64,000 nt of DNA, from positions 15,192,001 to 15,256,000 of the forward strand of contig OX485809.1 of NCBI GenBank assembly GCA_950295325.1, read 5' to 3'. Positions 1-64,000 of the stretch are shown here, one piece after another. Each line of letters begins with the position of its first letter. Position 1 is the stretch's first letter. This DNA is from Polytrichum commune (Eukaryota; Streptophyta; Polytrichopsida; Polytrichales; Polytrichaceae). The position numbers were made by a program, and so were the translations under genes. Below the pieces are notes generated by a model that worked only from the letters and a program-made list of their open reading frames with translations, did no database searches and had not been told where the DNA came from.

Positions 1-1010
1 ACAAATTCCTTCTTAATTACTTACTTTTGTTTGCACGTCCTAATTCACTACATTAACATATTAGGCATCACCCCTTACCTCGGGTCTCTTGCCAACAAGG
101 GTTTACGATTTATTTTGTATGTTTTGATTGTTAAATGTGTTTACACTGGATAGACCACGAAATGCAACTCAATGGGACCAGGGTGACGGGCGACCTGTAG
201 GTTCAACCTGTTGCGCAATCTTCATAAATTGGGGCCATTACTCCCAATCTATGGGGCCAACAACATAATAGTGGATTCGCGGGTCATTAACCCCACCTTT
301 CCACCAACAACATTCAGAGTGGTCGTGTCGGTGATTAATCCGACTTACCACACACGAAACTTGCTAATAAATGAAGCTACTACCACAAAACATACCAAGG
401 GCCCCGAAAACAATGGAATTGGGTACTCCCTTGGCGGTCAAGTGGTCAAGCCACTTGACCTTACGAGATAGGTGAGTGGATTTAGAGATGCGTACCTTAG
501 CCGTGCTCCCTCCAATCCTAAATGGAAGGCTTAAGGTTAGTTAATTTACCTCAATTTTCCTCGGTTGATTTGGGCTTGATGTAGGCCGAGCCGCTACCTC
601 CTTCCTTGCTCCATTTTCCGAGCGTCGACCTTGCCTCCTTCTTGTAACTAGTTTGGTAGTAAGCGTACCTTAGTTAACAATTAAAATATAAAGTGTTATT
701 CTGCCCTGTAATTTAATCCTAAGCATAATATTTATACTTAGTGCACCAAATTATCTTTCCAATGATCTAAAAATCACTCTAATCGGATAAGAAATGCAAA
801 AGTTATGAGGGTTGGAAGTGTGAGGTCGATTCAACCGACCCTTCCAACCCACCTATCTACCTTCTAACTTCAAGAATTCATAGCACATTCCTTACTACTT
901 GGATCTAGGCTTTCCTTATACCATTGGAAAGCTATGAACAAGCTCTAACTAGAAAAAATTATGACATCAGCAGGTTAAGCTAATAGAAATTCAGCGGACT
1001 CCTTGTAACA

Positions 1011-1510
1011 CAGCAGTCAATCAAGAAGGCTTAAACTATGTATCTCGCCTTCAACAATTCATATCTAATTCAAATCTTAGTCAAATCAAACGTTCTATAT
1101 GACCCTGGAGAGATATTAAAAATATGTATTTGATAAAAATATGTGATTAGAAAGGTAAGCTGAAGTGAACCCAGCAGGTCCTCTGTAATGCAGCAGTCAA
1201 CCAAAAGTTCTCAAACTATGTGTCCCATCTTGCACAATTCATATCTAATTCAAATCATGTTCAAATCAAATGTTCTAAGCCATTTTGGAAAGCTACACAA
1301 AAGTTCTACTTGGGAAAAATATAATTTCTTGGAATTAAAATTCCTATTGGGCTCGCAGGTCTGATCCAGCAGCCGCTACCCACAAGACCACCCAGTTTTT
1401 CTACTCCATCTTTGAAAATCCATAACTAATTGTCATCTCAACCAAATCACAAATGGGAAACGGCTATAGATAGCTATATGAAATCTCTCTAAGAGAAAAA
1501 ATGATAAGTA
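1011..1510. repeat. diverged ~180-bp tandem repeat, about 3 units
   Basis: The phrase cagcagtcaa starts at 1011 and again at 1191. Each is followed by similar text (caattcatatctaattcaaa, then gttcaaatcaaa-like words). A third, weaker unit runs from about 1370 to 1510. Period is about 180 bp. It has no coding content and is probably internal non-coding sequence of an old LTR retrotransposon. Confidence 0.5.
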
Positions 1511-3130
1511 TCTTGTTCTAGCTTTTGAACTAAGCCTTCAGGGCATTGGCAGATGAGGTCTATAATGCCTCTACTCAAAACTCTACCATCCAACCTACCT
1601 CTACAAAAGAAGGAATAATTTTGTTGGTGTGTTAATAAACACACAACCTAACTAGGAGAGAGAGAGTAGAGGAGGTTCTCAAGCCTTTCTTTTAGACCAT
1701 TGAGAATACATGCTAAAGGATTTTTTCCTAACTACATTGAAGCAGGGCTTCGCCCAAAAACTAGAGAAAGAGCGAGAGCTACAAGGTGGAAGGAGGGGTT
1801 TTTAAACCCTCTCACAAAAGGGTTGGACCCCTCCTCCACCGGATCCATTTTTCAAACCCTTTCCCGAAATTTTGGCTCGGGGGTTTTCCCGGTTGAGGTT
1901 GCCACCCTCTCGCCGAGGTGGCTCCGACAAAAAACCTTTAGAAATCTTTCTAATTTTTCCGCCATCGAGTTGGCAAGGGGGCAAGTGGGCAAGTATCCCC
2001 CTTGCTCTCTTTCTTTTTTGTCTTCAAAATTCTTCACGCCGATTTTATCTTCTTACGTAAAACACCTCCAATAGTCTTGTGTGCCTCACACTAACTAATA
2101 AACTAACACTTGCTTAGCTAGCATCTACTAACATTTGCTTAATAACTAGCATCTACTAATATTTGCTTAGCTAGTTGTTTTTACTAGCTAGCACATTTTT
2201 TCTACTTTGCTATCTTCTAGCACTACTTAGTTTCATTTTGACCTTCCTTCTTCTAGGCTAAATGCTAAATGAACTAATTTTTCCTAAATTCCCTATCAAT
2301 TCTAACTTTTAATGCTAACATTCTAACTAAAAGTGATCCCGCAGAGTGGTGGACCACTCAAAGGGTTCACATCAGGCCATTGTTACACACGGTTAGTGTC
2401 GTGCGGTAATTATCTTAGCCTCTGAACTCTGAAATCACTCATCAATTCTTAATTGCCTCTCAGGTTCCTTATCTCTTCATCTTCTATGCTTTGCTCAATT
2501 CATTCTTAAACAAGTCTCATCTCTCAATCAATTCAATACACATTTCCTTTCCTCTCTCTCAACTTCCGCTGACTCGCTCTCACATTCACTCATGTTTCAC
2601 AATCTGCTTTGCTCCCATTATTTCCTCTCACACGGTCTCGCTCATAATCTCTCCACAGTAAATCTCTGTCACAAACATCGAAAATAATTTCCCATACAAT
2701 CGATAGTTCGACCACTTCACAAACTTTCATTATAACTCCAAATTCAGGAGAATAACAATAAGCTTCTCAGAAAATAGTGTCCTACAATCCCTGTAGTGAT
2801 CACTGATTTTTACTTGGAAGATTGTTCAACTATAATCCTCGCCCGAGTACGGTGCTGAGGGAGACAAAACTATTGTTTATGCAACTCGCTCAAAAATTAT
2901 CGAAGAAATGTCTGCTCTGTCCTTCTACGCCTCCCCTCTTACAGGGCGAGGGAGACGATAGTTTTTCTAACTACCTGCTAGGGCCTCCTATGGCCGTAAG
3001 ACTATAGTTATAACTACCTACTGCGCCTATAGTTCAACTATTTTCATTCACCTGGATGAGTTTCATCCCAACTTCTACCCTAAGCCTATAGTTGAACAAT
3101 TCGGCCAAAAATTTTGGCTTACAAGTAGCA

Positions 3131-3170
3131 AAGAGGGAGAGAGGGAGAGAGGGAGAGAGGGAGAGAGGAT
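3131..3170. repeat. GGGAGAGA microsatellite
   Basis: Four to five perfect 8-bp units of gagagagg type lie in a row. A purine-rich tract at a comparable place precedes the LTR-end-like motifs near 3421 and 23719, and one lies at the matching position near 62.4 kb on the other strand. Confidence 0.85.
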
Positions 3171-3420
3171 AGGGTGAGAGGATTAGCACCTCCAATCACA
3201 ATCCCTTAACCTTCACCTTCAAAGTAGGGACTAATCCCCTTCCACCAAGCTTCCTTCTTCCTAAACTACCAAGGTGGATCCAAAAGTGGGCATTTAACCC
3301 GTGGAGCTCACCTTGCTTCACCTTACCCCCTACTCACATTATCAAGGCATACTCTTATTGAATTCAACCTTGAAATAATCACACAACACATTCTAAAGCC
3401 TAAACTTAAATCCACACCAC

Positions 3421-3526
3421 ACTTCACTCTTTTTATGTTTTGTGAATAATCATAATACATCAAAGTCAAACTAAAATTGGTTTTGAAGAGTTAATCACCA
3501 CATGTGGGCACCATTTTGGACTCACA
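3421..3526 (+). repeat. LTR-end-like motif, copy 1
   Basis: The block runs from cttcactctttttatgttt through tgtgaataatcataat to gtgggcaccattttggactc. The same two anchor phrases about 80 bp apart recur at 6011-6116, 23719-23824 and, inverted, 62061-62170. The common layout suggests the 3' end of one family of LTR or TRIM-like elements. No primer-binding site was proven. Confidence 0.5.
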
Positions 3527-6010
3527 CATACAGAGTTAGATGGGCAAGGGGAAGGTCTGAAGCGGCTCGGCTCCCGTGGCAAAAATCTCAATATTGGCCG
3601 CCTAGGTGGAGCTGGACCCAGGGTCCTTCGAAGCTCGGTTGGTTGGCTAATGGTCGACTGGTTGAAGGGCGTGACAGGGTGACAGTGTGACAGCCCTGAC
3701 AGGTGCAAGATACCCGGGTAGAAGAGAAACTAGACCACTGGATAGGGGCTGAAGTAATTGGGATTACACAAAAGATAGGATATTAACAAGTAGGACGGGG
3801 ACTTAGTGAAGTTGAGGGAGGTTGGTAGTAATTTCAGCGTTAGGCATTAAGTAGAGGCCATTAGGGCTAGAGTAGTGTGTTGGTGGAGTGGATGACTAGT
3901 CTTATTACCACAAGGTGTGGAGTGTTCCTAAACACGGATTACCTTGTGTTACTTTAATAAAGAATTCGTGTCTTATGGAACATTATTGGGGTGACCAAGG
4001 CGTGATGGTGGGTCACAACTACAAGCAAACACATATTGGCTTTGGATTCTCACCTGGACTAGGACGCACTTAAGGGTGATGGTTTTGGGCTGATACCCAC
4101 CCTTAATTTCCCAAGTCCTAATGCCATGAGCAAGGCAAGTTGTGGGTTGGTTACCACCCCTTTCCCTTCTTTACTCATCCCATCCTATCTCCAACACCAT
4201 GCCAACTAGTCCAGCCTATGCCCGCTCGGAATCAGTATGTATCAACCCTTTTTCGGTGCCCCCAGGCCCAGCCGGTCTCCTTTAATTCTACGTTGTTTGC
4301 CCCCGAGGTCCGCCCGTCATTGCCCGTCAAGGGGCTCTGAACCTCCCTTCCAGCTGCCGCCTTGGTTCTTCAGTGACAGTCACTGCTCCTTCAGCAGGTC
4401 TAGAGACCACAACCACTACTACAAAACCATGGCTTAATGTCTCGGCACAATTGACTATCCGTGTTTATTTAACTGAGGTAGCCCAACCTCATAGTCAAGG
4501 TGGTTTTTGTGACAGACCATAGTCCCAAACCACCCTTGGTTTTTTTGACTCAGCAATCCAATCGTAGTTATTGACTAAACATAATCCACAAAATCAGAGG
4601 AGGCATTGAAACTATTGGGAGCAAGCAAACTATGCATTGAATATGTTTTTTTGACTCAAGACCCAATCACACATTTAGACTAACTACAGTCTTAAAAACT
4701 TGAGGAAACATACATTATTGGTAGCAAGCAACCTATCTATTGCATTTGTTTTTTTTTACTCAGTAATTTGTATGCATGCATGGCACATGATCCTACATAA
4801 AGTTTGGGCATATCAAATACAAATTGAATTAGAAGCATGGCTATTTGCACCTTGTAATAACTACTTTGTACGTATGAGATACACAAGCCGGTATGACATT
4901 CATTCTTCATCTGAAGATGAAATTCCAAGGTAATCTGAATTGTCCTTTGAGTCAAATTCAAACTCATGAATATCTTGCCCCTCATCATTATCATCTGCAC
5001 TATCATCATGCTCCACATCACCTGCATCTAGTGTGGGATCTGCCAAGCCTGAATAGTTGCTATCATTCCCTAAGGTCAGACAAGGCACCTCTACCATTTT
5101 ATCCTTGGCACATTCTACTCTTCGATTGCTTAGCCCCTTAGCTATCGACCAGCAGCCGAATGGGTACTGAAATCCCTTCTTCCTACACCCAGCTCCCTCA
5201 TGATTGAGGGATTGAGCTTCCGCTAGGATTCAGTCCAGGCACTACCCTCTCAGCTTGCATCCAGGGGCAGTAGTTGCAGCAACATCCGAGAACCCAACCC
5301 AGAAAAGAGCTTGAATTTTGTGGCTGACCCAACATTCACGAATGCAGCATTGCCGCGAGAGTGCTTCATTCCTGCACTGGCTCTTCCTAGGTTCTGATCT
5401 TGGCTACGTGTCATCCCTTGCTCTCAAATTCCTAGCTGCCGCTCCCGCCTTGTCGCCTGAATTGTTTTCGATTTTCTGCCCAATCTTCACCGCAGTTTGT
5501 TTCCCTTGAGGCCTAGCAGTCATCCTCCTCAGCTACACTTTTATTCCTTCAGCGTAGCCATCGCTCCTCCATTCCCACACTGCCGAATTGCTCTCCTTCT
5601 TTCCTCACCCTCTGTACCCGCATCTGCCTACCTCCCATCCCCGGCCTTCTCCCAGCCTTCCTGAGACACCTCCCGAGAGAGCTCCTTCAGCTAGCCTCCG
5701 AACCTTGGCTTGCCTGGATCTGACTTTTGCTAGGTCACACTGACCTCTCCCCTAAAACAACTAACCATAGTGCCCACAATGGACAATAATCTGGCCCATG
5801 CTTGATTAACCCGAACCAATCCTGCCAGTCCGAGCTTAAACTAATGGCCAAGAATTAATTTAACTATGCAACTCAATTAACCACTAGTTATCACCCCACC
5901 CTTAATTCTAATTTCACCCACTACTCTTTGACTCAAAATCCAATTCTCCAAGAATTACCAGTAACTTCAACGCCTATCTAACTTTAAACTCAATTGTAAC
6001 TACCAAAACC

Positions 6011-6116
6011 AAGCTTCACTCTTTTTATGTTTTTGAATGTAAAGTAAACGTCAAAGTCTAATTACTAGTTGCATCTTTGGTCCAAGAACAATTGTGGGCA
6101 CCATCTAGGGCTCACA
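6011..6116 (+). repeat. LTR-end-like motif, copy 2
   Basis: Second member of the family at 3421-3526: aagcttcactctttttatgt, a variable middle, then gtgggcaccatctagggctc. The start is closest to the copy at 62061-62170; the end is closest to copy 1. Confidence 0.5.
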
Positions 6117-7599
6117 TAATCCTTCACTCGCGTGGGGTGACACTTGGACCCCACAGAGAATTGACGTGGACATAGCATTTTGTGGAATTGCAATTGCAAT
6201 CAGTGTTTTGGTTGACGTCTTGTAGGACGGGAGAATGTTATGGGGGGCAGCATATTGGTCGTGGACATTAAATTTTGTGGAATTGTAGTTTTAGGCGTTG
6301 TCTTTCCAGCCATCCTGTGTGATGGTAGAATATGATTTCCAATATCATGTTCACCACAAAAGGTTCTGATGGTGTGGTGGACATAAGTGAACATGTCTGA
6401 GGACTCGTTTTGGAAGACAAGATCCCGTCAATATGGATGTCATCGTTCACATGCATAAGCATTGGGGTGGATATCTGCATGAACGTATGGGATACTCTAT
6501 TGATGACACGGTGGATGGCTGTTGGAACACCTAATTTTCAATCAGGTTTTCCTTGAGCGTCCCCATGAAAGGACCTACAGGTCGCGCATTCCAAATGAGC
6601 ACGGGCACATAGAACAATAGCAGAATATATTGCAAAGCCCACATATGTTGCCATAAATTGGATTATCTTCATTTCCAGAACATATTGCGACTACAAAGCT
6701 GCTTCCTTGAAGAAAATGTTCAGACCCGTCGCTATGCGCTATACAACAAACGAAAAAAAATTTATCTCTGCCATGACAAAATCACTAGTCACCCCAAAAT
6801 TGACTTTGCATGCAAACATGCAACGACAATGTTGTGAATGCATGATGTGCTCTGTGCTCTATAGACAAAGTTGGACTACTGCGACACCGGCCGCTGCATG
6901 GCTGCTGACGTGTCATTTCTTCCTTTGCCCGCCCGCTTTCGTAGCACTCCCCGCTTGCTACATCCCAAAGCCATGCACATAGCACCATGTCGAGTGTTAA
7001 TGGGTTTCAATGCATATATTATCAATATATGCATGCTAAGGATTTTCACTTATGGGCCCCAATTATTTTGTTGGCAATAGAAATTAAACTACATCAACAA
7101 ATGGAAAAACATTTTCCTTACCTTTGCAAGAGTTTGGGTAGGTTTGGGTAAACCAACGGTTTTTGGCACTACCGTAGGTTCATAGCTGGTCCGACACTTA
7201 ATAATTCAAAAAAATGAAGTCGATTTTTTTTGGAAATTATCACTTAATGTTGTTGAAATCCTTTGAAATCAAAGTCAACATATGACGAACTAAATTATAA
7301 ATACACAAATTTATGTTCTTGATGCCGTAATAAATTAAAAGGCGCCAAGTCACATCAAAAGGTATTTTGCACGCATGAAGCACATTCCACACTAAAAACA
7401 AATGGTCACAAATGAATCTGTAAGAGCTTCTCTATTTTGAGCATAAACGCCTCGGAATCACAACACATAACTAAAGAACGCCCCTCAATCAGGGGAGCGA
7501 AATCAGGGGAGCCTCGGCTGTGAGAGCTCAAGAATCTCGAAGCTCCTCCTTCAAAGCTCGACCTCCTCCCCCGCAGACTAATCTTCCTCCTTCTCCGCA

Positions 7600-7790
7600 G
7601 CTTGACCCTCCGACCTCCACAACAGCTTCATCCTCCGACCTCCGCAGCAGCTTCACCCTCCCTCACAGCAGCTTCACCCTCCGCAGCAGCAGATTCACCC
7701 TCGCAGCACCTTCACCCTCCGCAACAACAGATTCACCCTCGCCGCAGCAGCAGATTCACCCTCCGCAGCAGCACCTTCACCCGCAGGTTG
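7600..7790. repeat. CTCCGCAGCAGCTTCACC-type minisatellite
   Basis: Imperfect repeats of ttcaccctccgcagcagc run through this stretch and create artificial Pro/Ser/Gln-rich frames on the plus strand. Related words recur near 8390-8455 and 9440-9475, so the motif was spread within the left half of the pogo-like element. Confidence 0.6.
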
Positions 7791-8780
7791 TAAATCTTGC
7801 GGAGGTTGTCTTTGCAATATGAGATGTTGCTGGAGCGACATTTTGTGAACCTAGTGCCTCCTGTGCATCGTCGCCTTCCTCATTGTTGCTAGACTTGGAC
7901 CCGGATCCTGAGTACAAACCAACCAACTCGATTGGTATCTTGAAGGAGCTTGAAGCTCAAAGTAGCAGCCTCTCTAGTTATTAACATCTTTTCCCCTAGC
8001 CTAAACCTCAATCCATGAAGAAATTGCAGCACTGTGATTGCCATCTGAAGCCTATGGTATCTGATGCAACTCACATGAATCTCAATGTGAATGCATGAGG
8101 TCTGAGGCCTATTAAATTTATAGCCACCTGAATGTCGGAATTTGTCGGTCAACCTTCGTTGTTTCAACGATTAACAACCTTAATCGTATCATTGCATGAT
8201 CAGTCCACTAACCTTGTTGTGTGCTCATCGATCATTTGCTTCATCCTGCTATTGATCCTGTTGCAAAATGTGGGTGTTTCGGGCGCCTGCAGGGCCTTTC
8301 CTTGCTGCAAGCGACTTCGGCAACCACCACAATCTCCACAGGTTGCAGCTCCGCAAGTCTTCGAAAATCCTCCGCAGTTCTTCGCAGGTCTCCGCAGGTC
8401 TCAGAAGATATATTCTCCGACGCAGGTCTCCGCAGATTCTCCTCCGCTGCTGGATGATTCTAAAACTTGTATTGTCTGCGCAGGTGTAACAAACCTCTCA
8501 CCGGTTTATCACCAATTTCCGAACTAACACGTATCAACCTAAAACAATCATAGACCAAGTAGGTCTTGGTTAAAGCTCAACCATCCGACCATAGGAGAGA
8601 GACAAAAGGTCCTCTCTCCTCCCCCGAGCTTCTTCTTATGCCCAAGCACTACTTTTACTTTCTATCTTTACATATAGTAAAAGTATCATATTCATAGCTC
8701 TATCTTTTAGTCCTACTATGAATCTTCTATCTTTGGTTCTTCTAGAACCTTCTTCCATCTCTTATCTCAATCTCATTCTT

Positions 8781-9145
8781 CCAATTGGAATTGTCTAATT
8801 CCAATTGGATTCATCCATCCTTCTTTCTAGTTGGAACTCTCTAATTCCAACTAAATTCATCCATTCATTCTTCTAGTTGGAATTGTCTAATTCCAACTAG
8901 ATCTATCTATTCATTAAGAGTTGTCTAACTCCAATGAATTACATTCATCTTTCCAATTCTGGAGCGGTCCAACTCCAATGCACCTCATCGAGAGTTGTCT
9001 AACTCATGTGCACATGTTCTCAATATGGAATGGTCTAATTCCAATGCACTATATGCGGAGCTGTCTAACTCCAGTGCACATGTTGTCAATCTGGAGTTGT
9101 GTAACTCCAATCCATCCATCTTCAACTAGGAGTTGTCTAGCTCCC
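8781..9145. repeat. array of about ten covarying short palindromes
   Basis: Every 30-50 bp there is a short inverted repeat of the form GGAATT-gtct-AATTCC. From unit to unit the arms change together: GGAATT/AATTCC near 8787, 8880 and 9025, GGAGTT/AACTCC near 8920, 9092 and 9129. One unit (near 8957) and several others keep only part of the pairing. It lies in the non-coding left half of the pogo-like element. No function is recognised. Confidence 0.6.
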
Positions 9146-9280
9146 ATCATCCTCCGCTTACACACTGGCACATGTGGTTAGAATATTCAATTATCCATCA
9201 ATATTGGTATTTACCTTACAATGACACTATCGTCGATGACTAGGTGTCCATACACCCAACCTCGTCATCATGGTATACAT

Positions 9281-9436
9281 TAAATGTCACATTGTCAATT
9301 AGCCTTGTCGTTGAGGGCGCCTCGTCGTCGTAGGATGGCAACTAGGTGTAGAAACTTTACAATATCATATTGTCAATTAGCCTCGTCGTTGAGGACGCCT
9401 CGTCATCATAGGATGGTAACTAGGTGTAGTTACATT
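9281..9436. repeat. 78-bp duplication
   Basis: attgtcaattagcct starts at 9291 and again at 9369, and the whole unit (gtcgttgagg, cgcctcgtc, ggatgg, aactaggtgtag) is repeated with few differences. Two units, non-coding. Confidence 0.75.
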
Positions 9437-9905
9437 ACAACAGGTCTACGCAAATTCTCCTCCGCAGCTGGATGTGTCTGTGTTGGTGGAGCTAAACTGT
9501 GTCTGTGCTGGTGGAGCTAAATTGTGTCTTAAGGTTGCTCCCAATTGTTTACTGTAGTAATAAGAAGGAACCAAGCTTCACCATCTTAGTACAAATAAGG
9601 GTTCCAGATGCTTTTACCTTAACCCCTCAGAGACAATGATCTTACCGAATCTTCACGGGATGAGTTGCTCTTGATGATGATGTTTTGAACATGTATGAAT
9701 GTGTGATGCGGTGCTCTACTTGCAATCTTTCTATTTGATGGTGGAGGAGTTATTGTTGATGCGGAGGTTCAGATTCTCATTGTTGTGGTGGTTGTGATTC
9801 GGTCATCTGGGATATGAAGTTTGGCCCTGGAATGTTTTCAGTAGGGTTTACACAACCTCTGCACAGCGAAAACATAATCAATGCAATCAGTCCCTAAACA
9901 TTTCA

Positions 9906-12172
9906 TTAAATCTTGCAAATGTTTGTACATCGGTTACTTCCAAAAGACTTACCTTTTTGTGCAGATTGAACATACATTTTTCTAGCTGCATCATTTAGAG
10001 ATGAAACTCGAGCGCCATGTAAACGGCTGATCTGAGCTGCCCTTTCTAATGACTCTTGCATGATTGTTGTAATGCAAGTATCCGGCTCCATGTCTTCTAT
10101 TGTGTCGTCCTTGTTTGTAACTTTTTCTATTTGGGATGTTTCCTCCTTGAAAAGTGGTGTTGATAAATTTGCGCACAAGGCAACCTCTTGAAAATCATGT
10201 TGAAAAGCTTTAGCAATGCCACATTGATCCCATCCAATTTGTACCATTTGTTTTTTGTGAATGCTAAGCCAAGCTTCATACAACCATGAACATAGGAGAG
10301 GTTTTAAAACACTTAGCTTAGAATCGAGCTTAATGTTTTCTTCCTCCCCTGAATCTAATTGTTGAGATATTTGATTCATGCTCCATTTGTCGTATTGGAC
10401 CCGAAAGGCATGCTTGAAAGGTCGTTGGAGGATAACATCTGCTGGCTGTAGAACACTTGTGCAGTTGGCATGAACAAATATTGTTTTCACTAAGGGATGA
10501 GTCAATTTCAACCATGTAAAAAATGTTGTAGAGGTATGAATGGACCAACAGTCAATCAACCAAATAAGAGGAGTATGGATGGGAAGTCCAAGAATCTCTA
10601 TTTGTTTGAGTCTGTAGGGTTGAAGTATCTCTTTAACAAATGCCTTGCAAGAGTCAAGATTGGACCAATGGTTGCTAGTGTGTGTGATGTGCCACCTAAC
10701 TTCTTCACACGTTTGTCGACCTAGGTTCATAGGAGGTAAACTCCTATTTGTTGTTCCTGTGAAAATGACTTGAAAAGGTAAAATGTTACCCGATAATGAA
10801 GATGAAACCGCTACTGTAACTTGTCTTTTGTCTTCAATTCCAATCACAGCCACATGTTTAGATCCTCTCACTTCCCAAGTTCTTGTTCCACCTGTTGGAA
10901 CAAGATGGATTCCAGTCTGATCTGTGTTTACCACTAACTCACATGAGACATTGTAGCACTTAACCAAGTAGGCTATCCGTTGGGTCATCCTCAAACCTTG
11001 TAGCTCCCAATCTTTTGGTAATTTGTTTGCTGCTGTAGTAACTTTTCTAAAAGACCAATTTAATTCTTTTCTAGCAAATGCCCTCACCCAACTAAGTGAC
11101 ACCTTGAATGAAGTTGAACTTTCTTGAACAAGTAGATCTTGAGCCCTCTTTGAATAAAGGGGATGATGAGATTGCGGATTGATCTTGCATAGAGAGGTTG
11201 TCCCGCCTTCCTATGTGCATGTAGCATCTCAATGATAGCTTCCTTTAATTCTTGATGATTGGATAAAATATGACAATGTTGGTTTCCTCCATGAAAATTG
11301 GAAGATCCTTCATCTACATACTTCTTGTAAACATCTTTGAGTTCTCCTGTAGATGTGAACCCACGGGGAGGTCACTTCATTGTCAAGTTGACACCACGTG
11401 CGGACAAAGTTTGCTACCCCTATATTACATGCCATATATAATTTTAAAATTTATGATATTTTTTCTACATATACATAACCATTGATAGTATCTTTTGTAT
11501 ACTATTTTGAAAATTTTAGTCATCTTTATTTTTTTGAGTAATTGTTTTAGTTCAATTCTGTGTCATTCTAGTTAGAAATGGTATGTTTTATGGAAGAAAA
11601 AAAATCATCAAATTTAGTTACCACTTTTGACTATGTCATAGGTACTGTGTATATCTACTCATGATAAAATTTTGACCCATTTTGGTGGTGCAACTTACCA
11701 AAAAAAGATTTTTTTTAGTCGCACGTGCAGTTCAACTTGACAATGGAGTGATCTACCCGTGTGTGAACCACTCATACATACTGCTTCTAGCAAGCTTCTC
11801 ATAAGTGCCATAGCTCTCTCCCGGTTTCTTATACATCATCTTCAAGTACTTCCATGCATTGTTGATGTTTCTATGTTATCTAACAGCAACATAAATGGGA
11901 TCCCAAAGAGAAGGCTCAAACCAATTACTGTAATGACCCCTAACCTTGAGTTTTTTGGAAGTTGGCTCCTCTTCTTCCACTTTAGGAGTCAACAACGTTG
12001 CCTCCAATGTGCCTCGTGGCCTTCCAACTGGACGCTTCACCACTTCTACTTGCAAAGCCGCTTCCTCGTCCATCTTAGTCTTTAGAGTCTCAAAATCACG
12101 TGCCACTGACTGTTGCATCTCTTCTTTGGAAATTGACATGAAAATACTACTCAAAGTCTTTGACTTTGTCAT
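9906..12172 (-). pseudogene. pogo-like DDE transposase pseudogene
   Basis: The gene encodes a cut-and-paste transposase of the Tc1/mariner-pogo group (DDE_1, as in CENP-B/Jerky-like proteins). Reading starts at the ATG at 12172. The N-terminus has an AT-hook-like motif (RPVGRPRGT), then NWFEPSLWDPI. The 398-residue 3' frame (9906-11102) holds the catalytic acids in NTDQTG, LIDCW and LQPADV, about D61, D184 and D222 of that frame. Three lesions interrupt one continuous gene: an in-frame TAA at 11876-11878, a 400-bp MITE at 11362-11761, and a one-base loss in the C-run near 11160. With the MITE excised mentally, the frame runs on through its target site (MYEW-FTSTG). No intron is needed. The gene lies inside matching TIRs, so it is the element's own transposase. 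Confidence 0.85.
11362..11761. mobile_element. hAT-like MITE inside the transposase gene
   Basis: A 400-bp non-coding insert has imperfect ~40-bp terminal inverted repeats starting CACGGGGAGGTCAC on the left and CACGGGTAGATCAC on the right. It is flanked by a perfect 8-bp duplication TGTGAACC (11354-11361 and 11762-11769). An 8-bp duplication and a CA-n-GG start fit the hAT superfamily. A related, decayed copy lies at about 46600-46972. Confidence 0.85.
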
Positions 12173-12577
12173 TTTGACTTGAACTAAAAGCTCAAACAAG
12201 CAAAGCAACGGGAACACTCAAAATTTCACCTAACACACTTCAAAGCTCAAATACATGAAAAAATTGTTCAAAGGAGCCTCAAACCCTGATTAGGGAAAGT
12301 AGGTTTAGGTTAAGTTCAACTAAGCCGTCACCTCTTCTGCAATTAGGTTAAACAACATCAAATTTTAAGGCATTTGAATATTTTTGAGAATGAGAAAACA
12401 TTCATTTGTAATAATTGAATAAATTTCATATGTACATTCTTACTTATAGCCGATTTAAAATATATATATAGCAAAAGTTGAAATTTTAATTTTTTAATTT
12501 TTTTAGCCAAATGCACTTTTTCCACTTTAATTAATTATTCGGCTAACATGTGTCGAACCAGCTATGAACCTACGGTA

Positions 12578-13215
12578 CCAACTTAATTGTTGTGGACATT
12601 GTTGTGGCTTTTGCGGCCTTTGTGGCATGTGCACTCCTCCCAACACGTCGGGGACGGCTTGCGTTCTGCTCGGGGACTTCCACCTCCTCTTGCCAAAACG
12701 TTACACATTCATGAAGCCTCATAAAGAAATCCAGTACGGGGGTTGACGTTATGGCTGACATCTACCTCTATCAAAGTGGACGTCCGAACAGGTGTCCAAT
12801 TTAAGATGCACATGTTTAGAAAAAACGTGCTCGATGGTGCGACACTGACTTGCAATCCTCCTTGATGGCTAACTTGTTCAATAGGATCACAACTGCAGTG
12901 CGGGTTTTGTGTCAAATAGGTTATCTCATAACTGAATTCCATCCATGGGTGTTAGTATGCGATACCTGCTCCACCACATTCTTATCGGCCATGGCTACAA
13001 TTTCCTCAGCCGCTGCATGCACTTCGTCGTTGTCCGTTGTGAGGCCAAACCACCCACCCTTATGCGTCCTAGTCCGGGTGAGGGCATGGGGATCACATTC
13101 ATGTTCACATAACTCCCTCTTCCCAACGTCGTTAAAATCCATTACATTTCCCATCAACTTTGGCACACCGATTTATTCCATGACATGAGTACAAGCGTTG
13201 ACAAACGCTATTATG
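12578..13215. other. spacer between two transposons, unrecognised ORFs
   Basis: This is the right flank of the pogo-like element and the left flank of the palindrome-rich element. Minus-strand frames at 12570-12761 and 12921-13166 are open but match no family I recognise. The second has a dense acidic/His-rich composition. They may be exons of an older transposon gene that the pogo-like element split, but no splice structure is convincing. Confidence 0.35.
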
Positions 13216-13235
13216 GGGATATTAACTAAAATGAG
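13216..13235 (+). repeat. left terminal inverted repeat
   Basis: GGGATATTAACTAAAATGAG, identical to the reverse complement of 22701-22720. It is followed by AATTGGACCATTATGAGAC-type sequence, paralleled by AAATGGTCCGCTCAT at the other end, then by the GGGAACGTGC pair. Confidence 0.85.
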
Positions 13236-13292
13236 CCAATTGGACCATTATGAGACAATTCGTACCGATGGGAACGTGCATTGGGAACGTGC

Positions 13293-13314
13293 TTCACGGG
13301 TAAATACCCGTGAA
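13293..13314. repeat. terminal palindrome variant, arms TTCACGGGTA
   Basis: The palindrome nearest the left end has arms TTCACGGGTA and TACCCGTGAA around AA. It differs from the consensus arm CCCACGGGTG at three positions, yet every change is mirrored in the other arm. Pairing, rather than exact sequence, seems to have been kept. Confidence 0.8.
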
Positions 13315-13453
13315 TTGCCATCATTGACAAGGTTTAGAACAAGAGGAAGGTCATTGAGATAGACTAACACACTATTTCATGCACATTGGTGTATATATAT
13401 AAGTGAGATGAATGCCTTGTACTTGCCGAAAGTGAAACTTAGCCCACCTGTAA

Positions 13454-13829
13454 CCACGGGTGTTCACTCGTGACCAACCAACACCCCGCAACAGATGAAC
13501 CTATATCCATAACACAACATAAGTCGACACCACTAAGGAACAACCATGCGCATGTGAACAAATGTATGCAAATATAATGGGTGTAATCATAAAAACCATC
13601 ATGGGCACTTAATACAAAAACATCCAACCACCGGTGAACGCCCGTGACCAACCAACGGCATGCAACACACGATGCAAGATCCATAACACTTGCAGGAAGG
13701 TCTACAAATCATACCCGACTACACAACTAAGGGTCAAAACATCATTTGGATTTGATAAAAATTGGCACAGTGTGAACAAAATATGTCACAAAGTAGATGA
13801 ATTGTTGTATCCACGGGTGAACACCCGTA
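13454..13829. repeat. three degenerate palindromes, 13454, 13631, 13811
   Basis: The copies at 13454-13474 and 13631-13648 are both followed by gtgaccaaccaac and similar text further on, so a ~180-bp segment that includes the palindrome was duplicated. The copy at 13811-13829 has lost pairing at one end. Confidence 0.7.
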
Positions 13830-13855
13830 GACAATCTATAACCATAAAGGTCCGG

Positions 13856-14416
13856 CTATCTACAAGAGGAGTATGAATCAGTAATCATTTTCAACATCTT
13901 GTCATGGGGTATCCTTTGAGCTACACTACATTGCTTGCGCTTGAGTTCTTCAAGCCGTTTTTTCTCTGCCGTCAAAGCTGTAGCTTCTCGAAGTTGTTTC
14001 ACCCTTGCAGCCATGTAATCAGACATGGATGAGGTGGTATTGGGTGAACTACACCTCCAACATCCAGAACTATTTCCCGAGCCCGTGGGCTCACTAGGCT
14101 GTGTGGTTTGGAGAGAAAGGTGTCTCTTCACACGAGCGCGTGTGACCGGAGCTGCAACCACGACCGCGACCGGAACAGCCACCGCAAGCGCAACATCGCT
14201 TGTTTGGAGCATATGTGTCTAACACAACATAGGCCAAAATGATATTAGAATCCCCAGGACGAAACACAACCACAAAAAATGAGATTCATGTGGAAAATAA
14301 ATTACCTTAGGGCATGGAGATGTCACTTCGGCGAAGTCGGCGTTAGCATCCGGAGGACGGTGTCCGCGAGGTGGAGTGGCAATATAGTTCTTAGGTCGCG
14401 TTGGAAATGGGGAATG
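13856..14416 (-). CDS. small basic/coiled-coil frame, two predicted exons
   Basis: I do not recognise this gene. Two minus-strand exons fit together in phase 0: 14416-14306, with AG before it and GTAATT after it (37 codons, Pro/Arg-rich), and 14218-13856, after TTGTGTTAG, ending in a stop. The second exon encodes an Ala/Val-rich start, a CWRC pair, then a charged helix (AARVKQLREATALTAEKKRLEELKRK) likely to form a coiled coil. It is downstream of, and on the same strand as, the FCP1-like frame inside the palindrome-rich element, so it may be a third cargo gene or the 3' end of the same transcript. The first exon may not be the true start; a stop lies just upstream in that frame. Confidence 0.4.
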
Positions 14417-14628
14417 CTGTTATGGTACAAGAACATAAGATTCCATGGAAGCAGGACATTATGTGCAAGAGGAGCCAGTGGGTGCAAGATGAACATGTGC
14501 AAAAATAATTGAATTATAGCCGACTAAGTCCTACATATTAATGTTCCCCATAACAACCCAAACTCCCAAGTTGTCAACTAACATTGTCCAAGTGTTCTGG
14601 TACATTCATTGAATCAACCACCACATTG

Positions 14629-14649
14629 CCACGGGTGAACACCCGTGGG
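14629..14649. repeat. palindrome copy, AA centre
   Basis: Near-perfect copy of the 22-bp palindrome, missing one outer base of the left arm. It lies between the FCP1-like frame and the small basic frame. Confidence 0.9.
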
Positions 14650-14885
14650 ATAATGCCAAACGTTCAATGTGGTTGTAAATAGTCGAAACTTCTCTAACAC
14701 AACAGTGTTGCAAGGTAGTAGAATCCGAGTGGCATACATTCATCACCATATCATGTTTGCATGAAATAAGTCCACAAAACCAGAGCAACTTCCAAAAAGT
14801 CCAAAAAGTTTTAGTTCCACTTATTTCACATACAATGTACGAGCGAGTTGCGGCCCCAACAAGGGATCTACACAGACATCTGCGC

Positions 14886-15681
14886 CTATGGGACCATACG
14901 GGCAGATTTCAGACTTGTATGTCTAGCTAATGATTGCTTATAAATCTGAGAATTTGGCAACTCTAGATTGAAGGGTCCCTGGCCTGATGGATAAGGGTTG
15001 CTCCCCACAAAATCTGGCACATATTGTTCAGAACTCAAGAGCCTTTGTAGGTAATTATGCAGAGTGTCCAAGCTTTGGTTCGACAGAAATGGGGGAGGGT
15101 TGACGTAGCTCCCAGGAGGGTTTGGGATGCATTTGTAAGGGGAGTCATCAACAAGTAGTGTGGTCCTATGAGAGGGTTGCTTCATGTGCGGCAGAGGATG
15201 TGTCCGGCTCCACTCAAAAAATGCGCTCAGGTCTTTCACGAAGAAGCTTGAATCGGAATTCATAGGACTAGGAAGAACTTGTCCTCTCTCATCCTTCAGA
15301 GTGTCACATAGTTCTTGCCCAATGACATACTCTGGATGTCTACACCCTTTGAAGAAGTGTCTACACCCTCGCACAATTGGCTGGAGATTCTTCATGAGCT
15401 TCGACGACTAGATGACAACATGGAAGTTCGAAAGAACAAAACGCAGAAAGCGTCCCAGTCCTTTCCTAGGTATTAAGGCACTATATGGGAGAAAGAGGGG
15501 AGCCAACTCCCCAGTTATAAGGGGGCTATATTGTGATTCAAGAGACTTCCTGGTGTTGACATTGTCGCACTTTGTTGACCTCACAAGGATCCCGTTGACA
15601 TCCAGCACTAACCATATCTTCTCTCTCCGATGGACAACAGTGCTTGGAGAGGTGAGTATCTAGCGATGACAAAATCTCAAG
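14886..15681 (-). pseudogene. FCP1/NIF-like HAD phosphatase frame with one stop
   Basis: One minus-strand frame is open from 15681 to a stop at 14886, except for a TAG at 15408-15410. It has the order of an FCP1-homology (NLI-interacting factor-like) HAD phosphatase: a strand with WLVLDVNGIL (HAD motif I, with Asn in place of the second Asp), then NFHVVI-stop-SSKLMKNLQ, where family members usually have Trp before SS, then TLLVDDSPYK and NPPGSYVNPP near the end. TAG for TGG is a single transition. The Asp-to-Asn change suggests weak or no phosphatase activity even before the nonsense mutation. There is no clear start Met, so it may be a downstream exon of the gene at 16053-20976 (a candidate 32-nt linking exon lies at 15841-15872) or a separate gene missing exon 1. 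Confidence 0.7.
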
Positions 15682-15927
15682 TCATTCTAAAGGTTTTTAA
15701 TCTAAGGAAACAATAGATTCTAATGGATATTTCTCGACTAGGAAACAACAGATTGGGTTGACATATGTATGCATCCGCAATAGAAAATAATGCTTGCACA
15801 TTTATTGATTAGTTTTGCGAGCTAGGGGAGAACATCGTACCGAAGGAGGTAATTCGGCCGTGGCTGTAGGACCTGTGACCACATCAACACATAACTTATG
15901 AGATCCACATGCTGAAAACCATACTCT

Positions 15928-16041
15928 CCCACGGGTGAACACCCGTGGGCAAAATATCAATCAAGTATTGGACATGATCTAACAATTTGCGTGGAAATTG
16001 TAAACTACAAACCAGGGGACCCACGGGTGAACACCCGTGGG
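15928..16041. repeat. two perfect palindromes, 15928 and 16020
   Basis: Both copies (15928-15949 and 16020-16041) have the AA centre and perfect 10-bp arms. They lie just 3' of the last large exon of the main gene, after a possible splice donor at 16075, so they may be intronic. Confidence 0.95.
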
Positions 16042-16075
16042 ACCAATTCCAATCAAATAACACCATATATGATAC

Positions 16076-17873
16076 CTGGAGCTCGGTCTAGGAGTGCAGG
16101 GTCGTCATGAGAACTCGGGGGAATGACCTCCCGTTCTGCCGCAACCAAATTGGAGGAAGACGGTTGACCCTCAGCAACAGGGCCAACATGGACATCCCTC
16201 CTTGGAGAATCTGGCACTTCACTGACGTCGATGATCTCCATGGTAGAATCCACAACACTGCCAGCTTGAGCGGCGGAGGATCCCGGGAATTGACCTCGTC
16301 CTCCACGATGTTTTGGAGCTTCAAACGCGGTCCATCTCTTTCTCATTTTCTTCAATGAAGCGGCATGTAGAACATGTTTCACCTTCACTGCTTCACAAAA
16401 CGCTGGAGTGGAGAGATAAGCGAACATCTTGTGATAGTCATACGACTTGTATAAATGCACAAGATTCAATCGCACGTTCTCGGGAACCTCTGCCAAAAAT
16501 TTGTCCACAAATGGTGCAAAATGCACCTTCTCCTTCCCATCCGATTCCTTGCCCGTGTCGGGTCTCGAAGCAAGCATAGGGTGAGGGTAATCAACAAAGT
16601 TGAGTTTAACTCTGTTGTACCCTGGCATCCCATAGTCTTCGTCCTCGGAATCGTCCGTCATGTAGTCCACAAACGTCCCCCGAACCCGATGTGGAACTCG
16701 ATCTCTAACCTTCACCCTCACGTCTAGTTCCACACATTTCTCGGGCATATCATCATCACTATCCAAGCATATGACTTGTTTTCGCATGATCACCTCTGCT
16801 TCACTAGCTGTGGGCTCCTCTGCAACCACAACACCAGGGGAATCTCTGTGTATTCGTCCTTGGCCTAGGACTTCGAGCACGGCAGCGGCGACCTCCTCCA
16901 CAGGTGAGCTGACGTTCAAATCCGTGCTCACACCTTCGTCATGTGCAACTTCAGACATGATTACGTCCACAAGTTCATCCTCCACATCCGCTACTTCGCC
17001 AGATTCAACCTCGCGTTCAAGACTAGAATGATCCATGGCCTCCGCAGATCGAGAAAGTTCTACAACTCTAGGGGGACGTAGAGATGACCTCCCCCTTCGG
17101 GGAGCTTTCACCTTCTTCCTTGCAGATGGTCTCGATGTAGACCTTCTGCCAGGATTAGCCTCCAATTGAGGCTCTTCCGCGGACCGTGGACGCTCTTCCT
17201 CCTCGGATTCTCCCATAGGACGAACATCTGCTTGTTCTTCATTTCGTGTAGAAGTATCAACTTCAACAAACCCACGTCCGGGTGTAGATGGGATCCCAGA
17301 CGAGAAAGATCCCACCGCGATATTAACACTATGCTCAGGCTCCCTATGAACAACTTCCTGCCCCACCGCCTCCCCCAACCTCTCCCCCTCCACACCCCCC
17401 ACGGGTGAACACCCGTGGGGAACCTCGACCTGTGGCATGTCCTCCTGAATCACCATTGAAGTTTTGAAATTAAAGGCCTCCTCCTCGGCCTCCGAGAGGA
17501 GCTCCGCCATGGCGTCCGCCATTGCGGCGTTAACGGCCACAGCATCCTCTTGCTCTTGCTCTTGCTCTTCCACTTCCTTTTCAGACTCCCCTAGGTTAAT
17601 AACTGGGTTGTCTTCATTTACCGCCTCCTCTTCATCCTCTTCATCCTCTTCCTCCTCCAGGGGAGCATCATTGACAGGCTTGCGACGCAATGCGCGTTCA
17701 ATAATCGATTCAATATCGATATCATCTTCTCCTTCTTCTTCCGGGTCTCGGGCAGCGATTTTACCTTCTTCATTCCACCTTTGTAGGCTCCAGTCAAGTG
17801 CGGAAATCATTTTTGTCTTCGCCACCTCCACCATCTCCACGGGCACAATATTCACTACCTTCATACCCAAGGC
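16076..17873 (-). CDS. exon 4: acidic disordered tail
   Basis: After CAG at 17876-17874 the frame continues ALGMKVVNIVP and then becomes very acidic (runs of Glu/Asp near 17600-17700), with an RRSTSRPSARKKVKAPRRGRS basic island and a CLDSDDD motif. The tail reads as disordered and nuclear. One full palindrome copy (17398-17419) is translated in frame as HGCSPVG. The plus-strand Ser-rich frame at 17464-17877 is only its mirror. The exon may continue to the stop at 16053 or end at the donor CCAG|GTATCA at 16075. Confidence 0.6.
17398..17419. repeat. palindrome copy inside coding sequence
   Basis: A perfect AA-centre copy lies within exon 4 and keeps the frame open, adding HGCSPVG to the acidic tail. 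The palindrome therefore also spreads into, or is tolerated in, coding DNA. Confidence 0.95.
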
Positions 17874-18010
17874 CTGAACACATCCATTGAATGAGAAAGC
17901 CATTAAATGTCAAATTCGTTATTGTGAAATTCCCAACTTATTGATTCGGAAACAAATAACAATCTGGAGAGCTATCAAACATGGGGTTATAAGGCAGGTG
18001 CATGTCCAGG

Positions 18011-18032
18011 CCCACGGGTGTTCACCCGTGGG
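18011..18032. repeat. palindrome copy, TT centre, in intron 3
   Basis: Perfect copy in the opposite orientation (TT centre) inside the intron between exons 3 and 4 (18130-17874). Confidence 0.95.
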
Positions 18033-18130
18033 CCTTCCTACCTGGTGTAGGATATGGCTCTCTAGGACATCATCTACATAACGTGGTATATCCAGAATAT
18101 CACAATTGGGAGAAGATGCTCAATACTTAC

Positions 18131-19393
18131 ATGTGCCACTATATGCGCCTTGTTGCCTCCACAAATGTTCAGAAAAAATGACCCCTCAAGACAAGAAGAC
18201 TTGATGATATCTATATAGGTCTGCATTCTCAACTCCCCCTTGAATAAAGACTTGGCCTCCTCATTGGAATAAGCATTTTTCTCTGAATAACGTGCATATC
18301 GCCCAGGCTCATGCACGTCCAACATCTTCCGTCCTCCACAGAGCCGCACAGCCACCTCCGAACTTGCCTCGCCTCTACTAGGAAAAATGCAGGTTGTAAC
18401 ACGAAGAGCACTTGCTTCGAAGAAGCAATCGCGAGAAGCAATTTTCTCCTCTTTGGTTCCATGGTAGACTGCGTCACAAAATCTCACATTTCTCGGCAAG
18501 TGTGTCTTCAGAACATTGTGTATGAAATGCCGGTCTGGATATTCCGAAATCACAGTCCACAATTGGGGGGACTCCAAAATGCCAGGAAAAGCGCGACGAA
18601 GACCTTGCAGTGTGGAGTCGACAACCTCCATCATACGACCTCCACTACCTATTCCCGCCTGGACTCCGGGCAGAAAACGTGTGTCCATGTAAGCATGCAG
18701 TACTGGTGCGATCACTGTCCCACCGCTGAGCGCGTAATTGTTGTCAATAGACAACACGACATGGGCGGGCGAAACCTCCGTATTATGGCTACCTAGTATG
18801 TTTCGCACTCCTTCTTTGAACCGGTCGGGAATAGGTAGTCTCTTCCTTGTTGGGTTCATGGCGGCAAGAAGGTACTCCGCTCCAAGCAAGTCCACAAGTC
18901 GTTCTCGCTGGAGTTTTTCAAAGTTATTCACTCGCTTCCACAATCTCCACAAATCCCGATCAATAGTCTCCTTCTGCTCCACATTGACGATGTACATTGG
19001 GGTCGGGTCTAAACACTGTGCCATTCCGATATAGGTTTCATTCTTCTTCTTCCTATTCACCGCCCAATCGCGCACAGTCTTCAAGGTATGCCTAGGGTAA
19101 TCCTCTCCATCTTTGGCGGAGAGAATTTGATCCGCTGCCTTGTCGAGCTCCATCTCTGTCAAGCCTCAAAACTGCTTCAGATCGTTCTTGACCACCTTCC
19201 TTGGTTTGAAACCCTTCGTATCTTTCATACAAAGCCCGGTCTTTGGGTCGACGTACTCGCCACTCTCGTATTCCTTGAATATCTTCTCCCACTTTTCCCA
19301 TATGTCATCTCTCAACACGGGCAACACGTGCTCCATGATGAGGTTGGTCTCCCTCTCCACGCGGAACGTCCACATGACGCACGTAACAAATGC
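18131..19393 (-). CDS. exon 3: methyltransferase-like region with TGA
   Basis: The exon is exactly 421 codons between TTTGATACAG and GTAAGTATT. One TGA at 19166-19168 falls between KQF and GLTEMELDKAAD, and the frame is otherwise continuous. AHVVLSIDNNYALSGG has the strand-then-D-x-x-Y shape of motif IV (DPPY) of N6/N4 methyltransferases, but both prolines are replaced by Asn. GSFFLNICGGNKAHIVAH occupies the place of the SAM-binding motif, late in the sequence as in class beta enzymes. The altered motifs mean activity is doubtful; another Rossmann-like domain is possible. Confidence 0.5.
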
Positions 19394-19475
19394 CTGTATC
19401 AAATAGCGGCCATGTATCAATCCCCATGTATACAACTCCTTCTATTTCTATCAATCACCAATATCATCATAGTGG

Positions 19476-19497
19476 CCCACGGGTGAACACCCGTGGG
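19476..19497. repeat. palindrome copy, AA centre, in intron 2
   Basis: Perfect copy inside the 149-bp intron between exons 2 and 3 (19542-19394). Confidence 0.95.
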
Positions 19498-19542
19498 GAT
19501 CAAGCAATTGATAAATTCAAAAGTCACAAGTTTGGAATATAC

Positions 19543-20843
19543 CTTCTACTTCTTAAACGCTTCCGCATTGTTGGACTTTTCGCGTACGGTTCGGTCAGGC
19601 CTTCCTCGCCTAATCCACGTCTTCCTGGCGTGCTGAATGCACTCCGTAAATGATGGGAAATGTTTCCTATACTCATTATCCAGGTTTAGAACACCAGAAA
19701 GGTGAAACAGAGGGTCGTCATCACCTTCAGGGGCCCAGACCACATTACAGGGCCATGTCGAGAAAAACCTCTTCATCTCATCTGTGCTGGCCGCATCATT
19801 CACATACTCCAAACATGCTGCTAACGTGTGTTGTCCATTCACCACGTGGAACGATTTGTTCTTCACCTCCTCAAAATTTGTAGGTTTCCTTCGCCTATCC
19901 GATGGAACGATTGTCAAGAAGTTGGGATGGATCTTCGGTATGAAGGCATAGTTGAATAACCATGTCTTCATCTCCCTCAAATGTGCGTCGGATATGGGCC
20001 GGCAGTTATACCCTGCATCGCCCCGCTCTATATTTGCAATATTTACAAATCCATTGACGCCTTCACCAAAAATCCAAACCCTATTGTACTTGTTCTTAAA
20101 CAATTCCATATCCATCAATCTGTCTCCAACCGATTTTTCTGGAGGCCCATGAATTGATCGCCTCGGAATCTTCTCGAGCTCAAGAAATGGACTATCTTCG
20201 ACAATTTTCTTCTTGCCTCTCTTCGCCACAACATCCTCGGCGGATGTGTCTTCGACAATCATTTCATGATCTTCGGCGGGTCTTGTCTTCTTCCTAGACG
20301 ACATAGCACGTTCCTCACCTTGATCCTTCCTCTTCCCGTCTCGGATTTGCTTCTTCCTCAAATTTTCCTCCAACCTCGCCGCCTTCGCCTCCTCAACTAT
20401 TACCGTCACTCGCCGTAGAGCAGCCTTGTAGTCTTGCTCGATCATGACTGATCTCTCCTCCGCGGACCTTGTATGCTTGTTGGTCTCGCTGTATTCTATA
20501 CAATAGGTGAGAAATTCACCGTTTAATGAGCGGATGTTCTCTCCCTCATTGTTGAGTTCTTCGTTCACATCCGCATACGAAAATGTATCCACTAATCCTG
20601 CAACCTTGAAGTCCTTCTTGCGTTCTGACGACTTACACATAATCAGAACGCGGCTCCCATCCGCTTGGATGTCCAACACATGCTTTGCCTTTAGGAACTT
20701 CCTCCACGTGGAATTAGGCCTAGTCTTCGTGTATAGCGAGAGGACCGTTGTCTCCCCGAAACCACTGTACTGCATGAACCATTGCAACTCTGGGCCCAAC
20801 ACCTCAATATCGTAGTTCACCGCTCTTCCCACGCCCCCAGATA
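19543..20843 (-). CDS. exon 2: basic linker and ParB/Srx-like domain
   Basis: This exon encodes about 430 residues after the H3-like tail. The first third is unrecognised. Next come Lys/Arg clusters (RKKQIRDGKRK, SSRKKTRP, KRGKKK) suited to nuclear import. The final 150 residues have the order expected of ParB-type proteins: ISDAHLREMKTWL, then a beta-rich segment, then FHVVNGQHTLAACLEY, then LNLDNEYRKHFPSFTECIQ. Gly-Gln-His replaces the usual Gly-His-Arg, closer to DGQHR-type variants. A TAG at 19546-19548, just before the donor AAG|GTATAT, ends the frame in this copy. Confidence 0.6.
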
Positions 20844-20945
20844 CTGAAGACGAAAATGCACGTGTTAGTACTCCGCATAGTGTACAATTTTCATAATTTT
20901 AGAATTCATATAACATTGACGTGCACATAGGTATTGTGGTTATAC

Positions 20946-20976
20946 CTTTACGAGCCGTTTGCTTAGTTCTTGCCAT
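20946..20976 (-). CDS. exon 1: histone H3 N-terminal tail copy
   Basis: The ATG at 20976 is followed by codons for A-R-T-K-Q-T-A-R-K, identical to histone H3 residues 1-9. A G then precedes GTATAA (donor at 20945-20944). The next acceptor is CTTCAG (20849-20844), a 102-bp intron. Splicing gives K-V-S-G-G-V-G-R-A, echoing H3 K-S-T-G-G-K-A-P-R. Read through, the unspliced frame stops after a few residues. The ATGGC context suits plant initiation, and AG directly before the ATG could also serve as an acceptor for an upstream leader exon. Confidence 0.85.
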
Positions 20977-21158
20977 CTATATTCAAATGAGAGGTCACTG
21001 CGACACCTCTATGCACCTGAATAAAACACCAACTGTCTACCACATGGTCTTGTCTATAACCTTCAAAAACATAAACCTGTGGTGGAACAATGTTGTGTTA
21101 GCTAAGAAAGCCAAAAGAAAACTACCCAAAAATGGCCCCCTCCAAGAGAATGGAAAGG

Positions 21159-21495
21159 CCCATGGGTGTTCACCCGTGGGCATACCCCACCGCAAGTTAG
21201 GAGTGGGGACGCCCACGGGTGAACACCCGTGGGCATACCCCACCACCAGTTGCGAGTGGGGAGGCCCACGGGTGTTCACCCGTGGGCCAACCCCACCACC
21301 AGTTGGGAGTGCGGAGGCCCACGGGTGTTCACCCGTGGGCCAACCCCACCACCAGTTAGGAGTGGGGAGGCCCACGGGTGAACACCCGTGGGCATACCTC
21401 ACTAGTTGGTAGTGGTGAGGCCCACGGGTGAACACCCGTGGGCATACCCCACCACCAGTTGCGAGTGAGGAGGCCCACGGGTGAACACCCGTGGG
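21159..21495. repeat. seven-unit 53-bp palindrome array upstream of H3-mimic gene
   Basis: Palindromes start at 21159, 21212, 21265, 21318, 21371, 21421 and 21474, at spacings of 53, 53, 53, 53, 50 and 53. The central dinucleotide is TT, AA, TT, TT, AA, AA, AA, so the core flips while the ~31-bp spacer keeps one orientation. Most spacers contain their own inverted repeat (CCCCAC...GTGGGG). The first unit has one mismatch (CATGGG). The array ends 183 bp before the ATG of the minus-strand main gene, in its promoter or a 5'-leader intron: ATGGCTCCACC...CCTG|GTGAGT at 21591-21568 is a possible leader exon, though it would not stay in frame with MARTKQ. Confidence 0.95.
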
Positions 21496-22495
21496 CCCTT
21501 GAAATAACCACTTCCAGACAACCCCTTTCACACCTAGGGCCAAGGTAATGAGAATTTATGCATACTCACCAGGATTCTTTGGTGGAGCCATGCCTAATGT
21601 TGTTCAAATCCAATGTTTGTTTCTGCACATAACAAAACCCTAAAAGATTAGTTCCATGTGAAATACATTCATGCTCTCAAAGCAAAAAAACAAGAAATTC
21701 TGGTCTCACATTATTAGGAACACACCCTCATTGCATCCTAGTTTGAGCATTCCTCTAGCATTTCACTCAATTCATCACAACCAAGCATCACACAACTCAC
21801 TTAAATTTCTCTAACATATTTGGGTGTGAGATTCTCCAACGAATTGAAACCCTAGTGCACCAGAAATGCACCACATTCTCACAATTGAAACCCTACCATC
21901 AGAAACAAACAAACCCTGGTTCACCACAAACAGCAATTCCAGAATTGGACTTCACAAGCACTACAATGCAACCAAAGCATGAATAGAATGGAAGATTAGG
22001 AGAATGAAATGATTGCTTACAAGTACCAGAATTGGACTTCTCTCCAATCTTTCTTCATCCTCTCACTTTTCTCCACATTTCAGCAATGCCACATTCTGGA
22101 TTTGAACAAGAGTATGGAGAAGTGGGTGGAAGCAAGATGAAGCAATAGAATGGAGAAGTGAGTAGAAGCTACAGAAAGAAGATAATCAAGAAAGTCAGTT
22201 GAAGCAAGAAAGAGAATGAGAATCAGGAAAGTGAGTAGAGGGTGGAGAAATAAGAGAAACAAGAAAAGTAGGAGGAGCAAGAGAATGGAGAGAATGAAGA
22301 AATGTGGAGAGAAAGAGAATGACAAGAATTTAGAAAAGTGGTATTCCAGCAAGAATGAAGAGAGTCCAAAATGAAGATAGTCCAAAAAGAATGAAGAGAG
22401 TCCAGCAAGAATGAAGAGAGTCCAGAAAAGTGGTGGAAGAAAGAAGAGGGAGTTTTGAAGTGAGTCCTCCAATGTGTATGGTGGGAACAAATTAT

Positions 22496-22631
22496 CCACG
22501 GGTGTTCACCCATGGAGTGTAGGCACAATCCTTTTGTCTTCTTTGATGGGATCCTCCATATTACAATTGATTGTTTGTCCGGTGTCATTGGAACACATTG
22601 TTTGTGGTCCCTAAATCCTCCACGGGTGTTC
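22496..22631. repeat. degenerate palindrome and half-site near right end
   Basis: 22496-22516 is a copy with one mismatched arm position (CCATGG). 22620-22631 keeps only the left arm, CCACGGGTGTTC, and is the last unit before the right-end GGGAACGT pair and TIR. Confidence 0.8.
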
Positions 22632-22700
22632 TATCGTACAAAGAAGCAATCATGACGTTCCCATGACGTTCCCCACATTAAAATGAGCGGACCATTTGTC

Positions 22701-22720
22701 TCATTTTAGTTAATATCCCT
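22701..22720 (-). repeat. right terminal inverted repeat
   Basis: Exact reverse complement of 13216-13235. The adjacent inner sequence parallels the left end, including two GGGAACGTC motifs 11 bp apart. Confidence 0.85.
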
Positions 22721-22973
22721 ATTCTCTATTATCACAATCCTAACACACCCTATTGCAACCCACAATCAACTCACCTCCAAGTTCACCCCCTAATCCCACC
22801 ATCTAATGCCTCGTAGTCCCCTCACTTGCTAATAAACTACTTACCTAAATTAATAGTACGTAATAAACCTCATTAACTAAACTATAACATAATATAGTGT
22901 AGAAACTATTAGTTCCCCCCCCCCTTAGTCTACCTCAGTCTCCACCATTCTTCCGAATTACCCAACTGGTTTG

Positions 22974-23435
22974 AATGTGTAGCAACTAACCAGCTGCCTC
23001 AACCCGTAGCAACTACCCCCAACTGATCTAATGTGTAGCAACTAACTAGCTGCCTCAAACCGTAGCAACTACCCCCAACTGGCTGAATGTGTAGCAAATT
23101 ACCCAACTGCCTCAAACCGTAGCAGCTACCCCCAACTGGTTGAATGTGTAGCAACTAACCAGCTGCCTCAACCTCGGAGCAGCTACCCCCAACTGGCTGA
23201 ATGTGTAGCAAATTACCCAGCTGCCTCAACCTCGGCAGCTCTTGCTCAAGAGCCTCAACCTGTAGAGGCGACCTAGCTGGTCTAAATGTGTAGCAAATTA
23301 CCCAGCTGCCTCAACCTCGGTAGCTCTTGCTCAAGAGCCTCAACCTGTAACGGCGACCCGGTTGGTCTGAATGTGTAGCGAATTACCCGGCTGCCTCAAC
23401 CTCGGCAGCTCTTGCTCAAGAGCCTCAACTTGTAG
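22974..23435. repeat. tandem repeat switching from 56/57-bp to 85-bp units
   Basis: aatgtgtagc starts at 22974, 23030, 23086, 23143, 23200, 23285 and 23370, giving periods 56, 56, 57, 57, 85 and 85. The longer units contain an extra ~28 bp around cagctcttgctcaagagcct, itself a short palindrome. Non-coding. Confidence 0.9.
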
Positions 23436-23718
23436 TGGCTGCCCTCGGCTCGCCGCCGAGAGAGAAAGAGAGAGAGAGTCCGAAAACCACACACCCCTTA
23501 AACCCCTTCTAGCTAAAAATAACTCAAGCCTATCCACTTAAATCCTCAACCCCTAAACCAACATGGGAAGGCCCTAATTCAAACAATTAAACACAAGGCT
23601 CTTCCCCTTACTTAACACACACACTCTCAACTTAATTCAACCAAACCCCTAATGCCACTAATCCTTTTAATTAACCACCCCACCTAAGCCTAAGGCCTAA
23701 AACATAATTCCAAACCCA

Positions 23719-23824
23719 ACCTCACTATTTTTTATACTTTTTGATGTTTCAATAATGACGTCAAATGCAATTTCAACTAAATTCTAAGCATAAAACAAAT
23801 GTGAGCCCCCATTTTGGGCTCATA
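23719..23824 (+). repeat. LTR-end-like motif, copy 3
   Basis: ctcactattttttatacttt, a variable middle, then gtgagcccccattttgggct. The layout matches 3421-3526 and again follows a purine-rich tract (23460-23480). Here the end itself forms a short inverted repeat. Confidence 0.5.
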
Positions 23825-25052
23825 TCCGTCATGGCCTGCGCAAACGCTTCACCTGCTACGCCCTCCGCCAGGTCAAGAGTGCCCTCGGAGTCCACTGCCT
23901 TGTTCCCATCCTCCTGCAGTATCTCTTCCACCACTGTAGCAATATCCGAACTGACGTTGGCATTGTCTCCCGCCTTGTTCGTGGTGGCATCGGCCTCAAC
24001 ATCTTTGATGCCGTCACTGCAAACAAACACTTCAAAGGGACATGGCACATCCACAACGCTCACAACATTCAACATGGGAGAGGGGGCCTGTTCTTGTACC
24101 ACCGTCCTCGCCTCCGCCGTCGTTGACGTCAGCGCTGATGTATCCAACAACTTTGTAGATGACGATGGCTCCGTCATCTCTTCGCCTGCACTGCCCTGTT
24201 TAGGGCGTTGATTGTGAATAATCTTTTGCATCATCTCCTCTAGCTGTTTGTGGGACGCTGCCACGTTCTCTCCCAGCCGGGTAACGCTACACTCCAGGTC
24301 CGACACTCGAGTATGCACAAATTCGATCTCCCTTCCATGATCGGGCCGCACTTTGCGTTTATCCTCTTGAAGGCATTGGTACTCCTTGGCGACCTCCACA
24401 TCCACCTCTGAATTGTACAGTGAGCGGTTCTTCAACATTGTCTACAAAATTAGCCAACACATTTGGGAGCGCATATAACATCCATCAGTTGAATCATACA
24501 GGTGACGAATGAATGACTCCACAATAGTAGCCACCTCGAAAAACAAAACCACAAACACAGAAAATGACCTCTGCGGCTTGCATTTGCATGTCTACCGCAT
24601 GCCATTCCAGACGGGGGACGTCGTGCACTACATTCTGCTTCACATGTGCCGGCATAGACAACTCCAAATGACATTCTGCAGCAAGGTGCACGTCAACGCG
24701 TGCATGCCATGTGATTTACTAGCCGTGATACAACCTCTCTCTCAATGGCCTTCATCTGCGCTGTTGGTGACCCCTTCCCTTTTGATATAGAACGCATGTG
24801 TTCAGATTTGGCCTGCGAAGCCTCGGTGGCACGCATAGCCACTAGTGTTTTCCAATGCTCGGGATGCACATCAGCGGGTTTGCCCATGTTGGCATTAATG
24901 AGTTGATTCAATCTCCAACGTATATTGATTAGGACCTTTGTTATGATCGGTTGCATCCACTTCTCACACACTTTGTTGGATTCTCCGCACATCTGCCAAT
25001 CTGCATAGAACACGCGGTCGTCAATTTCCTCACACTTTTGTGCTCCACACAA
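23773..25052 (-). pseudogene. En/Spm-type (Transposase_24-like) gene remnant
   Basis: Two minus-strand frames, 25052-24693 and 24438-23773, look like consecutive exons of a plant transposase of the Ptta/En/Spm (Transposase_24) type. The first has RWRLNQLINANMGKPADVHPEHWKTLV...AKSEHMR, with the W-x-x-L-V and A-K-S-E pattern of that family, and then AIEREVVSRLV. The second opens with a helical stretch and a predicted coiled coil (ECSVTRLGENVAASHKQLEEMMQKI), then a low-complexity Ser/Thr/Glu-rich tail. No catalytic domain or transposon ends were found. The gap 24439-24692 could be an intron. It is probably an immobile fragment, and its 3' part overlaps the LTR-like motif at 23719. Confidence 0.45.
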
Positions 25053-25622
25053 CTTTTCTGTTAGGCATTGGTAGTAAATAAAAGATGAATGTCAACGGAA
25101 GAAGAATCTGACCAACATGACGTCCACATGCCTGCCATGGCATGCGGGGGACAAAAATTCAGTTGAATTTCTGTCTTTCTAAGTTTCCCATGTGTTTTCC
25201 ATGTGTCTCTGTGGATGTCGCACTGGACTTAATGTCACTTCAAATGTCCAACCAGACATGCACATGTCCAACCGGACATGGACATGTCCCTTCAGACGTC
25301 CCACTACAACGACGGCAGATCAGAAACATTACACATAACCACTTGCATGACAAGAAATATGTGCCCAATGCATGGCAAAAACAACTTTCGTTGTAAACCT
25401 GCGTACAGACATTGCAAGAGTCGTTTTCTCTCATGCCGTGGCTAGCCCTTCCACCTCGTCGTTGGGTCCGGGTCCTTGGCGTATTTTTTTATATCCCCGC
25501 ACAACACTGCCTTCATCGACCCAAAGGGTTGTCATTGCGCATCCAGTTCGATGTGTTTCTTCATGCCAGCTTGAACCCCTCCCTTTCGTGCCGAAAGCGC
25601 ATGCCTGGTTTGAATTGCATCG

Positions 25623-26117
25623 TCATTGCCGCCCTCTGAGTCTTCGTTTGCTGAGTCTGTTGGGTATCCTCGGCTGCAAAACACTAGCTGTTGTTATCTC
25701 TTCACTGTAAAATAGTCGCATGTAATACCATGTTATACAACAGACATAGTTGGTTTCGCGAAGTGCATCGACGAACAATGGCAAATACTTCTTCTCACAC
25801 AATGCATAGGTGCCCTTAGTTCTTGTGGCCATGTCCCATATCAATGCGAAGTAGCATTCTAACAAAAACCACTCACAATCCAATGCCCTGTAGCATTCTA
25901 ACAAAAACAATTCACAATCCAATGCCTTGTAGCATTCTAACAAAAACGACTCACTATCCAGTGCCATGTAGCATTCTAACAAAAACGACTCACAATCCAA
26001 TGCCTTGTAGCATTCTAACAAAAATGACTCACTATCCAGTGCCCTGTAGCAATCTGACAACAACGACTCACAGTCCACTGCCCTGTAGCATTCTGACAAA
26101 AACGATTCACAATCCAC
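25623..26117 (-). CDS. ORF with seven 13-residue repeats
   Basis: The first half of this 164-codon frame consists of near-perfect 13-residue repeats of the type SFLLECYKALDCE, encoded by 39-bp direct repeats. It continues without repeats as TYALCEKKYLPLFVDALRETNYVCC. I do not recognise the family. The 39-bp period keeps several frames open on both strands, so coding status is not proven. It sits upstream of, and on the same strand as, the Transposase_24-like remnant and may be part of the same gene. Confidence 0.35.
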   Translation of the reverse strand: MDCESFLSECYRAVDCESLLSDCYRALDSESFLLECYKALDCESFLLECYMALDSESFLLECYKALDCELFLLECYRALDCEWFLLECYFALIWDMATRTKGTYALCEKKYLPLFVDALRETNYVCCITWYYMRLFYSEEITTASVLQPRIPNRLSKRRLRGRQ

Positions 26118-26120
26118 AGT
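25851..26120. repeat. 39-bp tandem repeat, seven units
   Basis: gtagcattct-type starts lie at 25851, 25890, 25929, 25968, 26007, 26046 and 26085, exactly 39 bp apart. Units alternate between acaatcca and actatcca variants, suggesting a 78-bp higher-order unit. Confidence 0.95.
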
Positions 26121-26298
26121 CCGCGGTTGTCGGTTACTGCCAATTCACACCCTAGTATCCTTCTTCGACTAGCATTTTAGGGTTTGATGTCATAGTTGAC
26201 ATGTAGACGCCAGTGAAGACATCCTATCGAACGCCAGTAATGCGCATTGCTGTCGCCGACACAACCACGAAGACATTCTACTCTAACCCTACACAATT

Positions 26299-26712
26299 CT
26301 AAGCATGGGACCTCCCCGTTCCACAATCGTGCGGACAACATACATCAAATGCAAGTGCAGGTGAAGGCAAAATGCACCTCCACGACTGTTCTCTGTCGCT
26401 CATGCCGCCACCGTCCCCGTATTCCTCCGGCTCCTGCGACGACGACGAGGTGACTTCAATTACCCTCGTCTCCTTTGTTGGAGGTGATGTGCGCCTCTGC
26501 ATGTCTCTGCTTCGGGAACTGGCCGCACGGCGTGGATCCTCCCTGGCCTTCGTGCGCTGCTCCTCTCCTGCAAGCATGTGCATGCCTTTTGCAGCAACAA
26601 CCTCCTCGAGGGATGTGAGAGGCGACCCCTCTCTCCGCTTGCACTTGCGATCCCTGCCACGCCGCATCTTCACCAAACAATGCCAGGAGTATGGTGGTGG
26701 AGACAACAACAC
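26299..26712 (-). CDS. unrecognised basic ORF
   Basis: A 137-codon minus-strand frame of GC-rich composition has clusters of Lys/Arg (MRRGRDRKCKRREGS) and a Ser-rich segment (IEVTSSSSQEPEE). It could be the N-terminal exon of the transposon gene at 23.8-26.1 kb, which runs the same way, but competing frames on both strands are also open. Coding status is uncertain. Confidence 0.25.
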   Translation of the reverse strand: MLLSPPPYSWHCLVKMRRGRDRKCKRREGSPLTSLEEVVAAKGMHMLAGEEQRTKAREDPRRAASSRSRDMQRRTSPPTKETRVIEVTSSSSQEPEEYGDGGGMSDREQSWRCILPSPALAFDVCCPHDCGTGRSHA

Positions 26713-29700
26713 ACTGCGAAGTTAGGACGTGGGCGAGGATGGAAGTATGAAGGCTGCGAGGACCTATGACCGCCGTAGCACCTATAGTCGTGCTTGTGCC
26801 TCGACCCAGTTTAGACGCCTATGGTCGCGCGTTTGCACAACGGCCTCTACTGCGGTTGGCATTGCAACGGAGGTCTGGCCTTGGAAAAATCCACAAAGGA
26901 TGTGCAGCAACTACAAATTATGCCTATTGTAGTGCCTATACTACTTAACACAAATAGGTAGGGCAAGAATCACCTCTTTTTGAGGTGGGTTGTGTGGGGG
27001 GTTTCCTGGTGGAGCAGGAGGCATTGAGCTCTGCGTGCCTCGAATGTCATGTACTTTGATGACAACAACGCCGGATTCTTCTGTGCACATTGTGATATGA
27101 GATTGGTGAGAAGCACAACTGCCTCAGAGTCATCCACTATTGCGCACCTCTCCATGAGGAGTGCCCAAAACACCATGGGCACAAGGGGGACCCCGGAGTG
27201 ACACCCGGGACTTGTGGCGCCGTTGGTGAGAGGGCCCAAGTGATCCTAGTGTGGGTTAGGGCCCCGGGCGTTGGGAACGCCTCCCACCCACAAAGTCTAG
27301 GAGGCATGAGGGTAAGGCCAAGAGCTATGCGTAGCTCATGGCGTGGAGATTCTAGAACGCTCAAGAACACCTCAATCGGAGGTGTGAGCTAGGAGTTATG
27401 GCCATTTGAGTGGGGCCAAGGAGTTTCAGTATCTTGTCTTTGAAACCATGTTCTTTATTTTTGGTACTTGCCTCTCCCATGTAAGTGCTCTAAATTTACT
27501 TCATGGAGATGGGCTCCACCTAATTCTGACACCTCCCCTCCCTCACATGGGGGCCACACCGGGGGTCCAACTGCCCCCAACCAACCCGGCCGGTGCAAAG
27601 CCCCTCGAGACCGGGGCTGCCTATCCAGACCAGATGGGATAGTGTCCCAAAGGACTCCTGGCTGGCTGGATGCAAAGAGTGTGGCCCCCGTATCAGTAGT
27701 TTAATGCATTTGGAACTTTGAGAACCCTAAGACCTTATTTTTTGAATTTGTTCCCTAGAGCACGAGAAAGGACACCTCTTGGAAATACCTTACTCCGCGT
27801 TAGGTCCCACCCTACAAGGAGCCGTGTAATCGATTAGCACTCATGATCCTTCTTTGAAGCGTCATCCTTGGGAGAATTTCCATGAGAGGAGTTCCCTGTC
27901 TTTATGAGCACTGTGAAACTGCAGTGTTCTGAGCAGGACGAAATATATATCCTTATAAGCGGTGGTAGTAACACAATTTAGAATCCAAGGAGCATGATGA
28001 GAAGCTCTGGCGCTCGTTTTAAAGCGCTACCCGCAATCCTCTCCGAAAAGACAGAGTGGAAGCCCAGAACCTGATGGGTAGGCATCAGCCAGCTTCAAGA
28101 TTCCTTGCTTTGTCACCTTGCGCTTGACGGCCAAGAATGTCGTGTTTGTGAGGAAGGAAAATTCTGTTTCAGTGTGTAAGTTACTTAGAGGCAGCATGAA
28201 TTCTGTTGTGGTGGAATGCTGTTGAAATTTCGAAAATGCTGTGGTTGTAGATATAGAAGCGCGGGTGTTGTTTCAGTGGGAACGTCGAACACTGAGGCTT
28301 GCTGTGAGTGGAACTGCTGCGAGGGTGTGAGAGTAATTAGCTAGACCTCTGGAGTTTAATTATGAGTTAAGTATGTTCTGGCGATAACGTTTGTCACAAG
28401 AACCACTGCTTTTGTGTACGTTATTTGAGGCTGTCCCCGGGTGCTGTGGAGTTGCCGGAATAATCAGAAAGAGTGAGCAGAAAAGCGAGAGACGGAGGTT
28501 ACGAAGAGATAGTCACTTCACAGAGGAGGTCGCAACCTCGACTTACGCTTAAGTACTCTGTGCGAATACAAACGAAGCAAGAAGACATCTCCTCGTCGCG
28601 TCTCCGGTTCCCAATTTACATCGAGAACTCGTAGCTCCGTGCTCCTGAGATATTGCTGGGATCCCTCTCCCTTTGCTGCAGTGGTTGTAATTCTATCGCC
28701 TTCACAATGAGTGCTTATTATTAAGTAAAAATCAACATAAAATTAAAATAAAATAAATGTTGCTGAGGGGACGGCGCGGTCGTCTTGGCTCCGGCCCGTG
28801 AGGAACGCCTGCCTTCTTTCCTGTTGCAAGATTCGTAGAGGATTGCCGGGAATAGCCACTGATGACATTCCCTAGAGTTTCTCCCATCGAAGACTTGATT
28901 ACATGCACATGACGAGTGAAGGTTGGCCATTGAAGTGCTCATCAGTCATTCTTGGGGCACGGGACCGCAAACGTGGCTTGTGAATTCCTTCTTCTCTCAG
29001 GCACGTACACTTACTATGATATTAACTTCAATCAGTGAGTCATTGCTGCTGGTCCATAAGTTTGGTCAGGCTCACGCTTCACGTCCTTAAGTTACATTCT
29101 ATCAAATCCTTTTTAAATGAAGGGGGAACTGAGTTGCCTGTTCTTGATGTCGTATGTAGTCAGTTCAGTGTGAAGTAGCTTGGTAATGAACAAGAAATCT
29201 GCAGTAAGGTAGAGGGGGTGTTGAATGGTTGTTTTTCCTGTTCGTTATGAAATACAACTCCAATTCGCGAACACTATATTTTGGCTGGTCCACGTCGATG
29301 GAGAAGCCATGTTCAATTGTAGACAGTTTTAGAGCCCACCCTGAACAAATATGAATTTCCAAAGGTGACGAACAGGGAATTATAAATCGATCATATAGCC
29401 CCCCGCTTTGAACCGATCACTTTAGTCTAAGAGGTGCTACTCTTCTATAGAGTTATAAGGGGATTGTTGCAAGTTTTGCGATGGATCGTACTATTGTTCA
29501 AGAGGGATTTTGCAGGGCTGGATACTGGGACTGTAGTCAACGCGGCACAAAATCCAGAGATACAACTGTAACAGCCCCTTCATTTGGGTGTTTCACACTA
29601 ATTTGGGAGGCAAATCTGGGCACATTCATCCTTATCTCACATTGTACCTGGTTTAAGAATACGTTGATCAGTCAATAAATAGTCACCTTGTGCACTGCAA

Positions 29701-31645
29701 GGGAAGTTTGAAGCTCCTTATTCTATTCCAATTTGCAAGGGTTTTGTGCTTTGCAGTGCTCCTTCGCTATTGTGCCTCTGTATGACGCTGTGATACTTCA
29801 TTCGAGTCTTGCCAAACACTGTTCATATTCTAATTTTGCACATAATTTGGTGGTAAGTACTAAGACTTACCTGTCATTGGTAATCGTGTAAGAACAAACT
29901 ACTTATTTGTTAGGAGCTTTTTTACTAAAAAAATTGTCGATATGAAGTACCAGGGTGCAAGTATGGTAAAGTGGACCAAAAATGTGCTCCGGTATACTTA
30001 AACCATAATTTTTTGGGTCGAATGCCGAAAAGTAGTAGCAAAGTGTTGTTTAAATTAGATCATTCTTTTCATGATGACCTTTGTTGTTATGTTGAATACT
30101 CAAACAAAGAAAATCAAGTTGAGATCTTCAATACTTATCATTAAAAGTGATGCTCAAAAGCAAATGATTGAGTCTGGTTTTGGACATAGATTTCATAAAG
30201 TTAACTATTTTGAAGTTGGAATTTTCTTTCATATTCCTTGAATTCACTATCTACTTCAGGGTATCATCACAAAACTTTGTGGAAAACCATCAATGTAATG
30301 TAATTTTATCATACTTTAAACAAATTTCAGACAGTCACTTATTCAATATCACCTACTTGCACACCGCTTCTAACGTCTTCTAAAATATGTAGACTTTTTT
30401 TGGATTTTTTTTGTCATCATAATTTGCTTGGCTTTGGATTAAATTATATGTTTTAGAATGTCTATGGATTTTTTCTTCACAAAAAGTTAGTGTATAGTTT
30501 TGAATCACTTTCAGTGAACACTAGGTAGGGATTAGGAGCTTTCCACTTTACTGTGCTTGCACCCACCAACAAGTGAGAATTGTTGCATATGAGCTACCTC
30601 TCATTTGTGCAACATAAATTCTCAATGCCTAATTGGGTTGTGGCTAATTCATTTCAAATAACACCAACTATATTAAATTGGGATCTTTGGAGATAATTTT
30701 GGTGTCATCAACTAAAAATTGCAACCCCTGGAAGGCATCCTATTTCAGGGTTTTTAGGTTGGATGAATGAGAGGTACGTCATATGTGGATATTCCTTATC
30801 ATTTGAAATACCTACTAGTAATCGTATAAGAAATGTACTACTTATTTATCAAAATCATGTGGTCATGGTTTGGATTTTGGTTCATGATACCTATCATGGA
30901 AGGTGCAATAAAAATGTGCCCCTCTCAAGTTTGTTGGTATATCATTCCAATCGGATTCCACTCGATAGACTAAATTGGGGTCTATGACCTTGCAATAGGG
31001 GTTGATTCAACATACATTAAAAAACCAAAACTACGTTTCCATGCATTTCTCCTTCCTTGTGGTAGGTGTCACAAAACCTAGATGATCTTGGATGCTCAAA
31101 GCTCAAGAAGTTCATTTTGTACATAGTAGTTAAGAACGAACTTGAGAGCTGAGAGGCTGAGAGCTTGAAGAAGTGAAGTTGTTGGTCAAATTGATCAACT
31201 ACCTCATAGAAGTCACTTTCAAATGTCCAGAATGCAAGAGTACAAGCTCTCATATTGTGGGTCCCAAGCCAATGGGCTTTGGAATTTTCTTTGCTTGTTA
31301 TGAATGCTCCGTCGTTTAGTATAAGTCCCCTTCGATATCTCCCTTTGAACATGGCCAGGTTACACTTGCTCAAACTATTGAGAGCTGGAAGATTGGTGAA
31401 GCTCTCAATAGTTGACCTTTGAATGAAAGTTTGTCAACTCCAAATATAAAACTCCTGCATATTGCAAGTTCGAGTTTGTAAAGGGGGCCTGTTGGATCTA
31501 GGTGTTGAATGAATGCAGAGCTCCAGAGATGTCTTAAATGCATGGCCAGACTTGTTGGCCTTGCAACATTTCAGCTAAGGTGACCGTGCCTTAAACAAAC
31601 ATTTTTAGCTCCGGTTCCACTTCTGGTAGGTTATGAAACACTCAA
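26713..31645. other. long stretch without recognisable genes
   Basis: No domain, tRNA or rRNA is visible. About 26960-27720 is GC-richer with short inverted words and looks repeat-derived. About 28460-28720 has 5'-UTR-like composition but no linked coding exon. From 29800 to 31000 the DNA is AT-rich. ORFs here are short and unsupported. Confidence 0.4.
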
Positions 31646-31648
31646 TTA

Positions 31649-32028
31649 GGGCTAGTTCACATGGGGTCCCAAGTCCTAGTCCCAAGTCACTTGAGGTCAA
31701 TCTGTGCAATCTCAGCCATTGAGAGCATGGAAGTTGGGACTTATCACTTCATACGGGGTTCCAAGTTTTAAGTCCCAAATATGGAATGGATGTTTATGTG
31801 GCAACATGTTTTGGAGGTGAGGCTTGGGACTTGTGTTGAGAGTTGGGTCGAGCAAAAAGCTAGACCCAACTCTCAACCCAAGTCCCATGAATATTTTTGC
31901 ATAAAATAATTAAGAGATGATTTTATTGATAATGAACCATATTCTAATGGCTCCTTGAAGCTCAAAAGTTGGGACTTTCTATGTTGGGACTTGGGACTTG
32001 GGACTTGGGACTCCATGTGAACCAACCC
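31649..32028. mobile_element. Tourist-like (PIF/Harbinger) MITE
   Basis: A 380-bp non-coding element has termini GGGCTAGTTCACATGGGGTC (left) and GGGTTGGTTCACATGGAGTC (right, minus strand), flanked by TTA on both sides (31646-31648, 32029-32031), as in PIF/Harbinger. The ends are rich in tcccaagtc repeats. An internal palindrome lies near 31845-31880. A related fragment is at 59826-59942. Confidence 0.8.
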
Positions 32029-32031
32029 TTA

Positions 32032-34954
32032 GTGCGAGATGATTAACCAAATTGTGCAAGTAGTCATATTCCTTATAGTTTTCGAAGCTCATATGAATAT
32101 CTTATTATTTTCAGAGGGAATATTCATTTTCTTATTATATTATTATATAGGTTCTTCTCAATTATATTGAGTATCGAGCTTAGAATGACTAACAAATTTT
32201 CAGCACCCTCTTGCATCAATCTTCTGTGATTGACTCTCTTCCACTACCCGATAATGGACTTGCTGGGGAGCTCGTGGACATGGTCGTGACCGTTGTGGTT
32301 GCGGTTATTGGTAGTTTGTGTGGTTGTCTCCGTTGGGGTTGTATTTTAGGCCTGTGTTTTTTCCGCCCCTCCTCCGTCCCCAAGCCCGGGTCTCTGGTGG
32401 TTGTGCGGTGGACTTTTACTCTTCAATGTAATCACCCTCCGTCTTCAATCGAAATGAATTGAAATAAAATTTCGAGCACATAATTTAATCTCTTTTAAAC
32501 ACAACTCTTTTTGTGTCCGTTGTTAGATCCACATCTAACGCCGCACCACTCAACTATAGGTGTCCACTATAGGTTACAGGTGCCCGTTTAATGTTATGAG
32601 ACCCGCTTACCTTAAGTGAGTGGAGGTGAATGTACCACAACTTAAGTTTTGTGTTGGTGAGCAGTATACTCGAGTAATTTTCTTCTTCACATTCTGTTCT
32701 GATTGTTTCCTGGAAAATAATTTGTGTGAGGGCGCAACATTTACTTCTAAAATCGACATATCATGTAGATACGGAGTTGTGGCTGTGGCGCGATTGACTG
32801 GAAGAACAGCTGTTGCAAGTTGAATTACTGGAAGTGATTACTTCAACACTGTTGGTGAATATCTACTGACATAGCGACTATCAGAATTTGTCCAACTATC
32901 TGTAGTGCATTATCACAAGAGTCTTTCATAAGAAGCAGAAGCACAACCTGTGCGTACTTGTAGACACTTGACGTGGTCACAGAAGATTTATGAATATTCT
33001 TATACGGAAGTCTAATTGATATGATCAGTGGCAATGCAACGAGTGATAGAATATGTCGGCTATTTACAGACTTCTTGAAGCTACGGGTGGTGAGAAATAC
33101 AGCTCAGCTTCTCACACTGAAGCAAGAATACAAAATACCGAGTTAGGATTGCATCAATACCCTATCGATTTCTAGATTGTGGCTGACTGATCTACCTTCA
33201 ATTGATCTACCTACTGCACCTGTTCGTTGCATTTGAGGCGATCCTTTTATTGATTTCGTTGCATCTGCAACCCGTAGACTCACCTCTGCCAGGATCCAAT
33301 GTTGCGAACAAGCAGCAACTGTCCATGTGCTGCAGTTCCTACGAAGCAGCCGTGGATTGAACTTCGAAGTCTAAGCTAGACCTTAACGGCCGGGTTTTTG
33401 ATAGATGCCCCTAGCGGCCCCTGACACCGCTCCCGACGGTCAAGTGATCGCTGCAGAGACCGTAGGAGGTGGAATACCTGACACCTGGCTCAAAATACTG
33501 TGACTCATCGTGGGTGAGCTGTCTTGTCAGAGCCGTTCGTCATTATTCTGACGGCGTCATTGATGGACAGGCTTTGGAGGTGAGCGGTAAAAGGGACGCC
33601 TTTCAAAATGGTCCTCTTCGGAAGTTGCTCTTGTGCTTGGAGCTGGGAACAACTACTCGAGGTGAGTGGCACTGCATTTGATCTGGCTGCTTGACGAAGA
33701 ACGACTTGCATTAGGGCTTTGTTTACTCTGGGGAAGTTTTTGGGTCGAGGTCATTGCTAAGGTTATGGGTAGAGCTCATTTGGCTTTCCTACGAAGCCGG
33801 TTCTCCACATGAGCGCTTTCGAAGTTAGAAGTGTTGAGGAGCGCCATGTGGGGCAATAAGGTCAGAAAGCAGTCTAATGTCAACAATGTAGGTCCTCTTT
33901 CGTTCTTGGTAGCACTGTCCTTCCTCAAGATCAACTGAGGTTTGGCTATTGACAAGCTCCTCACGGCATTCACGAATGAATCACAATAAGTAGAGTGTTT
34001 TCATGTGTATTGTGTGCGGGCTTCTGCTCGTGGGAGCTACTGTTGTGGTGGCATTTTGTTGAGCTATGAACGTAAAGTGTTTAACGATAAGGATATAAGA
34101 AATCTCAGTGTGATAACACTGTCATGAAAGAGAGTTTGTCCACCGCTTATGAAGTGTATAATGTGTCCAAAGGGAAACTCAGAAGTACACTCCTTTGTAT
34201 TAAGGCATATCTCAATAACCATTTCGTTGGATGTACCTTGGTCTTTACCCCTTCATGAGTTACATTGTATAATGAACTGCTAGGTGTTTGTGCCTTGAGC
34301 AAGGTTGATGCTAGCTATACCATAGTGAGTTGCATTTTCATTCTATGTCATGAGCCACATGCTGATTATTCCTTTTGAGCCTTTACAGTCTCAAGGCTAT
34401 CTTAAGCATTAGGCACATTTGTACTTATAATCCTAAGCTTCAAGGCATTGTCATTGCATCCACTTTGATAGTTGTTCCCTGGCCCTGAGCCTTAGTTAGT
34501 TGATTGCATAATGGCTAACTACATTGTTTTTGATAAATAATGTGGGCGTATGTATAGTATGGCAACTCCTATAGTGTGACCCAAAATATGCACTGTCGCG
34601 GATGAAATAGCGAAGCTAAAGCGTAGCCCAAGTATTGTAAGTCGATTATGCTTTACTGTTTACTGAAGTGTTTCTCTCATGCCCCATTAATATGGCTTTG
34701 CCATCCTTTGTGGTTTTTCTTTTCCTTGTTGTACATTGCTTTGAGGGTGTAATTAGCAACACTTTATTTCTGCAGGTCTGTTGTTGGAGGGCCAGCATAG
34801 AATCAGTTGTCACCGATTGGAGAAAATAACAGTCTTCTAAATTGTCGAAGCAGTCAAAATGCAAGGATTCAGAGATGTTCACTTCGGTGATGGAATTTAA
34901 CGAGGCGGATCCTAGTGATTATGACCACTTCGAGCTAATACGACACATATTCAA
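32032..34954. other. intergenic/5' region of the Lsi2-like gene
   Basis: No credible coding exon was found. About 32240-32475, ending in aaatgaattgaaataaaatt, resembles the 3' end of a LINE or SINE. ttatttctgcag at 34765-34776 is a good acceptor and may end a 5'-leader intron of the downstream gene. Confidence 0.35.
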
Positions 34955-37490
34955 ATGGCGTGGGCGTCGAAGAGGATAGTGATTCCCGGATGCATAGCCT
35001 TCGCAATATGGTGGGTGTTAGCAGTGTTCCCAAGGGTGAGAATTCTACCGATTGGCCGGACTGCAGGTTCGTTGGTTGGGGCTGTCCTAATGGTCGTTTC
35101 TCAAGTAATTTCACCGACTGCTGCATTTGCAGCAGTGGATCTATCTATCCTCGGTCTTCTTTTTGGGACGATGGTTATCAGCATTTACCTTGAAAGGGCG
35201 GATCTATTCAAGTATTTGGGACATGCCCTCGAGTGGAGAACTCGGGGTGGAAAGGACTTACTCTGCAGGGTTTGCCTCCTTGCAGCCATCTCGAGTGCTC
35301 TGTTTACAAACGACACCACTTGCGTTTTGCTCACTGGTTTTGTGCTTAAAATCTGCAGAGAAAAACAACTTTCTCCCCACCCCTTTCTTATGGCCCTGGC
35401 CACTAGTTCCAACATTGGTTCTTCTGCTACCTCGATCGGGAATCCTCAGAATCTTGTTATTGCAGTGCAAGGAAACATCGGGTTTGGAATCTTCTTAAAA
35501 GGGATATTGCCTGCTATGCTCGTAGGGATGATTGTGAACACGATATTGTTATTGGTGTTTTATTGGAAGAAACTGGAATCTAAAGTTCCTGAGCCATCTA
35601 ACACAGTTGCGAATTCCGAAATTGGCGTGGACTCAACATTGCCCCAAGCAGTGACATGGAATGGATTAATCGGCAGTCCTAGGCAATTATCTGGCTCTGC
35701 AAGGAGAAGCCATGAATTGGAGGACATGGAGCACGGCCGCTCTTTACATATTGAATTGCCAAATCAAGGTCCAGCGGATATGGCTACGAGCAATTCGACA
35801 CCTGCAAGTGGAGTTATTAGGATTCCCTTTACGCACAAGGAATTCCAGAGAAGGCCGGTCTGGAAATTTTCTGTGTATCTTGTAGCAGTTGGGATGCTTG
35901 CTGCCCTTTTGGCTGGACTAAACCTGGCATGGACTGCAATTACAGCTGCCATTGTGCTCACGGTTCTTGATTTTCGAGATGCCAGTCCAAGCCTCGACAA
36001 GGTGCTTATGCATTTCATAACAGTGGACCAAGAATCTGTTGCTCATATGTCTACGTGATCTGCCATTTCTCTAGAGAATGCCTGCATTGGGTTGTTTCTT
36101 TAACCCATATTCGAACCCCAAAGATTGATGACAGCAGGCACATAGCGTGTCATATGCGATACAATAGCTCTCATAACAACAACGTTACTAATTATGCAAG
36201 GTGGTGCCACTAATTATGTGAGATTTGAGTATAATTTATAATTTGGTGTGTTGCTGGATCCTTCAAATAGGAGGAACCAATCATATAAGATAACCATTCA
36301 GAATTCATATGTCTGCATGTCAAAAGGGGCGCTGCATTTAACAATCATAGCCTCCAGTATGTGTTTCAGGGAAGTGCCCCTGGAAGTGTATGTTCAAATG
36401 TCTCTTCTTTCTGACTAACAATGAATAGGACTGGATTGTTGGATTCTAACGTTTTGAGATGGATTGTTGCTCTCAGGTGTCGTATGCTCTACTAGTGTTT
36501 TTCTCCGGCATGTTCATAACTGTTCAAGGATTCAACCTGACGGGGGCACCAGAAGTGCTATGGACTGCCGTGGAACCACATGCTCAGATAAATACCACGA
36601 GTGGTGTGGCAGTCCTATCTTTGATTGTAACTTTATTGTCAAATGTAGCATCTAATGTCCCAACTGGTAATTGTTCTCTGCACTCGCTCGTTTTGGTTGA
36701 ACATCATGACTCTTAGTAAAGTTGGTAGTGATAGCAGTGAGGAGGATTGCAGGAAGGACGTCACTGTTGAGACGTAATGCTGCGGTTCTTCGACGAGGAA
36801 CTTGAGCATAGTGCCGAACTAACGAAGTATCTTCTGCCAACCACACAAAAGCCTTCACAGTACAATGGATATCTTATCAATGTGGGACTCGCTTAAAAAT
36901 TAAGAAGTGTGCACCATCAATGTCAGTATGATATATTTGTGCACTTTTACATATTGCTATTTTAATTAGATGATTCTGTGGTAAGGGTGCATGGCCTCCT
37001 ATGGTCTTTTGGGCTATCATGTCGTTGAATAACCATGTACTTATCCAAATTATCGACCTCTGTAATTATACCAGATGAACTCTAAACTATTTTCCCCTGT
37101 TTCAATCTTGGGTAATGAATATATGAATAAACAATCTTATTTCCTTGGTTGCTACAAGGTTTATATGGTGAAAGATCTAAAATCTGTACTGACTACAGTC
37201 TGGATGTTCTTCGTTGTACAGTATTACTTCTTGGTCCAAGACTTGCTATTTCTTCAGCGGCCACAGCTGGAGTAAGTGTCACGAAGGCATGGTTGATCCT
37301 AGCATGGGTAAGCACAGTTGCAGGGAACTTGACACTCATAGGCTCAGCAGCAAATGTCATTGTTGCTGAACAAGCTAGGCGCACACAAGTAACGACTGGC
37401 TTTAACCTCTCTTTCTGGAATCACTTGTGGTATGGATTTCCATCAGCACTCATAGTGATTGCAGTTGGACTTCCCCTCATTAGTGGCTGA
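34955..37490 (+). CDS. Lsi2-like ArsB/NhaD-type efflux transporter
   Basis: Three exons, 34955-36001, 36477-36666 and 37222-37490, splice into a 501-residue multi-pass membrane protein. Junctions: DK|VSYALLVFF in phase 0, and NVPT then V in phase 1. The protein matches the plant Lsi2 silicon-efflux/ArsB-like group: an early FPRVRILPIGRTAGSLVGA segment, FTNDTTCVLLT and NIGSSATSIGNPQNL (conserved ion-transport loops), a hydrophilic central loop (about residues 205-285), and the C-terminal repeat with SNVASNVPT and WVSTVAGNLTLIGSAAN. Family members export silicic acid or arsenite at the plasma membrane using a proton gradient; which substrate applies here cannot be read from sequence. All frames are intact, so this looks like a functional gene. 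Only the ATG at 34955 gives the conserved N-terminus. Confidence 0.92.
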
Positions 37491-37562
37491 GAAGAAGGCA
37501 TTGGTGGTCGAATTTGTATAAGTTCACATTAGAACTATACGCTCTCAAGCTCACTATGGACT

Positions 37563-37665
37563 AGGAGCTCTGATAACCGGAAATAGCCGGTGGTCATCTT
37601 CTGGCAATGCACTCTGCACCTCACCACAAGATGACCACCGGCTATTTCTGGTTATCAGAGCTCCT
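37563..37665. repeat. 42-bp-stem hairpin just after the Lsi2-like gene
   Basis: 37563-37604 and 37624-37665 are inverted copies (AGGAGCTCTGATAACC...) with only two mismatches over 42 bp, separated by a 19-nt loop. It starts 73 bp after the stop codon, probably in the 3' UTR. No target duplication is evident. Confidence 0.9.
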
Positions 37666-38243
37666 CGAACCCAACTACTGGACTTAGCTGCCACTTACAT
37701 GCCATGAGCCGCTTTACAATACTGGTGTGGCCGGTTACTCCCTGGGAAGACAGTCACTCACGATGCTCTATTTCATCCACATTCTACTGGGGCCGGTTTC
37801 TGTAGGCTGATCATGGCAACTTTGCTCTTGCAACTCTGCCATGATCGCTATGGATATATGAACGTTTGAGGACAAATGTCTTCAAGAAGTTGTTGAAATG
37901 TAAGTTTACTGGGGTTACAGGATGTAGAATCATTCCCATTGAGAATCGAATTAGTGTAATTGTGATTGTGATTGCATGGCAGTTTCTAGTTCCTGTTGGA
38001 TATAGGGCAAGTAATATTAAAACTGGATTTTCACATGTTCACAACACTATTTAGACTTTGGATAGTTAGCTAGCTTATATATCTGTTGTGATGTATAATT
38101 TTTGTGAAAACAAAATATATGATGAAATTGCGTACGAGGTTGACAATTGGGCACTAGACTGGCCTTCTCTTTGCTATTATTCTTGTTGTCAACGTTCTAG
38201 TGAACGTGCTAATCGACATTTTTGAAATCACACATATCAACTT

Positions 38244-38455
38244 GGAGAGAAGAGTGCTAGTTACAGATGAACCGGTTGAATTTGAAAATTAACTGGATGA
38301 AGCTCAAAACCTCAGAAAAATTAGCAATCATTTTAGAGAAATTTAAAGAACATATCTTAAATTGTTAAAGAAAATTTGAAAGATGTCAACATGTAACCGG
38401 TTGGACTTGGAAACACTAGGATCTCAACCGACTATGTTCAGTAAACCCCGCAGAT
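38244..38455 (+). mobile_element. decayed GATCGGGGAGA-family MITE
   Basis: Internal text (gttacagatgaaccggttga, atgtcaacatgtaaccggtt, cactaggatctcaaccga) matches the complete copies at 44827-45045 and 59046-59266, but the terminal repeats have decayed. A reversed partial relative lies at about 38930-39000. Confidence 0.6.
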
Positions 38456-39037
38456 GCTATGTACAAGTGAGGTTAAACAGGGACCTCCAACTATCAACAT
38501 GTCTATGTAGTTACTTGCATCTCACCAGATTCTTTTCCATTTATTAGCAATTGCATTAGAAAGTCTATGCAATTGAAACCATTCAATTTCGGCAATTTAT
38601 GAATTTCAAAATAAAGTCAATTCAATGTTCAAACCAAGGATGATCCATTTGTATTATATATACGGCTGCAAAGTGAAACTTGTTTGGGCTAATGCTTTGT
38701 AGTTGACTTCCACCTCCATGTAAACCTTTGAGTTACGCTTCTGATCCTTAACTTAATAACATAATACAATGAATGTTTACATTTCCATCGTGACAATACT
38801 TGGGCTTAAAGTAGGTGACACACATTGGACATTGACTGAATAAAGTCACTCGCGTTACATAAGGTAAAGGGTGCTCAAACCAACTCTTTGGTTGAGTAGA
38901 TTATTTTTGCCCTCAACCCTTAAATTTGTGTAAAGTCCTGCACTTTGATCGGTTATTTTTCAAAGTCCACATGTTCATTTGTAACTAGTGGTTGGTTCTC
39001 CCAATTCATTGTTAGAAGTATTGCGCATGAGTGTAGA

Positions 39038-39364
39038 GGAGGCCACACACGTTTGAAAACGCCAGCTTCAGGATGAAGTTTGGTAAGCCAAGGTAAAAAT
39101 ATGTTGGCCTTGACATGAGCCTAACTTCGAGGAGCTGGATTTTGAGATTGGTCCCTCTTTTATTGGATATAATCGTCCGCTTTCAACTCCAATCCAAGAC
39201 GCCGGTTTTGCAACAAGACTTAAAAGCCCCATAATCGATCAGAGTTGAAAATAACCTCGAAACCCAGCTCCTCCAAGTTAGGCACATGTGAAGGTCAACA
39301 TTCATTTGCCTTGGATTGCCAAACTCCGTTCCGAAACCGGCGTTTTCGAACGTGTGTGGCCTCC
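39038..39364. mobile_element. foldback MITE with ~105-bp terminal repeats
   Basis: The two ends, starting GGAGGCCACACACGTT, are inverted copies over roughly 105 bp at moderate identity, leaving a core of about 110 bp. Long TIRs suggest a MULE-type or foldback element. No clear target duplication was seen. Confidence 0.7.
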
Positions 39365-39938
39365 CCCCTTGTGTGCAACAACAACCACTGATGCCACTTC
39401 CCATTTTTTTAAGCGAAGTGGCAGTGGTGGTAGTCTTTGCCTCTTAAACAGACTTTAGGGTAGTCTCAGGGAGCTGCGGTGGAACCTCTCATCCATACGG
39501 AGTTCGATACAGAAAGAATTTCGATGACTGCAGTGTCTGGAGTAATGCTTCACTAGCAGCCAACTTCCAAAATGCTAAAAAATACTGGGTAACATACTGG
39601 AGGTAAACTGAAATGAAGCTGGTGATCGTGATCTACGCAGGCAATTGCTGCAAGAGAAGAACATGATATTTCATTGTTGGAGAAGAAGCTGAATCGAAAA
39701 TCCACTAAATAAGAGTGTTCACAAATTGGAGTGAGTCGTTGACGATGGTTCCTTGAGCTGCTTCTTCAGCGTAAGTTAGTAGGATTCAAACCCATCGCGA
39801 GAATTTTCTCTACTTCAATCCCTAGACGCAAGCTATTAGATAAGACCAGGATGAAAAGAATTGCAAAGTAAAGTATCTGGATTTTTGTTTCTATGGGTTT
39901 TTGCAGACCTGGGTAAAACACTCACCACAACGTAGGCC

Positions 39939-40199
39939 GTGTTCGGTGATGCCGAGGGCCGGATTAGGGTTGCGTTGCTATCGGTGTTGGCGGATGCTCC
40001 AGTGGAAATCCGTCGATGGTTGTGCGAATGGCCTGCCCCGTTCCTTCGCGCCAGATGTGCCGTGGATGTGGATGAATATGTGGCTTTGTGGATGACGAGC
40101 TCTGAGTGTATCTGCGCAGGTGATTGTTGGTCATGCCTCGGTGCAACTACGCTGCGAACTTGGGAGGATGTGAACTGTATTGGTCGAATAAGGCACTGA
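39939..40199 (+). CDS. unrecognised ORF, possibly an exon
   Basis: An 86-codon frame (VALLSVLADAPVEIRRWLCEWPAPFLRARCAVDVDEY) has protein-like composition and a possible donor near 40120 (gcgcag|gtgatt). No family is recognised and no partner exon is found; repeats flank it. Confidence 0.25.
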   Translation: MFGDAEGRIRVALLSVLADAPVEIRRWLCEWPAPFLRARCAVDVDEYVALWMTSSECICAGDCWSCLGATTLRTWEDVNCIGRIRH

Positions 40200-40699
40200 A
40201 TCAGGCACCTGCGACTCGAAATGCGAAGCAGATTGCAGGGATTTCGCACCCGAGAAGAATCAGACAGGGATGCGAAGGTGTGGCACATAGAGGCCAAGAG
40301 GCCGGGAGATTCTAGGGTTTCGAAGAGACTTGATAGTTTTGATGCTTTTAATGTATGGTGGGTGTTGGGTCCTTTAGTTTGGCAGTGTGTCGTGATCCGA
40401 TAATGGCAAAGTTAGACCTCTGTACAGCTGATTTCCTTGGACACTAGCATTTGCCCTGTGAGAGGCACAGTTTTAATCTTGGAAATGAAGATGCTATTCT
40501 AGGGAGAGCTTGCGCACATTGGAGCCACAGGATTGTCAACATCGCCTGTGAGAAGAACAAGATCAGTGTTACGTCTGAGAGCGTTACCTTCTCCAAGAAG
40601 TATGTGTTGTGGCCTCTCTCATTTATTCCACTCTCACGGCATCTCACAATACTTGGAAGTTAATTGAGTGATGGTTAGGGGGACCTCTTTCACAAGAAA

Positions 40700-41270
40700 C
40701 CAATGAACTCAGGAATACGTCTACTTAATTAGGTGCAAAGCCACAAACCAAGAGTCTGGGTTTGTATATCCCAAGATTTATCAATAAGAATATCACTAAA
40801 AATCTAGAGACAAGGACAGATCATAAGGTGTTTGAAGTATAGCATGTTATTGATCTTTCACCTGATAAAAGCTTTGAGGAAGGTCATTTTTGGGATCAAC
40901 AATACAATTGGGGTTCTAAGTTGAATGCAAGCAACTATGATATTGATTCTTGGAATTCAACAACAATCTTGGAGGATTTGGTGAATGTAGCATTTTATGA
41001 TAAGAAACTTTAGAAGTCCAACCTTGTTGATATGGTTAAAGTTCCACTGGTGATTCCAAACTCTGATAAGTTCATTTGTGGGAATAGTTTCACAACTTGC
41101 GGTTCCGAGTCGAGCACAACCATCAACAATGGGATTTGTAAATCTTGTTTTCCATTAGGCCATGAATCCCTTCAATGCCCAAGTGCTAGGGGGGAGTGCC
41201 TACTTCTACATAACTTCAATTGTGTTAAATTGCACACTTCATTTTACTGTGTGATCCCAATATGATTCGG
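40700..41270 (+). pseudogene. LINE ORF1/gag-like fragment with zinc knuckle
   Basis: The plus frame reads through KLNASNYDIDSWNSTTILEDLV, a TAG, then MVKVPLVIPNSDKFICG. It ends with a perfect CCHC zinc knuckle, CKSCFPLGHESLQC (41137-41178). The layout fits a nucleic-acid-binding ORF1 of a plant LINE or a retrotransposon gag. Internal stops show it is dead. Confidence 0.55.
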
Positions 41271-41470
41271 CAAATGATGGGCCTTTAGTAGGTTGATTCT
41301 TATGGTTGATGAGATAATTTTTTTAATTTTACAATCGCCTTGATCAAGACCCTAATCCCTTTGTATTGAATTTCTTGTGTTTCTTGAGGCAATTACCTCC
41401 AAAACAGTAAAAAAATTATGCTCAACAATTTTTTGAGAATTCTATGAATTGACCAAAAGTATAAGATTTG

Positions 41471-43852
41471 TCGTGTAAATAGCAATCGTGTGTCACTGCA
41501 GCTCGAGTACCAACCACCACTAATAAACAACACTAAAACATAATAAAGTTACACATAAACAACACACATTGAGAAGGAAGAAAGTCAAAACTTTGCAAAA
41601 GCTCTAATCTCTTTTCAAATACACACAATGAATTAAATTATCTCACTCCACCACGGGAGAATCCAAGAGTGTAAAAAAGAGGAGAAAAAATCAAGATTTA
41701 TTACAAAAACATGCAATCTTCACCTCACACAAGCTCTCTCCACACACTCATTCACAAGACTTGACTAAGCAAGAATGTCAAGCCAAGGAGGAGGCTCCTC
41801 ACTTAGGAGTCTTCTTCTCCACATCTAAGATTCATCCATCCAAATCTAAATGAATAAAATCCAACGGATAAGGTGCGACCGCCGACGCCGCATACCGTGA
41901 AAGTTGTCGTGTAAATAACGATTGTGTGTTATTGCAGCTCGAGTGCCAATCACCACGAACAAACAACACTAAAACATAGCAAAGTCACATATAAACAACA
42001 CACCTCAACATGCCCCCCTCAGTTGATTATGGAGTCTCGCCAAGCAACTAGGACCAATGCCAATCCAACGGGCATGGATAATGAAAAATTGCTTCGCAAC
42101 TAACTAGTGTGGTGAACGTCATTCCAAGGAACTGTAGGTTGGGTGCAATGTGAGCCCCATCTTTAATCGCCTCTGATGTTCGGCCAACAGATTCCGAAGA
42201 ATTAATTCCACCGCCTCATATTGATTGCGTCTCTAAGCCATAACTCTTTATTTTCCATTTGGAAAAACGTAATATGATGAAAACCACATATGATCATTAA
42301 GTACGACTGGTGAAAGCACCAAGTACCGAAGATCCTCGACAGCGAAGACAACTCCACTGTCCATATGGTAGAGAAGTCAAGGGTGGCCTCAAGCATGCCA
42401 TATGCCAACCACGTTGACAATGATTACACAAGAGCATAGTAGCCGCTCATTTCTTCTATCCACATACAAAATATGGAAGACCCTCTGGCACGACGGCCAG
42501 TTCATGATGAACTCTACCGTCAATGAGTAGATGACATGGGGCATAATTTTTGGAATGCTCGTGATATTCCCTGCCATCATTGCCTTCCAACAACAACAAA
42601 CCATTCGGCAACACCTCCTTCACTTGAAGGATAGTGCGCCCCGCCTTGACATCCAATGTCATAGGCGCCTCATGTTGGAGATAAATATAATCCCCCTGCC
42701 GGAATCTCCGCAACTAAGATCGGTAAGCATCACTGCGAATGCGTAAATAACACAATGTGTCACGGTGTTGAGCAATGGACAAATTCTCCATGGCCATAGG
42801 TATGACCCTCTGGAAGAATTGAGCCTGTTCCTGCAAACATTCTGCCCAAATGTTTGGCTCATCCAAGTCCACAACTGGAGTTAACTTTTTTCGAATAGAA
42901 CTCGGGAGTATAGGCTCACGTCCATACAACAACTGATACGAGCTGTAGGATGCTAAAGAGGTTTACCTACTAAATCGATAGCCCATAGCAATCCAAGGCA
43001 ACATAAGGTCCCAATCCCAGTGGCTCCCCCGAAGTAATCCATACTTCCTCAAACTATGTTTGGTTGTCTGAACAACCTATTCAGCCAAGGCATCTGCCTC
43101 CGAATGATCCGGAGAGGTGATGCGGTGATCTATGAGTGCCTTAGTACACAACTCCTCAAAAGCGCCGAGAAATTCTTTCCCTTGGCCTCTCATTTTTTTA
43201 ATTTTTTTTTTAGACTTTGAATGAATTTCTCTTGAATGCAAACAAGAATATAGCTTCACAGTTCGATGACGTGAATTCAAGCTTATAAGCAATCAAATGA
43301 CAAACAATTTCGTGGACAATTCGACAGTTTTACACCACAATTCATCTTGATGTGGCATTCACAAGCAAACATTTTTTGCCTTGTTGCTCCACAAATCCGC
43401 GGTGTTCTCCGCTCCAACACTTCACAACTTCATCACCCCTTGTCCTCACGCCCTTCCTTGCACATAATATCTCAAGAATGAAGAAGAAAAAAAGAAAAAT
43501 GAGCATTCTTGCCAAGTGAGAAGGAAGAGAGTCAAGCCCTTGCAAGAGTTCTAATGTCTCTTTAAATGCACACAATGAGTCAAGCTATCTCTCACTCTAC
43601 CACGGGAGAATCCAAAAGTGTAAAAAATGGGAGAAGAACTTAAGATTTATTGCAAAAACATGCAATCTTCACCTCATACAAGCTCTCTCCACACACTCAC
43701 TCACAAGACTTGACTTGGCAAGAATGCCAAGCCAAGGAGGAGGCTCCTCATTTAGGAGCCTTCCTCTCCACATCTAAGATTCATCCATCCAAATCTAAAT
43801 GGATGAAGCCCAACGGATAAGGTGCGGCTGCCGACACCGCATGCCGTGACAA
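41471..43852 (-). mobile_element. truncated Ty3/gypsy retrotransposon
   Basis: Minus-strand pieces match the end of a gypsy-type polyprotein: RGQGKEFLGAFEEL...DH (integrase core), LLYGREPILP-like text at 42.9 kb, FRQGDYIYLQ and GRTILQVKEVLPNGLLLLEG (integrase C-terminal region), and a PHD-like finger (FVCG...LLC..CQRGWHMAC) with two stops near 42.4-42.48 kb. A purine tract (GAGGGGGG, minus strand, 42013-42020) precedes an LTR-like end. About 330 bp is repeated directly at 41570-41895 and 43520-43852. A ~95-bp unit tgtcgtgtaaata... occurs at 41471 and 41903. Protease, RT and most of RNase H are absent, so the element suffered a large deletion. Confidence 0.65.
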
Positions 43853-43854
43853 AT

Positions 43855-44365
43855 TCTTGAGGGTTCAATGTTTCTCCATTTATTGAGGATTTGAACAAAC
43901 ACTTTTGGATCTCGAAATACGAACGTGAATTGTACTTGAAGCAATCATTGACACTATCACAATACAAGATCATTTTTGCCTACCGCACCTCGAATTGTAG
44001 ACTTGTCATTAAAATTGGATGTGGACATCTATCCCTATCTCTAAAGATGATAGATTGTGCCACTTTTGCTCCTACGATGCAATTAAAAATGAGACACATT
44101 TTGTGTTGGAAGGTCCCTTATATAACCCCATTAAAAATAAGTTTGCATCACTATTTGAGAATGCAGCTCTAGGGAGCCTAAAATCTTTCATTCAATTGGA
44201 CTATCAAGTTGACATTAGCCTCGATCTAATTGAGGTTATTGCACTCTGCCACTCTAGAGTATTAGATGGTTTGAAACCATCTTGATGTACTTTTAATCCA
44301 TTAGCTTATCTAGCTTCCCGGACTTTAAAATCAGTTTCATTTCATTTCATTACAAAGAGCGAGAG
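43855..44365 (+). pseudogene. LINE reverse-transcriptase C-terminal remnant
   Basis: Two overlapping frames join by a one-base shift near 44018: IIFAYRTSNCRLVIKIG then WTSIPISKDDRLCHFCSYD. The segment CHFC...NETHFVLEGPLY is the zinc-finger-like tail (zf-RVT) of plant LINE reverse transcriptases; Gly stands where a Cys is usual. It ends in RVLDGLKPS, a stop and a tttcatttcatttcatt-type 3' tail. Confidence 0.7.
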
Positions 44366-44826
44366 GGGTGGAAGTTTCATTGTTCTCCATGTTGCTCCTG
44401 GAAGTGCACAGCTTGAGCAAAATCCTATCTCTGGATGTGCCTTAGGGGTGTGTATCACTCACCTTGCTTTGAATTGATCATTTCTTTGTCGAATGTCACG
44501 CAATCATTTCCTTCGACAGAGATTCCTCCAGCTTAAAGATAAACTTAAAGTAATGCTGTCAATCAACCTGAAACCAATCAATCTAGGTGGACGGTCATAA
44601 ATTGTAGGTAGCATTCGAGTAATCATTCAACTACTATTGAATCTATGATCTATCTGTGCAAAATGCAGGTTCTCGGCATGTTTTCATGGTGAGAATTAGT
44701 GCAATTGGCTCTTTCTCAAAAAAAATTACATTCACACAGTAGAGTCCATCACATTTTCATGTAACTTTTGGGTAAGTTTGACCATGTTGGTGGCACGATG
44801 CAAGGACCTCACATTTTGGGAGCAGT

Positions 44827-45045
44827 GATCGGGGAGATTTTTGGGCATAATCAGTTGAGATTCTAGAGTTTGCAAGTCCAACCGGTTACATGCCGACATC
44901 CTTGGGTTTTCCTTTATTGAATTGGGGATATATTCCATATATTCCTCTAAACTGATCGGTAATTTGCCTGTAGTCTTAAACTTCAATCAGTTATTTCTCA
45001 AACTCAACCAGTTCATCTGTAACTAACTGCTAGTTCTCCCCGATC
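44827..45045 (-). mobile_element. complete GATCGGGGAGA-family MITE
   Basis: A 219-bp element is bounded by gatcggggaga and tctccccgatc, and is the inverted counterpart of 59046-59266. It contains the same aaccggttacatg, gttcatctgtaact and caaccagtt words. Non-coding. Confidence 0.75.
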
Positions 45046-46590
45046 ATAGTGCTTTGAATCTTTAATGAGTCGTTATGAGCACGTCCTCAACCATGACACG
45101 CAATGAATATTTTGGACCATGTTCACCTTCAATGTGGCATCTACATTAAATATGATATTTAGTGTGGCTTACTATTTGGAATTATGCAATGCTATATCTA
45201 TTTACTTTACATCTCATATTTTATCAACATATGTTGAATTGGTAGTTTGGACATTATAAAACATTGACAACTTTACTTGGTAAAAATATATTTCAATAGT
45301 AAGAAGATATAGCACCGTGTAGATCCAACAGTAAGTCACACTAAATTTCATATTTGGTGTAGTTGCCATGATGTATATGGTTTAATTCCTTTCTTTCGGA
45401 AGGTGGATTCTGAAGGGAAGGAATTAGGGTGAGTTTCTAGATAGGTTGCTCGCCCACTAGATTCTAGAAAATAATGGGTTGAAGGTGTTTGCATGTACTT
45501 AAGTGCAAGCCACCATCCAATCACATTATGATGGTCCGCTAGAATGTGGAGGATTGTTGACACGGGCCTCTAGACTTCCATGCGTTCACTAAAGAATCTT
45601 CAATCTACAACTGCCAGTCACCAAAGGTTTTGAAGACTGGTTTCAGAAGGAGGAGGAGGTTAGTAGGTGGGCTAGGATTTGAGAAGATGGGAGTAGCTAG
45701 GTGGCACATACAAACATTGCCCCACCAAATTTCCTCTACATTTGGGTTGGTTTGTCCTTATTCACACTAGAATATGGTGGGCAAGCAACCTCCATGGGAA
45801 CTCACCCTTACTCATAGACAACTCTTATCATGATATTTTAATCCAAAGAGCATTCCCCACATATCCTTTGGATTAATGTGGGGAACACACATATTTTTAC
45901 CCTAAACCGCTCAAGCGAATCAATCAAAAATGGAAACATTCCATTTTTGAGCAAGCACTAGTGCTGAAATATTATGTAATGTAGCAATATAGCTTTTTTA
46001 TTTTATTTTTCTTGAAATCCAAGCATACGGATATGAACTAGACTACTATATATTCTTTTTATGAAAATATCAAGTCAATCGGACCATGTTTGGTAGGCCA
46101 AATTGACATATGAATATGGCATTCATCTGGGTTAGGTAGAGAAAACTTTGAATTTTTTTGTTTCATGACCATTTTGGTCGTGCCACAAATTTTAGAAAGT
46201 TGGCAACTATGTCATAATATGTTATGTGGATGAAAAATGTGATACTCCCAAAAATGTGGGTTTTGTTTAGCAATTTTAGATGAAGTTCATCACCCTCAAA
46301 GTTGGAGGGCCACATGAGGTCATTTTTGGGAGATATCCCCTTTTCATAGAGCAAGCAACATGTGCACTAATCTTTTTTGAAATCCATCCGGTCAAGTTGT
46401 GCACAACCGTCACCTTGTTCTAAGGGATAAAAAAACCCCACCCAAATTGGCACCTTGATTTTGATCCTAAATGTGGCTCTTAAATTTGGGTAGCTCATTG
46501 GACCACCTCCCAAAACAAGCAATGCCAACCTAACAAAAAATCCTACATGCTTGAAGTATGAGGTTTTTATATGCTATTTTGGCCCATGAT
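45046..46590. other. AT-rich intergenic DNA
   Basis: I see no gene here. Short frames (e.g. 45348-45563 minus) have no recognisable domain. Confidence 0.4.
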
Positions 46591-46599
46591 AGTGGGCAC

Positions 46600-46972
46600 C
46601 ACCCTATGTAAAGCATCACCAAAATGAGTCAAACATTTATCAAATTTTTTTATCATGAGTAGATATACACGGTACTTATAACATAATAAAAAAAAGTAAC
46701 TAAATTTGATGATTTTTTAATAAAAATTTATATTTTATTTTAAAAATAACTCATACCGTTTCTAACTAGAATGACGTAGAATTGAACTAAAAAAATTACC
46801 ACAAAAATGAAGATGACTAAAAATTTCAAAAACATATACAAAAGATACTATTAATGGTTATATATATATATAAATATTATATATTTTAAAATTATCTATG
46901 GCATGTAATATAGGGGTAGCAAACTTTGTTCGCACATGGTGTTCAACTTGACAATGGAGTGACCTCCCCATG
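46600..46972 (-). mobile_element. decayed copy of the hAT-like MITE
   Basis: In reverse orientation this matches the element at 11362-11761: atcatgagtagatatacac, atggcatgtaatataggggt and the terminal gttcaacttgacaatggagt. The far end has diverged. It is immediately followed by a Tourist-like MITE. Confidence 0.75.
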
Positions 46973-46978
46973 AACTTA

Positions 46979-47526
46979 GGGCCAAGTTCCATGTGCATGT
47001 CCCGGTCCGTTTTTTTCAAAATAAATGGGTGAGCCGGTGAAAAGAGGGTGGTGCCATGTGCCCATCCTTCTCACCCAAGGACCGGTACCCCCCATGGATG
47101 GGTGTCCCACATTTTGTGTTGTGCAAGAACGGGTGCCAAAGGACCGGCGGTCCTAACGGTCACAAGAAGGACATGTGCCGGTTAGAAAGCTCCGGTGACC
47201 GGATCGGCCGGTCACCTAGGGTACACCCTTGGATACTAAAGGCCACTTTGTTCTTCTAGTCCCTTCTTTTGAGGAGTACTCCTAGGGAACGTGTATTTTA
47301 TGATGTTTTTAGAATCTAGATGAGCTTCATTGCCGGTGACCTTCATAAAGTGTCATGTCTTATCACTCACCAAATTTAGTTAGAAAGTAGGAATCCGGAA
47401 AAAACCGGCACCCCACATAGAAGTACCCCTCCATAAAATGGGTGACATCACCCATTCTTTGGATGATGTCACCCGTTTCTCACCCATTTAAAAAACGGAC
47501 TGGGACCGGCACATGGAACTTGGCCC
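46979..47526. mobile_element. Tourist-like MITE, 548 bp
   Basis: Ends GGGCCAAGTTCCATGTGC match in inverted orientation (perfect over the first 18 bp) and are flanked by TTA (46976-46978, 47527-47529). Non-coding, PIF/Harbinger type. Confidence 0.85.
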
Positions 47527-47569
47527 TTATTATGGAAACCTCCGGTTTTGGGCGTGTGTGGGCTCCACT

Positions 47570-47740
47570 TGAGAAGTAACCGGTAGTTCAAGACTTCATG
47601 AAAACTGATAATGTCAGAGGAATCTATAGAATGCACCCCAATTTAATGAGAGATAAACCAAAGATGTCAACATGTAACCGGACTTGGAAACACTAGGAAT
47701 TCAACCGATTATGTCCCAAAATCTCCCCAGACACTAATAT
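47570..47740 (+). mobile_element. partial GATCGGGGAGA-family MITE
   Basis: Shares gatgtcaacatgtaaccgg, ttggaaacactagga and caaccgattatg with the copies at 38.2, 44.8 and 59.0 kb. The left end is lost. Confidence 0.6.
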
Positions 47741-47748
47741 GTAACTTA

Positions 47749-48250
47749 GGGCCACTTCACACACGAGCCAAGAGCCATGACCATGAAATTGTGAGAGCCC
47801 AAAAGAAAGTGTCCAAATGCCTGTCCCAAGACACCTCCAAAATCATGTAGTGTGGTCACGGATCCTCAAGTGTAGTGTGAAGTCATATGTGACCGGGCCC
47901 TCATCAACTAAATTCTATTTCAATGAATTTCTATTCATGTGGGTCTTCACGCGTGATAAAATATAATAAATGAACGGTTGTGAGAGTTCGGAGTGCATGG
48001 TCTCACGGTTTTGTGTTAGGCCTACCTCCAAAAGGTGGTTTTTGAATATAGTCCCAATGACCATGAAACATGATCCATTTGATGCCATGTAGGAATCCAT
48101 GTAGACTTGACATCCACCTTGCATTCACATACTCCGTTGGTCCCTCAAGCGTAGTGTGAAGAGAACTTGGACCAACTCCGCCTTTTCCACCATTGAGAGT
48201 GCTTGAAGTGCAATAGTCACGGGCTCTCAGTCTCGTGTGTGAAGGGGCCC
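47749..48250. mobile_element. Tourist-like MITE, 502 bp
   Basis: Ends GGGCCACTTCACACACGAG and GGGCCCCTTCACACACGAG are inverted, with TTA on both sides (47746-47748, 48251-48253). A third TTA-flanked family, distinct from those at 31649 and 46979. Confidence 0.85.
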
Positions 48251-48822
48251 TTACTCATCTTCATGAACGCCAAGAGCTGTACTAATGGGCAAGTGCAGTA
48301 CACTTCGTGTACGTATATTCGTCCTTGCATATCTACTTCGGCGCAGCTTGGAATTCCGGGGGAACTCCTCATTTTCAGGAACATCCTCGCGATTTAAGAG
48401 TTACATAATGATAAGAAAACTACTGTACTACTTTAGACTTCCGAACCCAGAAAAATTGGAAGGCCAATGCAAGTCAACGCCTGTCACGCCCAAAACATCT
48501 AGCCGAGTTCCGTATAATAAGTTGGGTACATCTGAGACTCATTCAGAAAGGTCAGTTTTTAGCAAGCTTGACTAATAAGAGTTGTTTTCAACGGTAGGGA
48601 TCAGTCTGCATTGTGCACACAATCATATATTGCGGTGCTCGACCTGCACTAGATCCTCTCTGTGAAGCAATATAATTGATTGTTTGCATATCGGTATTAG
48701 TCATAGTACAAGGTTGCATCCATTTATCAGACATTTCCAAGCCCAAACAGGTTACATGTCGATATCTTTTGGTTTATTTATTCAAAGTGTATTCTTTAGT
48801 GTAATTTCTGCGGTGTAGTTCA

Positions 48823-49583
48823 ATTCTGAAATTCAGGGGCCACGAAGTTGATCATAACATTATTCAGATCCATTACATTGTTCTGTGGGACTGACAATAT
48901 TCCACAAAATATTCTGCATATTCAATCTGAATGTGAAGAATATTCTGTGAAGCACTGTCAGTCGCACAGAACACTGTTATGGATCTGAATAATGTTATGA
49001 TCATCTCCGTCCCAATACTTAAGTTAACAATTTCATCGATAGTAATATCTACTTCAGGACCTTCTGAGAGCATGGAGGTTAAATGTCGGATCTCCATTGT
49101 AAGCTTGCCATCTTCCATTTATTTCTTCAGTGAACGTGTTCATTGAAATTAATGCTGTTCGAGTTCGAGATGTGTAGTGTGCCTAATAACGTTCGCATGT
49201 TATACATAGAAGAGATAATTAGCGTCTTACATAATCCCAGACTGGAAGAAGTGCCGGTTGGGGTTAAACTGCGTAAATCTTTAGTGTGTGTGACTTCTGA
49301 AATTCGGTGGCAGGGGTCACGAAGTTGATCATCTTTGTCCACATACTTCAGGATACTATTTTCACCGATGGTAACACCTACTTCAGGACCCTTATGAGAT
49401 CATGTGGTGTGAATTTCGGACCTCCATTATAACCTTGCCATCTTCTATTTTTAAATTTTCTTCTTCCAGTAAACGTGTTCGTTGAAGCTAATGTTGCTGA
49501 GTTCGAGATGTGTAGATTGTGTGCCTAATAAACGCTTGCTTGAGATAGAGGAGATAGTCAGCGTCGTGATTATAAATCCCAGG
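48823..49583. repeat. tandem duplication upstream of the GT14-like gene
   Basis: 48823-49240 and 49295-49583 share ordered blocks: ttctgaaattc, cacgaagttgatcat, tacttcaggac, cctccatt, ccttgccatcttc, gttcgagatgtgtag, atcccag. The first copy is longer mainly because it holds a 142-bp MITE (48856-48997). The second copy ends about 130 bp before the GT14-like start codon and carries a TATAAAT at 49571, absent from the first copy, so only the proximal copy looks promoter-competent. Confidence 0.8.
48856..48997. mobile_element. 142-bp MITE with 7-bp target duplication
   Basis: Inverted ends AACATTATTCAGATCCAT...CTGTG, flanked by TGATCAT at 48849-48855 and 48998-49004. The sister copy of the duplicated segment (near 49323-49332) has one uninterrupted gttgatcat, an empty site. 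Confidence 0.85.
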
Positions 49584-49711
49584 AAAATGTTACATACCTA
49601 TAATCTGGATTAAAAACAACTAACAAGTCTGTCATCTGGCACGAGCAGATTGCAACCCTGGGTGACCGATCGGGATCATCATCGCCAGCCGCTCAGTGAT
49701 CATCGCCAGCC

Positions 49712-51886
49712 ATGAAGACGACGAATATTGTGGATCCATCAGTGTCCGATGTTGTGAAATCCAACACGAGTCAGAAGTGTTTTGATTCCAGGAGGTTCAG
49801 GGTAGTGTTTCTGCTTATCCTCCTGCTTGTAACAGCTGAGTTTCTGACCACGGACATTCCAGGCCGATTCTCCAGCACCGGACGACTGTTCAATCGAAGC
49901 AGCATTCGCGGTGTGGTTAATATGGACCGTGACCCTGCCGTGTCGAAGACGTCCACATTTTTACTGGAAGATTCAAACAGGTGGGCTTGCGGCGGAAGTG
50001 GGGATCTGGACAACATGAAATCTTACAGCGAGTGGGTTGCGGCCGCGAGTGAAGATGATGATGAGGAGGTTCTGTGTGCAGCCCACCGAGTTTCCATGCG
50101 GCCTTTGCCTCCCGGGATACCGAGGGTGGCCTTTATGTTTATGACAAGAGGAGATATAGCTTTGGAGCCTGTTTGGCGGAGGTTTTTTGCAGGCCATGAG
50201 GACAGGTGAGTGGGGTGGCAAAACTATCCATACCATTCTTGGATTACATTCTTAGTAACATACTTGACTAGTCCGTATGAAAAATAGAATTATTCATAGC
50301 TTACCTCAAATCAAGCCATGGCGACAGGGAAGTTACCAAAGGGTGGCAAAAGGGTGGTAAAGTTCACGTTGCTCCTCTTTGTGATGTTCAATAACATCAA
50401 ATCATCCAACCCGATTAGATTCAGCTTCAAAAGTGATTACACTAGTAGAAACAATTGTGAATTCTAAATGGGAGCATTACATCAGGTACTCCATCTACGT
50501 CCATGCATCGGACCAGGAGCATTACCAGTTTTCAAATAGCTCCTTGTTCCACGGGCGAGCAATTCCCAGCAAACCGGTGGAAAGGTTGGGCATGAGCTTC
50601 GTGGAAGCTGTTAGGCGTTTGATTGCTTACGCATTACTAGACACCTCGGTACCCAATGTTTGGTTCACGTTGGTGTGTGAGGTAACCATCCCACTTCGAC
50701 CGTTTTCGTATGTCTACGATTACTTCATGCACTCGGAGCTCAGTTTCGTGGAGGGTTTCGTGACGCGTGACTGGTGGAGGAAATCGTGGACGGACAAGAA
50801 ACATGCCCTTAGATCTGACAAGATGCGGAAGGGCGAGCCGTGGATATCTGTGCACCGGCGGCACGCGGGGTTAATTGTGGGCGACTTTGTGATTTTTTAC
50901 AGGTCAGTACATGCACAGTTGGGAACTTGGGGTACCTCTTCAAGAACCAAGAATCTTCTTTTGTATGGAATTTAAAGATACCTCCTTTTACATCGAAATA
51001 ATAATAAGACAAGAAGCTAGTAGAGATATGATATACGTAGAAGCAACTTTATCATTCAGAATGTTGTCAATAATCGTGCATATGTTGTTTTTTCATAATC
51101 ATAACTTTGAGACACCTAGTGCGATGAGATAAATAATGTGGACAACTTCTCTATGCGTTAAATGTTATTTTAGGTGTAAGCTTCATGTTGATATTCACAG
51201 ACTGATTGAACTCTGTTGCGTCTTGGAATGTATGTTTCACACTAAAGACATTTTTCCTTTGCTTTTCTCTAAGAAAAATGTGCAGATATGACTCCAAGTC
51301 CTTTCAAACTACAATAGAAAAGACATTCAAGATAAATTAACATCACAAAATAATTTTAATTTTTGGTCAGAACAACATATAAAGTACACAAAGCACTATC
51401 ACTTTCTTATGTTTAAAAGAAGGTTTCTTTATAAGCCATATGAAAACTTGACAGTTTTGGTGCGGGACATTCCTTTTGGGTACCCCAACCGTGCATGTGC
51501 CCAGGTTCAAACATTATTGGCACGAGATGGGCGTCCCGTCCGAGATTTACATGCCGACCATGTTTGCGATCGCGGATCCGGGCGGGATCTCGAACCACAC
51601 GGTGATGTATGTAGATTGGTTGCGGCAGGATAAGAGTCACCCGTTCACATTCAACAAGACCACAGATCTTGCACCATCGATTCTCCGGAAGATACAATCT
51701 CAGACAACGAATACCGATGGGTTCTACGTTAAGGGCGTGACGCACGGGTTCGAGAACGAGCAGTCGTGTGTTTACAACGGGCGGCCGAACTCGACATGTT
51801 TCCTGTTTGCTCGCAAAGTCACGATAGAGCCGCAAGTCGTCAATCGCTTGCTTGATTCCGCTCATGCTCTTGGCCCGGCCGATTGA
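49712..51886 (+). CDS. GT14/DUF266 (BC10-like) glycosyltransferase
   Basis: Exons 49712-50205, 50486-50902 and 51505-51886 splice (each junction within an Arg codon, AG|G) into 430 residues. The protein is a type II Golgi membrane protein of the core-2/I-branching-like, DUF266 plant family: a signal-anchor near residues 29-46 (RVVFLLILLLVTAEFL), then a stem, then PRVAFMFMTRGDIALEPVWRRFF, YSIYVHAS, FHGRAIPSKPV, FTLVCEVTIPLRPFSYVYDY, and a C-terminal C-x-Y-N-G-R-P-N-S-T-C-FLFARK. Relatives such as rice BC10 affect cell-wall and arabinogalactan glycosylation; donor and acceptor are not established here. Frame, splice sites and motifs are intact. A promoter-proximal duplication and a TATAAAT at 49571 lie upstream. 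A degenerate C-terminal copy is at 58880-58990. Confidence 0.92.
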
Positions 51887-54880
51887 AACGGACCCGAGAG
51901 CAGCTCCTGGCAGCTAATTTGTGGGTATAATCCAACCTCGACGCATGAGTTTGCTGTTGTATTCTAGTTGCACGATTTAGTTGTTCATACTGCACATTGA
52001 AAACCCCGCTCATTGCATTTTTTAGTAGCCCGGGTGGTCTCTCTGCTGCAATTGGAATGATTCTTAGGTTACCCAGATAACCGAAGACTGAATTCCATTC
52101 GGGGTGCACTTCTTCAATTGAATCTTGGTAGATGGGAAAAGGCTCCGTGTTGATGAATCAGGTGTCGACAAATGAGAGATTGCCATGTGACTATGCTCGG
52201 GCACATTCATGCATCCAATGATTCTTGGAGCTAGGCATTCATTTGCAAAGCCGGATGGCTGTCTTGTTTCAAGGGTTCTTGCAAGTTTCAACCGATGTTC
52301 GGTGGGTATCCGAATCAGAAGAGCAAAGAAAAGGACAATGGCGGGTAACATTGTTGGGCGGGTATTGCCATTGAGCTCTTGTGGAAGCTCAAATTTATAT
52401 CCGCCACTGGAAAGTGCCCTTCACCCGACCATTGAAGGGTGACCTCAATTGCTATGGTTTTTACAATTAACACGTAGAAGGTGAGCATTAGGGAGGTAAT
52501 GAGATTAGAAGGTTTTAGGAGACGACAACCTAAGGAAACGGTGGCGTGCGGAGAGGGATCGGATTGCCCCTGCAGTACTAATCAAATGATTTCTTCAGCA
52601 GCAATTATTGGTGCTTCAGAATGCTGGTGACTCTGTTTGTTAGCACAGCCATTGACTGTCACATGGAATTTACCAAATTTTTGCAAATTTTGTTGGACAC
52701 AGGAGACGAAGAGAATTTGTAGAACTTTTTCAGAGATTTGCTCCCACTTCAAAGATGAGCTTCAGGAATATTCAAATATGATATTTGTTGCTGCAACTGT
52801 TGAGACCACGGAGCAACAACTGCCTTGTGATTTTTGCTTACAAAGCAGCAGCCTTGTGAGTCCCGAACAATATTTTTGAAGATTTTGAGGATTTGAAAAT
52901 CTCTCTTCATGTAAATCACTTAGGGCTCACACCACTAGAGTTTAATTCAATCTTGCGCGAGTACTTTTCTGGGAATCTCCAAAGTTTCCTCTTCCTTCGT
53001 CTGATTGGTAAGCATGTTGGCATTTATATGTGGTTCTTCCCCCATCTGAATTGTTAGGTAGAAAGATAAGAAATCTTGAGATTGGTGCATCATGTATAAC
53101 TTGGGGCATGACCACACACCTAACCACACACCACTCAAACATGATACATGACAAAAAAAAGGCACATTTTTGAAAGAGATTGTTGACCATTCTCCTAGGC
53201 TCAACAGTCACCACCTAAAAGACCATTAAATGGGCACAAGAATCAATGTTAGTACTAATACAATGAACAAGATGTTCATATGAACTCCCAAAATTATGAG
53301 GAAAATCATGGCTATGGCCACAATTTGGATGTCTCCATCATCTCAAATTAATTGTGTGTTTCAAATCCCTAAAAGAAGAGAGTGCAGCGCTAAAATTGTA
53401 TGTTTAAGGCCCACTCACCTGAGTAGAAAATTCTTAAGCAACTTGTTCCAATAGTGAGGATTCTCAATCTACATAATATAGAATATAAAGCAAGCCACCT
53501 TCAACAACTAGGCATTGATGTTTCATAACTTACCAATTGTGCTCATTATCCTATTGAATTTTTGAAATTGGCTTGATTTCCTAACTTTGAAGATTCATAA
53601 TTGATTCAGCATATGTAGAAGTGTATTGAAAGGTGTAACATAGCATCATCAAGCTTGTGTAAGCAATATTGTGTATACATGGAAAGGTTTATCTATTTTG
53701 ATATAAATGGGTTAGATTTGAGCCCGCCTTCTATAAGTTGGAATGATGCATCGGGGGATCAGTTCACTTAAGGCCCCACCCCACCTAACTTTAGGCAATC
53801 CGGTTTGTAAGTGATAGAACCCTCCACATGTGTAGATCTGTGCCTATTTAGACATGCATGTAGCAACTCAATTCGGGCTATTATGAGGTTGTGGATTTAA
53901 GTCCAATTTTATTTTAATGGAGTCTTACCTAAGGCCATGCCACATCAGTCTTAAAGTGGACCTCCGGAGCCCATTGCAACCTTTTCAATACCTCCCTTCT
54001 ATCTAAGGTAGAGGGTGCTTAAACCAACACTTTAAGCTATTGCACATACATATGGCTATGTGGTTGATATATAAAATATATATTCATATTAGCCTTTGGG
54101 CTAAACATAGGTATCAAGAAAGAAAAAATATTTTTAGTCTCAATTGAATATTTGATGAATATTCAAAGTCAAAACTACTAGCTTCCTTATACCAATCCAT
54201 AGGCCCCGTGTATGGCAACCTCGCATATGATGAGGACCCCCACCTTCATTGCCTAGAACCAACACAACACAGTTGGGTACTAGACCCAAACTACATCAAA
54301 GCCCAAGTAGTAATGGTATGCAAAGCCACACGGCTACCTCCATGATCCCTCCCGGTTCGCTTGCAAAACCATCACCTTGCATCCCGGGAACCGACCCCCT
54401 TGCATCCCAGGAAATGACCCTTTTGTGCTTTGTGGGCCTACCTCCTTGGCGTTGTGAATAGAATGACTAGAATAGGCATTGACAAGCCACCCTAATCCCA
54501 CCTTGAACCAACCCAAGATAGAATGGAGCCCGTTACATACCCTACATGAAGGTCATGGAGGCCGCTATGAGGTGGCACCACTAATGGCACCTAAAACCGT
54601 CACTCCGTGGGCCCAGACACTCCTACACCGCCGGGTACGGTTCAAGGTTGTAGAGTGTTGGCAATTGGGAGGCGTTTATAGGTGTTGGTTTTGGATGGGA
54701 TGTTGGTTTTAGCACCCTCTACCTTAACTAGGGAAGTTCCTCTCTCTCTCTCTCTCCACCCCAGGCTTACTCAAATTTTTTCCATAGACCTTGTTGTGAT
54801 ATTGTGTAGATGTTGGCTGTGGCCTGACCTGTTGAGAGGCACCTGTGCAAAGCTACAACATTGCATAGACTGGACAACTG
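51887..54880. other. intergenic DNA without recognised genes
   Basis: After the GT14-like stop there is no supported exon. A TC microsatellite lies at about 54738-54757. Short frames at 52637-52879 and 54249-54461 have no family signature. Confidence 0.4.
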
Positions 54881-54889
54881 CCAAAATAA

Positions 54890-55515
54890 CTATAGTTAAC
54901 TAGATTTTTTTCAATACATTTTAGAGGACAACTATAGTTAATTAGAAAAAAACTCAAACCGATTTGGAAAACAACTATAGTTAACTAAAATTTTTTAAGA
55001 CCAAATTCAAAAACAACTACAGTTAACTAGAAAAACTTTAGACAACTAAAACTTGAGAGTCCCAAAATTTGTGAGGAGCCATCCGGCAAGTTCTTTCATT
55101 TATCTCAAAAAATGAAATGAAATATATAATTCTTTAAGAGACCTCATGTAAGAATCAATGTTTGTCACCCGTGCCAACCCATCCCAAGAAGGAATAGAAC
55201 CCACTGTTCCTTGTGGTAGTTGAACTCATTATACTCTAAGTTACTTATTGATAATGAGGTTACTCATTGGGTGTTGATTGAGTCCGAGTCACAAATGGAA
55301 TCAAGTCCCATATTTCAAATTTTAATTAAAAGAACAGGACAAGATATAAATGCTCTAAAATATCATGGTAACACACTGCATGTTGTGCTCAACTTTAGTT
55401 AACTAAATATAACTATAATTAACTAGATTTTTTGACAGACCAAAATTAAAACAACTATAGTTAACTACATTTTTTGGGAGGTCAAACCACGAACAACTAT
55501 AGTTACGAAAGGCAA
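54890..55515. repeat. repeats of acaactatagttaactag
   Basis: The word aactatagttaactag or close variants occur about five times in 54885-55035 and four times in 55395-55510, spaced by roughly 35-60 bp and followed by T-runs and gaccaaattcaaa. The two clusters frame ~350 bp of unrelated DNA, so they may be subterminal repeats of one small element. Confidence 0.6.
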
Positions 55516-57254
55516 CTAGTTCACTAATAATTGAATTAGTTGTTTAATTGTCCAAGGTCTGCAACATTGCAACTAACCAAAACAGGTTAGCTCCACCGTT
55601 ACTTGTTCTCTTCACATGTTTTCAAAATTCCACGTCATATAGGCACACTCTGCTGCCACCGGAGGAGTTAAGGCACAGTGTTTGGTGCAGAGTTCGGGAA
55701 GATTTTGAAGCCTTAGTGGCTAATTGCCGGTAGTTGCTATGAAGGGTCGGATTTTTTCCAATTTACATCGGCAAGAGCCGGTCTTTTGTAAAATCAATCG
55801 GCCAATTGCCTATATTTTCATATTTTCATTGGCCAATATCCGATTAAATGGAATTCATATCGGCACTAATTGTTTAAAAAATGTATGAATTGTTATTAGA
55901 AATCATTTCTTAGTACAAAATCTTGAATAAGTGAAAAGAAAGGCATGTTCAAAACTTTAAATTTGAAGAGTTAATATCCTTGGCAGGAATTGAACCTAGC
56001 AATGCCTTCACCGCTTGAAGGCCAAGGGTCCCCCAATTCTTCATAGAAGCATTTGGATTTGGTCATGGAAAGGTTGCATAATTCAAAAAGTTTAAGGTTT
56101 AGGGTACTTCCTCAAGTGCATCATCAGATGCCCCAGACAAATAGCGCTCTGGATTGCTATACAAATAGCGAAACTTAGCAGCATCCTTCCAAAGATCTAC
56201 AACACTTGTTAGAATGTCATCAAAATCATTGTTTGGGCCTTCTATAGCAACACGCATCATACTTTCTAAGTTAGATGTAAACATTCGATACCCATGCTCA
56301 TGACCCGGAGGGTATCGGTTACCATTTCCCGGGTATCAGCCAATATTTGAAATTTGAATACTTCTTCCGGCTGAAATCCAGTAACTCACAAGAAGAATCG
56401 GCTACATTTCCAGGACATTTTTTGGTCCATTGGCTAATTGCCGGAGGATTGAAATTACAGTCGGATTGCCATCCGATGGTTGGAAATTTGGACTGGCCAT
56501 GAGGATAAATCCATCAGCTGATAATGAACTAGCCGTCGGTTTTCCCTGACCATTGTGGCCCACTCACAAACTTGACATTAATGGTATTTATATGCATGCT
56601 AACTTGACATTTATTTTACAAAGTTGCCTATTCATGTAGTTCAATTTTTTTGTTACAGAAGTGTCGGGCTTGTTGATGATATTGTCCTGCAAACTAAGTA
56701 GCTTGTTGTCATGTAGAGGAGATTATGAAGATATCATCCAATTTTGTCCAAGTTTATTTCTACTCATGCGCTGTTGATTATGAACATAATATTGAATCGA
56801 GGAGTGGTATGGGCTAGTACTCCTAAATCTTTTTGTTTGATATTTCTACAGGTTGCAATGCAGAAACTTGCATATGAGTCCTCACCAACATTTACGTCTC
56901 ACTGCCTAACTTCAAGTGCCCAAAAACATGTAGATCTTCAATTTTGTAGTTATTTTGCAAGATTGATGTCTAGAATTTTTTATAGGTGTGTCACTAGCAT
57001 GGAAGCACATTCTTACTATTAAATTGCTAGAAGTCATGGACTGTTTTTTTGTGTGTAGTTTTTTTTGAGTTGCTTTGGAATGACTCTATGTTCTAGGGTG
57101 ATTTTGCTCTCCTCTTCAACTACATTGCTTTGTTGTTGAAGTTTTAGAAATCAACTATTAGAGACAAGATTGTTGACTCTAGTTTCCATACATCATGACA
57201 TGACACTCTTAAATGATATTAGAAGATCCATCACAATGGTAGAAAAGTAGAGCA

Positions 57255-57630
57255 GTGCCAACAAGGTGGCAAGTGCCAACAAGAAAGTTGTGAGCAATAT
57301 CAAGAGCTTAAGCATTTTTCCAGTGTCTAAAGCTGCCAATGCCGCACCTGCAGTTTCAAAAAAATGTTCTATGGCAGATCGTATCCTCCTCTTTGTATTT
57401 TCATAACAGGGTTTATTTCCATGTGATGCATAAACCTGTCTTTATTTATGTCATCGATTCTAAATATATTGGTATAATAGTGGTGAAGTCTTTAACATGT
57501 TTTTTCTACAGAACTTAAGGAGAAGCGAAAGGTGCTACATGTGGATAATCTTGAAGTTGGATATCGTTGGAGGGAATCTACTGCATGGCGCCCATTTGCA
57601 GTTGTGGATAAAAACAAGCCATTGAAATGA
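57255..57630 (+). pseudogene. possible two-exon gene fragment
   Basis: A frame with VSKKCSMADR reaches a possible donor near 57378 (gatc|gtatcc). After ttttttctacag (57499-57511) a second frame reads LKEKRKVLHVDNLEVGYRWRESTAWRPFAVVDKNKPLK and a stop. The protein-like text and splice-like borders suggest captured or decayed exons, but I cannot name the family. Confidence 0.3.
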
Positions 57631-58535
57631 TTCATGTGCTTGCAACAGTTTTGCATTGGTTTTGCAACATCAAATGTACCATATCACATGCGTATGATAC
57701 TCCACTGATTTGTATACATGGCTTTACAATTAAATTGTATTTCAAAAAGATAATAAATAAATTTAATCTCTACCATCAACTTTCCACGTTCTTTACGATG
57801 CAATTGTGGATGATATAATTTACATAGTAGAAAAAGTCACATAGTTTGTAGTAGGCATTTGTTGGTAACTTACTGCAAAACAAGACCAATTTCAAATCCC
57901 TAGAGTTTAAATACTAGTGAAATAGTTGTTAAAAAATCCTACACATATATTTTGAATTTGATTGCATAATGACCGCTTAATGTTATAAGATTGACAATGA
58001 CGAGCGTGGATTGTAAACATATAATATTGTAATTATGGATACAATGTTGTGGAAATATGAGAAACAAACATGTACAATCAATAAAAAAACTTGTTACTAG
58101 ACAATTCACAATCAACTTACAATTTATTTAATGTCCGAAATGCAAATGAATTCAAGTTGTAGACATAATGCAATCAATATATCAATTTTATGTTCTTCCT
58201 CTAATGTAGAGGTATCTTTTCAACAATTGTAAAGCACTACAAACGTATTTCAAACATATTGCTAACCCATTGCAAAAACCGATATAAAGGTGGGCACGAT
58301 ATGCGGATTCCTTTCTCTAATAGCAACGGTTTTTAATCATAGGCACAACACACTTTAAACGCCACTTTTGCTTACGGTATATAAACAAGCTAATAACATA
58401 TTTGCAACATACTTGTAACAACTTTGCAACGCTTTTGAGAACTTGACACCAATATTGAGATTTCCAACATCCACCAAACTGTTACAAAAATGTTGCAAGA
58501 ATGTTACAATTATGTTGTAATGTATACCCCTAAGT

Positions 58536-58860
58536 ACTAAGGTAGAGGGGCCCTTTCCCGCTCGAATTTCAGATTGGCATGTTCATTGGGGAGTTATTAA
58601 GGGGGAATCAATCTTGGAAGATGTGCAAAGTACATTGGAAATTGGACCAATTGTCCAGAATAATTAATTTTGGATTAATATTGAATTAGTTATGAATTTT
58701 GGAAGGAGAACTCATAGGGGTACCCAAAACCACTCACCCCAAAAATGTACACCATGATTACATAGAAATTTGAGGTTGAAAGCTATAATGTACCTCTTGT
58801 TTGGATAGGTCTAGTGAGCGGTTTAAGGACCCGAGCGGGAAAGGGCCCCTCTACCTTAGT
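58536..58860. mobile_element. MITE with perfect 29-bp terminal repeats
   Basis: 58536-58564 and 58832-58860 are exact inverted copies starting ACTAAGGTAGAGGGGCCCTT. The 325-bp element is non-coding. No target duplication is clear, so the superfamily is undecided. It lies directly beside the GT14-like fragment. Confidence 0.85.
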
Positions 58861-58879
58861 GATTCATGGGTTTTTCAAT

Positions 58880-58990
58880 AAAAGCTTGACGGCAGGGTTT
58901 GAGAATCAATAGTCGTGTGTTTACAATGGACAGCCAAACTCCACGTGTTATCTGTTTGCGAGTAAAGTAGGAGGCAACACCGAGCTCCCT
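58880..58990 (+). pseudogene. detached C-terminal fragment of the GT14-like gene
   Basis: The frame GFENQ-stop-SCVYNGQPNSTCYLFASKV closely parallels GFENEQSCVYNGRPNSTCFLFARKV in exon 3 of the intact gene (about 51750-51825), about 7 kb away and in the same direction. An internal TAG replaces the Gln codon. It is the scar of a duplicated, mostly deleted second gene. Confidence 0.85.
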
Positions 58991-59045
58991 GAAGGATGAA
59001 ATATATATTTGCATTAATTGCTGCTGAAGTCGATTACTAGGCTAT

Positions 59046-59266
59046 GATCGGGGAGAACCGGCAGTTAGTTACAGATGAACCGGTTGAGTTTGAGAAATAA
59101 CCGGTTGAAGTTCAAAACTGCAGGAAAATTACCGATCATTTTAGAGGAATCTATGGAATATACCCAAATTTAATAAAGGAAAACCGAAGGATATCAACAT
59201 GTAACCGGTTGGACTTGCAAACACTAGGATCTCAACCGATTATTATGCCCAAAAATCTCCCCGATC
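59046..59266 (+). mobile_element. complete GATCGGGGAGA-family MITE
   Basis: A 221-bp element with terminal gatcggggaga/tctccccgatc; sister to 44827-45045. The interior is rich in accggtt words. Confidence 0.75.
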
Positions 59267-59825
59267 GATGTTACTAGGTCGATTCATTCGTTCATTCCAC
59301 ATTCCAATTTTGATCGATGTGAACAATTATTAATGTATATTGAAAACCGAATTGGTTAGTTAGTTCGTCTAAATAATTGCCTCAAGGCAAATTACGTAAA
59401 TCTGATCATGGTGACAGGCTTACATCAACACATGGTCAGCATGAATGCAGGAGTGTGAGCCGGGCTACTGTAGTGAGTTACTTCAAACTTACATAAATTT
59501 AATAGCAGGCAGATAACCATTTAAGCATTATCTTTTAAAAATCAAGCGTGTCATAGTTTGGTGGATAGTACTCCTAATTATGGAGGATGATGAATGTAGT
59601 TTGACTTTTACATAGGTGACTACCCCAAATATCATCAAGGCGGCAACTAGATCATCATGTATTACTCACCCATTAAATTAAAATGATTATACCACCGATT
59701 AGGAGTCAAAAATAAGTGTCCGATTAATAAAGCTAACCAAATTGGCCTCATCTATCTTATTGAAGTATGGTTTATATCATTAAACTTCGATCTTGATTAT
59801 TTTAGGCAAAAATATTCTCATGACA

Positions 59826-59942
59826 AGTTGGGTCTAGGTTTTTGCTCAACCGGCCAACTCTCAACACAAGTCCCAAGCCTCACCTTAAAAAAGTGATGCC
59901 ATGTAGGTATATTACATGGTCATACTTGGGACCCTGTGTGAA
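59826..59942 (-). mobile_element. fragment of the Tourist-like MITE family of 31649
   Basis: Reverse-oriented similarity to the internal palindrome and right part of 31649-32028 (gttgggtctag, caactctcaacacaagtccc, cttgggaccc). The ends are lost. Confidence 0.6.
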
Positions 59943-62060
59943 GTGGTAAGTGGTAAGTGGTACGTCTTTCTTTTATTGCAACAAATAGACAAAGCTTGAA
60001 TCTACATATGTGTGTGAAATAGATAGTATCATCAATTTTCATGCATTCTTACAACCTTCTTCATGTTTTTTCTTTTTAGCATGCAACCTTCTTTCATGAA
60101 GCTACAAAATTTACATTTAACTTTGAACCATTATACTTGGAAGCTAATTCCAAAAAAATACATATGGATGGACATGAAATTAGATAGCGTTGTCGTGTGT
60201 TTGCTATTTTGCAACAAATAATAAAGCTTCAGTTTGCAAATGTCACTTTCATACACCTAACTCCTAACTTTACCATAGACCTAACTTCAAAGTAAGCTTC
60301 AAGAGATTATAGATGAGTGCATAGGAGATTAGATAGTGCCATCATGTATTTTCTTTTCTACAACAAACATTAAAGCTTCACCGAATTGTTTGTCAATGAT
60401 AGCCATGCTTTGGAGGAAGAAGGGTCTCAATTCAAAGCACATTCACTTAGTGTGATTAATATTATGAGATATGCACAAGGGGCCCATAAAAATTCCCCCC
60501 TTGGTAAAGTGCTAAAATGACACATTTTCCCATGTCTTGTGAACACCATTATGGGAATATCTGATATATATGGGGAAAAGAGTTTTTCCTCATACATCTC
60601 CTTGGGAGTATGTGATTCCAACATTGAAAAATGTACACACCTTCATAAGGTAAACTTGGAGTTGTAGGAAAAATAGATATTTTCACACCTACAATATTAA
60701 TCTCAAGCTGGAATTGAAAGTAATCATTTGTTACACTAATTGTTCTCCTTGATAGTATCACACCCCTATGAGCAACCTGCAAAACAAACACTTCAAAAAT
60801 ATTCCGATGCTTAAGTTAGATTGAATTGTACAATGAACAAAATTGGAAGTTCCCAACTACAATGAGGGATCTGACTTGCATCCATCATGTATGGTTAAAA
60901 GCAATGGCCAATCCCTTTGAGCAATCTGCAAAATAGACACTCACAACACACTTAATGCTAAATTTAGATTCAATGCAATGAATCAAATTGGAAAATCCCA
61001 ACTACAATAAGGGACCCAACTTGAATCTGTCTCCTCTGTTCACAACATTTGTATTATCAAGTGACAATGTAGAATCACACAAGAAAAAACTGCTCATATA
61101 TTGATTTAGAGTATAACTCCTCAAGACCAACAAACTGAAATAGGTTGAAAAACATTCATGGTCTCCTCTTCAGGGCAAACTTATGGATGTTGGTGCCTCC
61201 TATGCTCTTAAGTGACCCACATCAAAGGCATATTGCCAAAACCAAAATTTAGAGGAATAATACTACGCCCATATAATTTATTTTGCAAAAAAAAAGGATA
61301 AATGATCAATGAAACTTTAACAATGTCCACAAAATTTCACCAAAACAACACACATGATTAAAAAAATATTGCATGGACACAACTTACCTTGGCTTAATAT
61401 CCACACACATGGTTCACCATTACGAACCCGAGTCGCCTTGTAGTTCGTAAGATGTGTAACAAGACAATGTCATGACTTTGTGCACTTCGATCTTGAATAC
61501 TTCAACTTCTGGGGACGAGAATTTGGTCGACCAACTCCCTATAACCATTCTAGAATGACCTCCCCCACAAAATAATCTTGCTCTTCTAAATCAGTTTGCT
61601 TAGCAATGTCATTCCTCCTTGAAGTCTCCCCTTCAACATCAAGTAGATACCTTTGGAGTGTCACATTCCTGACAACTGCAATTGCAAAGGTGGGTTTTTC
61701 TCTTCTCTAGTCCATGGCTCTTACCAACATTACATCCCCTTTCTTAGGGTATGGAGGTACACAACCTGGTCTTCCATTACTGAATAAGTGCTCTCGCAGG
61801 TAACTTATAGGCCACAAATGAAGGTAAGGTTTGCCCACATGTGGGTAAGGGTAGGAATTTATACATGAGTGATGACACCACTCTGATATTATTCTCACAC
61901 TCTTGCCACCTCTGTGCATCTTCCTTGATAACAATCATACATGTCAACTCATGTTCCAAAGCTACATGGACAGAAGATGGGGTTGGCACTGTGGCATAAT
62001 AATCTCATGAAAAAAATACTTGTTTCGTACCATGAAACTTATGCACCAAAAACTGTGTCA
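59943..62060. other. AT-rich DNA with unsupported minus-strand ORFs
   Basis: Minus frames at 60427-60791 and 61707-61989 are open for 60-80 codons and read in the same direction as the ORF at 62972-63676, but none carries a domain I can name. They may be decayed exons of one transposon-like gene. Confidence 0.3.
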
Positions 62061-62170
62061 CTGTGAGCCCAAAATTGATGCCCACATTGGTTGTTAACAC
62101 TTGTAAAACATTACAAGTGGTGTTTTGGTGATTTATGATTATTCACAAAAATATAAAAAGAGTGAAGCTT
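62061..62170 (-). repeat. LTR-end-like motif, copy 4 (inverted)
   Basis: On the minus strand: aagcttcactctttttatat, tgtgaataatcataaatcac, then gtgggcatcaattttgggct. It is the best-matched partner of 3421-3526 and 6011-6116, with a purine-rich tract about 250 bp away on the same side (62400-62460). Confidence 0.55.
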
Positions 62171-62971
62171 AAAGAAAACTTAGTTTGAATCATTAGGCTT
62201 TTGTGGAGTGGATTTAAGTAGGAGAAGGACAAACCTTGGTAAAGTGTGGTAGGTAGAAAACCAAGGTTAGTTAAATGTTTGAATTAGGATCCTTGTTGAT
62301 CATTTGAGGGAGGAAGGCTTAGGAGATAGGATAAGAGCCTACAAAGTAGGAGAAAATCTCGAGGACTTATCGTGAGCCTTGAGGGTGCTCACCCCCTCAA
62401 ACTCATTATATAATCCCTCATTCTTCTCTCACTCATCCTCTCTTTCCTTCGTGCTCCTTGGCACTCCACGTGTTATAAGTGTGGGTGCATGGGAAGCAAG
62501 ATAGGAGCACGTGTGTGTGCATGGATGTAACGTTAGGAGCCAAGGCTAGTTGGCCTTGAAGAGGGTTTGACCTCTTGTTAGTAGTAGTTGGGCGTGAATG
62601 ATTTAAAATTCAATTTATGACTTTGTTTGAATACTTGGATTTACATTGATTAGCCTTATACTTATGCGGATGTGCAAAGTCTCTTATTGGAGCATTTAGT
62701 TTTGTTGGACTTCATATGAATTTTTGAAAGCCAAAAAACCGAGACTATGTCCAAACTTCCAAAAACTAGTGAAAAAGTGTAGGTTCAAAGGGAACAGCGT
62801 AGAATTGCGATCATATACTTTGTGGCAGTAGAAATATTATTGCATATTCATGTAGAGGACTTCATTACCTATCCATGGATACCATGAACTCATTTTTTGG
62901 ACTTCATATGAATTTTTGAGAGCCAAAAAACCGAGATTATGTCCAAACTTCCAAACTTCCAAACTTCGAGA

Positions 62972-63676
62972 TTAAGGAGTGTAAGAAGACATAGTATAGA
63001 CTTGGCTAAGTTGCGTATATTCCAACGATAGATTGGAATCATACATTGTGTTACAAAGAAAGAAATCTCTACATGTCATTATAAACTTCTCCATTCGGGC
63101 TAGGACAAAATTGAAGGGTGGAGGCTTTTTGGTGACAGTCACTTTTGCCTTCCACCTCCAAGCATGTCTCCCAACTGCCACATCTAGATCAATGATCACA
63201 AAATCGTCTTTTCGGAACTGCTGCCCATATAACATCAATGAATAGAAAAGTTGAATTCTGGTACTGAAAAAGGGTAGGAGACCATTATTGAACCCATGGA
63301 GTCTCCAATACCTTTGGAGATATATATTTGTTGGCTTTGGGATTGCAGTAACCATGCCATTCTTTCGGCCTACAAGAATCCCTTTCTTTTGTATAAGTTC
63401 CTTGCACACGCAATGTGGTGGCAGTAGGGTAATGAGTTTCCAAATCTGAAGAGCAATATCTGAAGAAGGCACCACAATGACGTACGATTCATGCCACTGC
63501 TTACATATCAATGGTGACCTCATCAATGTAATTCGTTGTGCCTCACTTGGGGTCTGAAGGTATTTATGAACATCCATGAGTGCCCTACTTTTAGGAAAAA
63601 GACCATCACCATCCACTTCAACAAGTTTGTACATTTTGGTGAACCAATATCGTGCAAAAAAATCACTAAAAGTCAC
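62972..63676 (-). CDS. uncharacterised 234-codon ORF
   Basis: The longest open frame of the right end. I do not recognise it. It contains WFTKMYKLVEVDGDGLFPKSRALMDVHKYL, PLICKQWHESYVIVVPSSDI, and a basic C-terminal part (HAWRWKAKVTVTKKPPP). The nominal start is not an ATG and follows stops closely, so this is probably an internal exon or a decayed transposon frame. Its 3' end lies about 800 bp from the inverted LTR-like motif. Confidence 0.35.
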   Translation of the reverse strand: MTFSDFFARYWFTKMYKLVEVDGDGLFPKSRALMDVHKYLQTPSEAQRITLMRSPLICKQWHESYVIVVPSSDIALQIWKLITLLPPHCVCKELIQKKGILVGRKNGMVTAIPKPTNIYLQRYWRLHGFNNGLLPFFSTRIQLFYSLMLYGQQFRKDDFVIIDLDVAVGRHAWRWKAKVTVTKKPPPFNFVLARMEKFIMTCRDFFLCNTMYDSNLSLEYTQLSQVYTMSSYTP

Positions 63677-64000
63677 TTCACTATTAAGTTAATTGGATCG
63701 AATATTCACAAAATTAGACACCTCCTTCTCAAATGGGTAGCACCAAAATATATCGTGACAACCATGTTTGATCACGTCGTCCAAAATTTCTCCACTTCCT
63801 GGAAAAAAACATCAAAGGGTTAGTACATGTGTTGTCTTCCACAAACAAATCATATTATTAAAAATTGTAGTATGTTAACAATGACACATTGCTTACAATA
63901 TATTTCCACGAAACTGGCTTATACTAATGGAACATGGTTGATATAGCAAAGCCTTTCTATCTTATGAAATTGAAGTGAAATTCTGAAGAATATTTGCTAC

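Follow-up and report, generated by a model that had tools for sequence, protein, structure and literature searches.

A predicted exact histone H3 N-terminus at the start of a large protein encoded by a probable mobile DNA element in Polytrichum commune

In the window analysed here, that is, the whole stretch of 64,000 nucleotides from contig OX485809.1 of Polytrichum commune, a predicted gene on the minus strand opens with ten codons that reproduce the N-terminus of histone H3, a place where gene-silencing machinery docks, and we read this opening as an H3-like docking or decoy peptide on the large protein of a DNA element of about 9.5 kb with inverted ends. We give this reading a probability of roughly one half. 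What our analysis shows for it is the sequence itself, fitting splice signals, a diverged relative that starts alike and a protein body of several parts; the element may in this way imitate a histone to engage the chromatin proteins of its host.

The peptide MARTKQTARK is encoded by positions 20976-20947 of the minus strand (ATG GCA AGA ACT AAG CAA ACG GCT CGT AAA), and this translation bears out the exact H3 N-terminus in ten codons from an ATG that the original prediction had claimed. Once the Met is removed, ARTKQTARK equals residues 1-9 of H3 exactly, with R2, K4, R8 and K9 among them. Exon 1 (20946-20976, minus strand) consists of the ATG, the ARTKQTARK codons and a G at 20946 that opens the following codon, and reads ATGGCAAGAACTAAGCAAACGGCTCGTAAAG up to the donor GTATAA. 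With the 102-bp GT-AG intron 1 (20844-20945, minus strand; AAAG/GTATAA...TTCAG/TA, with slashes at the splice sites) removed by the predicted splicing, the reading frame continues into exon 2 as K-VSGGVGRAVNYD, which supports the earlier proposal that the first exon runs on into VSGGVGRA. The likeness seen between VSGGVGRA and STGGKAPR of H3 holds in part: the GG at H3 positions 12-13 is common to both, but S10 and K14 are absent. An alternative donor, CTC/GTAAAG at 20951, would give MARTKQTA-L, which is without R8 and K9, and its exon side is poorer.

The window has 2,824 ATGs on its two strands, from which ATG+ARTKQTARK should arise 4.6e-9 times by six-frame codon frequencies and 2.3e-8 times by the gene's own composition. 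ARTKQ itself occurs a single time in all six frames of the window. Because the expectation is about 1e-8 per window, we regard the origin of MARTKQTARK as other than chance, as had been anticipated; a chance resemblance to H3, with an expectation of about 5e-9 to 2e-8 per window and with the same start found in a diverged relative (P0002), can practically be dismissed. The most likely source of exon 1 is captured H3 coding DNA. No histone family came up when 28 of the 37 exon-2 relatives, 21 of the 34 exon-3 relatives and the window ORFs given were scanned with Pfam; by those scans no histone-fold domain follows the H3 tail. As far as the sequence tells, the gene would present H3-like residues at the predicted free N-terminus of a non-histone protein, and the use of MARTKQTARK as a protein N-terminus is plausible.

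A search with the protein of exons 1 and 2 gave 37 matches among the 8,000 candidates with the largest number of shared words, none of the 37 having a precomputed Pfam domain, and a search with exon 3 gave 34 matching database proteins. The alignments used below contain 28 of the 37 exon-2 relatives (P0013 and P0030-P0037, nine in all, are left out) and 21 of the 34 exon-3 relatives (the 13 proteins P0059-P0071 are left out). The closest relative, P0001, has 99% identity over 96% of the exon 1+2 query. Exon 1 is reached by P0002 (494 aa) as the sole listed sequence of the 37, the other 36 being uninformative on it, and words taken from residues 1-45 of P0002 alone returned P0002 as the single match. 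In this protein intron 1 is open in frame and the start is MARTKQTARKGITTVPMC, i.e. MARTKQTARK, and the H3-like start expected in related copies is hence kept in one diverged relative. Compared with the window, P0002 is identical at 9/9 residues after the Met in exon 1, at 11/12 of intron codons 1-12, at 10/22 of intron codons 13-34 and at 358/426 residues of exon 2. Since both copies have MARTKQTARK, the H3-like start is, judging from these sequences, older than the split between the window copy and P0002. As intron codons 1-12 are kept about as well as exon 1, selection on the tail is inseparable from regional similarity in this one pair.

Searches in other collections gave no further relatives. 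Viral contigs had zero matches to three patterns, and the 4 pattern stretches of the protein query and the 18 of the alignment query encoded no relative; bacterial and archaeal genome contigs had zero pattern matches, and 3 stretches by the alignment query, none of them a relative. These zeros say little because neither collection would be expected to contain much plant or algal DNA, and because the patterns for the H3-like start were without a positive control. Moreover, the sequences of solved structures gave nothing below E 0.05, tblastn found no match for P0001 in phages nor for an 86-residue piece in plasmids, and five proteins compared with NCBIfam had no match near the cut-off.

The full model has five exons on the minus strand (15802-20976), with 1,488 codons including the stop and 1,487 residues, and four GT-AG introns whose donors are GTATAA, GTATAT, GTAAGT and GTATCA. 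Exon 2 (19543-20843) begins with VSGG and encodes a PH-like beta domain, a long helix, a basic stretch and a ParB-like segment; exon 3 (18131-19393) encodes a divergent amino-methyltransferase-like domain; exon 4 (16076-17873), without a match in the Pfam scans, covers the region past the methyltransferase-like motif and then a long acidic tail (14% E); and exon 5 (15802-15872) ends at the natural stop TAA. Three boundaries find support in the protein sequences of the relatives, namely the start of exon 2 and the ends of exons 2 and 3. Exon 2 is preceded by S, T or A in 10/10 relatives readable by pattern (of 37), as an NCAG/T acceptor demands. Where the end of exon 2 can be read (29 relatives), V (GTN, the donor) follows it in 25; P0019, for example, has E there and continues directly into exon 3. 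Past the end of exon 3 the residue is V in 23/23 readable relatives. The boundaries of exons 4 and 5, including the last intron, come from the window sequence alone.

The window copy is broken. Exon 2 is interrupted by a premature stop at codon 443 (TAG, 19546-19548) and exon 3 by another at codon 520 (TGA, 19166-19168); P0001 reads through the position of the former and P0038 through that of the latter, both being 99% identical to the window copy. There are ten coding differences between the window and these two proteins, a count in which two intron positions and the initial residues, where GTG starts are given as M, are disregarded. Nine of the ten are explicable as C-to-T or G-to-A changes of the window copy, though one of these may also have been A-to-T, and the remaining difference is a transversion; at seven of the ten sites the residue of P0001 or P0038 is the commonest of the family, while the other three sites are variable. 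With nine of ten in these classes, the pattern looks like the one expected from the decay of a cytosine-methylated copy.

Taken as a whole, the product looks like an H3 tail followed by a PH-like domain, a coiled coil, a ParB-like segment and a divergent amino-methyltransferase-like fold, where the domain assignments other than the H3 tail are weak. In the ParB-like segment the motif NGQHT is invariant in the 28 aligned relatives, and over this region PHROG 1033 (ParB-like) weakly matches 2/28 of them with E 0.0058 and 0.042; the Pfam scan of 28 of the 37 exon-2 relatives found no ParB family, and the structure prediction gave this region no confident fold. In beta-class amino-methyltransferases the catalytic motif IV is D/N/S-P-P-Y/F/W. 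The exon-3 domain has DNxY in place of DPPY: at the presumed strand end of motif IV, D is found in 21/21 relatives, followed by N/D/K/S, any residue, and Y/F/W in 21/21, with no PP, which makes methyltransferase activity doubtful.

The carrier of this gene is probably a mobile DNA element of 9.5 kb (13216-22719), as far as its sequence features can tell. Its candidate terminal inverted repeats, 31 bp each, lie at 13216-13246 (plus strand) and 22689-22719 (minus strand) and match at 28/31 positions, the first 20 bp being exact (13216-13235 against 22700-22719). Repeats of the GGGAACGT type are found close to both inverted ends. Moreover, a perfect 22-bp palindrome, CCCACGGGTGWWCACCCGTGGG, has 15 copies at up to three mismatches (11 exact, two with one and two with three), which span 13810-22516; all lie inside the inverted ends and none elsewhere in the window, and the mean in 100 shuffles was 0.00. 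The 11 exact copies (15928-21495) fall in introns, in one exon and in an upstream tandem array, and 7 of the 15 copies belong to this array of 6.5 copies of a 53-bp unit (21156-21496). Translated traces of the palindrome are present in 6 of 71 proteins, namely P0001 and the more diverged P0003, P0004, P0005, P0030 and P0048. Within coding exon 4 the copy at 17398-17419 reads in frame as PHGCSPVGG. We take the palindrome as a candidate binding site of the element's ParB-like protein. The gene had been called a transposon gene, and this name is backed by the inverted ends and the element-specific palindromes but lacks a recognised transposase among the ORFs scanned and a clean target-site duplication. 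In fact no identical flanks of 2-11 bp adjoin the ends (CTATTAT is present at either side, though shifted), no Pfam transposase is found among the element's ORFs or the relatives scanned, and PHROG 3356 ('transposase') matches 6/21 relatives weakly, with E 0.013 at best; a mobile element is thus probable rather than proven. The element also holds, on the minus strand, two ORFs (14889-15659) similar to portions of a NIF/FCP1-like phosphatase (Pfam NIF at E 0.0013 and 0.092, neither of which reaches the curated cut-off), where LVLDVNG stands at what we presume to be the position of the catalytic DxD; they are possibly captured host sequence.

Among the other explanations, the most probable supposes that the first coding exon of a host H3 gene was captured inside the first intron of this gene and is spliced over, so that the true start is MAPPKNP (21591) and the H3 match is genuine and untranslated. 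A candidate for such a rival first exon lies at 21570-21591 on the minus strand, ATGGCTCCACCAAAGAATCCTG followed by the donor GTGAGT; it has the same phase as exon 1 and would splice in frame to exon 2, its donor is stronger than that of the H3-like exon, and it could, by its sequence, substitute as the first exon (MAPPKNP-VSGG). An acceptor-like TATAG lies directly 5' of the H3-like ATG, as it would for a captured internal exon, and the conservation of intron codons 1-12 is about as high as that of the tail. An untranslated passenger of 31 bases would however be expected to lose residues, whereas P0002 keeps 9/9 of them despite 68/426 changes in exon 2 and 12/22 in the second part of intron 1, and likewise preserves the donor and the reading frame towards exon 2. 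We hold this explanation to be rather unlikely. If both first exons were used, the gene would have two alternative starts, with and without the H3 tail, which would be an attractive arrangement; the 53-bp array sits between the two. We discarded a cassette arrangement that splices the MAPPKNP exon onto the H3-like exon through the TATAG acceptor, as translation would then run into TAA after four codons.

Intron 1 could also be no intron at all, its 102 bases being coding, the protein starting with MARTKQTARKGITT and the window copy simply having another nonsense change there. Read in frame, these bases give 34 codons, which run open throughout in P0002 but contain a stop in the window copy, and 21/34 agree between the two; but the agreement drops to 10/22 in its second part against 129/150 in early exon 2, 18 of the 28 aligned relatives start at or after codon 1 of exon 2, so that the stretch is mostly not kept as listed protein, the S/T/A pattern in 10/10 fits the acceptor, and donor and acceptor resemble those of the gene's other introns. 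We consider this quite improbable, and the H3-tail start would remain even so. Quite improbable, too, is a plant or algal nuclear multigene family whose members carry an H3 mimic for the host's own chromatin regulation, with the inverted ends coincidental. It would agree with the failure to recognise a transposase by Pfam in the ORFs tested and a clean target-site duplication; against it, inverted ends with 20 bp exact and 28/31 matching enclose all 15 palindromes, relatives are many and diverged, and the window copy is decayed.

Returning to the H3-like peptide as a docking or decoy device, its working may be pictured as follows. Removal of the initiator Met would expose ARTKQTARK at the N-terminus, where the tail could dock or decoy host readers and modifying enzymes of the free H3 N-terminus, candidate partners being PHD fingers of the UHRF1/VIM type, chromodomains, LSD1 and SET-type enzymes. 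In H3, S10 serves as a phospho-switch and K14 as an acetylation site; without them the peptide would have neither, while R2, K4, R8 and K9 would be retained. The body, with its PH-like, ParB-like and altered methyltransferase-like parts, might keep the protein on the element's palindromes, so that such host factors would be attracted to the element DNA or kept off it, and the effect could be counter-silencing or self-silencing. The most complete form of this picture, which we put forward tentatively as a possibility, is that a captured exact H3 N-terminus is fused to a ParB-like and methyltransferase-like DNA-binding body on the element's own palindrome arrays, and that this nucleosome-free H3 tail on the element DNA draws in or titrates the H3K4/H3K9 and DNA-methylation machinery, as a transposon-encoded H3-decoy system for counter-silencing, or else self-silencing. 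If true, a transposon can imitate the very substrate of a silencing pathway. The peptide ARTKQTARKVSGG, which is without S10 and K14, is concrete and testable, and could show, as a natural experiment, which residues of H3 its readers or writers need.

Histone-tail mimics are known from host factors and viruses. For example, influenza NS1 has an H3-like tail, a case of histone-tail mimicry by a selfish agent, although its mimic is C-terminal, short and viral. The resemblance of PAF15 and LIG1 to H3 is partial, the SNAG domain imitates the structure of the H3 tail and not its residues one for one, and in plants UHRF1 has its counterparts in the VIM proteins. H3-like peptides work by docking in the established cases, and by analogy the mode of action proposed here would be like that of the peptides of PAF15, LIG1, GFI1/SNAI1 and Sgo1. 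PAF15 and LIG1 carry H3-mimic domains in the UHRF1/DNMT1 pathway (PMC8594673), where likewise a non-histone H3-like stretch engages machinery that couples H3 and DNA methylation, but theirs are host replication proteins, whereas here an exact nine-residue H3 N-terminus sits on a probable mobile-element carrier. The SNAG domains of GFI1 and SNAI1 act as an H3-tail mimic in the substrate cleft of the H3 demethylase LSD1 (PMC5896174) and, unlike the present tail, belong to transcription repressors. The N-terminal tail of Sgo1 is bound by Survivin via the domain that binds the H3 N-terminus (PMC9253516), which is again an H3-like N-terminus, though its Ala-Lys-Glu-Arg is loosely H3-like and the protein acts in cell division; automethylated G9a/GLP is bound by HP1 proteins (PMC9768651). 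The rotifer N4CMT, an active enzyme, combines a bacterial beta-class amino-methyltransferase with a chromodomain (PMC8885841), and so resembles our protein in having an amino-methyltransferase fold with an H3-related module in a eukaryote; it reads H3 marks by its chromodomain, whereas here the H3 tail is imitated and DNxY replaces DPPY. Retrotransposons of charophytes and dinoflagellates (DIRS and Gypsy types) encode DNMTs, and Dam-like N6A methylases occur in DIRS elements (PMC5890265); the former are also mobile elements with a DNA methyltransferase, but of the C5 class, and the excerpt of that paper mentions no H3-like peptide. Among the papers listed in searches of an open-access library, judged by their listings, none deals with an H3 mimic in a transposon protein.

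As for the rest of the window, scans for tRNA and Rfam families gave zero matches. Just outside the element, 24693-25091 weakly resembles Pfam Transposase_24 (plant En/Spm; E 0.0044, under the curated cut-off), which would fit a plant or green-algal genome. An ORF of 434 aa at 9909-11210 matches DDE_1 (DDE superfamily endonuclease) over the Pfam cut-off. Further away, an ORF of the citrate-transporter/ArsB type (34925-36055; CitMHS, E 6e-57) is probably an ordinary host gene, and a Core-2/I-branching glycosyltransferase gene extends across at least two ORFs at 49700-50972.
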